A stretch of DNA of 64,000 bases from Caldithrix sp. (lineage in GTDB: Bacteria > Zhuqueibacterota > Zhuqueibacteria > Thermofontimicrobiales > Sulfurfontimicrobiaceae): assembly GCA_020722815.1 (NCBI GenBank), contig DYKB01000001.1, positions 248,001 to 312,000 of the forward strand. The letters run 5' to 3'. Both the position numbers and the translations under genes were made by a program. The notes beneath the pieces are model-generated. The model did no database searches. It had not been told where the DNA came from and saw only the letters and a list, made by a program, of their open reading frames with translations. The stretch's first letter is position 1. Every line of letters begins with the position of its first letter. Shown here one piece after another: positions 1 through 64,000 of this stretch.

Positions 1-359
1 AAAATATTTTGCCAGTCAATGTTTTTCAATCGTTGCAGGATTTCATCCGTTTCATAACCAGCAGCATATAATCCCCCGATAACACTTCCCATGCTGGTCC
101 CAACGATTAAATCGATCGGAATTTTGTTTTCTTTAAGTACTTCAATGACACCTAATTGGGGAATACAGCGGGCTCCCCCACCACTGAGTGCCAGACCAAT
201 ATGTGGGCGTCGGTATTCCGGATGAGGAATGATTTCCTTTTCTGTCCCCCTATCTTCAAAAAAATTGAGTCGAATTTTGACCGAATCAGGCGTTGTCGCA
301 TTAAGCGATAATTGAAAATTTAATACCAGGAAAATGATGATATATCGTTGAATTTGCAT
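1..359 (-). CDS. Patatin-like phospholipase, N-terminal part (gene runs off the window start)
   Basis: Reverse-complement translation MQIQRYIIIFLVLNFQLSLNA...HIGLALSGGGARCIPQLGVIEVLKENKIPIDLIVGTSMGSVIGGLYAAGY: signal peptide, GGGxR oxyanion loop and GTSMGS nucleophile elbow. Confidence 0.93.
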   Translation of the reverse strand, partial: MQIQRYIIIFLVLNFQLSLNATTPDSVKIRLNFFEDRGTEKEIIPHPEYRRPHIGLALSGGGARCIPQLGVIEVLKENKIPIDLIVGTSMGSVIGGLYAAGYETDEILQRLKNIDWQNI

Positions 360-608
360 TGTTGTTCCATGTTGACTAAATTATTCACCATAAAAATTTA
401 ATATTTGAATAATGAAGCATTAAATAGTTTGGAGTTGTCAAATCCCTTGGAAATGCCGATGGAGTAAAGTTTGCCACAAAGTTCTCTCCCAATATATAAA
501 TCATCTCAAAGAAAAGCAAGTAATTTTGATTGCTTCTTATTAATTTTTTGCATACCTTATTAGTAAAACTGATAAACATTTTTACCCCATTGATAATAGA
601 GGTATCTA

Positions 609-1169
609 TTGACAGATTTTAAGAGGACGCGATTCATAATATTGAGTGCCATTTTCGCATCTCTCACGATGATAGGAGGGTTATTTAAAATACATTTATT
701 TTTGGTCCCCTTTACGTTACAAACTTTTTTTGTTCTTCTGGCTGGAATAGTTGTTGGACCTTATTGGGGATTTATCAGTCAAATGATCTATCTGTTGGTC
801 GGATTAATAGGATTTCCGGTTTTTGCAACGGGTGGGGGAATTATGTATGTCTTGCAGCCGACATTTGGGTATATCCTGGGTTTTCCGATTGCAGCCTTTG
901 TGGTTGGTTTCCTGTTATCCCGGGTTGAAATTACAAATCGCAGAAAATGCTGGATGCGTTTGTTTTTATATAATTTTGCTGGGGTTTTGATTATTTCAAT
1001 TTCGGGCGTGATTTATCTCTATTTTAATTTGAAATATGTTGCCCATCAACCACTGCCTTTTCTTCAAATTATCTGGCATGGTCTGTTAATTTTTTTACCA
1101 GTAGATTTTGTGAAAGTTTTTCTGTTGTCTTTCTTAGCGCACCGGATTTTAAAATATAAATTTTTTTGA
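609..1169 (+). CDS. bioY: BioY family biotin transporter substrate-binding subunit
   Basis: 186 aa polytopic protein with BioY-like PFTLQTFFVLLAG and GxxGxPVFATGGG motifs. Confidence 0.88.
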   Translation: MTDFKRTRFIILSAIFASLTMIGGLFKIHLFLVPFTLQTFFVLLAGIVVGPYWGFISQMIYLLVGLIGFPVFATGGGIMYVLQPTFGYILGFPIAAFVVGFLLSRVEITNRRKCWMRLFLYNFAGVLIISISGVIYLYFNLKYVAHQPLPFLQIIWHGLLIFLPVDFVKVFLLSFLAHRILKYKFF

Positions 1170-1275
1170 AAGCAAATTTGATGATTTGTTAAAATATTGT
1201 TGCAATTTATGAAGATTATTTTTATATTTTTGACTCTGGATTTTCAATGTTTTTAAATTATCGGTAAGGAGAAAT

Positions 1276-2256
1276 ATGGAACGTTTAGCGATTGGAGTTG
1301 ACGGCGGGGGATCTGAAACCCTGGGAATTTTAGTGAATGAATATGGGAGTATTTTAACTCAGGCGAAGGTCGGTCCCACAAATTATCAGGCCGTTGGCGG
1401 CCCAAGATTAAAACAGGAACTGGAAAAGCTTTTTCAATTATTGGGCGTGGGACAAAATCTTAAAGTCAGGCAAGTTGATCAAATTTACCTGGGATTAGCT
1501 GGTGCCGGGCGTGAAAGTGATAAAAAAGAAATATTATCGTTATTGGGTAATAATGATTACGCCGCTCGCATTTCGGTTGAAAGTGATGCCATGATTGCAT
1601 TGGCAGGTGCATTTAGTGGTTCGGAAGGTATCATCTTGATTGCCGGTACAGGTGCCATCTGTTTTGGAAGAAATAAAACGGGTCCAGTCGTTCGCTCCGG
1701 CGGCTGGGGATATTTATTGGGTGATGAAGGTAGTGGCTTTTTTATTGGGCAGCAGGCGATTATGGCTGCACTTAAAGACCTGGATGGCCGCGGTGAAAAA
1801 ACACGGCTGAGAGAAGAAATCGAACGCCGGTATCAACTTGCGCAGATAGACCTTATTATCCCGAAAATATATAAACAGGAAATTGATCGGGTGGAAATTT
1901 CCCGACTGGCACCGCTGGTGTTTGAATTGGCCGTGGAAAATGACCTCGCCGCAGCAGGAATCATTCGCCGGACGGGTCACGAACAGGGGAAATTGGTCAA
2001 AGCTGTTGCCGAAAAATTGGAATTATTTAATAAGAAGATACGGGTAGCGCTTATTGGGGGTATTTTTAATCAACGCGAAATTCTGGAAAATGAAATTGCG
2101 AAAGAACTATATGAAATCTCCTGGGATGTGGAAATCATCGAATCCGATTTTCCGCCGGTAATTGGGGCCGCAATCATGGCCCTCAAAGAGCTAAAAATTG
2201 ATATCAGTGATAGCATTATTTATAATCTGCATCAAACGGAATTAATTCAAAAGTAA
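1276..2256 (+). CDS. BadF/BadG/BcrA/BcrD-type ATPase, N-acetylglucosamine kinase-like
   Basis: N-terminal GVDGGGSET phosphate loop, LAGTGAI-like motif (IAGTGAICFGR), GGWGYLLGDEGSG; strong SD (aaggagaaat). Confidence 0.88.
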   Translation: MERLAIGVDGGGSETLGILVNEYGSILTQAKVGPTNYQAVGGPRLKQELEKLFQLLGVGQNLKVRQVDQIYLGLAGAGRESDKKEILSLLGNNDYAARISVESDAMIALAGAFSGSEGIILIAGTGAICFGRNKTGPVVRSGGWGYLLGDEGSGFFIGQQAIMAALKDLDGRGEKTRLREEIERRYQLAQIDLIIPKIYKQEIDRVEISRLAPLVFELAVENDLAAAGIIRRTGHEQGKLVKAVAEKLELFNKKIRVALIGGIFNQREILENEIAKELYEISWDVEIIESDFPPVIGAAIMALKELKIDISDSIIYNLHQTELIQK

Positions 2257-2422
2257 TTGATCATCAAATTTTATTTAATTCTTGAGTCATTTTAATTCTT
2301 AATTATTTCCAGCCGTATTTTCTGAACCACTCTTTGATTGGCTTCATTGGCATATTGATTGAAAAATGTGCCCGTACAAGCGACGATTGAATTTATCAAA
2401 TCTTATCTGAGGAGAAATTATT

Positions 2423-3604
2423 GTGCATCCCATCATCAAATTACTTCACAAAAAAGAAAAATTAGTGGTGGGACTGATTTCGGGCACTTCTATTGATGGC
2501 ATTGATACCGCGTTGGTTCAAATTGCTCGTTTTGGTCAAGAAACCACCTGGAAATTGATAGAATTTGATACATATCCTTATGCCGATCAATTAAAACAAG
2601 AATTATTCGTTCTGGCAACCGCGGAAAATTGGAATGCCAATCGGTTCTGTCGCTTAAATGTCGTTGTTGCCGAGGCGTTTGCCCGGGCGGTCTTTCAAAT
2701 TTGTGAAAAAGCCGGCATTAAAATTTCCGAAATTGATTTAATTGGCTCGCATGGCCAGACCATTCGGCATTTGCCGGCCCCTGAAAGTTTTTATGATTTT
2801 GAAATTCGTACAACACTACAAATTGGTGAACCATCCGTAATTTCGAATCGTTGTGGTGTGGTGACGGTTGGTGACTTTCGTCCGGCAGATATGGCGCTGG
2901 GTGGTGAGGGGGCGCCGCTGGTTCCTTATTGTGACTTTATTCTGCTGCGTTCAGAAAAAATGAATCGGGCTGCTTTGAACATCGGTGGAATTTCCAACAT
3001 TACCATTTTACCTAAAAATTGTAGTCAAAATGAAGTGATTGCGTTTGACACGGGCCCCGGGAACATGATAATCGACCACCTGATGCGTTTATTCTACGGT
3101 CAGGACTTTGATGAGAACGGAAACATTGCGGCGAGTGGAAAAATTCATCCTGAAATTTTAGATTTGCTTATAAAACATCCCTTCTTTGCCAAAAAACCAC
3201 CGAAATCGACCGGTCGTGAACAATTTGGCCAGTTATTTTTGGACCAATTATTCTCAATATTTCCAGCCAATACATCACCGGCGGATCTAATTGCGACGAC
3301 AACGGAATTTATCGCTTTTTCGATTTTTCATGCATATCAATCTTTTATTCAACACCACACGAAGCTTGATGAGCTTATTGTCTCTGGTGGAGGTGCACAT
3401 AATTTATTGATAATCAAGGCATTAAAAAAATATTTTTATCCGGTCGTAGTGAAAACATCGACCGATTACGGGATTTTAATAGATGCCAAGGAAGCCATTT
3501 GTTTTGCGATTTTGGCTAATGAAACCATTCATGGTAACCATAATAACTTGCCAACAGTGACCAACGCAAAGTCTTCTACCATTCTTGGGAAGATTTGTTT
3601 ATGA
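2423..3604 (+). CDS. anmK: Anhydro-N-acetylmuramic acid kinase
   Basis: GLISGTSIDGIDTALV, GSHGQTIRH, GEGAPLVPYCD, NIGGISN, FDTGPGNMIID, VSGGGAHN. Confidence 0.96.
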   Translation: MHPIIKLLHKKEKLVVGLISGTSIDGIDTALVQIARFGQETTWKLIEFDTYPYADQLKQELFVLATAENWNANRFCRLNVVVAEAFARAVFQICEKAGIKISEIDLIGSHGQTIRHLPAPESFYDFEIRTTLQIGEPSVISNRCGVVTVGDFRPADMALGGEGAPLVPYCDFILLRSEKMNRAALNIGGISNITILPKNCSQNEVIAFDTGPGNMIIDHLMRLFYGQDFDENGNIAASGKIHPEILDLLIKHPFFAKKPPKSTGREQFGQLFLDQLFSIFPANTSPADLIATTTEFIAFSIFHAYQSFIQHHTKLDELIVSGGGAHNLLIIKALKKYFYPVVVKTSTDYGILIDAKEAICFAILANETIHGNHNNLPTVTNAKSSTILGKICL

Positions 3605-3641
3605 ACGAAACCGGTTTTTTCGCCTGCCTTTGAAAAATAGC

Positions 3642-3670
3642 TTGATTTATTAAAGTTAAACTATTATATT
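3642..3670 (+). promoter_or_regulatory. Candidate sigma70-type promoter upstream of thpR
   Basis: TTGATT (3642-3647), 17-nt spacer, TATATT (3665-3670), about 57 nt before the ORF start. Confidence 0.5.
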
Positions 3671-3727
3671 TGTGTGTTATTAAATGATTCTTTTTAAAAT
3701 TATTTATTTTAAGAAAAGGGATATTGG

Positions 3728-4297
3728 TTGGAACAGATTCGGACCTTTATCGCTATTGAGATTCCTGCTTCGATTCAACAACAAATTGCTCTGCTTCAAA
3801 ATCGATTGAAAAGTGTGGGAGAAGGAATTTCCTGGGTAAAAACCAACAACATCCATCTCACCTTAAAGTTTTTAGGCGATGTTCCCGTGAATTTAATGCA
3901 GCAAGTAATCGAAGCAACGGAAAAAGCTTGTGCGGATCTGAAATCATTTAATCTGGAAATTGCAGGTACAGGCTTTTTTCCAGATGCAAAAAGGCCGCGG
4001 GTACTCTGGGTGGGTTGCGAGGAAAAATCGGGCACTTTACAAAAAATCCACCAAAATTTGGATTTAGTATTATCAAATCTGGGTTTTGAAAAGCAATCGC
4101 GAAGATTTTCGCCGCATTTAACAATCGGTCGCGTAAAAGATCCGCGAAAATTAGGCGACATTCCACATCTCATGCAACAGATGCCATTTGTAACTGATAA
4201 GTTTGTTGCATCGGAAGTTATTGTTATGAAAAGCCAGCTTCATCCGGCCGGGTCAATTTATACGCCACTGGCTAAAATTAAGATAGAAAAGCTCTAA
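3728..4297 (+). CDS. thpR: RNA 2',3'-cyclic phosphodiesterase (2H phosphoesterase)
   Basis: Two HxTx motifs: NIHLTLKFLG and FSPHLTIGRVK; starts RTFIAIEIP. Confidence 0.94.
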   Translation: MEQIRTFIAIEIPASIQQQIALLQNRLKSVGEGISWVKTNNIHLTLKFLGDVPVNLMQQVIEATEKACADLKSFNLEIAGTGFFPDAKRPRVLWVGCEEKSGTLQKIHQNLDLVLSNLGFEKQSRRFSPHLTIGRVKDPRKLGDIPHLMQQMPFVTDKFVASEVIVMKSQLHPAGSIYTPLAKIKIEKL

Positions 4298-4347
4298 ACT
4301 GCTTAGGGAAAAATAAATCATAAAAACTTTAACATGGAACATTTAAA

Positions 4348-5406
4348 TTGGATAAAAATATGGGTGAACAAGTTAGTGAAAAGAAACGTGCACTCGAATT
4401 AGCCCTGAGCCAGATTGATAAGCAATTTGGAAAAGGTTCTATTATGCGGCTTGGTGATGATCGGGTTTTGCAGGAGGTTCAGGTTATTTCTACTGGTTCG
4501 CTAAGTCTAAATGTGGCTTTAGGGGTTGGAGGAATTCCTCGTGGCCGAATTACTGAAATTTATGGTCCTGAATCGTCAGGAAAAACAACATTGGCACTCC
4601 ATGTAGTTGCTGAGGCGCAAAAACAGGGGGGCATAGCAGCCTTTATTGATGCGGAACATGCGCTTGATCCCAATTATACACGAAAGTTGGGGGTGGATAC
4701 GGACAATTTGCTTGTTTCCCAACCGGATACGGGTGAACAGGCGCTGGAGATTACCGAAACGCTGGTTCGGAGTGGCGCTGTGGATGTTATCGTAGTGGAT
4801 TCGGTCGCGGCACTGGTACCCCGCGCCGAAATTGAAGGTGAAATGGGTGATGCCCAAATGGGCTTGCAGGCACGACTCATGTCCCAAGCGATGCGAAAAT
4901 TAACAGGCGCCATCAGTAAATCGAAATGCAGCGTGATTTTTATTAATCAAATGCGTGAAAAACTGGGCGTCATGTTTGGTAATCCAGAGACGACTACCGG
5001 CGGGCGTGCATTAAAATTTTATGCGTCTATCCGGATCGAGATACGAAAAATCGCTGCCATTAAAGAAAAAGATGAAATTATTGGTAGTTTAACAAAAGTA
5101 AAAGTTGTAAAAAATAAAGTTGCACCACCTTTTCGTGAAGTCCAATTTGATTTAATTCATGGTCAGGGGATCTCCAAAGAAGGGGAACTGGTTGATCTGG
5201 CGGTTGATCATAAAATAATCGAGAAAAGTGGTACGTGGTATTCCTACGGACAGGAACGATTGGGACAGGGACGGGAAAATGTAAAACGTTATCTTTTAGA
5301 TAATCCCGATATTTATCAAAGTATTGAAAAGCAGGTAAAAACGGCGATGGGTCTGATTAAAGATGCATCCAAAGCCAAGGAAACTCCTGATAGTTTAGTC
5401 AGTTAA
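4348..5406 (+). CDS. recA: Recombinase RecA (start may be the ATG at 4360)
   Basis: [23 protein letters not shown] Walker [50 protein letters not shown]. Confidence 0.99.
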
Positions 5407-5422
5407 GTAAATATTTGAAAAT

Positions 5423-6085
5423 TTGAATAAAGAACGTAAAATCACCGCAATTGAACCACAAAAGCGAAATAAGAAACGCCGATCGATTTTTCTGGATGGT
5501 GAATACGCTTTTGGGCTGGATGAAGAACTGGTCTTGAAGTATCATCTTCATGAAGGCGATTTAATTGATGAGGATGAATTTTTAAATTTAATTCAAGATG
5601 ATCTTAAAAAATTAGCCAGAGATCGCTCTTTTCGCATCATAGGCTATCGGGCACGCTCTGAAAATGAGCTCCGCGATAAATTATGTGCCACCGGTCTGGA
5701 CGAGGAAACAATCAATTGGACAATTGAGGATTTGAAGCAAAAGAAAATTCTTTCGGATGAACAATTCGTGCTGGCTTTTGTTCACGATAAAATGTTGACG
5801 CATCCAATTGGCCCGCTGGCAATTAAACAGGAGTTAAAACGAAAAGGAATTGCTGATGATTTGATAGAATTAGCCATTGAGGAAGCTTTTCGGGAAAAAA
5901 GTCAACAGGAGGTTGCTGCTGATCTCGTTAAAAAAAGGCAGCCTTCTCTGAAAAATGAAAACAGAATGAAGGCCAGAAAAAAGCTGGCCGATTTTTTATA
6001 TCGTCGTGGCTTTGGTTGGGATGTTATTGGCGCTGTTTTAGATCAGCAGGAGCCAGAATGGCCTGATGATGGAATTTTTGATTGA
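5423..6085 (+). CDS. recX: Regulatory protein RecX
   Basis: Directly downstream of recA; three-helix repeats (SENELRDKL..G.DEETINWTIEDLKQKKILSDEQFVLAFVHDK). Confidence 0.9.
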   Translation: MNKERKITAIEPQKRNKKRRSIFLDGEYAFGLDEELVLKYHLHEGDLIDEDEFLNLIQDDLKKLARDRSFRIIGYRARSENELRDKLCATGLDEETINWTIEDLKQKKILSDEQFVLAFVHDKMLTHPIGPLAIKQELKRKGIADDLIELAIEEAFREKSQQEVAADLVKKRQPSLKNENRMKARKKLADFLYRRGFGWDVIGAVLDQQEPEWPDDGIFD

Positions 6086-6163
6086 TTTGTTAATTGTAAA
6101 GTAAATATTAATTTCTATTTCTGATAAGAAATTCTGATTAAGCTAAAGCAGGTATTTAGTGAG

Positions 6164-8791
6164 ATGAAATCGCAAGAGATTAGAAAACAGTTTATTAGTT
6201 TTTTTGAAAAGAAACGACATAAGTTTGTCTATAGTTCACCCGTTGTTCCATTGGAAGATCCCACATTATTATTCACCAATGCCGGGATGAATCAGTTTAA
6301 AAATATTTTCCTGGGATTGGAAAAGCGAGATTATACGCGCGTCGCGAATACCCAGAAATGTATCCGTGTCAGCGGGAAACACAATGATCTGGAAGAAGTC
6401 GGCCGCGACACCTATCATCATACTTTTTTTGAAATGCTGGGGAATTGGTCGTTTGGTGATTATTATAAGAAAGAAGCCATTACCTGGGCGTGGGAATTGC
6501 TCACGGATGTCTGGAAATTGCCAAAAAATCAATTGTACGCAACTGTTTATCATGATGATAATGAAGCGGCGGAAATCTGGAAAAATTTTACCGATGTTCT
6601 TCCGGCGCATATCATTCGGTTTGGGATGAAGGAAAATTTCTGGGAAATGGGAGAAACCGGTCCTTGCGGTCCCTGCTCGGAAATTCATATCGATTTAGGT
6701 CCGGAACGGTGCGATAAAAAGCATATCCCGCACAAATGCCAGGTAAATGGTGAATGTGGCCGATATATTGAACTGTGGAATCTGGTTTTTATTCAATACA
6801 ATCGCGAGCCCGATCAATCGTTGGTGGAATTGCCCGCAAAGCATGTCGATACGGGCATGGGATTTGAACGGATTGTTTCGGTTTTACAAAATGTTAATTC
6901 AAATTACAGTACAGATTTATTTGTACCAATCATCCAAAAAATCGATGAGTTAACCGGTATAAAATTTCCCGGTACGGATGAAGGTGTTGCGCATCGGGTG
7001 ATTGCGGATCATGTTCGGGCCTTATCTTTTGCTATCACCGATGGTGGATTACCTTCAAATGAAGGGCGCGGTTATGTTTTAAGACGTATTTTACGGCGTG
7101 CCGCTCGTTTCGGTCGAACGTTAGGAATGCATGCGCCATTTATTTATAAAATCGTTCCAACCGTGGTCGATATAATGGGAGACGCTTTTCCAGAGCTTAA
7201 GGAAAAACACCATTTTGCTGAAATGGTTATCAAAGCTGAAGAAGAAGGTTTTAACAATACCCTGGATCGTGGAATTGATCTTTTTGAAAAGCTCGCGGCT
7301 CAGCTTGTTCAACAAAAGAAGAGTGAAGTATCCGGAAAAGAAGCATTTAAATTATATGATACGTATGGTTTCCCCCTGGATTTGACGCAATTAATGGCGC
7401 GTGAAAAAGGTTTGACTGTTGATATGGCTGGTTTTAATGTCGAAATGGAAAATCAACGTCAACGTGCGCGTGAAGCTGGCAAGTGGGAATACGATCTGGA
7501 AAAAGAGATGGAAGGCTGGATTCGGATTTCTTCCGGTTCAGACTCGGAATTCGTTGGCTATGAACACCTGATGATCGACAGTGAAATCCGCGAAATCAAA
7601 CAACTGGACGGACGGATTCTCCTCACGCTTTCAAAAACGCCATTTTATGCAGAATCCGGTGGTCAAATTGGGGATGTCGGCGAAATCAGTGGTAAAAATT
7701 TTAAAATCGAAATTATCGATACCAAAAAAATCGGTAACAAAATAGTCCATATTGGTGAAGGGATGTTATCTCCCGCCAATATCACTCCGGCCGTCAGGGC
7801 GACGGTCAAAACGCCGGTTCGACTGGCAACAGCACGAAATCATACGGCAACACACCTTGTGCAGGCTGCCTTACGTGAAGTTTTGGGAAAACATGTTCAT
7901 CAATCAGGTTCTTTGGTTACACCTGAGCGATTTCGTTTTGATTTGACTCATTTTGAACGAATTTCGCCGGATGATTTACAGAAAATTGAAAATCGGGTAA
8001 ACGAAAAGATACGGGAAAATTTACCGGTAGAAAAATTGAACATGGATCTTGATAGCGCCCAAAAGATGGGCGCCATGGCCCTTTTCGGCGAAAAATATGG
8101 TGACCAGGTTCGGGTTATCAAGATAGCAGACTATAGCCTGGAACTATGTGGTGGAACTCATATTGAATACACGGGACAGATTGGTTTGTTTCGTATCGTT
8201 GCTGAAATGAGTGTGGCTGCCGGAATTCGGCGTATCGAGGCCGTTACCGGTCAACTGGCACTGGAAATGACACAAAAAGAGCATCATCTGCTGGAAACTT
8301 TACATGAAAAATTTAATTCCAGTATTGACGATCTCCCGGCAAGAATTGATGAATTGTTCCTGGAACGAAGAAATCTGGAAAAACAACTACAGGAGCTTCG
8401 TGGCTGGCAGGCGGAACAGCGGGTGCTGGAATTGGTGAAAAAGGCAGCGATGCTAGATAGTTTGCATGTTGTCACCTCGATGGTGGAAGTCGATGATGTG
8501 GAGGCGTTAAGAAATCTGGCTGAAAAGCTTCGCAATGCGCTGAAATCGGGAGTTGGTGTCCTGGGCTGTTTAATTGATGAGAAAATTAATTTTATCTGCG
8601 TTGTAACCGATGATTTGATTCAAAATAAAAAACTAAATGCTGGTCAAATTGTCAAAGAAGTAGCCAGGATTACAGGAGGAAGTGGAGGCGGTCGGCCGCA
8701 CATGGCGCTGGCAGGAGGCAAGGATGTCAACCATCTTGACGAAGCGTTAAATAGCGTTCAAAACATAGTAAAATCGATATTGAATAAATAA
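6164..8791 (+). CDS. alaS: Alanyl-tRNA synthetase
   Basis: FFEKKRHKFVYSSPVVPLEDPTLLFTNAGMNQFK, HHTFFEMLGNWSFGDYYK, editing-domain HTATHL, CGGTH and C-terminal GGSGGGRPHMALAGG. Confidence 0.99.
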   Translation: MKSQEIRKQFISFFEKKRHKFVYSSPVVPLEDPTLLFTNAGMNQFKNIFLGLEKRDYTRVANTQKCIRVSGKHNDLEEVGRDTYHHTFFEMLGNWSFGDYYKKEAITWAWELLTDVWKLPKNQLYATVYHDDNEAAEIWKNFTDVLPAHIIRFGMKENFWEMGETGPCGPCSEIHIDLGPERCDKKHIPHKCQVNGECGRYIELWNLVFIQYNREPDQSLVELPAKHVDTGMGFERIVSVLQNVNSNYSTDLFVPIIQKIDELTGIKFPGTDEGVAHRVIADHVRALSFAITDGGLPSNEGRGYVLRRILRRAARFGRTLGMHAPFIYKIVPTVVDIMGDAFPELKEKHHFAEMVIKAEEEGFNNTLDRGIDLFEKLAAQLVQQKKSEVSGKEAFKLYDTYGFPLDLTQLMAREKGLTVDMAGFNVEMENQRQRAREAGKWEYDLEKEMEGWIRISSGSDSEFVGYEHLMIDSEIREIKQLDGRILLTLSKTPFYAESGGQIGDVGEISGKNFKIEIIDTKKIGNKIVHIGEGMLSPANITPAVRATVKTPVRLATARNHTATHLVQAALREVLGKHVHQSGSLVTPERFRFDLTHFERISPDDLQKIENRVNEKIRENLPVEKLNMDLDSAQKMGAMALFGEKYGDQVRVIKIADYSLELCGGTHIEYTGQIGLFRIVAEMSVAAGIRRIEAVTGQLALEMTQKEHHLLETLHEKFNSSIDDLPARIDELFLERRNLEKQLQELRGWQAEQRVLELVKKAAMLDSLHVVTSMVEVDDVEALRNLAEKLRNALKSGVGVLGCLIDEKINFICVVTDDLIQNKKLNAGQIVKEVARITGGSGGGRPHMALAGGKDVNHLDEALNSVQNIVKSILNK

Positions 8792-8830
8792 TTATCAGGC
8801 AGTCGACAAATATGCCATTAACTATTAGCA

Positions 8831-9592
8831 ATGGATTCGCGAGTGACAATATTTGAAAATTTAATTTCTGTTAAGCAGCAAAAAGGAGCGGGTTATCTTA
8901 TTTTAATAGATCCGGATAAGCAAAGTCCAGAAAAAACAGTTCAGCGAGCGATCGACAGCGAACAAAATGGCGCTGATGCATTGCTGATTGGGGGGAGTCT
9001 ACTCTTTTCGACCCAGTTTGATCATCTGGTTTCTAAAGTAAAAGAAAAATTAAAAATCCCGGTAATTGTTTTTCCTGGCAGTCTGCGTCAAATTTCGAGC
9101 TATGCCGATGCCATCCTTTTTCTGGTTTTAATTAGCGGACGAAATCCCAATAATTTAATCGGTGAACAGGTATTAGCCGCACCAATCATTAAAGCCCTGG
9201 GGATTGAACCAATTTCTACGGGCTATATGCTGGTTGAATCCGGGCGGGCAACCGCTGCAGAATATATGAGTAATACGCGGCCGATTCCCCGGCACAAGCC
9301 GGAAATCGCAATTGCGCATACCCTGGCGGCGGAGTACATGGGCATGAAACTGGCCTATCTGGAGGCGGGAAGTGGCGCTGATTTAACAGTTCCCAATGAA
9401 ATGATTTACGCCGTGGCGAAAAACGTCACTATTCCACTGATTGTTGGCGGCGGGATTAAAAAACCGGAAGAGGCGTATGAAAAAGTTAAAGCTGGTGCTT
9501 CTTTTCTGGTAACAGGTAATGTTCTCGAAGAAAAATCGGATTTCGGTTTGATTCGCGCTTTTGCGCAGGCCATTCATCACCTGGAAAAATAA
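8831..9592 (+). CDS. Geranylgeranylglyceryl/heptaprenylglyceryl phosphate synthase (GGGPS family)
   Basis: LIDPDKQ, DALLIGGSLL, VFPGSLRQIS, YLEAGSGADLTVP, LIVGGGIKKPEEA, ASFLVTGNVLEE. Confidence 0.92.
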   Translation: MDSRVTIFENLISVKQQKGAGYLILIDPDKQSPEKTVQRAIDSEQNGADALLIGGSLLFSTQFDHLVSKVKEKLKIPVIVFPGSLRQISSYADAILFLVLISGRNPNNLIGEQVLAAPIIKALGIEPISTGYMLVESGRATAAEYMSNTRPIPRHKPEIAIAHTLAAEYMGMKLAYLEAGSGADLTVPNEMIYAVAKNVTIPLIVGGGIKKPEEAYEKVKAGASFLVTGNVLEEKSDFGLIRAFAQAIHHLEK

Positions 9593-9716
9593 AAGGAATT
9601 CTGGTTTAGCCGTTTCCATAAGTCTTGTTGTGTATGAGATGGATCGATGTTTGCAATTTGGAGCAGGGATGAAATCAGTTATTTAAGTAACTTATTTTGT
9701 AAACAGGATTAAAGTT

Positions 9717-10508
9717 GTGATCGATATTCATACACATATACTGCCGGGGGTTGATGACGGTGCTCAGAATCTGACGAACGCGGTGAAGATGCTGGAACAA
9801 GCCGCCGCTGACGGGATCAAAGGAATTGTTTGTACCCCGCATATCTTAAAAAAAAGTGATTTTGATAAAGAAGCCATTTATTTTAAGCGACTGGAGACAC
9901 TCAAAAAAGCTGGCCAGGAATCTGGAATACCAGTTGAGCTTTATCTGGGTTCTGAAATTTATATTCAGCCCGACCTCTCTTTTGAATCGCGAATGTCCAC
10001 TTTAAATAATAATGGCAAGTATTTCTTAATCGAATTCCCAATGAGCACGATTCCGCGGTTTGCAGCGGAAATGTTTTTCGCTTTAATTGCGGATAATAGA
10101 ATACCAATTATTGCCCATCCGGAACGGTATGTTGGATTTTTAAGATATCCGGAATTTGCCTTTGAGTTTGTAAATCGAGGGGCACTGTTACAAGTCAATG
10201 CTGGCAGCTTACGCGGGAAACTCGGCAGCGAAATCCGCCAGTTAGCCTATAAATTTATGGATCATAACCTTGTTCATTTTATTGCCAGTGATTGTCATGA
10301 TGTTGAACGTCGTTCTTGTAAACTGAAAGAAACATATCAGCTTGTCGCTGAAAAATGGGGAGAGATGACGGCGAATTCAATTTTTATTGAAAATCCCAAA
10401 ATCGTCCTGGAAGGCGGTGAACTTAATCTCCCCATGCCGAGTCCAATCGTAAAAGAAACGGCAACGTGGAAAAATGCGTTTAAAAAAATTTTAAAATATT
10501 GGAAATAG
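9717..10508 (+). CDS. PHP-domain tyrosine-protein phosphatase, CpsB/CapC (YwqE) family
   Basis: MIDIHTHILPGVDDGAQN, IVCTPHI, GSEIYI, IAHPERY, ASDCHD. Confidence 0.92.
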   Translation: MIDIHTHILPGVDDGAQNLTNAVKMLEQAAADGIKGIVCTPHILKKSDFDKEAIYFKRLETLKKAGQESGIPVELYLGSEIYIQPDLSFESRMSTLNNNGKYFLIEFPMSTIPRFAAEMFFALIADNRIPIIAHPERYVGFLRYPEFAFEFVNRGALLQVNAGSLRGKLGSEIRQLAYKFMDHNLVHFIASDCHDVERRSCKLKETYQLVAEKWGEMTANSIFIENPKIVLEGGELNLPMPSPIVKETATWKNAFKKILKYWK

Positions 10509-10509
10509 G

Positions 10510-12642
10510 ATGATTTCATTTTTAAATACTGCCCTTTTATATATTCTTCCGGCAATTCTGATTCCACTTCTGATACATCTTTTCACTCAAAAAAAATTAA
10601 AAAAAATACCATTCAGCAGTCTGGCTTTTTTAAAAGAAATGCGCAAAGAAAGAATTCGAAGAATCAAAATTAAACAAATTTTGCTCATTATTCTGCGGAT
10701 GCTGATTATTCTCTTTCTGCTTCTGACTTTTGCACGGCCGGCAGTAAAGGCACCCCGGCATTCCGGAAAAATTATCGCCAACGCCCGTTCATCAATTGTG
10801 ATCATCCTGGATAATTCACTCAGTATGTCCCGGCTGATTCATGGAACCCCCGCTTTTGAATACGCGAAAAAACGAGCTTTTGAGATTGTCAATTTATTAA
10901 AACCTGGTGATGAAGTTTTTATTATCTATCCCCTAAAACCGGGTAAAATGCAGTTGATTGGCCCCAAGTATAATTTTGAATCGATAAACTTAACGATCCA
11001 ATCGACACCATTGGCATATCACGCTACTGATCTAACCAATGCTATCCAGTTGGCAAAAGCGACCCTGTCCAATTCTACCAATATTAATCGAGAAATATTC
11101 TTGATTTCAGATTTACAGAATTATGGATTTGAGAAAAATACGGCATCGATTTTTCCGGAAGATTCAGATATCCGGTTTTTTTATCTGCCAATTGCCAACT
11201 CAACCTATCGAAATATTGCCATTCAATCCGTCGAAATGGTAAATCAAATTCTGGAAAAGGGCAAAAATGCAGAATTGGCTGTCAATGTCATAAATTTTGG
11301 AGATGATACCGAACAAAATAAATTGATTCAGCTATTTTTGAACGGAAAACGGGTCGCGCAAACCATGGTCAGTCTGGATGCCAAAGCGACCCGACAAATT
11401 ATTTTTAAATTTACCCCGAACCAGGTTGGCTATCAATCCGGGATGGTTTTACTGGAAGAGGATGATCTGGCACGGGATAATCAGCGATATTTTACATTTT
11501 ATGTTCCAGAAGAGATAAAAATCCTGCTGGTTGGCAATCAATTACAGGATGTGAACAATTTTAAATGGGCAATTAATCCATCTGATGAAGTGGTTTCCAC
11601 TTTAAAAACCGATATTTTGCTGGCTGATCAATTAAAAACCGCTGATTTTAATAAATATCAGGCGATTGTCCTGAGCAATATTCCTGGGCTCGCGCCGACG
11701 GTTGCGAAAAAAATAATTAATTTCATCAGTCAGGGTGGGGGTGTCATCCTTGTTCCGGGAAGCGAAATGAACATTCGGGAATATAGCACTTCATTTAATA
11801 AAAAATTAAAATTACCACCTTTTACGGAATCAGTAGGCCAGATTGGCACTATCGAGGCGTTTACATCCTTCAATAAAATTGATTTTGACCATCCGATTTT
11901 CAAGTCGTTATTTGAAAGTGAAGAAAAAAATGTGGAATCGCCGCATTTCTATTTCTCTTTTAAAATGCCACCGACTAAAGAGACAGAAACGATAATTCAA
12001 CTAAATAATAACTACCCTTTTCTTTTATCCGCGCAGTATGAAAAAGGCCGAATTTTGATATTCACTTCTTCACCTGATCCCAAATGGAGTGACTGGGCCA
12101 TTAAGGGGATTTTTGCGCCGCTCGTTAACCGTTGTATTAATTATGTGGCTGGTTCAGTCAGTTTTCAGCAAGAACAATTTTATATCGGGAATGAACTGAG
12201 TTATTCAAGTTCTCAGGAAACCGCTGGATTTGAATTAGAATTGGAGAAACCGGATAAAAACCGGGTACGTGTTCGTCCATTCCTGCAACAGGAAAAAATG
12301 TTGGTTAATTTTTCGGAAACTGATTTACCGGGTATTTATAATCTTTATCATAAAAATCAACTCTTGACACAATGGGCTGTCAATTGTGATCCGGAAGAAT
12401 CTGAAATTGAGATGATGGCAACTGAAAAATTATCACCACTCATTGGTGGAAAATCCCTGACGAGAATTGAAGAAGAAGATAATCTCGAAACCATGATTAC
12501 GCAGGCCCGATTTGGAAATGAATTATGGAAAGCGTTTTTAATAATTGCTTTGATTTTAATGCTAATTGAAATGGGACTGTATTGGGAACGAAGAAATCCG
12601 GTCCAGAATGAAACTAATCCGATTTCTGGAGAGTTAAGTTAG
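10510..12642 (+). CDS. BatA/vWA-domain membrane protein with N-terminal TM region and glutamine amidotransferase-like segment
   Basis: N-terminal LIPLLIHLFTQKKLKKIPFSSLAFLKEM, vWA MIDAS-like IVIILDNSLSMS, C-terminal TM. Confidence 0.88.
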   Translation: MISFLNTALLYILPAILIPLLIHLFTQKKLKKIPFSSLAFLKEMRKERIRRIKIKQILLIILRMLIILFLLLTFARPAVKAPRHSGKIIANARSSIVIILDNSLSMSRLIHGTPAFEYAKKRAFEIVNLLKPGDEVFIIYPLKPGKMQLIGPKYNFESINLTIQSTPLAYHATDLTNAIQLAKATLSNSTNINREIFLISDLQNYGFEKNTASIFPEDSDIRFFYLPIANSTYRNIAIQSVEMVNQILEKGKNAELAVNVINFGDDTEQNKLIQLFLNGKRVAQTMVSLDAKATRQIIFKFTPNQVGYQSGMVLLEEDDLARDNQRYFTFYVPEEIKILLVGNQLQDVNNFKWAINPSDEVVSTLKTDILLADQLKTADFNKYQAIVLSNIPGLAPTVAKKIINFISQGGGVILVPGSEMNIREYSTSFNKKLKLPPFTESVGQIGTIEAFTSFNKIDFDHPIFKSLFESEEKNVESPHFYFSFKMPPTKETETIIQLNNNYPFLLSAQYEKGRILIFTSSPDPKWSDWAIKGIFAPLVNRCINYVAGSVSFQQEQFYIGNELSYSSSQETAGFELELEKPDKNRVRVRPFLQQEKMLVNFSETDLPGIYNLYHKNQLLTQWAVNCDPEESEIEMMATEKLSPLIGGKSLTRIEEEDNLETMITQARFGNELWKAFLIIALILMLIEMGLYWERRNPVQNETNPISGELS

Positions 12643-12690
12643 CGAATAGATTTTTATAAATAGAAATTTGATTAAAATAAGGATTGATAT

Positions 12691-13962
12691 TTGTTTCAAT
12701 TTGAAGCGAGTAATGGCCTGGAACAAGCCGTGCTGGTTGGCGTGATTCGTCCTGATCAAACACGCTGGCAGGTTGACGAACATCTTGATGAGTTGGCATT
12801 TTTAGCAGATACGGCGGGTGCCGAGATAAAAGGACGGCTGATTCAGAAGAAAGCGCCGGTAGATTCTGCTTTTTTTATTGGACGGGGGAAGGTCGAAGAA
12901 CTCAATGCTTATGTGCAGGAAGTTGGGGCTGGTATTATCATTTTTGATGATGATCTGGCGCCAGTACAGGTTAAAAATATCGAAAGAATTTGTAATTGCA
13001 AGGTTATTGACCGAAGTGGTTTGATTCTGGATATTTTTGCCCGTCGTGCCAAGACCCGTGAAGCGCGGACGCAGGTGGAATTGGCACAATTACGCTATCT
13101 TTTGCCGCGCCTGACCCGTCAATGGACCCATCTTTCGCGGCAGGTTGGTGGAATCGGGACCAAAGGCCCTGGCGAAACCCAGTTGGAAGTTGATCGTCGA
13201 CAAATCCGGAAGCGAATTCGCCATCTGGCGGAAGAATTGGAAAAAATTCAACGTGAACAAAACATTCGCCGAAAACGTCGGGAAGATATATATAAAGTTG
13301 CTTTAATCGGGTATACCAATGTTGGAAAATCGACCCTGCTGAATATTTTGACCGAGTCTTCTGTTTTTGTAGAAGATCGACTGTTTGCAACCCTTGATCC
13401 AACGGTTCGAAGTGCGCAGTTTTCACAAACTCGTCCCATTTTACTTATTGATACAGTGGGATTTATTCGAAAATTACCTCACGATTTAATTGCTTCCTTC
13501 CGAAGCACCCTGGCAGAAGCCGCCGAAGCTGATCTGCTGGTTCATGTAATTGATGTGAGTCATCCCGTATTTATGGAACAAATACACACGGTATTGGACG
13601 TGCTCAAAACTTTAAAAATTGATGATCGGCCAATATTAAATGTGTTTAATAAAATTGATAAGGTGAGTGAGCCGGGTTTAATTAATCGACTGATTCAAGA
13701 TTTTCCCAATGCCATCCCCATTTCAGCAGCGCGTGGCATGTTTATTGAAAAGCTGAAAAAGGAAATCATCAGTTTTGCTGAAAGTGAAATGGTGGAAACT
13801 GAAATCGCTTTTAATTTTAATCAAAATAAAATTGTCGCCAAAACCTATGAAATGGTGAGGGTACTGGAACGTCAATATCTGGATTCACAAATTGTCCTCA
13901 AAATTCGTGGCGAAAAATGGAAAGTTGAACAAATAAAAAATCTGGCCCATCAGAATGTATGA
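12691..13962 (+). CDS. hflX: GTPase HflX
   Basis: GxGKVEEL, GIGTKGPGETQLEVDRRQIRKRI, GYTNVGKSTLLN, DTVGFIRKLPHDL. Confidence 0.97.
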   Translation: MFQFEASNGLEQAVLVGVIRPDQTRWQVDEHLDELAFLADTAGAEIKGRLIQKKAPVDSAFFIGRGKVEELNAYVQEVGAGIIIFDDDLAPVQVKNIERICNCKVIDRSGLILDIFARRAKTREARTQVELAQLRYLLPRLTRQWTHLSRQVGGIGTKGPGETQLEVDRRQIRKRIRHLAEELEKIQREQNIRRKRREDIYKVALIGYTNVGKSTLLNILTESSVFVEDRLFATLDPTVRSAQFSQTRPILLIDTVGFIRKLPHDLIASFRSTLAEAAEADLLVHVIDVSHPVFMEQIHTVLDVLKTLKIDDRPILNVFNKIDKVSEPGLINRLIQDFPNAIPISAARGMFIEKLKKEIISFAESEMVETEIAFNFNQNKIVAKTYEMVRVLERQYLDSQIVLKIRGEKWKVEQIKNLAHQNV

Positions 13963-15335
13963 ACAACACCGTGATAGTCGTTGACGATTCACCCAATATT
14001 CGTTTAACGATTAAAAATCTACTGGAAGATCAGGGTTATCAGGTGAGCACTTGCGAAACCGGTGAAGAAGCAATTCAGCGGGTGCATGAGGAAAGTTTTG
14101 GTGCCATGTTGCTGGATGTCAAATTGCCTGGGATGGACGGTCTGACGGCGCTAAAAAAAATTATTCACCTCCAGCCCACCCTTAAAGTCATTATGATTTC
14201 CGGTCATGCTGATCTGGAAACCGCAGTGAGGGCCACCCGGTTGGGTATTTACAACTTCTTAGAAAAACCACTGCAACCGGAAAAATTGCTGCTCGAGCTT
14301 AAAAATATTTTTGATCGGCAACAGATTGAATCCGAGATGGACCAACTCAAGAAGATAGTGAATCTGGATTATCAATTGATTGGCAATTCGCCGGTCATGC
14401 AAAAACTTTTCCTTGAGATTGAAAAAGCTGCCCCATCTGATGGGCGCATTCTGATTTTTGGCGAAAATGGAACTGGCAAGGAACTGGTTGCGCGTGAAAT
14501 CCATCGCCGCAGCCTCCGGGCCAATGAACCTTTTATCAAAATAAATTGTGCGGCCATTCCACGGGAACTTATCGAAAGCGAATTGTTTGGCCATGAAAAG
14601 GGCGCTTTCACCGGTGCAATTCAACGAAAAATTGGTGTTTTTGAAACCGCCAACCGGGGAACACTGCTCCTGGATGAAATTGGTGATATGGCTTTGGAGA
14701 CGCAGGCAAAATTATTGCGGGTCTTGCAGGAAAATGAATTTGTTCGTGTTGGTGGGACGACGTCCATTGCTTTCAATATTCGAATTATTTCTGCGACGAA
14801 TAAAGATTTGAAAGCATTGATTGCGGCTGGCCAGTTTCGTGAGGATCTCTATTTTCGGGTGAATGTCGTCCCAATTTATGTTCCACCGTTGAAGGAACAT
14901 CGGGAAGATATCCCTTTATTGATTCGCCATTTTCTGATTGCCAATAGCAAAAAAGATGGGAAACCGGCCAAGCAAATTACCGATGAAGCCCTTATCCCTT
15001 TTCTGGCGTATCACTGGCCAGGAAATATCCGCGAATTACGAAACATGATTGAACGCCTGGTGATTATGGCTGATCGAACGGTTTTAACCTATCCGGATGT
15101 CGCAAACTTTCTTCCGGAGTTATTGCGAAGCGGTGGCGGAAAGACTCAAACTGGCAGTGATCTGTTGGAATTGGAAAATCCGCTTTCATTGAAAGAATAT
15201 CTGGCGCGATATGAAAAACGGCTTTTGGAGCATCATTTTATCAAGGCACAAAAAAATGTCAGTCGTTTATCACAAGAACTCAGTACCGATCGGGCAAATT
15301 TGCACCGAAAACTCAAAAAATATGGTATTAAATAA
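13959..15335 (+). CDS. Sigma54-dependent NtrC-family response regulator
   Basis: Receiver (VVDDSPN, LLDVKLPGMDG, FLEKP), AAA+ GENGTGKELVA, ESELFGHEKGAFTGA, C-terminal Fis-type helix; ATGA overlap with hflX. Confidence 0.96.
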   Translation: MNNTVIVVDDSPNIRLTIKNLLEDQGYQVSTCETGEEAIQRVHEESFGAMLLDVKLPGMDGLTALKKIIHLQPTLKVIMISGHADLETAVRATRLGIYNFLEKPLQPEKLLLELKNIFDRQQIESEMDQLKKIVNLDYQLIGNSPVMQKLFLEIEKAAPSDGRILIFGENGTGKELVAREIHRRSLRANEPFIKINCAAIPRELIESELFGHEKGAFTGAIQRKIGVFETANRGTLLLDEIGDMALETQAKLLRVLQENEFVRVGGTTSIAFNIRIISATNKDLKALIAAGQFREDLYFRVNVVPIYVPPLKEHREDIPLLIRHFLIANSKKDGKPAKQITDEALIPFLAYHWPGNIRELRNMIERLVIMADRTVLTYPDVANFLPELLRSGGGKTQTGSDLLELENPLSLKEYLARYEKRLLEHHFIKAQKNVSRLSQELSTDRANLHRKLKKYGIK

Positions 15336-15378
15336 TTGGCTGGCTTATTCATTTTACCAGAATTGAACAGGGAAGAAA

Positions 15379-17097
15379 ATGAGGATAAATGCAATTAAAA
15401 GAATTTTATCAGGTGTTTTTTTTCTCACCTTCTGCTATCATTCATTGATTTTTGCTCAATTTCAAGACGAATTTCGAATTCGGGAAACCAATAAACATTA
15501 TGAGCCGGGCGATTGGAGCAGTTATACCTGTGGTCGCTTTGTTAATTCCATCGCGATTGGAAACGAATTTGTTTATTTTGCGACCACTGGTGGTATTTTA
15601 CGCTACCAGGTTTTTGAGAATAAATGGCTATATCCCTGGACGGTTTCAAATGGATTGGCTCAGAACCGGATTATCGCTGTCGCTTTTAATGAATCCACCA
15701 ACACGCTCTGGTGTTCAACGCCGGTGAGTGTGAGTTATTATGAAAACTCCTCCCGTATGTGGCATAATCTCTTTTATGATGAAATCGGTATCCGTTCAAA
15801 CGATTTTATCCACTCAATTGGGTTTGTCAATGATCAAATTATTCTGGAAACCCATGACGGTCGAATTCTCTTAAGTAGCAATGAGTATGGAAGTTTAAAT
15901 TTTAATAATAGTAACTGGCAGAATATCCCCAATTCGAATTCAGTTGCCTGGTATGGCCATCGTGGCAAATCGAATGCTGAACTCCCGCTGCTTTTCATGA
16001 GCGATGGTTACCTTTTTGATAGCCAGGGAATAATTACCGATACCAACATGCGGCATTTTGATATTACGTACTATATTTTCGATAAATGGGGCTATATCTG
16101 GATTGGAACCTGGGGATTGGGCGCTGCTCGGGCTGATACGCGAACCCAGCAGATGGAACTGCTGACTTTTGGCCTGATGAATGGAAATGTGAGCGCACTT
16201 GCCCTTTCCGATGAAGAATTCTGGATTGGTGGATGGGACCCGAATTATTATCAAGGTACCGACTGGGGGCTTGAAAATGGTATCACCCGTTGGGATACAC
16301 GTTATCAAACCTGGGATTATTTTCAGGCTAAATTTATAACTGGTTTCAATAATGATCAGGCTTTATCGATTGCCATCGATACAACCCAAATCTGGATTGG
16401 GACTGAACAGGCGCTGGTTGAATATAATGTCGATCGAAATCGATGGTATTCCTATGATCCGCGGAATGGGCTTCGTAACAATTTAATAAATGATATTGTT
16501 TTTAATGACGACTATTTATGGGTCGCTTCTCCATCGGGAATTGACCAAATCGAAAAAGCCACCCTGCATACCGATTCAGTGGCCATTGAACGCGTGGGAT
16601 ATGATCGGCTTCGCGAAATTGAAGTCTTTGATCTCGAACTGGTGGATAGTACTTTATGGGCGGCAACCAAAATCGGGCTTTATTTTTATGATCTGACCAC
16701 CCAGAGCGGTCGCTTTCTTGAGGGCGATTGGAGTCCCAGAACGACGCCAGTGACAGCTTTGGGTAAAAATTCCACTTCAATATGGTGCGGCGGACCGGAT
16801 GGGGTTTATGCCTATAATTTTAAACAAAAAGTCTGGTTTTCATCGCCGGAACGAAATGATAAATTTGACCAACATATCAATTATATCCAAGCGACGGATA
16901 ATGTTGTTTTTGTGGCGACTGACAATGGCGTCTGGAAATACGATCTGGATCGCCGCTATTGGCGGCAATTTACAATGGAAGATGGTCTTCTTTCACCAAT
17001 CGTCAATGTCATTCGAATTGAAGGTGAATACGTCTGGTTCGGAACCGCTGAAGGTCTTTGTCGCTTCTACTGGAATAGTCCCCTGCGGATAGATTAA
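15379..17097 (+). CDS. Secreted beta-propeller protein (two-component-regulator-propeller-like repeats, no signalling domain)
   Basis: Signal peptide; repeated WIGTxxG/LWxGTxxGL-type blades (IWIGTWGLG, IWIGTEQAL, VWFGTAEGLCRF). Confidence 0.8.
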   Translation: MRINAIKRILSGVFFLTFCYHSLIFAQFQDEFRIRETNKHYEPGDWSSYTCGRFVNSIAIGNEFVYFATTGGILRYQVFENKWLYPWTVSNGLAQNRIIAVAFNESTNTLWCSTPVSVSYYENSSRMWHNLFYDEIGIRSNDFIHSIGFVNDQIILETHDGRILLSSNEYGSLNFNNSNWQNIPNSNSVAWYGHRGKSNAELPLLFMSDGYLFDSQGIITDTNMRHFDITYYIFDKWGYIWIGTWGLGAARADTRTQQMELLTFGLMNGNVSALALSDEEFWIGGWDPNYYQGTDWGLENGITRWDTRYQTWDYFQAKFITGFNNDQALSIAIDTTQIWIGTEQALVEYNVDRNRWYSYDPRNGLRNNLINDIVFNDDYLWVASPSGIDQIEKATLHTDSVAIERVGYDRLREIEVFDLELVDSTLWAATKIGLYFYDLTTQSGRFLEGDWSPRTTPVTALGKNSTSIWCGGPDGVYAYNFKQKVWFSSPERNDKFDQHINYIQATDNVVFVATDNGVWKYDLDRRYWRQFTMEDGLLSPIVNVIRIEGEYVWFGTAEGLCRFYWNSPLRID

Positions 17098-17310
17098 TTG
17101 TTTTTACCCATCGCCAGTTGAAAGCCACCTTGTCAACTATTCTCGGTATGACACAGCACGTTTTACGCCCCAATTACTTTAGCCAACGTTTCCTACTGAT
17201 CCTCTCTCACCATCTTTTTTACAAAAATCCATTCTCTCCTTGATTATCCACACTATTTTGGTTATATTTTTATCGAACTTCATAAAAAATTTTAATCCTG
17301 GAGAAATATT

Positions 17311-18045
17311 TTGCTTCGAGTACTGATCATCATCTTTTTCCTTTTTTGCTTCTCTTCTGTTGAATTGAAGGCGCATATTTTTAGCCTCTACGCCGGAACG
17401 AATGAAGAGATGAAAGAAACCATCAAAATTTCTCTTTTCCAGAATCGTTTATTACTTGAATATCATGGTGAATATTATGGTCAAATAGCGCCACATATTC
17501 GTTTTATGATGGATCAGAATCAGGATAGCCTTGTTGCAAGCACTGAAATCAATCCATTTATGCAGGCCTATTCCCTTCAGTGGCGTGAATGGATACAACC
17601 CGAAATGGTTAATATTAATGATTTACCTTTTTCCCTTAAATTTAAGGGTTATCAATTTCCGGCAATTGAAAAAAGCAAAATGCCGGATCCGTTATTTCTT
17701 ACTTTATTTTTTGAAATTGATAGTCTGGTAACCGTTCCGCGTCTTCATGCCCAGGATCTGATATTAAAGATCGAGCAGCGATTACTATTTCATATCGGGA
17801 AGCAATTCATTGACATGGCTAAAATCAGGGCTGCTTTTACAAAGGAACAGGAGAACGCGATCGCGCGATTTTGTCAAACAAAGATAAAAGCAATGGAGAC
17901 GGTTTCCTTTAAAAAAGTGTATCCGGGCTATATTAGTCGTGATAAACAGGAAATCTACGGAATTTTTTTCGATGATACACGCATGCGGCTCCAATTTCTT
18001 CCCTATCCACAAATTATTGTTGAGATTGGTGAAAAAAAACCATAA
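17311..18045 (+). CDS. Secreted protein of unknown function with an EF-hand-like loop; partner of a NicO/RcnA-like transporter
   Basis: Signal peptide; DQNQDSLVASTE matches the DxNxDxxxxxxE calcium-loop spacing; directly precedes the transporter gene. Confidence 0.65.
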   Translation: MLRVLIIIFFLFCFSSVELKAHIFSLYAGTNEEMKETIKISLFQNRLLLEYHGEYYGQIAPHIRFMMDQNQDSLVASTEINPFMQAYSLQWREWIQPEMVNINDLPFSLKFKGYQFPAIEKSKMPDPLFLTLFFEIDSLVTVPRLHAQDLILKIEQRLLFHIGKQFIDMAKIRAAFTKEQENAIARFCQTKIKAMETVSFKKVYPGYISRDKQEIYGIFFDDTRMRLQFLPYPQIIVEIGEKKP

Positions 18046-18070
18046 CGAAACCAAAAAAAAGACATTTTAA

Positions 18071-18898
18071 TTGTTTAGTAAATTTAAAATAAAAGGAAGC
18101 AAAATGACTTATGAATCTATAAAACAAGCCCTGTATGAACCTTCATTGAGTTGGCCCGTTATTTTTTTGATATTAGGCGTCGCTTTCGTTCTCGGAGCGC
18201 TCCATGCACTGGGTCCCGGTCATGGAAAAGGATTGATGGCCGCATATCTGGTGGGTTCAAAAGGCCGGATTATCGATGCCATTGTGCTGGCAATTACCCT
18301 GACGATTAGTCATGTTGCGAGCGTCATTATTCTGGGCTTCATCACCCTTTGGATATCTGATTTTTTTATGCCTGAAAAAATGTCAAAATGGCTGGGATTT
18401 ATCTCCGGCCTTTCAATTGTTGGGATAGGGATCTGGCTATTGCTGACCCGGCTGATATCTTTCCAAAAATCGAAGACGACAGGCAAAAAGTACGAACCCT
18501 TTTTCCATCATCATAATCACATTCATACCGACGAGGACGTTGATCAGCATCAGTTACACCACCACCATCATCAGCATTACCAGCCCACTTTTTCGTTCTG
18601 GCAAAATGTTGCGCTGGGGATTTCGGGGGGGATAGTGCCCTGTCCCAAGGCGCTGGTTATCCTGTTACTGGCAATTTCATTACAAAAGATTGCCCTGGGA
18701 ATAACAATTATCGTTGTCTTTAGTCTGGGATTATCATTTGTGCTCATCTCGCTGGGAATTATCATGCTCAAGGCCGCCTATTTACTAAAAGGTCGCCTTG
18801 AAGATCGCCGAATCCAAATTTTTCCGATTATTGGTGCTGCTTTGATCATTATACTGGGTGCTTATTGGACGATACGATCCCTTGTTTTGATTGTCTAA
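18071..18898 (+). CDS. NicO/RcnA-family nickel/cobalt efflux-type transporter (start may be the ATG at 18104)
   Basis: ALHALGPGHGKGLMAAYLVGSKG, His-rich loop HHHNHIHTDEDVDQHQLHHHHHQHY, GISGGIVPCPKALVILL. Confidence 0.9.
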   Translation: MFSKFKIKGSKMTYESIKQALYEPSLSWPVIFLILGVAFVLGALHALGPGHGKGLMAAYLVGSKGRIIDAIVLAITLTISHVASVIILGFITLWISDFFMPEKMSKWLGFISGLSIVGIGIWLLLTRLISFQKSKTTGKKYEPFFHHHNHIHTDEDVDQHQLHHHHHQHYQPTFSFWQNVALGISGGIVPCPKALVILLLAISLQKIALGITIIVVFSLGLSFVLISLGIIMLKAAYLLKGRLEDRRIQIFPIIGAALIIILGAYWTIRSLVLIV

Positions 18899-18968
18899 AT
18901 TGCGAATGGATTTGTGTATCACCAAAAAGTTCTTTCTTTTGCAGCTTTAATCTAAAAAATTCTGTAAA

Positions 18969-19442
18969 TCAATAGACTTTTTTAGGTGATTTTGCTCGTG
19001 AACGGATATGTTTTTCAGGATTTGTGTCTTTACCGTTTTTCTCGAATCGAAAGCCACAAGTTGCTTCCGTTAAAAATTCTGATTCACTTCTTGGATATTT
19101 TCGACAATTTGGAGGCCTGATAGCATAAATAATACAGTAGAATTTTCCTTCCTTTTTTTTTCTTAAAAATGGGCATTTAATGGGGAGTCGACAACAAGCA
19201 CCACATTGAATGCATTTTCCGGTTCGATTTTTAGAAACCGGCAAAAAGAGAGCCGTAATCAATCTTCTAAATTTAGCAAAATAATTATTCTTCTTCGTTA
19301 AGGGAAATTTAAAAAAATTAATTTTCTGAAAAATTGGAATGTCCTCCTGAAAACGAATTGATTGATATCGATTAATATTTGATTTTATAATTGTTATTAT
19401 TAATTGAATGAATTTCATCTGATTCGAAAATATGAAATCCAT
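18969..19442 (-). CDS. YkgJ-type cysteine cluster protein (true start uncertain, overlaps upstream gene)
   Basis: CIQCGACCRLPIKCPFLRKKKEGKFYCIIYAIRPPNCRKYPRSESEF...TCGFRF. Confidence 0.75.
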   Translation of the reverse strand: MDFIFSNQMKFIQLIITIIKSNINRYQSIRFQEDIPIFQKINFFKFPLTKKNNYFAKFRRLITALFLPVSKNRTGKCIQCGACCRLPIKCPFLRKKKEGKFYCIIYAIRPPNCRKYPRSESEFLTEATCGFRFEKNGKDTNPEKHIRSRAKSPKKVY

Positions 19443-20062
19443 TTCGTTCTTCCCGGGCGATTTTTATCATTGCGCTAGCTACGACAGCCGCATCTATGGG
19501 CTTATATTTTTTAGGAATCAGAAAACCTAAATATTTATTGAGATATTTTGCTAATTCCTCTTGCGGTCGAAAATCATTTCGTGCCCCTAATAAAAGTGAT
19601 GGACGAAAAACAGACGGCCCCGGATAGCCAAGTTTATGGAGTGCTTCTTCCTTCACCTTTCACTCGACGGTAAAAAATACTGGATTTTGAATTAGCCCCC
19701 ATTGAGGTTACCACTAAATAATGTTTTGCGCTATTTTGAAGCCCGATTTTGGCAATTTCAAGTGGATAGTTAAAATCAACCTGATAAAAATTTTCTTTTG
19801 TTTTGGCGATTTTCATCGTGGTACTAAGGGTACAATAAATATGATCCGCCTGTATCAAATGCTGGTAATCCCCAATCCGGGTAAAATCAATCACCTGTTG
19901 ATTTAATTGCGGTGAAGGTGCTGAAAAGTTTATTTCACGTCGGGTTAGAATGGTAACCCGATTATCGAAATCACTCTTTAAAAGCAGATTGAGACATGCT
20001 GATCCCACCACGCCTGTCGTGCCAACCAGTAAGGCCGTTTTTCTCTCCCGCATTATCGTCAC
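19372..20062 (-). pseudogene. NAD(P)H-binding Rossmann oxidoreductase, frameshifted into two ORFs
   Basis: 19634..20062 encodes LLVGTTGVVGSACLNLLL...YLVVTSMGANSKSSIFYRRVKGE; 19372..19656 continues in another frame with EEALHKLGYPGPSVFRPSLLLGAR. Removing one G near 19655 would fuse them. Confidence 0.82.
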
Positions 20063-20252
20063 CCGATAAATTTTAGATTTTCATTCGGATAAAATGGTTG
20101 ATATAAATAAGTGCTAAAATAAAAAAAACTCAGTAAACAAGCAAGCATAATTTAAAAAATCTTATTAAACATGTAAATCAATTTTACGTACAACCAATCA
20201 AATTTAACTGACGATGATCGAATTAAAAAAATTTTGATTTTATGGATTTTTC

Positions 20253-20281
20253 TTGATCTTCAACTGTAGATTGATTAAAAT
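20253..20281 (+). promoter_or_regulatory. Candidate sigma70-type promoter for the zinc-ribbon gene
   Basis: TTGATC (20253-20258), 17-nt spacer, TAAAAT (20276-20281). Confidence 0.45.
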
Positions 20282-20315
20282 AATATTATTGGCTCATAAT
20301 GAAAGGAGTTAATGA

Positions 20316-20525
20316 ATGGAAAATCTTAATTTTCAATGCGCGAAATGCGGCCATCGTGAATACGAAATCGATGAATTCCGGGCTACTGGCAGTTTTTTGA
20401 CCAAAATTTTTGATGTTCAGAATCAAAAATTCACCACGATTACCTGTACCCGGTGCCGTTATACCGAAATTTATAAAGCGGATAGCAGTATGTTGGGTAA
20501 TATTTTTGATTTTTTCACAAGTTAA
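20316..20525 (+). CDS. Zinc-ribbon protein (predicted nucleic-acid-binding)
   Basis: Two CxxC knuckles: FQCAKCGH and ITCTRCRYTEIYK. Confidence 0.85.
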   Translation: MENLNFQCAKCGHREYEIDEFRATGSFLTKIFDVQNQKFTTITCTRCRYTEIYKADSSMLGNIFDFFTS

Positions 20526-20614
20526 TCTAAGGCTGCTACTCAATTTTTTATCGAATTTAGATTTCATTAAAATTAAACTCACTAAGTGGTTTCTCAAAAG
20601 GAAGGATTTCGATA

Positions 20615-21421
20615 ATGCATCAATATGTGCATGGCTATTCTCTTCGTGAAACACAGCGACTCAATGAACAGTCCCTTATCCTCGAAGAATTGCTCCATAG
20701 CGATACAGCATACCCGTCCGGCAGTTTAATTCTGGAAGCAGGTTCTGGTGTTGGCGCACAAACGGCAATTCTCACCCGTAGAAATCCTGGAATCGAAATA
20801 GTTTCAATTGATATCTCTCAGGAATCCCTGATTAAAGCTTCAGCATCTGCAAAGATATTTAATCAAAACGCTTATCACTCCCGAAGTAATATCCATCAGC
20901 TCCCCTTTGCGGATGAAATTTTTGATCATATTTTTATCTGCTTTGTGCTGGAGCATCTGGAAATGCCTGAAAAAGCCCTTCTCGAATTAAAAAGGGTGTT
21001 AAAACCAGGCGGAACCCTGACAGCGATTGAAGGCGATCATGGCGCCTGCGTCTGGCATCCAGCGACCAAAGAATCACTTGCGGTCTGGCAGAGTATGATC
21101 CAATCGCAATTTCAACTGGGGCATAATCCCCTCATTGGCCGGGAATTATATCCGCTGCTATCAAATGCCGGCTTCGCGGTAAAAAGCGTTGTGCCGAAAT
21201 GGGTCTATACGGATGCCAATAATCCGACCTTGATGGATGGTGTCGTCAATAAAATCATCGTTCCCATGATCAAAACGGCCCGCCAGCAATCTCTCGCTCT
21301 TGGCTTAATTGATGAAGTCACCTGGGAAAAAGGGATTGCTGATTTGACTACCTCCGGAGTTCCACCAAAGGGGACGTTTTTTTATTCATGGTTTAAGGGT
21401 GTTGGGGTGAAAAAAAATTGA
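20615..21421 (+). CDS. Class I SAM-dependent methyltransferase
   Basis: LILEAGSGVGAQTAIL motif I, SIDIS, PFADEIFDHIFICFVLEHL, LKRVLKPGGTLTAIE. Confidence 0.92.
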   Translation: MHQYVHGYSLRETQRLNEQSLILEELLHSDTAYPSGSLILEAGSGVGAQTAILTRRNPGIEIVSIDISQESLIKASASAKIFNQNAYHSRSNIHQLPFADEIFDHIFICFVLEHLEMPEKALLELKRVLKPGGTLTAIEGDHGACVWHPATKESLAVWQSMIQSQFQLGHNPLIGRELYPLLSNAGFAVKSVVPKWVYTDANNPTLMDGVVNKIIVPMIKTARQQSLALGLIDEVTWEKGIADLTTSGVPPKGTFFYSWFKGVGVKKN

Positions 21422-21608
21422 TTTGCAATTAGCTGGGGTAAATTTCTGTTTTGATGGGGTAATTTTATATCAGCCATAAGTAAAAATGGTGTTTCTTTTA
21501 AAAATTATAAGTTTAAAATAAATAAAATGTTAAACTCATTTTTTTGAACAATACAACCTGGTATAATTATTGTGATATGTTGATTGGTTTAAAAATGTAT
21601 TTTGTCGA

Positions 21609-22109
21609 TTAGAATGATAAGACAGGAAAACCGAGCGATCTTGGATCACTTGTTTCAAGCGTATGGTAAATTGTGGAACATAAATTCGGAATAATTTTTT
21701 CAAATCTAGGCTTGACAATGACATTCATTTCAAATTTGCCCAATTTTTTTCTTTTTTCATTTATATCGTTAAATAAAAAAACATAGTCTTCCGATGTTAT
21801 AGTTTTCGAAATATCATTTTGAATACAGAATTCACGGATTTGGTCTAATGAGTTGAGTGGAAAAATTGTAAATTCATTAGAAAAGGAATTGGCTTGAATA
21901 AAATTTCTGATCTTTTGCTCTCTTTGTTGATAAGGCTCGATCTGGTAATTTTTCGCGTGTTTGATATAGTCATCTTTTGAAAGAAATATATATATTTTTG
22001 AAGCGTTTTGAAAAGAATATTTTATATATTCCTGGTGACCAAGATGAAATACATCAAAAGTACCACCAATGACAGCGCTATCATTGGTTTGACTAATTGT
22101 CTTTTCCAT
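21609..22109 (-). CDS. Cytidylyltransferase-like nucleotidyltransferase, resembling archaeal/eukaryotic-type phosphopantetheine adenylyltransferase
   Basis: AVIGGTFDVFHLGHQEYIKYSF: (T/S)xGxFDxxHxGH nucleotidyltransferase motif; SEDY near ISKTITSEDY. Confidence 0.75.
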   Translation of the reverse strand: MEKTISQTNDSAVIGGTFDVFHLGHQEYIKYSFQNASKIYIFLSKDDYIKHAKNYQIEPYQQREQKIRNFIQANSFSNEFTIFPLNSLDQIREFCIQNDISKTITSEDYVFLFNDINEKRKKLGKFEMNVIVKPRFEKIIPNLCSTIYHTLETSDPRSLGFPVLSF

Positions 22110-22219
22110 GAGAATGCTCCTGTTTAATTTTGAGCGCGTTTGAACTTGTATTTATCCTGGCTTAAACATGAGCGAAATTTTTACTAATAATTGCAAAATT
22201 AATACCAAATATCATTTTA

Positions 22220-25141
22220 TTGGCAAAATTAACTGAAGAAATCATAATAGAAAAGTTACACGGTCCCATTTATCAGGAAAAAATTATGAATTCAGAACTG
22301 GGCAGCTTAATTCAAATTGAACAATTATTACATGAAGATATTTTTGATACAAGTAATGTATTTAAAAAAATTATTGAATGTGCAGTGACATTAACCGCCG
22401 CGTATTGGGGCTGTATATACCGTTATGACGCCAATAATGATATTCTCGATTGCAGAGACAGCAGACTTTGTGAATCAATAAAAAATGGGAATAATAGATG
22501 TATTCTTTATTTATCAGACGACGATGATTTTATTGTTCAATTATTTAAAAATAAATCGGCAGGTATAAATGAGAATATTAATAAAACGAACCGTATTATC
22601 AACCTGGAAAATCGTCTGGGGATAAAGATTAAATCTGAGATAGGTATCCCTCTAATCGGGAAAGCTAAAAAAAAGATAGGGATTCTTGTACTTTATAGTG
22701 ATCAAAAATCAAATTTTACCTCCAGTCACATCGAACAATTGACGATTATAAGCGATTTTGGAATGTCTGCCTTTCAAAATTCCAAAATTATTCGTAAATT
22801 AAAATTGTTATCCGAAGCCAGTGATGAATTATTAAAAGAAGATGAAAATAAAAATCTGGATGCTAAATATGATTTTATTGTTGAAAAAACGCTTGATATT
22901 CTTGATGCTGAATTATGTACGTTATTTTTAAGAGATAAAAATGAACTTGTGTTTCATACATCTTATTCAAAAGGCAATGGGGATCAAATAAAAAAAAGAG
23001 AGAAAAAAAATATTCGGGTGCCAATCGTCTCAGGAATAAGGACCGGACACACTGGTGATATTGGCTTCCATAAAAAAGTTTATAACAAATTTGGTGAAGA
23101 GCATCGTAATTATCCTGCGGCCAAGGATCCTCACGATACTGGGTGGCTTCCGTCAAAATTTAATTATTCTGAACTGGCATATCCGATTTTAGATGAGAAA
23201 GAAGAACTTCTTGGCCTGATTCTCGCCTATAATAAGTTAGACGACAATGGTAAGCCCTTTAAAAAGGTAGGCTTTTCTAAATCGTATGATGAACCCTTCA
23301 TGAAAATTCTCACTACCAAGTTGCTCATCTCTATTAAAAATGCAAATTTAATCGCTTCGAAGGATAAGGTGATTAATGAATTAAAAGCATTGGGTAAAAT
23401 TCAGGAGACCATAACAACCAGTTTAGATTTGAATAAAATATTGGAATCCGTCTTAGATGTTGTGGTTAACACCCTTGGATTTCATTATGCAACAATTTCA
23501 AAGGTTGATTACACTAAAAATCAAATTGGGACCATTAGCGGATTGAATGTGCCATCAGAACTCATTCCGGTTGCCTGGCATTTATTGGATAGCAATGATA
23601 TCCAGGCATGTGTCGTCCGAAATAAAAAAATTGAAAAGTTAGATGGATGGGATGAACGGTTGGACCGGGATATTTATGAAAAATTTGGCCATGAAAATTT
23701 AGTCCGGATTTATCTCCCCATCCTGATCTGGGATACAGTCTTTGGTACCCTTGAATGTGGATATTATAAAACCAGCCGACAACAGATTTCCGACGAAGAA
23801 GTTGAAATATTAAAAAAAGTCGTGAACCTGGCGGGAATTGGATTATCACAGGCTTCCCTACAAGATGCCCAGGAAGAGTTGGTAAATCAACTACAGGCAC
23901 TTAATCAGGCTACTATCTATATTCAAGCGGCTCAAAATGTTGATGAAGTTGAAAAACAGATTTTTAAGAGTCTGGAACAAATTGGCTATTCCAAAGGAAT
24001 GCTTTCTTTAGTAAATAAAACGAAGGGGATTATTGAAGGCCGATATGCTTTAGGTCAAAATTGGCAATCAATTACTAATATGACCAAGCGTGATCTCGCC
24101 GGAAACGATATTTTAGCAATTTCATTACGTGAAAAACGTTCACTGCTGAGTAAAGTCTGTTTTACTGATCATCGGTGTAATACCGAAGCCATCAAAATGG
24201 CGAATATTCGTTCTCAATATGTCATTCCTTTATTCAGTAAGGAAGAACCGCTCGGGACCATTCAAATCGATTTATCGGATATGCAGGGACTGGTCAAAGG
24301 GCCTGAAGATTTCTTAAAAAGCCGAATGGAGGTTCTCGAGACCTTTGCCCGCCAGATTGCCATCGCCATTCGAAATGTTCGGGACCGGGAGATTATCAGT
24401 CTGCTGGAACAAACGTTAATGGAAACCGCTCATGAATTTCGGAGTCCATTGCATAATATTTTAACGCAGGTCGGGAGTTTGAAATATATTTTAGATAAAG
24501 AAACGAAGCAGGACAAAGAAATTGATGAAATTTTAAAAGTCATTGATGAAGAGGCCTCGCGTGCCAGTAAGCAGATGGATAATACTTTATTATATTCAGA
24601 TCGTTCACGTGGACTGATGGGATTTAATTTTAGTGAAGGTTTTATTCAGGATTTAATTCAGCAATGTGTGAGTTGTCATCGTTTACGGGCGTTGGAGCGC
24701 GGCATTTCAATCATTACCAAAGATAGTATTAAGAAGTTGCCGGTTTTTAGATTTGATAAAACAAAAATTGAACAGGTTTTAAATAATTTGATTGATAATG
24801 CGGTTAAATATTCACATTTTAATCGTTTTATTCAAATTCATGGATTTGATGATGGAACTAAAATTCATATTGAGATTTTGGATAAGGGACAGGGAATTCC
24901 AGAGGCGGAATATGATAGTATTTTTGAAGGATTTACGCGTGGGAGTGTAAAAGATAAAATACGATATATTCCCGGTACCGGATTGGGATTGAGAATTTCC
25001 AGGGAAATTGTTCGCGGGCATGGTGGGGAAATAAAAGTGAAAAGTACCCCGTTCTTAGACGACCCAAAGAAACGAATGGACTATGATGGGTATGATACCA
25101 CTTTTACAATTATCTTGCCCAAAAAACCGAAGGGAGAGTAA
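22220..25141 (+). CDS. Multi-GAF-domain sensor histidine kinase
   Basis: Several GAF-like segments; H-box TAHEFRSPLHNI, N-box NNLIDNAVKYS, DKGQGIPEAE, GTGLGLRISREIVRGHGG. Confidence 0.93.
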   Translation: MAKLTEEIIIEKLHGPIYQEKIMNSELGSLIQIEQLLHEDIFDTSNVFKKIIECAVTLTAAYWGCIYRYDANNDILDCRDSRLCESIKNGNNRCILYLSDDDDFIVQLFKNKSAGINENINKTNRIINLENRLGIKIKSEIGIPLIGKAKKKIGILVLYSDQKSNFTSSHIEQLTIISDFGMSAFQNSKIIRKLKLLSEASDELLKEDENKNLDAKYDFIVEKTLDILDAELCTLFLRDKNELVFHTSYSKGNGDQIKKREKKNIRVPIVSGIRTGHTGDIGFHKKVYNKFGEEHRNYPAAKDPHDTGWLPSKFNYSELAYPILDEKEELLGLILAYNKLDDNGKPFKKVGFSKSYDEPFMKILTTKLLISIKNANLIASKDKVINELKALGKIQETITTSLDLNKILESVLDVVVNTLGFHYATISKVDYTKNQIGTISGLNVPSELIPVAWHLLDSNDIQACVVRNKKIEKLDGWDERLDRDIYEKFGHENLVRIYLPILIWDTVFGTLECGYYKTSRQQISDEEVEILKKVVNLAGIGLSQASLQDAQEELVNQLQALNQATIYIQAAQNVDEVEKQIFKSLEQIGYSKGMLSLVNKTKGIIEGRYALGQNWQSITNMTKRDLAGNDILAISLREKRSLLSKVCFTDHRCNTEAIKMANIRSQYVIPLFSKEEPLGTIQIDLSDMQGLVKGPEDFLKSRMEVLETFARQIAIAIRNVRDREIISLLEQTLMETAHEFRSPLHNILTQVGSLKYILDKETKQDKEIDEILKVIDEEASRASKQMDNTLLYSDRSRGLMGFNFSEGFIQDLIQQCVSCHRLRALERGISIITKDSIKKLPVFRFDKTKIEQVLNNLIDNAVKYSHFNRFIQIHGFDDGTKIHIEILDKGQGIPEAEYDSIFEGFTRGSVKDKIRYIPGTGLGLRISREIVRGHGGEIKVKSTPFLDDPKKRMDYDGYDTTFTIILPKKPKGE

Positions 25142-25144
25142 AAC

Positions 25145-25561
25145 ATGAAAGTTAAAACGTTGTTCGTTGAGGATGAGAGCCGGGGAGTTCAACCTTATTT
25201 CCGGGCTCTGGAAGCGAAGGGATTTGACTGTGTTTTGGCAAGAAATGGAGATGAAGCAATCGACTTGCTGGCGAAGGACCATTTTGAATTGGTATTGATG
25301 GATGTAATGTTTCCTTCCGGAAAAAATTTAGGTGATTCAACGCCATCAACGAAGTCCGGATTAAAATTCTTAGAAATGATTCGGCAAGGTCAAATTAAAA
25401 AAGAAATCGCGAATATTGATGTCATTGTCCTTACGGCAGTTCTTGATGCACAAATCGAAGCTCAAATCAAAAAATTAGGTGTAGCGGTCTATTTAAAAAA
25501 ACCTATCGCTTATCAAAAAGTTATTGAAGCCTTTTGTAAATTAAAAAATGTACCACTTTAA
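25145..25561 (+). CDS. Single-domain response regulator
   Basis: FVEDES, LVLMDVMFPSG, LTAV, YLKKPI. Confidence 0.9.
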   Translation: MKVKTLFVEDESRGVQPYFRALEAKGFDCVLARNGDEAIDLLAKDHFELVLMDVMFPSGKNLGDSTPSTKSGLKFLEMIRQGQIKKEIANIDVIVLTAVLDAQIEAQIKKLGVAVYLKKPIAYQKVIEAFCKLKNVPL

Positions 25562-25576
25562 TGGCTTGAATCGTAT

Positions 25577-28324
25577 ATGAGTACTAAAATTGAAAAATAT
25601 CCTGAGCCGCTCCATTTTCTTCTTCAGAACGGCTACAAATTATTCCTCACGAATTTAAATTTTCTGAATGTTTATGAAGCAATTGCAGAAATTTTTTTTG
25701 ACTTTTTAGCAGAATCTGAAATCTGTATTGTTTCGCTGGTTGAGCCGGGGCAGAATGATTTACGAGTTGTATGGAAAAAAGGAATTGGCTCGCTGTCTCA
25801 TACGAATATTCAGTTGGAAAATACGCTTTCAGGAAACGCCGTACAGGCGCGGCAACTAAAGTTTAGTAATAATAGTCTTCATCATTTTGATTATCTCAGC
25901 GATGAAGTTGCGACCTTTCGAAATATTAAAAGTCAAATTTCAATTCCGCTCTTAAATGCGAATCAGGTAATGGCGGTTGTCAATTTATATTTATCGGACG
26001 AGCAGCTACTTGACAATGATCATGAAAAGACTTTGCAAATTCTGGCCATGCAGTCAGCTTATGTAATTCAGCAGGTGAATCACCAATTAAATGAAAATAG
26101 TACCCTTCATGATGTTGTACAGATTGATGAGTTTGCGAAAGCGCTATCCAATATTCTGGACGTCGATCTGCTTTTAAACAAAGTTTTGAACATTGCAAAA
26201 GTAATCTGTAATGCCGATATTGTCAGTATTTGGTATCAAAATGTTACCACCCGAAAATGGGAACGAAAATATCTGGGAAATTTGAAGGATTCAACTGCGA
26301 AAGTACCTGATATACAACGGGGTGAGGGCATTATTGGTTATGTGTTTAAATCGAAAAGATCTTATTTAACAAATGATGTGACACAGGATCCGCTCTATTT
26401 CCACTCCTGGAAGACAACAAAATCCGAATTAACCATTCCACTCTTATTTTCCAATGAAGTCAAGGGCATTTTAAATATTGAAAGTTCCCGGATTCATGCT
26501 TTCTCAGTTCGGCATGAAAAAATGTTATCTTTACTGGCCAGTCAGGTGGCGATTGTACTTCGGGATGCTCAATTATCCAAGATTGCAGAGTCAAGAACCT
26601 GCCAGGTAATTGTTTTGAAGGAGATTAGCGAGGCTTTAAGCCATCAAAAAAGTCTGGATTCTGTTTTGGCCAAAATTGCGAAGGAGTGTTATCATCAGAT
26701 TGGCGGCGGAAAAAGAACTGTTTATATGATGTTGATTGATAAGGTACGAAAGTTATTGGATGTAAAAGTTACCTACGGTAATTTAACGGAAGAAATTCCA
26801 AAAAATTTAAAGATAACTTTTTCGAACCGAAGCATCGTTTCTGCTGTTGCGCAATCCGGAGTAGAAAAAATTGTTAATGATGTAACGCAAGACCCGGATT
26901 ATATGCAAGTCATTTATGCTACCCGTTCAGAAATTTGTGTTCCGATACTTTTCAGAGATGAAGTGATTGGTGTTATTAATGTGGAAAGTGCAGAAACAGG
27001 GGCGTTTTCTGAAAAAGAACTGGAATTATTACGGAATTTTGCGGATCAAGCGGCACTGGCTATCAAAATTGCCGAGCTTTATGAAATCCGTCTCAAACAG
27101 CTTGAGGCCTTACTTCATACGGGTAATAAAATCCGTTCAGGATTAAATGTTAATGAAACGCTGCAAACGATTGCAACAGAAGGATTAAATGCCATTGGAC
27201 CTGAAAACCGGATACTTTATATTCAAATTTATGATTCATTAAAAGATGAACTCGAAATAAAGTGTGTTGAAGGAATTCAAAATAAAAACAAGTATTTGGG
27301 AAAAAAAATTCCTGCCGAAGCTGGAATCTCCGGGTGGGTTTTTAAAAATCAGGAATCCTATTTATGCTCAGACGTTAAATCAGATGATAACTACTGTGAG
27401 CTTAATTCTGATGTAAAATCGGAACTATGTATCCCCATTTTATTTCAGAATCAGGTGATTGGTTTAATAAATGTCGAAAGCTTGATTGAAAATGATTTTG
27501 GTCAAAATGAAATTGAAATTCTGCAAGGATTGGCAAATCAGGCTGGGGTTGCCCTTCAAAATACACAGCTTAATGAAGAATTAATTCATATCCAATTAGA
27601 ACTCACGCAAGCCTGGGATTCGATGATTTTGGGGGAAATTTTGAGTGGTTTGACCCATGATATCCGTTCGAATACCGCGCTGATTTCAGGCGAAATTCAG
27701 TGGATGCGCCGTTTGCTGGATAAAAAAGAATTAACCATTGGATCTTTGGGTGAATATCTGACCACGATTGATTTTTGTCTGGCTAAAATTGAAGAGATAA
27801 CATCTGAGTTTAAAAAAAGAATTCACAAGCAAGCCCCTGAGTATATTCCTATTAATCTTGGGGATTTAATACGCAAAGTTATTTCATTGCTTTCCGGAAA
27901 GGCGCAACGTCATCAAATTCATTTTGAAGTCGATTACAAAAATTTGAATTTCAAAGCCGAAGTTGATGAATTAAGAATTTTACGTGTATTTCAAAATATT
28001 TTGTTCAATGCGATTGATGCCATGCCAGGGGGTGGGCTGGTTCAAATTGTAGCAAAGAAATATCCGGATGATTTTGAAATCCAATTTATCGATAAAGGTC
28101 AGGGTATTTCTGCGGAGAATTTGTACCGGATCTGGGATAATTTTTTTACAACCAAAGAAAAAGGGACTGGATTGGGATTGGGAATATGTAAACGAATTAT
28201 CCAGATGGAACATCATGGTTCAATTCAAATTCAAAGTACTGAAAATGTGGGAACAACCGTAATAATAAAATTACCATATCAACAAAAAAATAATAAATGT
28301 GGGGTGATAGAATGGACTCTATAA
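25577..28324 (+). CDS. Multi-GAF-domain sensor histidine kinase
   Basis: Repeated GAF cores ending (I/V)PILFxxxVIGxINVES; H-box-like GLTHDIRSN, QNILFNAIDAMPGGG, DKGQGI, GTGLGLGICKRIIQMHHG-like end. Confidence 0.92.
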   Translation: MSTKIEKYPEPLHFLLQNGYKLFLTNLNFLNVYEAIAEIFFDFLAESEICIVSLVEPGQNDLRVVWKKGIGSLSHTNIQLENTLSGNAVQARQLKFSNNSLHHFDYLSDEVATFRNIKSQISIPLLNANQVMAVVNLYLSDEQLLDNDHEKTLQILAMQSAYVIQQVNHQLNENSTLHDVVQIDEFAKALSNILDVDLLLNKVLNIAKVICNADIVSIWYQNVTTRKWERKYLGNLKDSTAKVPDIQRGEGIIGYVFKSKRSYLTNDVTQDPLYFHSWKTTKSELTIPLLFSNEVKGILNIESSRIHAFSVRHEKMLSLLASQVAIVLRDAQLSKIAESRTCQVIVLKEISEALSHQKSLDSVLAKIAKECYHQIGGGKRTVYMMLIDKVRKLLDVKVTYGNLTEEIPKNLKITFSNRSIVSAVAQSGVEKIVNDVTQDPDYMQVIYATRSEICVPILFRDEVIGVINVESAETGAFSEKELELLRNFADQAALAIKIAELYEIRLKQLEALLHTGNKIRSGLNVNETLQTIATEGLNAIGPENRILYIQIYDSLKDELEIKCVEGIQNKNKYLGKKIPAEAGISGWVFKNQESYLCSDVKSDDNYCELNSDVKSELCIPILFQNQVIGLINVESLIENDFGQNEIEILQGLANQAGVALQNTQLNEELIHIQLELTQAWDSMILGEILSGLTHDIRSNTALISGEIQWMRRLLDKKELTIGSLGEYLTTIDFCLAKIEEITSEFKKRIHKQAPEYIPINLGDLIRKVISLLSGKAQRHQIHFEVDYKNLNFKAEVDELRILRVFQNILFNAIDAMPGGGLVQIVAKKYPDDFEIQFIDKGQGISAENLYRIWDNFFTTKEKGTGLGLGICKRIIQMEHHGSIQIQSTENVGTTVIIKLPYQQKNNKCGVIEWTL

Positions 28325-28704
28325 AGGGGAAAAAATTTCTTATCATTAATGATGATCCAAAATTAAGCGCCCAAATGGAGCGCTGGCTGGCAGTTGAAGG
28401 GGGGATTATTACCAAAACGCTGACGGGTGAAGAAGGTGTTGGATTGGTTAAAAAAAATTGTTATGATTTAGTACTTTTAGATTATAATTTAAAGAAGGAA
28501 AAGAGCGGCACCAAATACGCCAATGACTTTATTCCTTCAATTAATCAAGAAAATCCGTATTGCCCGATAGTGGTGACTTCGGCGACTGATGAAAAAATTC
28601 CTAATTTATCATCCCGGGTTTCCCGGACTTTATTTGTGAATCGTCAATTCTGGAATGAATTTATTCCAACGCTGGAAGATGTTTTAAAAAACAAGTTGAT
28701 TTAA
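28312..28704 (+). CDS. Receiver-domain protein lacking the conserved lysine
   Basis: FLIINDDP acidic pair and LVLLDYNL phospho-acceptor Asp, but beta5 reads TLFVNRQF instead of xxxKP. The track start 28297 overlaps the HK stop; ATG at 28312 is more likely. Confidence 0.8.
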   Translation: MDSIKGKKFLIINDDPKLSAQMERWLAVEGGIITKTLTGEEGVGLVKKNCYDLVLLDYNLKKEKSGTKYANDFIPSINQENPYCPIVVTSATDEKIPNLSSRVSRTLFVNRQFWNEFIPTLEDVLKNKLI

Positions 28705-28761
28705 GTAAAATTATTTCAGTGCGTTATAGTTTCTCAATAAATTCGATAGGGGAGTTCCTAA

Positions 28762-30156
28762 ATGAAATTTTCCAAAATTCTGATTGTTGATGATGAAAAA
28801 ATTTCAAGAGAACAAATAAAGCGATGGCTAAGAACAGAAAATTATGATTCGGACGAGGCTGAAAATGGTGAAAATGCATTAACTAAAGTAGCAAAAGGAA
28901 ATTATAGCGTTGTTTTATTGGACGTTAAATTACCAGATATTAGTGGTTTCGATGTTTTAAAGCAGATAAAACATCATTATCCTGATACGTGTGTTATAAT
29001 TTTTACTGCTTATGGTGATACAGAAATTACGAAACGCGCTTTACGTGAAGGTGCCGATGATTTTTTTGATAAACCCATAGATTATGAACTGTTATTACCG
29101 AAGATTGAATCAGCAATTGAAAATTTTAAATTACGACGGGACAAAATTACTAAAAAACAGGAAGAAATTAAACAGTTTAGCTTTGAAAATATTATTGGTC
29201 AAAGTCCTAAAATGTGGGATATTTTTAATAAAATAAAAAAAGTTGCCCAAAGTGATAGCACAATTTTAATTCTTGGAGAAAGTGGAACAGGAAAAGAGTT
29301 GATTGCTTCCGCAATTCATCACAATAGTTTGCGCGCTGATAAAAAATTTGTAGTTTTTAATTGTGCCGCAGTTGTTGAAACAATAGTTTCAAGTGACCTT
29401 TTTGGGCATGAGAGAGGTGCGTTTACGGATGCTCATGAACGAAAGTTGGGGAAATTAGAACACGCAAATAACGGGACTATTTTTTTTGATGAAATTGCGG
29501 AATTATCACAACAAGTTCAAACTAAATTTTTACGATTTCTTCAGGAAAGAAAATTTGAACGCTTGGGGGGAAATGAAACTCTTGAAGTCGATGTTCGGGT
29601 ACTGGCCGCGACAAACAAAGATCTGGAAAAACTCATGAATGAAGAAAAATTTCGTAATGATCTCTATTTTCGTCTAAATGTTTTTCCAATCCAACTCCCC
29701 CCTCTCCGTGAAAGGAAAGAGGATATACCATTATTAGTTGAACATATAATCCAAAAAAGTAATTCTAAATTAAAAAGGAACATATTGGGAATCAAGGAAG
29801 ATGCCTTGGATTTTTTAATGGATTATCACTTTCCCGGAAATATTCGGGAATTAGAAAATATTATCGAACGTGCAGTACTTCTCGCCGAAGGAGAATTTTT
29901 GACTATTGAAAATCTACCATCGAATCTAGGAAATCGTCAAACGAAAGTCACTTCCATTTATTTTACTTTGCCCCACGCGCAGGCAAAAGAAGCCTTTGAA
30001 AAAGATTATATTGAGCAGGTCTTAAAAAATCATAATGGCAATATTTCTCAGGCGTGTAAATTTGCAGGTATGGACCGCACCAACTTCAAAGATAAAATGA
30101 AAAAATATGGCATCTCCCGACCGAAAAGTGGGAATCAGGATGTCGATGAAGATTAG
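28762..30156 (+). CDS. Sigma54-dependent NtrC-family response regulator
   Basis: Receiver (IVDDEKI, LLDVKLPDISG, FFDKPI), GESGTGKELIA, SSDLFGHERGAFTDA, C-terminal HTH. Confidence 0.96.
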   Translation: MKFSKILIVDDEKISREQIKRWLRTENYDSDEAENGENALTKVAKGNYSVVLLDVKLPDISGFDVLKQIKHHYPDTCVIIFTAYGDTEITKRALREGADDFFDKPIDYELLLPKIESAIENFKLRRDKITKKQEEIKQFSFENIIGQSPKMWDIFNKIKKVAQSDSTILILGESGTGKELIASAIHHNSLRADKKFVVFNCAAVVETIVSSDLFGHERGAFTDAHERKLGKLEHANNGTIFFDEIAELSQQVQTKFLRFLQERKFERLGGNETLEVDVRVLAATNKDLEKLMNEEKFRNDLYFRLNVFPIQLPPLRERKEDIPLLVEHIIQKSNSKLKRNILGIKEDALDFLMDYHFPGNIRELENIIERAVLLAEGEFLTIENLPSNLGNRQTKVTSIYFTLPHAQAKEAFEKDYIEQVLKNHNGNISQACKFAGMDRTNFKDKMKKYGISRPKSGNQDVDED

Positions 30157-30160
30157 AATA

Positions 30161-30859
30161 TTATTTTTGATTCACTGTTAATCTAAATCCTTTTCCATGA
30201 ACATTGGTAATTTCTATTCGGCCATCTTTTTTTAGATATTTTCTTAATTTTGAAATATAAACATCCATACTGCGGGCGTTGAAAAAACTATCATCCCCCC
30301 AAATGAGATTTAAAGCCACTTCCCGCTCCAGAATCTGATTTTGATGTAAACAAAGTAAGCGTAATAGTGTTGATTCTTTATCAGTCAGCTTTTGCCCGTG
30401 GTCATTTATTTTTAAAAGCCGGCGCTCAAAATCAAATGAATAATTTCCAATTGCAAAAATATTTTCCGTTGGAACTGGATCCCGATTTTTTTGTACTCGT
30501 TTTAACACAGCCTGAATACGTAAAATTAGTTCTTCCATACTAAATGGCTTGGAAATATAATCATCTCCGCCGATTTTAAAGCCTTCAATCCGATCTTCTT
30601 TCAACGATTTGGCGGTGAGGAAAATCAGCGGGATATCCTGATTGATTTTTCGAATTTCACGCGCCAGTGAAAAGCCATCTTTTTGGGGAAGCATCACATC
30701 GATGCGGCATAAATCGAATTGCCCGGATAAAAAGGTAGCATGTCCCGCCTCGCCGTCTTCACAACGTGTCACCAGAAAATTTTGCAGTTCCAGGGCTTCC
30801 TGAAGAATAAATCCCAGATTGGGATCGTCCTCAATGAGGAGTATTTTATATTTTCCCAT
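30161..30859 (-). CDS. OmpR/PhoB-family response regulator
   Basis: LLIEDDPN, IDVMLPQKDGF, DDYISKPF, winged helix RSMDVYISKLRKYLKKD...NVHGKGFRLTV. Start at ATG 30859 preferred over 30940. Confidence 0.92.
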   Translation of the reverse strand: MGKYKILLIEDDPNLGFILQEALELQNFLVTRCEDGEAGHATFLSGQFDLCRIDVMLPQKDGFSLAREIRKINQDIPLIFLTAKSLKEDRIEGFKIGGDDYISKPFSMEELILRIQAVLKRVQKNRDPVPTENIFAIGNYSFDFERRLLKINDHGQKLTDKESTLLRLLCLHQNQILEREVALNLIWGDDSFFNARSMDVYISKLRKYLKKDGRIEITNVHGKGFRLTVNQK

Positions 30860-30954
30860 CGTATTTAGCTCGTTTATCATTATAAATTTTTGCCACGAAA
30901 GCACAAAGACACGCAGAAAATGATAAGTTTTTATAATCAATCACGGAGTAAAAA

Positions 30955-31064
30955 ATGACAGGATAACAGGATTTACAGGATTAGACTTTATTTTTAACCG
31001 ATAGAATTGAGATGATGATATGTATTTTCCCTGTTCATCCATTAAATCCTGTTTAACCTATCAT
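30955..31064. repeat. Imperfect inverted-repeat intergenic element with ACAGGAT(T) arms
   Basis: Left arm TGACAGGATAACAGGATTTACAGGATT (about 30956-30982); right arm reads in reverse complement TCATGATAGGTTAAACAGGATTTAATGGATG (about 31036-31064). Confidence 0.5.
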
Positions 31065-31104
31065 GAAATTGAATAGCCTTACTCAATTCATCTATATAAA
31101 TTGG

Positions 31105-31539
31105 TTAATTTTTCTGAGTATAAGGTAAACTAATAATAAATTTGGTTCCCTTCCCAAATTTGCTGGTTAACCGTATACTCCCCTGATGAGCCTCAACAAT
31201 CAGTTTGACATAGCTTAATCCCAGACCGAAACCTTTTACATCGTGCACATTCCCGGTTGGAACCCGATAATATTTTTCAAAAACACGCTTTTGATCTTCC
31301 GGTTGAATTCCGATGCCGTTATCTTTGATGCTGAGTTGAAATTGCTTTTTAGTGGTAAGACCAATACTTTTAAATTGGAGGTGGTCAATTTGCCACGTCA
31401 AATTAATTGATATTTTATTGATCCAGCTAATCAGGCGCGACTTAGTCAATTTAAATTTACTGAACAGACCAATACCCGACGTGCAGCATTGCAGGTCTTC
31501 CTGCCGGATCGGCCTGCGGAAGAAGTAATGAATGATCAA
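31105..31539 (-). pseudogene. Truncated sensor histidine kinase (only the C-terminal ATPase half remains)
   Basis: [74 protein letters not shown] at C-terminus; no H-box, N-box or sensor upstream. The 5' part overlaps an unrelated plus-strand gene. Confidence 0.85.
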
Positions 31540-32097
31540 ACGATTCCATTCTATGTGTTAATCATTCCTCAGGAGAAGGTGGCAGAATTGGGTGATTTAC
31601 AAACGAAAATTTGGAGTCTGGACGAAATCCAAAATTTCAATGTGGGATTTGTTCGCCTGGAATTAGTCACCTGCGGTGTTGGTAAATTATTGGTTCGTGC
31701 CCCGCAACTCTTCCATTCGATTAAACCGGCTGAAGTCGTTCAAATGCGAATTGATATCATCAATGAAGGCAGCCGACGGTTGGATAATGTGGAAATTAAG
31801 CTCGATATGCCACTGAACTGGAAAAAGCAAATCGAGCCCCAATTAATACCGGCACTTGCCATTGGCGAGGAAAAAATTGTGCAACTCACTTTCATTTCCC
31901 CGGAAGATGTGGGTGTTGGTCGCTATGAGTTACGAATCCGTTCCTCCTCTTTTTCTGAAAATCAGGCGGTAAACGGCGAGGACAAAATTGTGACCGTCGA
32001 AATTCAGCCCGAAACTAATATATGGGGGACATTGATACTCATTCTTTTAATTTTGGGGATTATTATTGGAATCGTAATCTTTGGAATTCGCCTTTGA
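31411..32097 (+). pseudogene. 5'-truncated NEW3/CARDB-like membrane-anchored protein
   Basis: Open frame from 31411 ([33 protein letters not shown]...) has no evident start or signal peptide; Ig-like IRIDIINEGSRRLDNVEIKLDMP-type repeat and C-terminal TM LILILLILGIIIGIVIFGIRL. Confidence 0.6.
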
Positions 32098-32262
32098 CGA
32101 CGATGAACTGATAAACAGGTAAATTTGATTTTTTGACAAAGAGTTCTCAGCGGGCGAAGAGAAAAACTTACCGAAAAGTGATGAAGCGATTGGCAAGAAT
32201 GTCTCTCTGTTCTCTTTTCCGCTTTGTTATTTTAACTTTTTTAAAATTAAAATGAGGCAAAA

Positions 32263-33045
32263 ATGGATGATCAATCAGTCTTGGTTCAATCAGAATCTCA
32301 TGCGATACCTGCAAATAGTCCGATGTTGGAGGCGTTCAATTTAACGAAACGTTATTCAGATGGCGTTTTGGCATTGGATCATATTAATTTTACGGTTTTT
32401 CCCGGTCAAATTTATTCCATGCTTGGGGCAAATGGTGCCGGCAAGACAACGACCATCAATCTATTTCTCAATTTTATCGAGCCGACAGATGGAGAAGCAC
32501 GAATTAATGGCATTGTGACACATCAGGAACCTTTAAAGGCGAAAAGTTAGGTTGCTTACGTATCTGAAAATGTAATGCTTTATCGAAATTTTACGGTTAT
32601 TCAGAATTTTGACTATTTCGCCCGCCTGGGTGGAAAAACGAATTATTCATATAATGATTATGGTCAGGTTTTAGAGCGCGTGGGATTGCAAAAAGAGTTT
32701 TTTAATAAAAAAGTTAAAGATTTCTCCAAAGGGATGATTCAAAAATGCGGAATTGCGGTGGCAATTTTAAAAGATGCGCCGGCGATTTTGCTGGATGAAC
32801 CAACTTCGGGTCTGGATCCAAAGGCCGGTTTCGAATTTATCCAGTTGCTGGAAGCGCTCAGGGATGAGGGGAAAGCGATTTTGATGTCTACGCATGACAT
32901 TTTTCGGGCGAAAACCGTTGCAGATGTGATCGGAATTATGAAAGATGGGCGGCTGGTGATGCAAAAATCACAGGATGAGCTGCAGGGTGAAAATATCGAA
33001 AAAATTTATCTGGATTTTATGTCGGGAGCCGCGAATCATGCTTAA
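32263..33045 (+). pseudogene. ABC transporter ATP-binding protein interrupted by an in-frame TAG
   Basis: 32263..32550 has Walker A GANGAGKTTTI; the same frame continues after TAG (32548-32550) as VAYVSENVMLYRNFTVIQNFDYF...KDFSKGMIQKCGIA...AILLDEPTSGLDPKAG. Confidence 0.9.
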
Positions 33046-33063
33046 AATTTTGGAGAAATAACC

Positions 33064-34480
33064 ATGTTAGAACTCATTCTTCGGAAAGAATTATTGGAAA
33101 CAATTCATTCAAAGCGATTTATCTGGACTTTTTTGATCTGTTCTTTGCTGATTCTGCTCACTTTTTATATTGGTGCGCAAAACTACCATTTGAGTGTATT
33201 CCGTTACGAAGCGGCAAAGGCGGAAAATTTGCGAAAAATGGAGGGTGTCACCGATTGGTTGATGGTACGTTCCCACCGGATTTTTCTCCCGCCGGATCCC
33301 CTTGAAGTGCTGGTGACGGGTGTCTCGAATGACATTGGTCGAACCGTGGAAGTAATGGGCAGAGGTGAATTGACGGCCAGTGGGAGTCGTTATAATGAGG
33401 ATCCTTTATTCGCCGTATTTCGTTTTCTTGATCTGGATTTTATTTTTCAAATTGTCCTGTCTTTATTCGCCATTTTCTTTGCGTATAACGCCATCAATGG
33501 TGAAAAAGAAGCCGGTACACTCCGGCTTTCATTGGCGAATTCGGTACCAAAGGACCAGTTTATTCTGGGTAAATTATTGGGTTCCTTTCTGGCATTAGGC
33601 CTGCCGCTTTTGTTACCAATTTTATTGGGATGTCTTCTCCTGCCACTTCTGGGTGTTCCACTGAATGGTCAGGAATGGTTTCGATTGGGATTAATTATTT
33701 TAACCGGATTTTTTTATTTTGGAATTTTTTTAACGCTTTCAATTTTTATTTCTTCCATGACCGAGCGTTCGTCAAGTGCTTTTCTTTATTTATTGGTCAT
33801 CTGGATTTTGATGGTTTTTATTATTCCGCGTGCATCGGTTCTGATTGCTGGCCGAATGGTAGAAGTTCCTTCGGTCGATGAATTGGCCTTTCAGAAGAAT
33901 CGATTCCAATCACAGTTGTGGCTTGAAGACCAGGACAAGATTGGCAAGTATAAAGCACCCGGTATAAAAGATCCTGAAAAAATGGCTACCGAATTTCACA
34001 AATACATGCAGGATTTAGCCGATGAACGTGAAAAAAAGTCAAGTGAATTGGCTGAACGATTGAATGAAGAGCGCCGTATCAAACAAAGTGAACAGGAGTG
34101 GTTGGCATTGGGACTGGCGCGGATTTCACCGGCTGCATTATTTTCACTGGCGGTGACAAATTTGGCGGGTACTTCGTTAATGTTGAAAGAACATTTTGCA
34201 AAGGAAGTGAAAGGTTATCAACCGACCTATCGGCAATTTATGATTGAGAAAACCGGCATGAATCCCGGCCGCGGGATGATGATCTTTCGGATTCGGGACG
34301 ATGATTCAGAAGAAAAGCCAAAACTGATTGATCCCAAAGAATTACCAGCATTTTTATATAAAAAATGGCGCGTAAGGATATTGTTAGCAATTCAATTCTG
34401 GAAATAAGCTTGCTGGCTTTTTTAAATATTGTATTTTTCACAGGTGCATACTTCAGATTTTTGCGTTATGATGTTCGTTA
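33064..34480 (+). pseudogene. ABC-2 type permease, C-terminus frameshifted
   Basis: ORF 33064..34407 ends YKKWRVRILLAIQFWK*; another frame carries ARKDIVSNSILEISLLAFLNIVFFTGAYFRFLRYDVR*, matching the end of the neighbouring permease (GGFVAFLRHDVW). Confidence 0.8.
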
Positions 34481-34519
34481 ATTGATTAAAATGTTTAATT
34501 TTAAGCTGGAGAAGCGAAT

Positions 34520-35986
34520 ATGCTCTGGACGTTAATTGAAAAAGAATTAAAAAATATCATCACCGGTCCCAAATTTACTATTACTTTTTTAATATCGGCT
34601 ATTCTGATTCTGATGAGCATTTGGATTGGTGTTCAGGAATATCAGGCGGCGGAGAAACAGTATGCGGCCGGGATGCAACTGACACAACAGAAAACAAGCG
34701 AAACCTCTTCCTGGATTTTTTTTTCAACACAAATTTATCGAAAACCGAATCCCTTACCGATTTTTAATGCCGGCATCAGTAATGACATTGGCCGCTTCTC
34801 AGTCGTGCGCCCTTCTGAATCGATAAAAGTGACAAATAGTATTTATGCAGACGATCCCATTTTTGCCATTTTTCGATATCTCGATTTGAGTTTTATAATC
34901 CAGATCGTATTGTCGTTGCTGGTAATTTTGTTTACCTATGATGCGATCAATGGTGAACGCGAAAGTGGAACACTTCGGCTCGTTTTTTCAAATGCTGTCC
35001 CCCGATTTAATTATATACTGGCGAAATTTATGGGTTCCTGGCTGGGGCTGGTGATTCCGTTGCTGATTCCATTTTTACTGAGTTTTCTGCTGCTTCAAAT
35101 TTATCGTATCCAGTTTTCTGGCGAACAATGGATTCGTATTTTGATATTTGGCGGCGTTTCGTTGCTATATTTCACCTTTTTTATCGGATTTGGAATCCTG
35201 GTTTCGGCGTTAACGCGAATTTCCTCGGAATCGTTTTTAATTCTGTTGGTGTGCTGGGTGACTTTGGTACTGATTATCCCGCGGGTGGGCGCAATGTTTG
35301 CCGCTCGAATTGTCCCTGTTCCTTCTCTGGCAGAAATTGAAAGTCAAATTGATGGATTTTCCAAAGATCGCTGGAATCAGTATATGGAAGATATGGAAAT
35401 GCAGTTCCGGGATCGGGAAAGAGAAATGGCTGGCATGACACCTGAACAGCGGCAGAATTATAATAATGAAAATATGTGGAAATGGATGGAAACAGGAGAA
35501 ATGGAACGGCGAAAAGTTCAGGAAGATATTAATCAGGCTTCGCGACGATTAAGGGAAGAGTTGCGAAACAAAAAAATGGTACAGGAACGGCTGATCTTTT
35601 TGTTGGCACGTTTTTCACCCGTTTCAGCCTATCATTTGGCAAGTATGAATTTGACTGATACGGATATTAATTTAAAAATCCGGTTTGAAAATGCGCTGGA
35701 GGTCTATCACCAAATTATATCCGATTTCGTGGCACAAAAACAAAAGGAAAGCGGTTCCATGGGGGGAATTCGCATCTCTGTTGATAGTGAAAAAGGATTT
35801 TCGGTCCAGACCAGTCGAAATCAGGGGCGTATTGATCTAAAAGACCTCCCGCAATTTCAGATGGTTAAAACAGATTCAGGTGAATTAATAAACCGATCGC
35901 TGATTGATCTGGGCCTATTAATTTTCTATTTAATTCTTTCGGTGGTTGGTGGTTTTGTGGCGTTCTTGCGACATGATGTCTGGTGA
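34520..35986 (+). CDS. ABC-2 type permease (paralogue of the preceding one)
   Basis: Similar layout: N-terminal TM, DDPIFAIFRYLDLSFIIQIVLSLLVILFTYDAINGERESGTLRL, C-terminal TM. Confidence 0.9.
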   Translation: MLWTLIEKELKNIITGPKFTITFLISAILILMSIWIGVQEYQAAEKQYAAGMQLTQQKTSETSSWIFFSTQIYRKPNPLPIFNAGISNDIGRFSVVRPSESIKVTNSIYADDPIFAIFRYLDLSFIIQIVLSLLVILFTYDAINGERESGTLRLVFSNAVPRFNYILAKFMGSWLGLVIPLLIPFLLSFLLLQIYRIQFSGEQWIRILIFGGVSLLYFTFFIGFGILVSALTRISSESFLILLVCWVTLVLIIPRVGAMFAARIVPVPSLAEIESQIDGFSKDRWNQYMEDMEMQFRDREREMAGMTPEQRQNYNNENMWKWMETGEMERRKVQEDINQASRRLREELRNKKMVQERLIFLLARFSPVSAYHLASMNLTDTDINLKIRFENALEVYHQIISDFVAQKQKESGSMGGIRISVDSEKGFSVQTSRNQGRIDLKDLPQFQMVKTDSGELINRSLIDLGLLIFYLILSVVGGFVAFLRHDVW

Positions 35987-36060
35987 TGCATGTCCAAAAT
36001 ACCAGACTAAAAAATTTGTGACCGCAAATTGCACCGATTTCATAGAAAAAAATATTTGGA

Positions 36061-36750
36061 TTATTTTTTATCCCCTTTATTTTTCCTTCGCTCCCAAAGC
36101 CAGCCGAGGAAGGGAACCAGAATGGTCGTCCAGAGCCACTTCCAGTTTTCGGCGACAAATGCAGTGACCTGTTGCTGCCAGGTGACAACGATTTTGATTT
36201 CTTCAGACAGCGTTTGAACAGTATAGGGGAGATCTTTGCCATCGAGTGTAAAAATAGCATCCATGCTTAAATATAATTTTTGAATTCCGGGTGTAGTTGC
36301 TGTAATCTCCCAGCGCCATTCGGTCGTACCGTCTAAATTAATCAATTGCAATGCTGGCGAAATGGCTTCGATTTTAAATCCACTCCCTTTCAGACTGGCG
36401 GTCATGATTTGCGAAACCCGGATTTGCTGTTGTCGAATTTCGCCTTCTTCCTCTATCTTTTTTTTGAGTTCCGGGAAAGTTTCTTTAAGAGAAAGTAATA
36501 ATTGAATCCCTTGCTTTTCATTCAATTCCATAGTTTGGGGAACATTAAAGACGACTTTGCCAGGCTTAAACTGATCGAAAATGTCCTCATCGGATACTGC
36601 TTCTTTCGATGCCGCGTCAACTTTTTTGCTTTTTTTAAATTCTTCTGGTCCTGGCTCCTCGGCTCTTTCTTTTTGTGCACACTGGACAACAAGCATAAAA
36701 CTCAATCCAATGATGAGTCCAGTCAAATAAATATAAAATCCTTTTTTCAT
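36061..36750 (-). CDS. Secreted/membrane-anchored protein of unknown function with C-terminal TM segment
   Basis: N-terminal hydrophobic segment ending VVQC (atypical lipobox); C-terminal WLWTTILVPFLGWLWERRKNK. Confidence 0.6.
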   Translation of the reverse strand: MKKGFYIYLTGLIIGLSFMLVVQCAQKERAEEPGPEEFKKSKKVDAASKEAVSDEDIFDQFKPGKVVFNVPQTMELNEKQGIQLLLSLKETFPELKKKIEEEGEIRQQQIRVSQIMTASLKGSGFKIEAISPALQLINLDGTTEWRWEITATTPGIQKLYLSMDAIFTLDGKDLPYTVQTLSEEIKIVVTWQQQVTAFVAENWKWLWTTILVPFLGWLWERRKNKGDKK

Positions 36751-36832
36751 TTTTGACCCCTTTTTTTCTTAAAAATAAGAAGTTAACGACCAATTAAAAT
36801 ATAACAAAAGCAATGCCAAAAGCTCATTTTAA

Positions 36833-38506
36833 TCATATTTCTTTTCGTAAAACCTTTCCAGCCGCGACATTGGTATGCATCCCCTTTTTTATGGTAATCT
36901 GGCCATTCACGATAACATATTCGATACCAATTGGATATTGATGGGGATTGATAAAAGTTGCCTGATCGATAATTTTATCACGATCAAAAATAACCAGATC
37001 GGCAAAATAGTCTCTTGCAATCTGACCGCGCTGTTTTAATCCCAGTTTTTGCGCTGGCATCGATGTCATTTTTTGGATGGCAGTGGCTAAATCAAAATAT
37101 TTTTCATCACGACAATATTTGCCCAGCACCCGCGGGAATGTCCCGTAAAATCGGGGATGTGGTTTACCGGTGCCGGTTTTATCGTAAGGCGCCACGGCAC
37201 GGCCGTCTGAACCAATCATCACCAGCGGATCGCTTAATACTTTTTTCAAATTTTCTTCACCCATGGCAAAGCCGACAATGCCGGGCTGCAGTTTTTCATC
37301 AATGAGCAATTGCCGAATAAATTCAAAAGGAGCCAAATTCCGCTCATTGGCAGCATCCAGAATAGATTTGCCTTCCAGATTTTTATTTTCGGGTTTACTG
37401 CATGAACTGATTTGCACCCTATCCCAACCACCGATTCGTTCACCACGGCCGGAAGCATATTTTTCAATTTCCGGTAAATCTTTGGGATTCGTTAAGCGGG
37501 CGATAATATCATTGGTGTTCCCCTGTCGCGCCCACAATGGCAAAAATGCAGAAAGACCGGTGCCATAAGCGATATAGGGATATCGATCAGCGGTTACGGC
37601 AATACCCTGTTCCGAAGCCTGATGAATTCTTGCCAGTACTTTTTCGATTTTTGGCCAATTTGCCCGATTGCACGCCTTCAGATGCGCAATTTCCAATGAT
37701 GCGCCAGTGACCTCACTTATTTTTAATGCTTCCTCAACCGCTTCTTCAAGCCGATCGTCTTCATTCCGGATATGGGATGCATGAATTGCTCCATATTGAG
37801 CGACAATTTGACACAGGGCGATTAATTCCTCCGTTGATGCATAGCTCCCAGGAGCATATTCCAAACCGGTTGACAGACCAAAGCTTCCGTTTTGTATCGT
37901 ATCCGCTAAAATGGCCTGCATCTTACCCAGTTGTTCGGGAGTTGCTGGTACGTCATTTCGACCGATGACAAAACTTCGCAAATCGCCATGCCCTGTCAAT
38001 GTGGCGTAGTTAATGCCGATTTTTTGTTTTTCCAGCACCGCTAAAAATTGATCAATATTTCGCCAGGTTGGATGAAATCCATATTGTTCAAAAACTTGTT
38101 TATCATATTCCTGATAATCCGCATCGTTTAAGGGAAAAGGTGATGAGCCACAATTTCCACTCACTTCGGTGGTCACCCCCTGCCGAATTTTACTTTCCCC
38201 TCGATAATTGACAATTAATTCGATGTCGGTGTGGGTATGGATATCAATAAACCCCGGCGCCACGATCAGATTGGCGGCATCGATAATTTCATCAGCGGTT
38301 ACTTCGTTTAAAGTATCGATAACAGCAATTTTATCACGAATGATCCCGATATCCTTTCGTTCCGGCGGGGAACCCGTTCCATCCAAAATAAGACCATTTT
38401 TAATTATCATATCAAAGCTATTTTTTACTGAACAACAGGCTATCAGGCCAAATGTAAGTGCCGTACCTGTTTTGAGAAAGGTTCTGCGTGGTATTTTCGT
38501 AGTCAT
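36833..38506 (-). CDS. D-aminoacylase / N-acyl-D-amino-acid deacylase, Tat-type signal with lipobox-like Cys
   Basis: RRTFLKTGTALTFGLIACCS; amidohydrolase IIKNGLILDGTG, APGFIDIHTHTD, HASHIRNE, IGSDGRAV, HPRFYGTFPRVLGKY. Confidence 0.92.
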   Translation of the reverse strand: MTTKIPRRTFLKTGTALTFGLIACCSVKNSFDMIIKNGLILDGTGSPPERKDIGIIRDKIAVIDTLNEVTADEIIDAANLIVAPGFIDIHTHTDIELIVNYRGESKIRQGVTTEVSGNCGSSPFPLNDADYQEYDKQVFEQYGFHPTWRNIDQFLAVLEKQKIGINYATLTGHGDLRSFVIGRNDVPATPEQLGKMQAILADTIQNGSFGLSTGLEYAPGSYASTEELIALCQIVAQYGAIHASHIRNEDDRLEEAVEEALKISEVTGASLEIAHLKACNRANWPKIEKVLARIHQASEQGIAVTADRYPYIAYGTGLSAFLPLWARQGNTNDIIARLTNPKDLPEIEKYASGRGERIGGWDRVQISSCSKPENKNLEGKSILDAANERNLAPFEFIRQLLIDEKLQPGIVGFAMGEENLKKVLSDPLVMIGSDGRAVAPYDKTGTGKPHPRFYGTFPRVLGKYCRDEKYFDLATAIQKMTSMPAQKLGLKQRGQIARDYFADLVIFDRDKIIDQATFINPHQYPIGIEYVIVNGQITIKKGMHTNVAAGKVLRKEI

Positions 38507-39023
38507 TTCAACTCCATCAAAAGGTTATTGAGCGATAAAAGAAAGATAACAAAAATATTCTGAAAAAGCAATACTGGAAAATTGTAATATCGAAAGTATT
38601 ATTTCCGAAATTGAATTACAAATTTTTCTATCAATCTTAAGCCGAAATAATTTCGAAATTAGCCCGGCGGTAATCAAAATTGAACGCGGATTTAATGGAT
38701 TGTTACGGATCGCGCCGATTTAATTAGCACAGATTCATAGATTCCAGGGATTTTAGAGTATAGGTTCTTTGAAATTTGTGAAATTGGTGGCTAAAATGCT
38801 TTCAACTTACATCTTTCGTACAAATATTTTCGGTGACTTGTTTTCATAAACATTTCAGCCAGAAATTCCTTAATTGTTCGATAACCCGTTGAAATTTTTA
38901 GAATTTATTTTCAGGCTCGATTTTTGCATATTAGGGAAAAATTTGTGGTAACCGGGGGTTTTTAAATAACCCTTTTATCCTGTAATAACTTGGACTTGCA
39001 GTCAATTTTAATTCAAATTTTAC

Positions 39024-39052
39024 TTGACTTTAATTTTTAATAGGTTTATATT
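39024..39052 (+). promoter_or_regulatory. Candidate sigma70-type promoter upstream of methyltransferase/ftsEX block
   Basis: TTGACT (39024-39029), 17-nt spacer, TATATT (39047-39052). Confidence 0.55.
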
Positions 39053-39097
39053 GAATTGATAAAGTGGAGTTCGGTAAAATAATAGTGGAGAATAAAT

Positions 39098-39871
39098 TTG
39101 GCGATTCCCTCCTGGCTGCAGCAGAAGAAAACGGTTGCGCCTTATTCGAAATTAGCGCTGGTTTATGACTTTGTCATGCGGCACGTGAATTATCGGGAGT
39201 GGGCCGCCTTTATCAATAAAATTTTTATCAAAAATAATGGAGAAATTAAAACTGTCCTTGATGTTGCCTGTGGTACTGGCAGTTTTTTAATAGAATTCAA
39301 CAAGTTTGATTATGAAATCGCTGGATTTGATTTCTCCTGTGAGATGGTTCAACAGGCCAGGCAAAAATTCGAGAAAAACGGATTAAAGATACCCTTATGG
39401 CATGGCAATATGAGCCAGTTTGCGTTGAATGACAAATTCGATGCGATAGTTTGTTTATATGATAGTATTAATTATCTTTTTCCGATAGAAAAAATTAGAC
39501 AATTTTATCAAGTATGTTATGAAAATCTAAATTCATCCGGCTTTCTTCTGTTTGATATCTGTACAGAGCGGAACTCGATTAAGTATTTTAAGAATTACTA
39601 TGATTATGAACAGACCGCCCGGTTCCGCGTGGCACGCAAAAGTTATTATATTGAAGAAGAAAGAATTCATGCGAATGATTTTAAAATTCAATTTCGAAAT
39701 GACCAGACCATTTATTTTGAATTTCATCGGCAAAAGATTTATTTGATTAAAGAAATTGAGGAATCCATTCCGTCGGATTTATTTGAAATCGTTGCTGTGC
39801 TCGACGGATTTACGGAAAACAGGGGGAGTGAAGCGTCTGAGCGCGTTCATTTTTTATTAAAAAAAATTTAA
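39098..39871 (+). CDS. Class I SAM-dependent methyltransferase
   Basis: VLDVACGTGSFLIEF, GFDFSCEMVQQAR, FDAIVCLYDSINYL. Confidence 0.9.
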   Translation: MAIPSWLQQKKTVAPYSKLALVYDFVMRHVNYREWAAFINKIFIKNNGEIKTVLDVACGTGSFLIEFNKFDYEIAGFDFSCEMVQQARQKFEKNGLKIPLWHGNMSQFALNDKFDAIVCLYDSINYLFPIEKIRQFYQVCYENLNSSGFLLFDICTERNSIKYFKNYYDYEQTARFRVARKSYYIEEERIHANDFKIQFRNDQTIYFEFHRQKIYLIKEIEESIPSDLFEIVAVLDGFTENRGSEASERVHFLLKKI

Positions 39872-39897
39872 AGCCACGAAAAGAGATATTTTTTTTA

Positions 39898-40548
39898 ATG
39901 GTTCAACTCAATAATGTGATAATGCAATATTCCAGTGGGGAGCGGCTTGGTCGGATTAATCTGGACATTAAGCGCGGTGAATTTGTCTTTCTGGTTGGTC
40001 CCAGTGGAGCCGGAAAAAGCACGGTTCTAAAACTGATTTATATGGAACAAAAGCCCGTGGAAGGGCAGGTTATTGTGAGTAATTATGATTCCCTTTCCAT
40101 TAAAAAAAAGGATATCCCTTTTCTGCGCCGGAAATTAGGAATCATTTTTCAGGATTTTAAATTACTCAATGACCGAAATGTATTTGAGAACGTCGCCTTT
40201 GCCCTCCGGGTAACGACGGTGAGAACAAATAATATTAAAAAGCGGGTTTTTCGGGTTTTAAATGAAGTTGGATTACTTCATAAAAGAAATCAGATGCCCC
40301 GACAACTTTCCGGCGGGGAGCAGCAGCGAGTGGCAATCGCCAGAGCGTTGGTAAATGAACCGTTTATATTATTGGCTGATGAACCAACTGGCAATTTGGA
40401 CTCAGAAAATGCCGAGAATATAATGGCTATTTTAGATCGAATAAATGCCAAAGGAACTGCAATTTTAATGGCGACCCATGATATCGGTCTCGTTGGAAAT
40501 CGTGGCAAAAGAATTGTTCGAATCGAGCGCGGGAGAACAGTCTCCTGA
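39898..40548 (+). CDS. ftsE: Cell division ATP-binding protein FtsE
   Basis: [47 protein letters not shown] overlap with ftsX. Confidence 0.95.
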
Positions 40549-41405
40549 TGCAAAAATTATTTTACATTTTACGGGAAGGATTATCTGGTTTTCGACGGGC
40601 AAAACTTTCGAGTACTCTTTCGATTTTTACCATTATTATTGCAGTTGTCATTACTGGTTCTTTTTATCTGATTTCAAAAAATTTACATCAACTGATTTTT
40701 TCATTAAAACAGCGCTTGGAAATAGAAGTTTTTATCGATAATTCTTTTGAAAATAGTCAGATTGATAATTTGAAATCAAAAATTTTAGTGCTGCCAGGAA
40801 TTGAGAAAATTCACTATATTTCACGGGAACAGGCAGCTAAAATTTTGCAACAGCAGTTTGGGGAGGAGATTCTGGCCGTCCTGAAGGAAAATCCATTGCC
40901 AGCCTCCTTTCAGATTAAAATTAAACCCGAATATCAATCGGCAAAGGCGGCATTAAAGCTGGTAAGCCAGATCAATGCGTTTGATGGTGTCGATGAAGTG
41001 GTTTATCGAAAAGATATTTTGCAATTTTTAGATAAATATTTACATTGGTTTATTATCGCGCTTTTCGGTATTGGATTGCTTTTATTATTTGGTTCTTTGT
41101 TCTTTATTTACAATACGATTCGATTAATTATCTCGGCGCGCTGGGAAATTATTGAAGCCATGAAATTAGTCGGGGCAACCCCGCGTTTCATTCGGTTTCC
41201 ATTTATAATCGAAGGTTTTTTGCAAGCTTTTCTGGGAACTTTTATTGCAATTGGAATATTATATTTATTTTCTTATTTAATAAAGCAACAATTGAATCAC
41301 TTTCTCTTTTTATCCCCCAGAGAAATTTGGGTCTGCATATTAAGTGGCAGTCTGGTTGGGATATTGGGGAGTCAAATCGCAATTAAGCGATTTTTAAAGT
41401 ATTAA
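40548..41405 (+). CDS. ftsX: Cell division protein FtsX
   Basis: Four-TM permease topology; [54 protein letters not shown]. Confidence 0.94.
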
Positions 41406-41418
41406 AAGCGTTTTTCTC

Positions 41419-41447
41419 TTGACAAAATAGTGGAAAATTATTATCTT
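41419..41447 (+). promoter_or_regulatory. Candidate sigma70-type promoter upstream of hrcA
   Basis: TTGACA (41419-41424), 17-nt spacer, TATCTT (41442-41447). Confidence 0.55.
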
Positions 41448-41480
41448 AATAAAAATATTTTAAAAATTTAATATCGAAAA

Positions 41481-42512
41481 ATGATTGAATTAACAGACAG
41501 AGAATCACTGGTTTTCGAATTGTTAGTCAAGAATTTTATCATTACGGCTAATCCGGTGGGCTCGCGATTCTTATCAAAAAAAATAAGGACGCAATTAAGC
41601 TCGGCTACCATTCGAAATGTCTTAAATGATCTTGAAGAGAAAGGTCTGGTGAGCCAACCGCATACGTCAGCGGGGCGCGTTCCAACGGATAAAGGCTATC
41701 GTTTCTTCGTGGATCGGTTTATGCGTCGTAAGCCTTTAAGTGATTCAGAAAAAAAGGTTATCGAGGGTACTTTTTCCTGTTTTTCACGGGATCAGGATTT
41801 AATTTTAGCCCGAGCCTCTCAGGTTCTTTCAGAAATCTCCAAGCAGTTAGGAATTGTGTTATCTCCACGCTTTGAAAAGGGGATTTTTAAACGAATTGAG
41901 TTAATTCACCTGGCAGAGCGGCGAATTCTGGTTATCATCTCGATAGCATCTGGGATGGTAAGAACGATTACAATTGAATTAAAAAGTGAAATCCCGGAAG
42001 AAAAACTGGAATCGACAGCACGGGTTTTAAATGAACGACTCGCCGGCCTAACGCTCGCTGAAATTCGCGACACTATTGGCAAAAGAATGGATAGTGCTTC
42101 GGAAGGTGATATTGGATTGATTAATTTATTTGTCGCTTCTGCTGATGAACTTTTTAGCATTAATGAAGAAGTGAGCCTGCATCTGGATGGGGCACAACAC
42201 ATGATCAATTTACCCGAATTTTCTGATATCGACCGTATGAAGCAGATGTTCAATATTATTGAAAATAAACGGCAGGTAATTGTTCATTTATTAAACGCTT
42301 CCAACAAGAACGATTCAATCTCCATCACGATTGGGAATGAAAATAGCGAAAAAATGTTGCGCGATTTCAGTCTGGTCTCGACGTCGTATCGTGTTGGGGA
42401 TATTACCGGGGTTCTGGGGATTATTGGACCAACCCGGATGCATTATGCGAAAATGGTTGCGCTGGTTGATTATATTTCTGCATCGGTATCCAGAATATTA
42501 AGCGCCAGTTAA
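41481..42512 (+). CDS. hrcA: Heat-inducible transcription repressor HrcA
   Basis: LSSATIRNVLNDLEEKGLVSQPHTSAGRVPTDKGYRFFVD; C-terminal GVLGIIGPTRMHYAKMVALVDYIS. Confidence 0.97.
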   Translation: MIELTDRESLVFELLVKNFIITANPVGSRFLSKKIRTQLSSATIRNVLNDLEEKGLVSQPHTSAGRVPTDKGYRFFVDRFMRRKPLSDSEKKVIEGTFSCFSRDQDLILARASQVLSEISKQLGIVLSPRFEKGIFKRIELIHLAERRILVIISIASGMVRTITIELKSEIPEEKLESTARVLNERLAGLTLAEIRDTIGKRMDSASEGDIGLINLFVASADELFSINEEVSLHLDGAQHMINLPEFSDIDRMKQMFNIIENKRQVIVHLLNASNKNDSISITIGNENSEKMLRDFSLVSTSYRVGDITGVLGIIGPTRMHYAKMVALVDYISASVSRILSAS

Positions 42513-42619
42513 CTTATTATATTTTTTAGAAATAGATGAATTTAAATGTGAGAAGCACTATTTCGGTGATTCAAACGCTATACTGATGAGATAAACAGGC
42601 AGGTACAATTTAATTAAAA

Positions 42620-43759
42620 ATGGCACAAAAGAGAGATTACTACGAAGTTTTAGGCATAGATCGAAAGGCATCTGAGGCGGACATTAAAAAAGCCTATCGA
42701 ACAATGGCAATGAAGTACCATCCGGATCGGAATCCGAATGATAAAGATACAGAAGAGAAATTTAAAGAAATTGGTGAAGCGTATGAAGTTTTAAAAGATC
42801 CTCAAAAACGCGCCCAATATGATCGATTTGGATTTCAGGACGCGCGCGGTTTTGGTAGTCCGTTCTCACAGGAGTGGGACTTAAGTGATGCTTTACGAAT
42901 TTTTATGTCTGAGGGATTCGGTTTTGATATTTTTGGGTCCCAAGGTCAAAAGGGTGGTAAAAGTCGCAAACAACGGGGAAGTGATCTCCAGATTCGTTTA
43001 AAATTGACGCTTGAAGAAATTGCTACCGGTGCGACGAAGAAGATAAAATTAAAAAAGCAGATAAAATGTCCCGCCTGTGATGGTTCTGGTTCTGAAGGTG
43101 GTCATGGTGCGAAAAAGTGCCCAACCTGCCAGGGGAGTGGTGAAGTACGGCAGGTTTCAAATTCGTTTTTTGGCCAATTTGTGAATATTTCAACCTGTCC
43201 GCGGTGTGGCGGAGAAGGTACGATTGTGGAGCGACCATGTAGTCAGTGTCGTGGTGAGGGTCGGATTAACGGCGATGCAGTGGTTGAAGTAAATATACCG
43301 GCAGGTGTTGCTACCGGCAATTATTTAGCTGTCGAAAATGAAGGTAATGTTGGGCCAAGAGGTGGACCGGCAGGTGATTTAATTGTCATTATCGAGGAAG
43401 AGGAGCATCCATATTTCGAACGCCATGGAAACGATGTTTTATACATATTGCGGTTAAGTTTTAGTCAGGCAGCTTTGGGAGATGAAATTGAAATTCCAAC
43501 GTTAGAAGGTAGTGTTCAATTGGAGATAAATCCCGGGATACAATCCGGAAAAATATTACGTTTAAAAGGGAAAGGAATCCCGCATTTACGAAGCCATCAG
43601 CGCGGGGATTTGTTGGTTCAGGTCATGATTTGGACCCCAACCAAATTAAATGCGCCGGAAAAGAAAATTTTAAAAGAGTTGGCGAAAAGCGAAAATTTTA
43701 TACCCCCAAAAGATGATAAGAGCTTTTTTAAAAAAGTTAAAGACACTTTTTTTAACTAA
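42620..43759 (+). CDS. dnaJ: Chaperone DnaJ
   Basis: J-domain DYYEVLGIDRKASEADIKKAYR..HPDRNP; four CxxCxGxG-type zinc motifs. Confidence 0.98.
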   Translation: MAQKRDYYEVLGIDRKASEADIKKAYRTMAMKYHPDRNPNDKDTEEKFKEIGEAYEVLKDPQKRAQYDRFGFQDARGFGSPFSQEWDLSDALRIFMSEGFGFDIFGSQGQKGGKSRKQRGSDLQIRLKLTLEEIATGATKKIKLKKQIKCPACDGSGSEGGHGAKKCPTCQGSGEVRQVSNSFFGQFVNISTCPRCGGEGTIVERPCSQCRGEGRINGDAVVEVNIPAGVATGNYLAVENEGNVGPRGGPAGDLIVIIEEEEHPYFERHGNDVLYILRLSFSQAALGDEIEIPTLEGSVQLEINPGIQSGKILRLKGKGIPHLRSHQRGDLLVQVMIWTPTKLNAPEKKILKELAKSENFIPPKDDKSFFKKVKDTFFN

Positions 43760-44183
43760 TATCGCGTGGGGTTTTACCCGACAGGAAAAATTGGTTATTC
43801 TTAGTCTTATCTCATTTTTTCTGTTCGGTGCCGGGATTAAAATTTATAAAGCGCGTTTTGTTAATTATCCGGAAAAAGAATTTGTTAAAAATTATCCGCT
43901 GGATAGTTTACGACAGGAATTTATACAAAAAAGTAATGCCATGAATGCCGTCCCGACGCCGCAAGCGATAGGATTGGTGGCAATTCCATTAAAAGTAAAT
44001 ATAAACTCGGATTCAATTTCTGAATTCATAAAATTACCAAAAGTAGGACCCGCATTGGCCAAGCGGATTATTGAGTATCGCCAACAAAAAGGCGATTTTA
44101 AAAAGCCAAGTGATATCAGGAAAGTGAAAGGGATAGGACCCAAAATTTATCAACAGATTCAGCCTTATATTTATGTTAAATAA
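43713..44183 (+). CDS. ComEA-like helix-hairpin-helix protein with N-terminal TM segment
   Basis: VNINSDSISEFIKLPKVGPALAKRIIEYRQQKGDFKKPSDIRKVKGIGPKIYQQIQPYI; start uncertain as it overlaps dnaJ. Confidence 0.88.
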   Translation: MIRAFLKKLKTLFLTNIAWGFTRQEKLVILSLISFFLFGAGIKIYKARFVNYPEKEFVKNYPLDSLRQEFIQKSNAMNAVPTPQAIGLVAIPLKVNINSDSISEFIKLPKVGPALAKRIIEYRQQKGDFKKPSDIRKVKGIGPKIYQQIQPYIYVK

Positions 44184-44232
44184 ACTAAAAAGTCATCGTT
44201 AATCTCAAATTATTAAGCCAAAGGGAGGAAAA

Positions 44233-45330
44233 ATGGCGGAGGCGACTGGCAAAGGTTCGATTATTTTAAAACTCATTATCGTTATTCTGATTGGTGTTTT
44301 AGCTGCTGCAATTATGATCCCGAAACAGATGTGGGACCAGGAAGCTAAAAATACTGAAACCTGCCATCAAAGAATGAACAGTCTTTTGTCGGCAGAATTG
44401 CTATTTCAGAAATATAACGAAAAGTATTGTCCAAATTTGGATACACTCCTTGCATTTTTTCAAAATGATGTAGAAAAAAAGTATGAGTTGGAATTTGTCC
44501 AATTGGATACATTTTTAAATGTGCAATTGATGAAACTGGTTGGCGAAGAATCAATTGTCAAATCAATTATGGATTCAGTTAATTGGGATACAACCTATCG
44601 CGATATTAAAAAGGCGATTGAGATCGATTATTTTCTGGCCGACGCGATGGTTAATGTCGCGCTGAAGCATGATACCCGAATGGCTAGAGTAATCAAACCC
44701 GTTCTGGATGCGAACTACGGCGATAAAATGGCACCAACCAAAGCCATGCAGGAATTGTCGAATCATTTTAGCAACTATGAAATCATGAAAGTATTAAATA
44801 CGGATGATTCCCTGGCAACTGTTCTGCGACAAATGGCGCCGGATATGGATATGGCCGATTATTTGCCAAAGATTAAACAGTTTGACCACTTGGCAAGCCG
44901 TATCGATAGTTTTTATGCTGATTTTCTTGATTCGCTGGGAACCTGTCCCACTGTAATGAAGCCATATCGAATTGCTGTTGGCCAAATTTATAAAGTAAAT
45001 GATGCGGTTATTGAAGAATTAGAATTCCGCAAAATACCGGTCGAAATCATTGAAAAAGTGAAAACATTGAAGGATAAAACAATTGTTGGCGACCTGGCTT
45101 TTGAGGAAACCATCAATAATTTATTGACGCCAGAAGAATTAACGGAATCTGGTGAAATAATTCGAAGCAAAGCCGGTTCAACGGTTCAATTTGCCAATAT
45201 TTATTGTCCATTAGATTCAACCGACATTTTACGGGTTGAAAATAATTGGTGGAAAAACAAAATTGGTGGTTTGAAACTGGTAAATCATGGTAAAATTTAT
45301 CAAAACGAGAAAAATTGGGAGATACAATAG
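44233..45330 (+). CDS. Membrane-anchored pseudopilin-like protein of unknown function
   Basis: N-terminal TM KLIIVILIGVLAAAIMIPKQMW, then TCHQRMNSLLSAELLFQKYNEKYCPNLDTLLAFF resembling pseudopilin post-TM helices; next to pilM. Confidence 0.6.
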   Translation: MAEATGKGSIILKLIIVILIGVLAAAIMIPKQMWDQEAKNTETCHQRMNSLLSAELLFQKYNEKYCPNLDTLLAFFQNDVEKKYELEFVQLDTFLNVQLMKLVGEESIVKSIMDSVNWDTTYRDIKKAIEIDYFLADAMVNVALKHDTRMARVIKPVLDANYGDKMAPTKAMQELSNHFSNYEIMKVLNTDDSLATVLRQMAPDMDMADYLPKIKQFDHLASRIDSFYADFLDSLGTCPTVMKPYRIAVGQIYKVNDAVIEELEFRKIPVEIIEKVKTLKDKTIVGDLAFEETINNLLTPEELTESGEIIRSKAGSTVQFANIYCPLDSTDILRVENNWWKNKIGGLKLVNHGKIYQNEKNWEIQ

Positions 45331-45406
45331 TCGTCTGTTTTCCCGAACAGGCCCTGAAGGGCAGGGTCAATAATTATATGGATAGTGTAATATTTAAAGG
45401 ATAGGT

Positions 45407-46390
45407 ATGGCATCGCAAAATCTTAATGGTCTTGTTGGAGTCAGTTTCTCTAGCAACCGGATTCAATTAGTGGAAATTGAGTCGATTGGTGGCCAATATC
45501 AAATTAATAAAATTATCCAGAAAAATGCCAACCTTTCCTTTGATTTTCCTTTATCCTTTGAAAAAAGTAGTGGATTAACAACACAAATTGCGAATGCGAT
45601 TGATGAAATTGTCGAAAACAATCAAATAACCGTTGGGCGAGCGGCTTTTGCACTGGATAGCCAAAAAGTACTCATCAAAAAAGTACCGATTGATCCTGAT
45701 TTGTCAGGTGAAGAAATTAAAAATCAGGTGAGCTGGGAAGCCGAACAGTTCGTTTTTCACTCTCCCGATAACTATGTGGTTGATTTTAATAAACTTTCAG
45801 GTGATCACAGTCGGGGATTGAATGAACTGTTAATCATCATGGCACGTAAGGACATCATTAACTTCCTGTTGGAAATTTTTAATAAAACTCGATTAAAATT
45901 GCAAGTAATCGATGTTGATATCTTTGCTGCCATTCGCGCTGTCAAAGCAAATTTTGATTACGCAGATAACGAAAAAATAGCGTTGGTTGATCTAAATCCT
46001 CAAAGTGCCAAAATTACGCTGATGACTCGTGGGGAGTACTTTTTATCCACCGAGGCAACTTATGAATCCAATGAACTTGAAAAATCAAATCTGGTAAATC
46101 TGGATGACGATCAATTAACCAAATTAATTTCCAAAGAATTGCGGCGGATAATTCTGGATCATAAATTGGGGCGAAATGTTGAAGACCTTGATCAGCTTTT
46201 CTTTTATGGGGAAATGTTAAAGCCGCAGGTGGTGGAGAATTTTCAACGGATTTATGATGTGCGGATTACCAAAGTGAATCCTTTCCGCAAAGTACGTTTC
46301 AATGCGCGTGATGTTGGAGAAGATTTGATTCGGAATCATCCAGAGAAGTTTGTCAATTGTGTCGGGGTTGCTTTACGAAATATTTCATAA
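45407..46390 (+). CDS. pilM: PilM-like actin-fold ATPase (type IV pilus assembly)
   Basis: LVGVSFSSNRIQLVEIE, AFALDSQKVLIKKVPID, EEIKNQVSWEAEQFVFHSPDNYVVDF, VIDVDIFAAIRAV, ALVDLNPQSAKITLMTRG. Confidence 0.85.
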   Translation: MASQNLNGLVGVSFSSNRIQLVEIESIGGQYQINKIIQKNANLSFDFPLSFEKSSGLTTQIANAIDEIVENNQITVGRAAFALDSQKVLIKKVPIDPDLSGEEIKNQVSWEAEQFVFHSPDNYVVDFNKLSGDHSRGLNELLIIMARKDIINFLLEIFNKTRLKLQVIDVDIFAAIRAVKANFDYADNEKIALVDLNPQSAKITLMTRGEYFLSTEATYESNELEKSNLVNLDDDQLTKLISKELRRIILDHKLGRNVEDLDQLFFYGEMLKPQVVENFQRIYDVRITKVNPFRKVRFNARDVGEDLIRNHPEKFVNCVGVALRNIS

Positions 46391-46527
46391 TAGATTACGC
46401 CTATAACCTGATGAAATAAATATGAGAAAATTTGGTCCTACTGATTTCGGGCGGGTGGAAACATTTTAGCGTCGATTTTAGGGATGAATAATTATAATTT
46501 GAAAAATGGAAAATTAGGAGTAAAATA

Positions 46528-47469
46528 ATGGCAGATATTAACTTGATTGGCAATGATCAGGGCGGTTCCAATCGCGGGGGCCGTAATGATGAGGAATTTA
46601 TGGACTCATCAGAATTTAGTCAACCCTTTGAAAATGAAGTCAGTAGTGACATGGGGTATGAAACTCAGGATGCCTACATGGAGCAGGGATTCATGAAAAA
46701 AGGTCCGAAAGGTATCATGTATATTCTCATCGGAGCCTGTGTTGTCTTATTTGCCCTGTTGATGATACTTCTTTTCTCGGATGAAGAAAAACCCACTCCT
46801 TCCGTTGAAAAAAAAGAAACGACTCAGAAAACCGAGCCAACATTCCAGCAGGAAGCACCTGTCGTTACTGGACCGAACCACGAAATGATCAAAAATGTAA
46901 CTGCGTTGCTGGAAGCATTTCCACCAGACATGAAATTGGCGATGTTGCGGTATTCACAAGGGCAATTTATTATTGAATCACATGCCCGAAATGAAGCTGC
47001 TGTCGAAGTTTTAACCAATCAGATTCGGCAGAGACTTCCCCGTGGAACCATTCGTGAAACCAACAAATCAAAGAGTGCCAATGCTGACTATAATGTGTGT
47101 ATGGTTTCTGGTTCCATTCCGGAAGGCACTTTCTGGAATCGACCAGAAGTTCTCAATACCCTGACTTATATCAGTGAAAGTGACTTGAAAAGCCGCGTTG
47201 AAAGTATCTGTTCCCAGACCAATTTAAAAGTGAAAAATTTTAATATCGGTAAATCCAAATCTGAAAATAATTTTCAGAAAGTGATGGTTAAAATTAAGGT
47301 CACTGGAACCAAAAATGATGCGACGCAGCTTATTAAGACTTTGAATACCAGCAAATTAAATGTTTATATTGCCAAGGTTGTTTTTACGCCCATGCCTGGT
47401 GAAAAATCATTCACACCGCAAACGATTAATTTATTGATCGATCTGGAACTCTTTAAAAAGTTGTCGTGA
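46528..47469 (+). CDS. Single-TM protein with PilN-like N-terminal motif and PilO-like periplasmic domain
   Basis: MADINLIG at N-terminus, TM GIMYILIGACVVLFALLMILLF, C-terminal KVMVKIKVTGTKNDATQLIKTLNTSKLNVYIAKVVFTP; directly follows pilM. Confidence 0.55.
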   Translation: MADINLIGNDQGGSNRGGRNDEEFMDSSEFSQPFENEVSSDMGYETQDAYMEQGFMKKGPKGIMYILIGACVVLFALLMILLFSDEEKPTPSVEKKETTQKTEPTFQQEAPVVTGPNHEMIKNVTALLEAFPPDMKLAMLRYSQGQFIIESHARNEAAVEVLTNQIRQRLPRGTIRETNKSKSANADYNVCMVSGSIPEGTFWNRPEVLNTLTYISESDLKSRVESICSQTNLKVKNFNIGKSKSENNFQKVMVKIKVTGTKNDATQLIKTLNTSKLNVYIAKVVFTPMPGEKSFTPQTINLLIDLELFKKLS

Positions 47470-47523
47470 GCGGTTGAAAATATTTTTGGGCTCTATCGCC
47501 AATATTATTGTTACTGAAAGTAA

Positions 47524-48084
47524 TTGATGCGGATTATTTCGGGAACCTATAAAGGACGGCCACTCATTACGCCGCATAATCGCGAAATTCGTCCCACGAC
47601 GGATCGAACCAAGCAGATGATATTTGACGGATTGGCTGTCCCTTTTCATTATCCGCATGTACTGGACCTTTTTGCTGGCACGGGTAGTTTGGGCCTGGAA
47701 GCACTCAGTCGCGGCAGCGAAAAGGCATATTTTGTGGATCGCTCAAAGATAGCCACCACTATTATTCACGAAAATTGTCAACGCCTTGCATGTCTCGACA
47801 AAAGTATTATTATTCATGCCGATGGTTTTCGAAGCATCTCGCGTTTTCTAAAAATGGATGTGCATTTTCATCTTATTTTGGCAGATCCACCTTATTTTAA
47901 AAAATATACAAACCGACTTCTTCAAATAATTGATCAAAGTCTGTTACTCCTGCCAGGAGGCATGCTTATTATCGAACATTCCACGGACGACATTCCTGAT
48001 AATAATTTAACATCTCTCAAGTGGCTTAAAACAAAAAAATCGGGCGAAACATCATTTTCATTTTTTACGAACAGGTGTGAATGA
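47524..48084 (+). CDS. rsmD: 16S rRNA (guanine(966)-N(2))-methyltransferase RsmD
   Basis: MRIISGTYKGRPL, RPTTDRTKQMIFDGL, VLDLFAGTGSLGLEALSRGS, LILADPPYFK. Confidence 0.96.
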   Translation: MMRIISGTYKGRPLITPHNREIRPTTDRTKQMIFDGLAVPFHYPHVLDLFAGTGSLGLEALSRGSEKAYFVDRSKIATTIIHENCQRLACLDKSIIIHADGFRSISRFLKMDVHFHLILADPPYFKKYTNRLLQIIDQSLLLLPGGMLIIEHSTDDIPDNNLTSLKWLKTKKSGETSFSFFTNRCE

Positions 48085-48568
48085 CGTGAAACTGGTTATC
48101 TATCCGGGTACTTTTGACCCCATTACGAATGGACATCTGGATATTATTCAACGTGCGGTTTTGATGTTCGATTATCTTCTTGTGGCGGTGACAGATAATC
48201 CTGCCAAGAATCCGCTTTTTTCGTTGGCCGAAAGAGTTTTAATGATTCAAAACTCAATTTCGGATAAAAAAAATATCAGCATCGAAAGCTTTCGGGGACT
48301 GTTGGTTGATTACGCCATGGAAAAAAAGGCTTGTGCTATTTTGCGTGGACTTCGGGCGACGCTGGATTTTGAATATGAATTTCAAATGGCCCTGATTAAT
48401 CGAAAATTAGCCCCCGATATTGCGACCATTTTTTTAATGACGCATGAAAAATATACTTATCTAAATTCGACAATTGTAAAAGAAATTGCGCGGTTTGGTG
48501 GGAATATATCCTGTTTTGTCCCGCCGATTGTTGAGCAAAAACTAAAGGAGAAATTCAAACCGATATGA
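48077..48568 (+). CDS. coaD: Phosphopantetheine adenylyltransferase (bacterial CoaD)
   Basis: IYPGTFDPITNGHLDIIQRA, AILRGLRATLDFEYEFQMALINRKL, STIVKEIARFGG; GTG start. Confidence 0.98.
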   Translation: MNDVKLVIYPGTFDPITNGHLDIIQRAVLMFDYLLVAVTDNPAKNPLFSLAERVLMIQNSISDKKNISIESFRGLLVDYAMEKKACAILRGLRATLDFEYEFQMALINRKLAPDIATIFLMTHEKYTYLNSTIVKEIARFGGNISCFVPPIVEQKLKEKFKPI

Positions 48569-49539
48569 AATTCATTGAATCGATTCATCAGAAGGCGCGG
48601 TTAAATCCCCAAAAAATCGTGCTACCTGAAGGCGATGATCCGCGAACCATTCGCGCGGCTGAAATGATTCAGCAAAAAAAACTGGCTGAAGTTGTTATAT
48701 TAGGTGATCCGGCCAAAATTCAGGAACTGGCCAAACAGGAAAAATGCAACCTAAAGGAGGTTCAACTCATAAATCCTGAAAAATCAGAATATTTTTCTCG
48801 ATTTGTTAATATTTATTTTGAGTTAAGACAGAAAAAAGGCATGGATTTGGCAACGGCCAATGAGATCATGAAAAATCCATTGTTCTTTGGCGCCATGATG
48901 GTCCGTGAGAATCTCGTCAATGTGAGTGTAGCCGGCGCGATGAATACCACCGCGGATGTTCTCCGGGCGGCCCTGCAGATAATTGGCGTTGCACCTGGTT
49001 TTTCGGTGGTTTCCAGTTGTTTTGCCATGATTTTAAAAGATGAACGCATTCTGACTTTTGCGGATTGTGCCGTTGTTCCCAATCCGACAGCCGAACAATT
49101 GGCCGAAATTGCCATCACCAGCAGTCGGACGCACCAAAAATTGACCGGAGAAGAACCAAAAGTCGCTATGCTCTCTTTTTCGACGAAAGGGAGTGCCAAA
49201 CATGAACTGGTTGATAAAGTGGTTGAAGCCACCCGGATTGCAAAAGCGAAAAAGCCCGATTTAAAAATTGATGGCGAATTGCAACTGGATGCCGCGATTA
49301 TCGAATCCGTCGCACAGAAAAAATCACCCGGCAGTCCGGTGGCGGGCAAAGCCAATGTCCTTATTTTCCCGGACTTGCAGGCGGGCAATATCGGCTATAA
49401 ATTAACCGAACGCCTCGCTGGTGCTGAAGCCATTGGTCCCATTATTCAGGGCCTTCTGAAACCCGCCAATGATTTATCCCGCGGCTGCAAAGCTGAAGAT
49501 ATCGTGAACATGGCGGCAATTTGCTCTTTAATGGTTTAA
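48565..49539 (+). CDS. pta: Phosphate acetyltransferase
   Basis: KIVLPEGDDPRTIRAA, NPLFFGAMMVR, VAGAMNTTADVLRAALQIIG, AMLSFSTKGSAKHELVDKV, DGELQLDAAI. Confidence 0.97.
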   Translation: MKFIESIHQKARLNPQKIVLPEGDDPRTIRAAEMIQQKKLAEVVILGDPAKIQELAKQEKCNLKEVQLINPEKSEYFSRFVNIYFELRQKKGMDLATANEIMKNPLFFGAMMVRENLVNVSVAGAMNTTADVLRAALQIIGVAPGFSVVSSCFAMILKDERILTFADCAVVPNPTAEQLAEIAITSSRTHQKLTGEEPKVAMLSFSTKGSAKHELVDKVVEATRIAKAKKPDLKIDGELQLDAAIIESVAQKKSPGSPVAGKANVLIFPDLQAGNIGYKLTERLAGAEAIGPIIQGLLKPANDLSRGCKAEDIVNMAAICSLMV

Positions 49540-49620
49540 AAGATATTTATTCGATTTAGCATGGGGGAAATTGTTTATCTTTATTTCATCTTGCTTGATG
49601 GAATAGAATAAAACGACTCA

Positions 49621-49696
49621 GGCTAATTTTCGATACATCCTAAACTTGCTAATGGATTAGAAAGATGATCAGGTGCATCGGGGATTAGCCTTTTTT
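49621..49696 (+). terminator. Long hairpin followed by T6, likely terminator of the rsmD-coaD-pta operon
   Basis: GGCTAATTTTCGATACATC (49621-49639) pairs with GGTGCATCGGGGATTAGCC (49672-49690) over 19 positions (four G.U wobbles, one A-C mismatch), then TTTTTT 49691-49696. Confidence 0.7.
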
Positions 49697-49700
49697 ATAT

Positions 49701-49718
49701 CGCTGAAATTTTTCAGCG
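49701..49718. repeat. Perfect 8-bp hairpin CGCTGAAA-TT-TTTCAGCG in the TPR gene leader
   Basis: Direct reading of both arms. Confidence 0.7.
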
Positions 49719-49727
49719 ACTTACCCG

Positions 49728-50882
49728 ATGGTGTATTTTATTGATTTAAAAATGGAGTTTGTCATGTTTGAACAAACAAGCGAAGTTAATGCAGGAGGCA
49801 AAAAATTTCAGGTTCAAACGCAATTTATTGAGTCCCCTGCCAAAATACTTTCCGCTGTTTTTTGTAATTCGGCCTTACTTTATGAAAAAAATTTCGCGAT
49901 TGAAAATACGAATCCCGATCAAACTCGGGAAAAAACGTATATTTTGCATCGCGAAACGATTGCTGATATCGAATTACTCTTTTATATGGCCGATAAAGTT
50001 CGTTCCATTCATCACCCAGTTTCAAATATTAAATTAGGGATCGTCTTTTTAAAGCGAAACCTCATTGACGAAGCCATAGAACAGTTTAAATTCGCCCTTG
50101 AGCGCGACGGGAAGATGGTTGAAGCAATTACCAATCTCGGGATTGCCTATTACCTTCAGAAAAATTATCCGCTGGCGCTGGAGACTTTTCAGCAGGGCAA
50201 AGCACTGAATGTCGAATATGCCGATCTCTATAACTACCTGGGGCTGGTAAATCTTGAATTGAACCGGCTGGATGCAGCCCTGCTCGATTTTGAACGGGCG
50301 TTGAAGATCAATCCGGATTATCCGGCTGCGCATTTTAATATGGCGCAGCTTTATCTCAAAATGATTTTTAAAAAAATTGAACAAACCGATGCCCCGGGTA
50401 CAGAAAATTTTAAAAAATTGGCCCTGAAGTATTTCCGACTGGCGGCGGAATTAATGCCACCCGGTAATATCAAATTTTTTGACCGAATCATTGAATCGAT
50501 CAATTCCAATTCCTTTAATACAATTCCTGAACTGGTTGAACTGATTAATAAAAATAATCCGCCGGTTTTTGATTATAGCCTCGAAAACGAATTTTATCTA
50601 AAATTTATGTTTGGTGGGAAAGGCAAGGACGATCTGTATATTGAAGACTACATTCGTCAACAATTGCAGCTCATTTCTGACCATTCGAATTATGCCGACC
50701 TGCATAATAATTTAGGCATCGTCTATCTAATTCAATGTCGCAATCTTTTCCTGAAAGCGCTGGATGAGTTTCGCGAGGCTTTAAAGATAAATTCCGACTT
50801 TAAAAAAGCCGAAAAAAATCTCAAACTGGCTGAAAATGATGGAAAAGGATTTTTAATTTTATTGCGCGCAATTTTAAAGTAA
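49728..50882 (+). CDS. TPR-repeat protein (start may be ATG 49764)
   Basis: TPR units: AITNLGIAYYLQKNYPLALETFQQGKALN, ADLYNYLGLVNLELNRLDAALLDFERALKINPDYPAAHFNMAQLY. Confidence 0.9.
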   Translation: MVYFIDLKMEFVMFEQTSEVNAGGKKFQVQTQFIESPAKILSAVFCNSALLYEKNFAIENTNPDQTREKTYILHRETIADIELLFYMADKVRSIHHPVSNIKLGIVFLKRNLIDEAIEQFKFALERDGKMVEAITNLGIAYYLQKNYPLALETFQQGKALNVEYADLYNYLGLVNLELNRLDAALLDFERALKINPDYPAAHFNMAQLYLKMIFKKIEQTDAPGTENFKKLALKYFRLAAELMPPGNIKFFDRIIESINSNSFNTIPELVELINKNNPPVFDYSLENEFYLKFMFGGKGKDDLYIEDYIRQQLQLISDHSNYADLHNNLGIVYLIQCRNLFLKALDEFREALKINSDFKKAEKNLKLAENDGKGFLILLRAILK

Positions 50883-50909
50883 GCTTTGTGGAAATAGTTC
50901 ATCTGTTTT

Positions 50910-50994
50910 TTGACAGGATATACCGGATCATCAGAATCTACCGGGAAGCCGTGAATGACATTATATTGAAGATTATCCCTTGCAAATCCTGTCT
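50910..50994. repeat. Second, more diverged intergenic inverted-repeat element with GACAGGAT arms
   Basis: TGACAGGATA (50911-50920) and AATCCTGTC (50985-50993); same arm motif as the element at 30955-31064. Confidence 0.4.
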
Positions 50995-51300
50995 GATTTT
51001 AAATATCACCTGCTTTTAACGTCCTGGTAATAAAGCATTTTAAGCATTTGCTTTTTTAAAATCCACCTCATCTTAAACGTGATTAAGATAATCTGATAAC
51101 CCTAAAAAAATTATTGAGTAATACAGTTCAAGGATAATATATATTTGAAAATCAAAATGTTAACCAAAAAATTAAATCATATTGCTGGTATAAATTTTGC
51201 TTTAATAAACAGAACCGATAATTTGTTTCTGAATGAACTTTGATGAATTCGTTTTATGTCTCAGATGGAAACAGGATGAATCGATGAAACAGGAGTTTTT

Positions 51301-51759
51301 ATGTTTAAATCTATATTTATGAAATTATTAATAATTTTCATTTTTGTATTTAATGGAATGGGTGCTGCCCAGGATGTGCTGGAGATTAAACCAACATTCG
51401 AGCAGGTAAAAGCCTTAACGATTTACGAAGTCAAATTGAAATGTTCGCAGCCACTTCCCGCAGATGCGAAATTTCAGTTTACATTTCCAGCGGCAATGGA
51501 CCTGTCAAAAGTCCGAATGGCCGGATCAGCCACGATTAATGGCGGATTTAAAACGCAGGCTAAAGATAACCAGGTGATTATTAAGCGTAGCGGGCTGGGA
51601 GATACGATTCCAGCTCATACGCCGGTCGATTTGATGTTTACCTCGGTCATTAATCCGGAGGAGGCGGGTAATTTTGTCATTAAAGGCGAAATTCAGACCA
51701 GCGATGGCAAACTTCTTCTCAATAAACAGGTAACCATAACTATTAAAGAAAAAAAATAG
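51301..51759 (+). CDS. Small secreted Ig-like-fold protein
   Basis: Signal peptide ending GMGAAQ; beta-rich remainder; precedes giant surface protein in same orientation. Confidence 0.7.
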   Translation: MFKSIFMKLLIIFIFVFNGMGAAQDVLEIKPTFEQVKALTIYEVKLKCSQPLPADAKFQFTFPAAMDLSKVRMAGSATINGGFKTQAKDNQVIIKRSGLGDTIPAHTPVDLMFTSVINPEEAGNFVIKGEIQTSDGKLLLNKQVTITIKEKK

Positions 51760-51823
51760 TCGACACCTAAAATGATTAAATGACGAAAAATCAGGAAGAT
51801 AACCTAAGACGAGATTTAGAGCA

Positions 51824-54800
51824 ATGAAAGCAGGAAGCAAAAAAATTGATTTTCGTTTATCTGTAATATTTGTTTTTTTATTATTAAAGATATTATCGGC
51901 AGGTGAATTAACAAATGTAAAAGTTAGTTTAATTGATGATGATCGAATGGGCGAATTAACCACCGTAAATCTTAAATTTGACATCGCAAATCCTTGGCCG
52001 GCCAATGGAAAAATTCGATTCTTTTTAGGAACTCGTAAATCGGGAACGTATAAAGGTCCTTATTGTAATTATGTGGCGCTTGCTCAATTTAATCATGCAG
52101 GGCGTGGTGGTCTAATTCGTGAGTATAGCGATGATTCAACCGTTGTTTTTGTCCGCGATGGAAGTGGAGCTGTCCTTCCTAAAGATGCAACCATCGATAT
52201 TACATTTGGATTACTATATTTGAATGTAGATGAACCGAATGAAGACTTTAAATTTTTAAGGATAGAAACACGTGGGGCTTCTGTAATAGATTTTGTCGAA
52301 AATGCTGGAAAATTTCCAATTCGAATTCACCATTTTAATCTTTCAGGCATACCGACCAGTGTTATAAAGGGAACAGATTTAGGTGCTAATAATGTTTTAG
52401 TTTCAGCACGTGATGCGGACGATGGGGTTGTACCTAAATATTTAGGAAGTATTTATTTTAGTAGTTCGGATGCAAGTGCACTTTTACCGTATACAAAAGC
52501 ATCTCCCTATACTTTTCAGGGGTCTGATAATGGTGAAAAATCGTTTGACGGGATCGATTTTACCTTTAACACGACGGGAGAACAGACCATTTCAGTCGCC
52601 GATACTGGATCAATTAATACTACTTCAACAAGTGAATTATTAGTTTTTAATACGCAGGGCTATGTCAAAATCCAGTCCAGTTCCAGTGACCCGGCGACGG
52701 AAATCAAAGATAAAACAATGGCTTCCGGGGATTCGACCACGATGTATGCCGTTCAGTACGATTCTTATGGAAACGCCATGGGATTGGTTAATGTCACCTG
52801 GTCGGTTAAAGGGGAAATTGGCCATCTGGGAAGTAACCTGACCACGGTAAATAATAAAAATACCGTAAAATTTTATGCCAGCAAAGCCGGCAGTGGCCGG
52901 ATTGAAGTGACACATTCGACTGCACTTGGCGATGAAACCGGCGTGATTACCGTAAATCCGAATGCTTCGGCGATAAAAGTAGTCAAAATTTGTGATTTGC
53001 CGAAAGGTGTTGGGGAAGATTGGACGAAAAAGGCATCGAAAACATTTACAGCCGACGATATTCTGCATTTTTATGCTGTGGGTTATGATGAGTATGGAAA
53101 TTATGTGGCAGATATCAGCACGGTGAATTGGCGAGTTGAAAGCTATGATGGCGGGCTCCTTACGGGGAGCGGTTCGCATTTTGCTTTCAACCCCACAAAA
53201 GTAGATGCGAATTGTGAGGTTCGGGCGATAATTACCAGTCCTCCCGGAATATCGGATATTCGTGTTCAAAATATTGTTATCAACGTTGGAAAGCCGGCGT
53301 CATTAATGACCCGCTATCGCTATGTTGAAGGGGGCGTAACCAAAACAGATGAATTGAATGATCAAACATTAGAAGCGGGCAAACCTTTAACGGTATTTGT
53401 GATTGCGACCGATTTTGATAATAATCCGATTGGTGATATTGTAGATGCGAATTGGAGCCTGAGTAGTGGAAAGCAGTGTGGCTATTTCAGGCAAGATTCT
53501 ACTGACATCAATGGGAAGCGATATATATTTAAGCCAATCAAATCAGGCGTTTGTATCATTCGGGCAACTTCCAAATCAGATACGACAATTTTTGATGAGA
53601 GCGGGATCATTACTGTTGTTGGTGGGGAGGCCGTTGCCTTAAAAATTTCTACTGAATCAGGTCGAATTAAACCAATTTTAAATGACACAACAATTACCTG
53701 CGATGCTTCTTTAATATTGTGGGCATTAGGAGCTGATCGTTATGGAAATCGAGTCGGGCTGGCCAGTGATGCTGATTGGGATAAAGATGGAAATCTTGAT
53801 TCGCTTGCAATTGATAATGCGACAAATATATCTTTTAATCCTAAAAAGGCTGGTTCATCTGGGCATATTATCGTACAACGCAAAGGTTCTACCTGGAAAC
53901 CGGATACGACTAAATTGATTAGCGTTGTTGCCGGAAGTCCCCATCATTTGCGGATCGCCAGGGGACAATTGGGAAATACAGGCAGAATACCGGACGACAC
54001 GACCCTGGTTGTTGGTCAGGATTCGCTGATCTTACATGCCGCGGCATTCGATGCAGATGATAATTATACCGCGGATATCAATGCTGATTGGTATTCAGGC
54101 AAGGATAAAGCCACTATCACAAAAGTAGCCAATTATGTTTATTATTATCCCAAACAGGAAGGCGTTGATCAGATTGTGGTGCGGAAGAATGGTCTGATAG
54201 AGGGCTATTCTCCCTTTATCACTATCCAAAAAGGACAGATTGATTCGGTAGTTATTCAGGATGCGCCAGGCCCGGAAGGGAAGAAAGTAAACACGGTGAC
54301 CATGACCACCGATAGTATCCTGCAATTATATGCTGTGGGGTATGATTTGGGAGGGGATTGGGTTGGGCCGGCCAATGTGACCTGGAAATCGGATAGTACG
54401 CTTAATCCAGTCATCAATGACACCATTCCCAAATCAAACTTCAATTTTTCGCCCCAATCTATTGGTAGTGGTAGAATTTTTATTTATCATAAAGCCACCG
54501 AAAATCGGGATACAACCAATACGATTACTGTCTTTGCCGGTCAGCCGCATGGTATTATTAACTTAACCGCTACACCGGAGTCTATTCCGGCGGATGATTC
54601 GACAACAACTACTATAAAATCTGGTGAAATAAAGGATCGAAAGGGCAACCGGGTACAAAAGGGCACGAAAATTACGGTCCGAACGACATGCGGAACAATT
54701 ACAACCGCGGATGCCGATACGCTTCAACCAGAAATTCAGGTTTTGGTAAATGAAAACGGGATAATCGAATTTGAATTAAAAGCCGATTCCGGCGGGGGCG

Positions 54801-57800
54801 AAGCGAAGGTTATTGCTTCCGGCGGGACAGCGCAGGGGATTACTTCAGTTTTTATTACGAATATCAGTCTTTCCGCGATTACGAGTAACTCCAGCAAAGT
54901 CAGTTTGGGCCAGAAAAATGTCCAGGTCTGGATGGATGTCACCAATCTCGGTAATGATCCGGTCAAGATTGAATCGGTAGCCCTCAATTTTTTGGGAAGT
55001 GGCGGCGAAAATTTAAACGACAACTATAATCCTGTCGCACCGAGCCCGTTACCGATACTTGTCGGTGGAGCCAGCATCCGTTTGACCTTTTCTGTTGAGG
55101 TGAAATCCGATGCGAAAATTGATACAAATGTAACTGTTGATGGGAGTGTTTTTACCGAAATTTCAACTATCAGGGCATTACATGCTAACAAGCCGCATCA
55201 TTGGTCGGTTCAAAATCCGGCATCGTTTCAAATTATTAAAGTTCAGGCACTCGAAGAAGTCGTTTCGCGCGGTGATCAGGGGCTGGATATTTCAGTTTGG
55301 CTAAAAAATAATAGCGGTCCAAGTGGTGCAACCGCCATGATTGAAAATTTATATCCGACATTTAAAGTCGAATTAACCGGATCGAATGTTACCTCACAGT
55401 ATGTCATTGTTCCCGTGGGCGAATTGCCGACCCAGTTGGCCGCGGAGGAAGATACGGTTGTCAATTTTAAAGTGAATGTCAAGACAGGCGCGAATACAGG
55501 GAAAATTATCATTGATGGTGCGGTTTCGGGGAAGGATGCCAATTCGTTTTCGAGCATTCTGGATACCCAGTCAGACACTACCGATAGCTGGACGGTTCAG
55601 GAGGCGGCTAATGTCAGTATTAAAAAACTGGCGACCTCCCAAACTACAGTGACTCGTGGTCAAACAACGCCCTGGTATGTGGAAGTTTCCATGGAAAATA
55701 AAGGCGGGAATCCGGTCCAACTGGATAGCTGTCAATTACAATTTTTTAAAGTAAATGAAGAAATTACTTCCGAATATCAATATAGCTACCCGGATACATT
55801 TGCGAGTGGCGATACGGTCATTCTGGACGATATTGAAGTTTTAAATATCGCAGTCAACAGTACAGGGCCAAAAACCGGTATTATTACCTTAAGAGTCCGG
55901 GCTTTCTTCTCCGATGTCGGTGGAAGCGGACAGCAACTGATTAACCAGAAGGATACCTGGATTACGGTTCAGGAGCCTTCAAATGTGACAATATTAAATG
56001 TCAAACCTTCACATCCGGAGGCCACGCAAAACCAACAAAAAGACTGGAAGGTTTTGGTCGCCATGCAGAACATGGGAGGAAGTGATATTGACGTTAATAC
56101 GGATTCCCTTGTAACGCATTTGAAATTTAAATCCAATGCAAGTTATGTGGTCAAACCGCCCTATTTTAAACGAACCCAAAGTATTCGTTTAAAAAAATTG
56201 GAAATGGACACACTGATTTTTGTAGTGGATTCAACGCCGAATATTAGCGCCGGGGTGGATAGCATTCAAGCGCTTGTTCAGGTAAAAGAGAGTAACAGCG
56301 CAAAAGATACGACACTAATGGGAAAGACAACGATTACCATTCAGGAGCCGCCGCGGATTCGTATTTTACAGGTGTTGAATCAGGCGCGGAACAAGCCCGA
56401 AGTGAATCGCCTGCAGGCTTTCAATTTGAATGTTGTTGTTGTGAATTTTGGTAAGCAGACGAATGATGAGGTTGATAGTGTCGTGGTGCGGATTACTTCC
56501 AATAAACAGGTCGGGGAATTGGGACGCCTGGTGATTGATAACGTCAAACCAATTGTTGACCATAAACTGGTTTTCCCGGTGACCGCTGCTGATACACCTG
56601 GACAAAATGAAATTTTTACAGCGACAATCCTGTCGGCACTTGCGGATAACACCCGGGAACCAATTACAATCGATCCGCCGGTAAGCGATACAACCATGGC
56701 ACGAATTGTGAAACCGGCTGAACTGGAAGTCATTAAATTTGATATTATACCGGATTCGGTTCAGGCCCGGCAGTATAAACCGTATCAAGTTATCCTGGAT
56801 GTGCAAAATAAAGGTCAGGGCGCTGTTGAGTTTAGCAAACCAACAAAAGATGATATTGTTTTTAAAGTGAATAATGTCAAGCAAACCGACTATCAGATTA
56901 CACCGCCGACAGCATTAAATGGGAAAGATTTGTATCTTGAGGGTGGAAAGCGTGATACCCTCACTTATACGGTGGTTGGTACCGGTGCCTACCCCGGAAA
57001 AGTTGATGCCGAACTGGTCTTGAATCCAATTGATCGAAATGATCCGACGAAAATTTTTCCGGTAAAAGAACAGGATAGTGTTTTTCTGAAAAGTTCAGCC
57101 AAATTGCGAATTGCCAGTATTGAGCCGAATGCTTTTATGAATCGTGATGTCGGGCAGGTCAATAAAGGGCAGAAGTTTAAGGTTCGCGCGGTTGTCCAAA
57201 ATGGTGGTGCTGAGCGAGCTGACCGCGTGTATGTTCGCCTGAAAACGCAGCATACAACTTATGTTACTTTGATCGATACATTGAAATATATCGAATTTAT
57301 TGATATCGAACAACATGCCATTGCCGAATTTGAAGTCGAAGCGAAAGAGATTGCTGATCAGGTGGAATTTACTGCGCAGATTGATTCGGCAACGGGTCAT
57401 ACCAGTAAATTACCCGTTTCAATAGAGATATCATTCCCGCCCAAAAAGGGATTTGTCAGAATTCATGAACCGTCGAAGTTGGAAATTACCCTTCAGGGTC
57501 AAAATGGAATGACGGCATTTGCGATGGATTATGAATTCACCATGTCGGCGCTGGTCAAACGGACCGGGACATCATTAATCGATAATTCTGGAAAAATAAA
57601 GTTGCAACTCCCTGAAGGTTATCAACTTCTATCGCCCCAAACGGTGAATTTTAGTGTTTCAGAACAGACAAGTCAGGAGATTGCGACCTGGAAAGTCCGT
57701 TCGCCGAATTCGAAAAAGGATAAACTAAAATTTATCGCCAGTATTGTTTCAAAGCCAGGTGATCTGTATTCAAAACAATTGGCGATAATTGATTCAAGCA

Positions 57801-60079
57801 AAGCGCAGGTAATGATTGAAACTGTCGAGAGTAGCTTGATTACGAATGTGAATGTTGTTTCGCCGGATGGAGCCAGAGACGGGATAATTTCAACCAGTCA
57901 GACTTTCGTGGTTCAGGCATCGGTAAGTTATTCTGAGAATGTGAACAATTTAAAGTCACGGCTTGATGTCCCCGAACAATTTAGCATTAGTGATACGACA
58001 CAAATCCCCGGAAATCCTTACGTCTGGCGTTGGAAAGTGGTGGCACCGGCTATCAGTTCCAATGAAAAAGAATTGATTGTCAATGTTTGGGGCACCGAAA
58101 AAACACCCGATGATGTAACCAGCGTTCAAAAAATGGTTGTTACTACGGTAGGGCGCGCCAGTTTGGACCTCGAAATTAATACCAATGTCGGGGCGATTAA
58201 AGACAATCATTTACAACTTTCGGCTGGTCAAAAATTTAAATTTCTGGCGCGCGTGGTTAATAATGGAACTGCCAATGCGGATGGCAGTGGGACGATTAGT
58301 TTGAATTTGGGCAACTCGGGTTTAAAAACAGAGGATCTCCTGCAAAAATCTTATCAGGTTGATCAACTGATTACCTGGGACCTGATTGCACCGAATGTGG
58401 CGACGAGTGCGCAACCGATTACCATAAAATTGGAAAGCGTTCCCAATGATGAAAATAGTCAGGATGCGCCGGAGGTTACCAATCGAAATCGGCGGATTTT
58501 TGTTGAAACATTAAATCAAGGGGATGTCTCAATAACCAATCTTCAAATCAGTCAGCCAATTGGTGCAAAAGACGGAATCGTCTCGACCAATCAGCTTTTT
58601 CAGGTAAGTGCCAATGTTTCCTGGATCAGATGTCAGCAGATTCAGACCGAAGTCGTTTTTCCGGCGGCGTTTTTTTCCTGTGATGCGCCAATTCAGGAAC
58701 CGCAAAATTCAACCAATAACAGCGGTGAAAATGAGCAGGTTAATTTTTGGGTGAAAGCGCTATCAAATTCGACCCAGAATCAAAAGATAAAGATTTTTGT
58801 CCGGGGCAAAGATGCAAACGATCCGGAAAAAGTGCTGATTGATTCGACTGAAGTGCTCAATATTCGACTTGCAACCAACGCTGAAGCACGAATCCAGGTT
58901 AAAACTGAAACGCGGGATAATATTGTCACTGTCGGACAGCGTTTTCGGGTGAAAGCCTGGTTGAGCAATCGGGGTGAAGCCAGTTTGCAGGGATTTTTTA
59001 CAGCGGAAATCTATAAAGAATCGCCTGAATATACAATCGTTTCACCAATTCAGCAGACGGTTGCTTATAATGATACAATTATCTGGCTGGTTGATGCGCC
59101 TGATTTTCCCTTAACTGGCAAGGCGATGCGCGTAACTGTCGAAGACTGGCCACAGGATGAAAATACAAACGCAATTCCATTTTCAACTTTTGGTGAAAAA
59201 GAAATATCGGTAACGACAGAAGAGAAAAATGTCATCCTCGCGACCGTGCCCAATTTGACCCCCTTATCAATCACCAAGGGGGCAAAAAATGTGACGATGA
59301 TGGGTCTGATTATTCGCAGTTCCGGGAGTTCTTCCTCGAATAAACTGTTATTCAAGGGGGCCAGAATTAAATTAAAAGATCGAAAGGGTGAAATCATTCA
59401 GAACCCGTCCGAAGCAATTACACGAATTGCCGCCGTATCGTCCCGTAACCGGCAAGTGATTCTGGGTGAAATTAATCCGGTAACGCCTGAAACAATTTTA
59501 AAATTGAATTTCACGAGAATTGATACGGTTTATCCGGAAATAATCCGACCTGATACAGTCAATTTTATAATCGATATTTCGCCGGACATCACGATTTCAT
59601 CTTTTAATTTGGTGATTGATACGACATCAGCGTTAGTTATTGAAGATCAATATTCGGGTTTACCACCGAAATATATCAATCCCAATGGCACCTTATTGCA
59701 AAATTTAAATCTGGCATCCAATTTTACGGCTGTTCTGGAAGCAAATTTTAAAGCCACCTTTCTGAATTATCCAAATCCTTTTGGAAGCCGGGGAAAAGAC
59801 CGGACCAAATTTATTTACTACCTGGAACAGGAATCGGATGTTGAAATTAACATTTTCACCGTTTTAGGTGAATTAGTCTGGTCGAAAAAATATAGCCAGC
59901 ATGATCCGGAAGGTGCGGCAGGAATGCATGAAGAAAATAATTTGGGTTCCGGTGGTCCACCTATCTGGTGGGATGGTCGGAATGGAAATGGAAATAAAGT
60001 ACTGAATGGCGTGTATATTGCTGTTTTATCAACCGGTGATGGAAAACAGACCACTACGAAAGTGGCGGTATTGAAGTAA
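51824..60079 (+). CDS. Giant (2751 aa) secreted repeat protein with Ig-like/CARDB-like domains and C-terminal FlgD/T9SS-type tail
   Basis: Signal peptide; repeated ITVxxG..LYAVGYDxYGNYVxDI.. units, many VxNxGxxxVxxDS-type CARDB units, C-terminal NYPNPFGSRGKDRTKFIYYLEQESDVEINIFTVLGELVW...WWDGRNGNGNKVLNGVYIAVLSTGDGKQTTTKVAVLK. Confidence 0.92.
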   Translation: MKAGSKKIDFRLSVIFVFLLLKILSAGELTNVKVSLIDDDRMGELTTVNLKFDIANPWPANGKIRFFLGTRKSGTYKGPYCNYVALAQFNHAGRGGLIREYSDDSTVVFVRDGSGAVLPKDATIDITFGLLYLNVDEPNEDFKFLRIETRGASVIDFVENAGKFPIRIHHFNLSGIPTSVIKGTDLGANNVLVSARDADDGVVPKYLGSIYFSSSDASALLPYTKASPYTFQGSDNGEKSFDGIDFTFNTTGEQTISVADTGSINTTSTSELLVFNTQGYVKIQSSSSDPATEIKDKTMASGDSTTMYAVQYDSYGNAMGLVNVTWSVKGEIGHLGSNLTTVNNKNTVKFYASKAGSGRIEVTHSTALGDETGVITVNPNASAIKVVKICDLPKGVGEDWTKKASKTFTADDILHFYAVGYDEYGNYVADISTVNWRVESYDGGLLTGSGSHFAFNPTKVDANCEVRAIITSPPGISDIRVQNIVINVGKPASLMTRYRYVEGGVTKTDELNDQTLEAGKPLTVFVIATDFDNNPIGDIVDANWSLSSGKQCGYFRQDSTDINGKRYIFKPIKSGVCIIRATSKSDTTIFDESGIITVVGGEAVALKISTESGRIKPILNDTTITCDASLILWALGADRYGNRVGLASDADWDKDGNLDSLAIDNATNISFNPKKAGSSGHIIVQRKGSTWKPDTTKLISVVAGSPHHLRIARGQLGNTGRIPDDTTLVVGQDSLILHAAAFDADDNYTADINADWYSGKDKATITKVANYVYYYPKQEGVDQIVVRKNGLIEGYSPFITIQKGQIDSVVIQDAPGPEGKKVNTVTMTTDSILQLYAVGYDLGGDWVGPANVTWKSDSTLNPVINDTIPKSNFNFSPQSIGSGRIFIYHKATENRDTTNTITVFAGQPHGIINLTATPESIPADDSTTTTIKSGEIKDRKGNRVQKGTKITVRTTCGTITTADADTLQPEIQVLVNENGIIEFELKADSGGGEAKVIASGGTAQGITSVFITNISLSAITSNSSKVSLGQKNVQVWMDVTNLGNDPVKIESVALNFLGSGGENLNDNYNPVAPSPLPILVGGASIRLTFSVEVKSDAKIDTNVTVDGSVFTEISTIRALHANKPHHWSVQNPASFQIIKVQALEEVVSRGDQGLDISVWLKNNSGPSGATAMIENLYPTFKVELTGSNVTSQYVIVPVGELPTQLAAEEDTVVNFKVNVKTGANTGKIIIDGAVSGKDANSFSSILDTQSDTTDSWTVQEAANVSIKKLATSQTTVTRGQTTPWYVEVSMENKGGNPVQLDSCQLQFFKVNEEITSEYQYSYPDTFASGDTVILDDIEVLNIAVNSTGPKTGIITLRVRAFFSDVGGSGQQLINQKDTWITVQEPSNVTILNVKPSHPEATQNQQKDWKVLVAMQNMGGSDIDVNTDSLVTHLKFKSNASYVVKPPYFKRTQSIRLKKLEMDTLIFVVDSTPNISAGVDSIQALVQVKESNSAKDTTLMGKTTITIQEPPRIRILQVLNQARNKPEVNRLQAFNLNVVVVNFGKQTNDEVDSVVVRITSNKQVGELGRLVIDNVKPIVDHKLVFPVTAADTPGQNEIFTATILSALADNTREPITIDPPVSDTTMARIVKPAELEVIKFDIIPDSVQARQYKPYQVILDVQNKGQGAVEFSKPTKDDIVFKVNNVKQTDYQITPPTALNGKDLYLEGGKRDTLTYTVVGTGAYPGKVDAELVLNPIDRNDPTKIFPVKEQDSVFLKSSAKLRIASIEPNAFMNRDVGQVNKGQKFKVRAVVQNGGAERADRVYVRLKTQHTTYVTLIDTLKYIEFIDIEQHAIAEFEVEAKEIADQVEFTAQIDSATGHTSKLPVSIEISFPPKKGFVRIHEPSKLEITLQGQNGMTAFAMDYEFTMSALVKRTGTSLIDNSGKIKLQLPEGYQLLSPQTVNFSVSEQTSQEIATWKVRSPNSKKDKLKFIASIVSKPGDLYSKQLAIIDSSKAQVMIETVESSLITNVNVVSPDGARDGIISTSQTFVVQASVSYSENVNNLKSRLDVPEQFSISDTTQIPGNPYVWRWKVVAPAISSNEKELIVNVWGTEKTPDDVTSVQKMVVTTVGRASLDLEINTNVGAIKDNHLQLSAGQKFKFLARVVNNGTANADGSGTISLNLGNSGLKTEDLLQKSYQVDQLITWDLIAPNVATSAQPITIKLESVPNDENSQDAPEVTNRNRRIFVETLNQGDVSITNLQISQPIGAKDGIVSTNQLFQVSANVSWIRCQQIQTEVVFPAAFFSCDAPIQEPQNSTNNSGENEQVNFWVKALSNSTQNQKIKIFVRGKDANDPEKVLIDSTEVLNIRLATNAEARIQVKTETRDNIVTVGQRFRVKAWLSNRGEASLQGFFTAEIYKESPEYTIVSPIQQTVAYNDTIIWLVDAPDFPLTGKAMRVTVEDWPQDENTNAIPFSTFGEKEISVTTEEKNVILATVPNLTPLSITKGAKNVTMMGLIIRSSGSSSSNKLLFKGARIKLKDRKGEIIQNPSEAITRIAAVSSRNRQVILGEINPVTPETILKLNFTRIDTVYPEIIRPDTVNFIIDISPDITISSFNLVIDTTSALVIEDQYSGLPPKYINPNGTLLQNLNLASNFTAVLEANFKATFLNYPNPFGSRGKDRTKFIYYLEQESDVEINIFTVLGELVWSKKYSQHDPEGAAGMHEENNLGSGGPPIWWDGRNGNGNKVLNGVYIAVLSTGDGKQTTTKVAVLK

Positions 60080-60111
60080 CAGAATTGACATAACAACTCA
60101 GGATTACAGGG

Positions 60112-62040
60112 ATGAAAGTGAAATATTTAATCATATTAGGATTGATAGGAGTTCTTTTCTGGCCTTCATCTTGGCTTGAGGCACAAAGTGGCGGGACTCA
60201 ACCCGTATTTCATGCATTGGGTGCAGGCGCCCGACAACTAGGACTTGGAGGTGCTTGTGTCGCCATGCCCTTTGATGCGACAACGGCTTATTGGAATCCC
60301 GCCGCGACCGATTATCTGGAACAGAATAATTTTTCGTTCTTTTACACAAATTTGCTCGGCGGTGCTTCCTACAATTTTATCGGTTATGTCCATCCGACCC
60401 TGACAATCGGTACGTTTGGTGCGGTAATGCTAAGGTGGGGAATTGATGGTATCAAAGAACGCCTGGATAGTCCGTACGAGATTGGCGAGGTCAGTCTGGT
60501 TAACTATGAATTTCTCTTCTCCTATGGTAAGGTTATTTTGCCCGATCATAATCTCTCGATGGGGATGAATATAAAGATTGATTACCAGGCATGGCCGGGA
60601 TTGAGTGAAAAGGCTGGCGATACGGGTGTCGGTGCCGATCTGGCCGTGTTTTATCGCCCGGAATTAGATGGAAGTTTAAAAGGTCTCGCCTTTGGTTTGG
60701 TCATGCAAAATTTCTTTGCGCCCAAATTAAAACCACTGGATGAATCAGACGCTTTTCCAGGAATATTCAAATTGGGGCTTGCCAAAACTTTTGAACTGGC
60801 AACGACGGGCAACCAGTTCAGTTTATTAATGGATCTGGATAAGGGGGCGTTGAATATCTTTAAATTCCATTTAGGGGGTGAGTACACTTACAACAATACG
60901 GTTATGATTCGGGCCGGTATGTATAATAATGAGGGTACTCACTTTGTCTTTGGCGCCGGTGCCAGGTATAATCGGTTTCAACTGGATTATTCCTATGCGG
61001 CATTAAATGTCGCCGATATGGGTTCGAGTCATCGGCTTTCATTTTCTCTGAATTTTGGTAAAACACGTTCAGAAATGCTCGAAATTGCCAAGCAACTGGA
61101 AATGGAACGCATTCGTGAAGAAGTTGAAAATCAACAACGACTGGCACGCGAACAGGAACTTAAAGAGCGGTTGGAAGAAGGCCGACGGTTGTTTAATGAG
61201 GGTGACTTTATAAAGGCCCAGATCGAATTTTCTGCTGTTTTACAAATTGATGAAGAAAATGAAGAAGCCAAAGAAAAACTGAATCAGGCAAAGATGAAAC
61301 AGGAAGAAGAACAGGATCGCCTGTTGAGAGAGCGTATTCAGCGCGAAAATCTGGAAAAAGAACAGGCGGAACTTGATCAATATATTCGAGAACATTGGGA
61401 AAAAGGCATTGTTTACTATGAAAAAGGTCAGTTTGAGGATGCCATTGATGAGTGGAATTTAATCCTCAAACGGGATCCAAATTACCAATTAGCGATTGAA
61501 TTTCGTGATCGCGCCCTGACCGACATGCGCAATGATGTGAAAGCGCTCATTCGCCAGGCAGAAAATCATGCAGCCAATCATAGTTATGTCGATGCAATTC
61601 GATTACTGGATAAAGCAAAATCGAAAAACCTTTCCGAATTGAAATTAGACGATGATATTGATGCGAAAATAGCACAATATAAGGAAGCACTTGATCTGGA
61701 GCATTTATATCGGACTGGTTTAAATTATTATGATAACAAGGATTACAATGAGGCGGCTGAGATGTTCCGAAAAGCGCTGGCCCTGGATCCGAAAAATAAT
61801 GTCATACAAGATTTTTATGAAAAAGCCAACGCCCGGGCGACGGCCACGAACGATCCATTGCCACCTGATTTAAAACAAAAATATTATAAAGGGGTCAATC
61901 TGTCGACAAATGGTCAATATGAAGAGGCATTGAAGATCTTTGAAGAGATATTAGCGTCACAACCTAACAATAAACGCGTCTTAACCACAATTGATAAAAC
62001 AAAAGAAAAGCTGGAAAATTCAAAGCGTTATAAAAATTAA
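60112..62040 (+). CDS. PorV/UPF0164-like outer-membrane beta-barrel fused to C-terminal TPR region
   Basis: GAGARQLGLGGACVAMPFDATTAYWNPAAT N-terminus typical of PorV/PorQ-like barrels; coiled/TPR region AAEMFRKALALDPKNN, YEEALKIFEEILASQPNNKRVL. Confidence 0.88.
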   Translation: MKVKYLIILGLIGVLFWPSSWLEAQSGGTQPVFHALGAGARQLGLGGACVAMPFDATTAYWNPAATDYLEQNNFSFFYTNLLGGASYNFIGYVHPTLTIGTFGAVMLRWGIDGIKERLDSPYEIGEVSLVNYEFLFSYGKVILPDHNLSMGMNIKIDYQAWPGLSEKAGDTGVGADLAVFYRPELDGSLKGLAFGLVMQNFFAPKLKPLDESDAFPGIFKLGLAKTFELATTGNQFSLLMDLDKGALNIFKFHLGGEYTYNNTVMIRAGMYNNEGTHFVFGAGARYNRFQLDYSYAALNVADMGSSHRLSFSLNFGKTRSEMLEIAKQLEMERIREEVENQQRLAREQELKERLEEGRRLFNEGDFIKAQIEFSAVLQIDEENEEAKEKLNQAKMKQEEEQDRLLRERIQRENLEKEQAELDQYIREHWEKGIVYYEKGQFEDAIDEWNLILKRDPNYQLAIEFRDRALTDMRNDVKALIRQAENHAANHSYVDAIRLLDKAKSKNLSELKLDDDIDAKIAQYKEALDLEHLYRTGLNYYDNKDYNEAAEMFRKALALDPKNNVIQDFYEKANARATATNDPLPPDLKQKYYKGVNLSTNGQYEEALKIFEEILASQPNNKRVLTTIDKTKEKLENSKRYKN

Positions 62041-62073
62041 AACAATTCAACAACCATTTCGGGAAAAAAGCCA

Positions 62074-64000
62074 GTGGCGAAGATTATTAAAGAAGAGATA
62101 AAAGTCCCCGCAAAAGAAAAAAACCTGGTTGAATTACGTAATTTTATTAATACCCTTTTTAAGAAACATCGAATTGATGAAAAGGTTACCTATGCATTCA
62201 AGCTGGTGGTTGATGAGGCGGCTACAAATGTCGTTAAACATGGACATTCAGGTAATGAGGGAATAATAACGTTACGTGCTTTCATCCGGAAGGAAAGCAT
62301 TACCATTTTGCTGATCGATAATGGCAAATATTTTGATCCCATGCGGGTACAAAATCCGGATCTCCAGCGTTATGTCGATACCAGAAAACGCGGCGGCCTG
62401 GGTATTTTTACCATTCGCAAGCTCATGGATTCGATTGATTATCGTCGAACAGAAGAGGGTAATGAATTACGTTTAACCAAAATGCGGGTTCGCCGAAAAA
62501 ACCGTCTGGCGATGTCCGTTCCACAACTTTCAATGACGATGAAAGCACGATATTCATTGGTGGCCTCTGGCATTTTAACCGTAATTATTCTGATTGTTTT
62601 TTTGTATTATTATTTTCGACATAGTGCCACAATCATTCAGGAAAACCTGGAATTAGGTTATATTAGTGCTGAATCGCTGGCAAAAACACTCACGAATGAT
62701 ATTGAAGATGAGGGTTTATTTAATGACCTGACGATGGTGCCCAAAATATCTCAAAAAAAAATTGAATTCGACAAGCTAATTTATGCGATTTTAGTCGTTC
62801 AGCCAACAAACGACATCTATTTTTCTACCGATGAACATTTTTCGGGGAAATATAACTTTCGGGAAACGATCGAAGTTATTAAAAATAATGTTCATCTGGT
62901 TCAAATTCGGCCAGATTTGATTGTTTATGACATCAACGCCCCAATCAATGATCTGGATGGTAAACTAGTTGGCCTGATTCATCTCTGGATTGACCAGAAC
63001 TACATCGAGCGTCTGATTAGTTCGAAGCGGTGGAGTGACCTGGTCAATTCACTTTTCGCGATGATTGGCGGATACATCGTCATCGTTATTTTTGTCTATA
63101 TGGTCATGACTCCTTTTCAGCGCCTTACAGAATGGGTTCGGGCGCAGGGACAGGGTGGAGAAATACAGGATCAAATTGATATCACCGATTCAGGAGAAAT
63201 TGGTGAAATTGCCAAAGCTTTTTCTGACATCACCACCAAATTTAAAGATTCTCAAAAAAAACTGGTACGCCAGGAACAGCTTCAAAAAGAGATGCAAGTC
63301 GCCAAGGAAATCCAGCAAACTTTATTACCGACTGAATTTCCTAAATTAGAAAGTTATGGCATTGATGCTTATTATGAGGCGGCAAAAGAAGTTGGTGGTG
63401 ATTATTTTGATTTTGTTAATGTGGATGACGATACATTAGGCATAGTTGTTGCTGATGTTTCGGGGAAAGGCATTCCGGGGTCATTGGTGATGACAATGAT
63501 TCGGACGGCGCTTCGAACGGAAGCCCGCGGCATCCTGAATTCTTCAGAAGTATTGGGCAAAGTTAATAGTTTTGTGGTCAATGATATGAAGAAAGGGATG
63601 TTCGTCACTGTTTTTTACGCGATTATCGATGCCAGGAAACGACGTATTAACTTTTGTTGTGCTGGCCATAATCCGATGATTCTTTATCGGGGGAGTACGA
63701 AAAAAACATATTTTTTAAAACCACATGGTTTTCCAATCGGTATCTCTTTACCGGATATGAGCCTGTTTGCTCAATCGTTGGAAATGGATAGTTTCCAGCT
63801 TGTTGAAGATGATATTTTAATATTTTACACCGATGGAATAACCGAGGCGATGAATCGCAAACGACAAATGTATGGGGAAGAACGGCTTCTTCAGATAATT
63901 CGTGAAAATGCAAATTTACCGGTTCAGTCGCTGGTACAACAAATAAAAGATGATGTTCACTCTTTCACTGAAGGTTTTCCACAAAGTGATGATATTACCC
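62074..64000 (+). CDS. RsbW-like HATPase + transmembrane sensor + HAMP-like + PP2C (SpoIIE/RsbU) phosphatase; runs off window end
   Basis: GTG-start frame, stop-free to the edge: VVDEAATNVVKHGHSG, LLIDNGKYFDP, RGGLGIFTIRKLMDSIDY; TMs LVASGILTVIILIVFLYYYF and MIGGYIVIVIFVYMVM; QVAKEIQQTLLP, AKEVGGDYFDF, VVADVSGKGIPGSLVMTMIRTALR, FYTDGITEAMN. Missing from supplied ORF track. Confidence 0.92.
   Translation, partial: MAKIIKEEIKVPAKEKNLVELRNFINTLFKKHRIDEKVTYAFKLVVDEAATNVVKHGHSGNEGIITLRAFIRKESITILLIDNGKYFDPMRVQNPDLQRYVDTRKRGGLGIFTIRKLMDSIDYRRTEEGNELRLTKMRVRRKNRLAMSVPQLSMTMKARYSLVASGILTVIILIVFLYYYFRHSATIIQENLELGYISAESLAKTLTNDIEDEGLFNDLTMVPKISQKKIEFDKLIYAILVVQPTNDIYFSTDEHFSGKYNFRETIEVIKNNVHLVQIRPDLIVYDINAPINDLDGKLVGLIHLWIDQNYIERLISSKRWSDLVNSLFAMIGGYIVIVIFVYMVMTPFQRLTEWVRAQGQGGEIQDQIDITDSGEIGEIAKAFSDITTKFKDSQKKLVRQEQLQKEMQVAKEIQQTLLPTEFPKLESYGIDAYYEAAKEVGGDYFDFVNVDDDTLGIVVADVSGKGIPGSLVMTMIRTALRTEARGILNSSEVLGKVNSFVVNDMKKGMFVTVFYAIIDARKRRINFCCAGHNPMILYRGSTKKTYFLKPHGFPIGISLPDMSLFAQSLEMDSFQLVEDDILIFYTDGITEAMNRKRQMYGEERLLQIIRENANLPVQSLVQQIKDDVHSFTEGFPQSDDIT

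Follow-up and report, generated by a model that had tools for sequence, protein, structure and literature searches.

Putative kinase-phosphatase gene and its operon

The window, i.e., the whole 64,000-nucleotide stretch analyzed (G000:C94:248001-312000), ends within a gene for a putative membrane kinase-phosphatase. The reading frame begins with a GTG codon at position 62074 on the + strand, which agrees with the N-terminal alignment of relatives, and stays open up to the window end; the gene extends beyond it, to G000:C94:313808, and in full (L003:1075-4809) encodes a product of 1244 aa. The order of genes at this locus (locus 1) is conserved: a small secreted protein, a giant repeat protein, a PorV/TPR protein, the kinase-phosphatase and a STAS protein, designated STAS-A. 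Here and below, neighboring genes are named from sequence resemblance and our own reading of the proteins. The features in the window are as follows.

51186..51200, +, sigma54-type -24/-12 element TGGTATAAATTTTGC upstream of the kinase operon; a one-mismatch site of a kind conserved in relatives
51301..51759, +, gene for a protein of 152 aa, probably secreted; opens the conserved operon
51824..60079, +, gene for a giant secreted repeat protein whose C-terminus is weakly FlgD-Ig-like; conserved, upstream in the kinase operon
60112..62040, +, gene for a protein with a PorV/UPF0164-like barrel and TPRs, a conserved neighbor immediately 5′ of the kinase gene
62074..64000, +, 5′ part of the gene for the 1244-aa kinase-phosphatase; the frame continues past the window
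62104..62481, +, HATPase_c_2, RsbW/SpoIIAB-like kinase domain, residues 11-136 (Pfam E=5e-25; conservation; Foldseek matches to RsbW and SpoIIAB)
62551..62607, +, first hydrophobic segment, residues 160-178 (hydropathy; present in most relatives too)
62620..63039, +, extracytoplasmic sensor region, residues about 183-322 (AlphaFold2 strands; weak Cache matches)
63052..63108, +, second hydrophobic segment, residues 327-345 (hydropathy)
63097..63222, +, HAMP-like linker, residues 342-383 (HAMP in 23/23 relatives at E<=0.1)
63424..64000, +, SpoIIE/RsbU-type PP2C, residues 451-647, the last of them past the window (Pfam SpoIIE E=5e-51; invariant metal-site Asp; Foldseek)

No Rfam family was detected in the window. 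A TPR protein gene lies before the kinase operon (49728-50882), and TPR genes resembling it were seen by eye in exopolysaccharide (EPS) clusters at L170 and L173. In one genome (G060, L175:7-5361), the PorV/TPR gene and the kinase gene form a single 1784-aa frame, which is topologically odd.

The complete protein thus has, in this order, a HATPase_c_2 domain, a transmembrane (TM) segment, the sensor region, a second TM segment, HAMP, the SpoIIE-type PP2C, a pair of helix-turn-helix motifs (HTHs, about residues 652-786), an acidic linker with a net charge of -64 and TPRs (about residues 1130-1240). The earlier note, made from the window alone, had described the RsbW-like HATPase, the two TMs around an extracytoplasmic region, the HAMP-like segment and the SpoIIE/RsbU-type PP2C core, all of which were confirmed; the HTH-TPR C-terminus and the STAS gene directly downstream lie past position 64000, out of its view. 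HAMP is matched in the protein itself at a Pfam E of 0.13 only, and in all 23 aligned relatives at E<=0.1 (best 4e-9). The sensor region has a dCache_1 match at E=0.085, and sCache_3_2 is matched in 4/23 relatives (best 8e-5), which together with the predicted strands suggests a Cache-like fold of poorly conserved sequence. In an AlphaFold2 model of residues 1-815 (mean pLDDT 76.9), the phosphatase part resembles SiaA, RssB and Rv1364c in Foldseek, Rv1364c being the top match of the model, and the kinase part resembles RsbW and SpoIIAB, whose models are also matched by the HATPase domain in a sequence-family search.

Residues E48, N52 and D82 of the HATPase are invariant in the 23 sequences holding them among 24 aligned homologues, and G84 and G107-G108-L109-G110 are invariant in all 24, as are D443, D461, D587, D639 and D640 of the PP2C. 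The N-box and G-boxes of a partner-switch kinase are therefore intact and the metal-binding Asp residues of the phosphatase are present, and because these catalytic residues do not vary, both halves look active, although an intact catalytic site can still be inactive or serve another substrate. A degenerate HATPase, which the earlier note had allowed for, is ruled out by the invariant residues. Of 60 genomes, 55 contain relatives matching at E<=1e-100, nearly always in stop-free open frames. The fusion is thus found as an unbroken frame across genomes of the phylum, and a stop or indel between the halves, a sequencing artefact or a frameshifted fusion is ruled out. No other PP2C match of this genome has a HATPase match in the same frame. 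Separate RsbV/RsbW/RsbU-like clusters lie elsewhere in the genome, e.g., on C183 and C153, and could cross-talk with the system described here.

Variants of the gene were also seen. In one family, a paralogue of 1638-1990 aa occurs (L162:3203-9175 of G016, also L163 and L164); the L162 protein has KVGLGIF at the GGLG motif, has apparently lost the first HTH, and continues with a long acidic stretch and repeated TPR-like segments. At L110 (G045), the kinase frame is shortened and STAS-A is apparently in two frames, which may be an assembly error.

STAS partners and the shared HTH module

The gene directly 3′ of the kinase-phosphatase gene (L003:4988-5692) encodes STAS-A, a STAS protein with a C-terminal HTH, and its paralogue STAS-B is encoded on contig C185. 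Both types are present in nearly all of the 60 relatives, and a STAS-HTH gene adjoins the kinase gene in most of the loci examined in the phylum of this genome and in Calditrichota. The STAS motif SSAGW is invariant in both paralogue groups (38/38 rows with letters). Serine S61 of STAS-A lies in this motif at what we take to be the phosphorylation position of SpoIIAA and RsbV; STAS-A, and STAS-B at the equivalent serine, would carry a phospho-acceptor-type residue. The AlphaFold2 model of STAS-A (mean pLDDT 84.6) contains a STAS fold, which matches SpoIIAA and RsbV structures in Foldseek, and a four-helix C-terminal domain; residues 133-165 between them are predicted with low confidence and probably form a flexible linker.

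The second HTH is common to the kinase-phosphatase, STAS-A and STAS-B. Profiles of the kinase HTH and the STAS HTH align in hhalign with a probability of 98.2 (E=3e-14), and a genome-wide search with the STAS-HTH profile returned these three proteins and no others (next match E=0.5), that with the kinase HTH profile only the kinase. Most of the other STAS matches in this genome are in frames too short to hold an HTH. The HTH region appears to resemble the DNA-binding part of IS481/IS3-family transposases: NCBIfam matches are modest, to IS481 for the kinase (E=7e-7) and to IS3 for STAS-A (E=4e-4), the scores of this genome's own proteins being below curated and Pfam cut-offs; an IS481-type protein of G173 aligns with kinase residues 660-786 (29.5% identity, E=7e-8); and Pfam HTH_32, HTH_28 and HTH_21 are matched in many family members. 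According to Pfam, however, neither the kinase nor the STAS proteins have the transposase catalytic domain. Searches of solved structures with the HTH profiles returned nothing usable, and a literature search on STAS-HTH proteins found no pertinent work.

The kinase HTH profile is near-universal in the phylum of this genome (76/82 genomes) and in Calditrichota, the phylum of the Calditrichia record G084 (39/40), and is rare elsewhere, with 8 matches outside its own phylum in a wider survey of 388 genomes. Because the matches in G195 and G336 have coordinates identical to those of Calditrichota-type genomes and that in G173 is a transposase-like protein, the enzyme is seen in few other lineages, namely those of G174, G258, G395, G326 and G418. 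A literature search on signaling in Calditrichota/KSB1 found no pertinent work.

Linkage to EPS genes and sigma54-type promoters

At its own locus (locus 2), STAS-B is followed by Wza-like, Wzc-like, epimerase and sugar transferase genes. It lies directly upstream of the Wza/Wzc-like genes in nearly all of 20 genomes and precedes them in G084 and G083 too. The link to EPS was found again in two further lineages: in G258, Wza/Wzc-like genes surround one that encodes a STAS protein carrying two HTH-like stretches, and in G418 such genes lie near the kinase gene itself.

The operons of the kinase and of STAS-B both carry conserved sigma54-type promoters. The window contains 12 one-mismatch sigma54-like patterns versus 9 expected, which is no excess over chance; what speaks for the site at 51186 is therefore its conservation in related genomes, TGG[CT]A-N6-TTG[CA] being found upstream of the kinase operon in 11 of the 14 genomes with the operon start in view, this genome included. 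Upstream of STAS-B, TGG[CT]A-N6-TTGC, which equals the known sigma54 -24/-12 consensus, occurs within 400 bp in 11/19 genomes versus 4/247 control genes (Fisher p=1e-11, an optimistic value because the pattern came from a dyad scan of the same upstream sequences). RpoN was found in all 18 genomes tested. In many genomes (e.g., L115 and L125), an imperfect inverted repeat, TTGTTTC-N5-GAAACAA, precedes the sigma54-type element of STAS-B and is possibly an activator site; it was scored on the same STAS-B set from which it was derived, so that its p-value is inflated, and at the kinase operon its enrichment is not convincing. No element comparable to that of STAS-B came out of a dyad scan of the region preceding STAS-A.

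A proposed dual-activity switch on STAS-HTH proteins

Taken together, the locus is read here, with a probability of about 0.55, as a SypE-like dual-activity membrane switch that controls STAS-HTH proteins governing EPS or envelope functions. An envelope cue would be read by the extracytoplasmic Cache-like domain, and the signal, passing through the TM/HAMP segment, would shift the balance between the RsbW-like kinase and the PP2C phosphatase, both of which would act on S61 of STAS-A and on the same serine of STAS-B. The phosphorylation state of the STAS proteins would then set EPS production and probably other surface functions, and the second HTH would define the set of partners by binding DNA, by bringing the partners together, or both. 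We infer the enzymatic activities, the in vivo substrates, which way the switch acts and its effect on EPS; STAS-B and EPS come into it through the shared module and the gene neighborhood. Bifunctional action on a STAS protein, as the earlier note had proposed, is well supported by anatomy, because both halves keep their catalytic residues and the downstream STAS gene has the invariant serine. Every defining part of an RsbW/RsbU/RsbV-type partner switch that can be read from sequence is present. That only one half is active in practice, kinase or phosphatase, with the other half regulatory, seems unlikely, since neither set of catalytic residues varies among the aligned relatives, even if one half of SypE can dominate under given conditions (PMC3610818).

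The role of the HTHs can be understood in two ways, each of which we regard as a serious candidate without expecting it to be the answer. If they are working DNA-binding domains, STAS-A and STAS-B would be phosphorylation-gated transcription regulators and the enzyme a membrane-tethered regulator that also contacts DNA; the apparent transposase resemblance, the net basic charge of the second HTH in all three proteins (+6 in both the kinase and STAS-A, +10 in STAS-B) and the inverted repeat upstream of STAS-B are consistent with this, but the proteins of this genome score below Pfam cut-offs, the first HTH of the kinase has a net charge of 0, and the repeat lacks convincing enrichment at the kinase operon and could serve a sigma54 activator. 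Alternatively, the HTHs may have lost DNA binding and now act as a docking module, pairing the enzyme with its two STAS substrates and keeping these apart from the cell's other STAS proteins. The occurrence of the module in exactly these three proteins, the lack of room for it in the mostly short other STAS frames and its attachment through a probably flexible linker fit such a role; however, PP2C phosphatases of this family owe their specificity to surface loops that recognize the STAS fold itself (PMC11418112), and an HTH is therefore not needed for recognition.

A classical anti-sigma switch, in which the HATPase half holds a sigma factor that is freed on dephosphorylation of the STAS protein, is quite improbable. 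The likeness of the HATPase to RsbW/SpoIIAB and of the STAS domain to SpoIIAA/RsbV would suit it, but no sigma gene was noticed among the identified neighbors, and membrane anchoring and fusion to a PP2C are not usual for anti-sigma factors. We saw no sign of an anti-sigma/sigma output, and the genomic links are to EPS genes. A more far-reaching version of the dual-activity switch is that a transposase DNA-binding module was domesticated phylum-wide in a membrane kinase-phosphatase and its STAS substrates, making an anti-anti-sigma-type protein into a phosphorylation-gated DNA-binding regulator of EPS genes without sigma sequestration; we offer this as speculation, rather doubtful at present. 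What a STAS protein does next has often not been worked out in partner switches, and for SypA it was still undetermined in PMC4517449. The STAS proteins described here carry a candidate output module that also marks the enzyme, which makes a compact three-protein circuit that is directly testable. The circuit also gives a way into the control of surface polysaccharide, whose regulation seems little known in the phyla that have this set almost universally.

SypE of Vibrio fischeri is reported to both phosphorylate and dephosphorylate the STAS protein SypA, and the pair controls a polysaccharide locus whose activator is SypG, a sigma54-dependent regulator (PMC3610818, PMC4517449). SypE likewise has an N-terminal HATPase kinase and a C-terminal PP2C on one chain and a STAS partner with a conserved serine, and the link to polysaccharide genes and sigma54 is also shared, known here from the genes. 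In contrast, SypE has a central REC domain, which is not among the Pfam matches of the present protein; TM/Cache/HAMP segments take that place, HTH and TPR parts are added, and the STAS partners carry HTHs. SiaA of Pseudomonas aeruginosa, a membrane phosphatase with two TMs, HAMP and PP2C that controls biofilm formation (PMC7647112), has the same TM/HAMP/PP2C arrangement (NCBIfam SiaA match at E=6e-11, below its cut-off), but in the SiaA/SiaB/SiaC system the kinase SiaB is a separate protein and no HTH is reported. Rv1364c of Mycobacterium tuberculosis also combines kinase and phosphatase on one chain, but its order is PAS-PP2C-kinase-STAS, the substrate being part of the same protein (PMC9138534). 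A single polypeptide with both activities, although plausible here, is therefore not unprecedented, and SypE already has the order with the HATPase first. What is unusual lies beyond the window: the HTH and TPR parts, the next-door STAS protein with the same second HTH and the second STAS-HTH protein that heads an EPS export operon. The best reading of the present protein is that it would work like SypE with the sensor side of SiaA, to which it adds the HTH and TPR parts.
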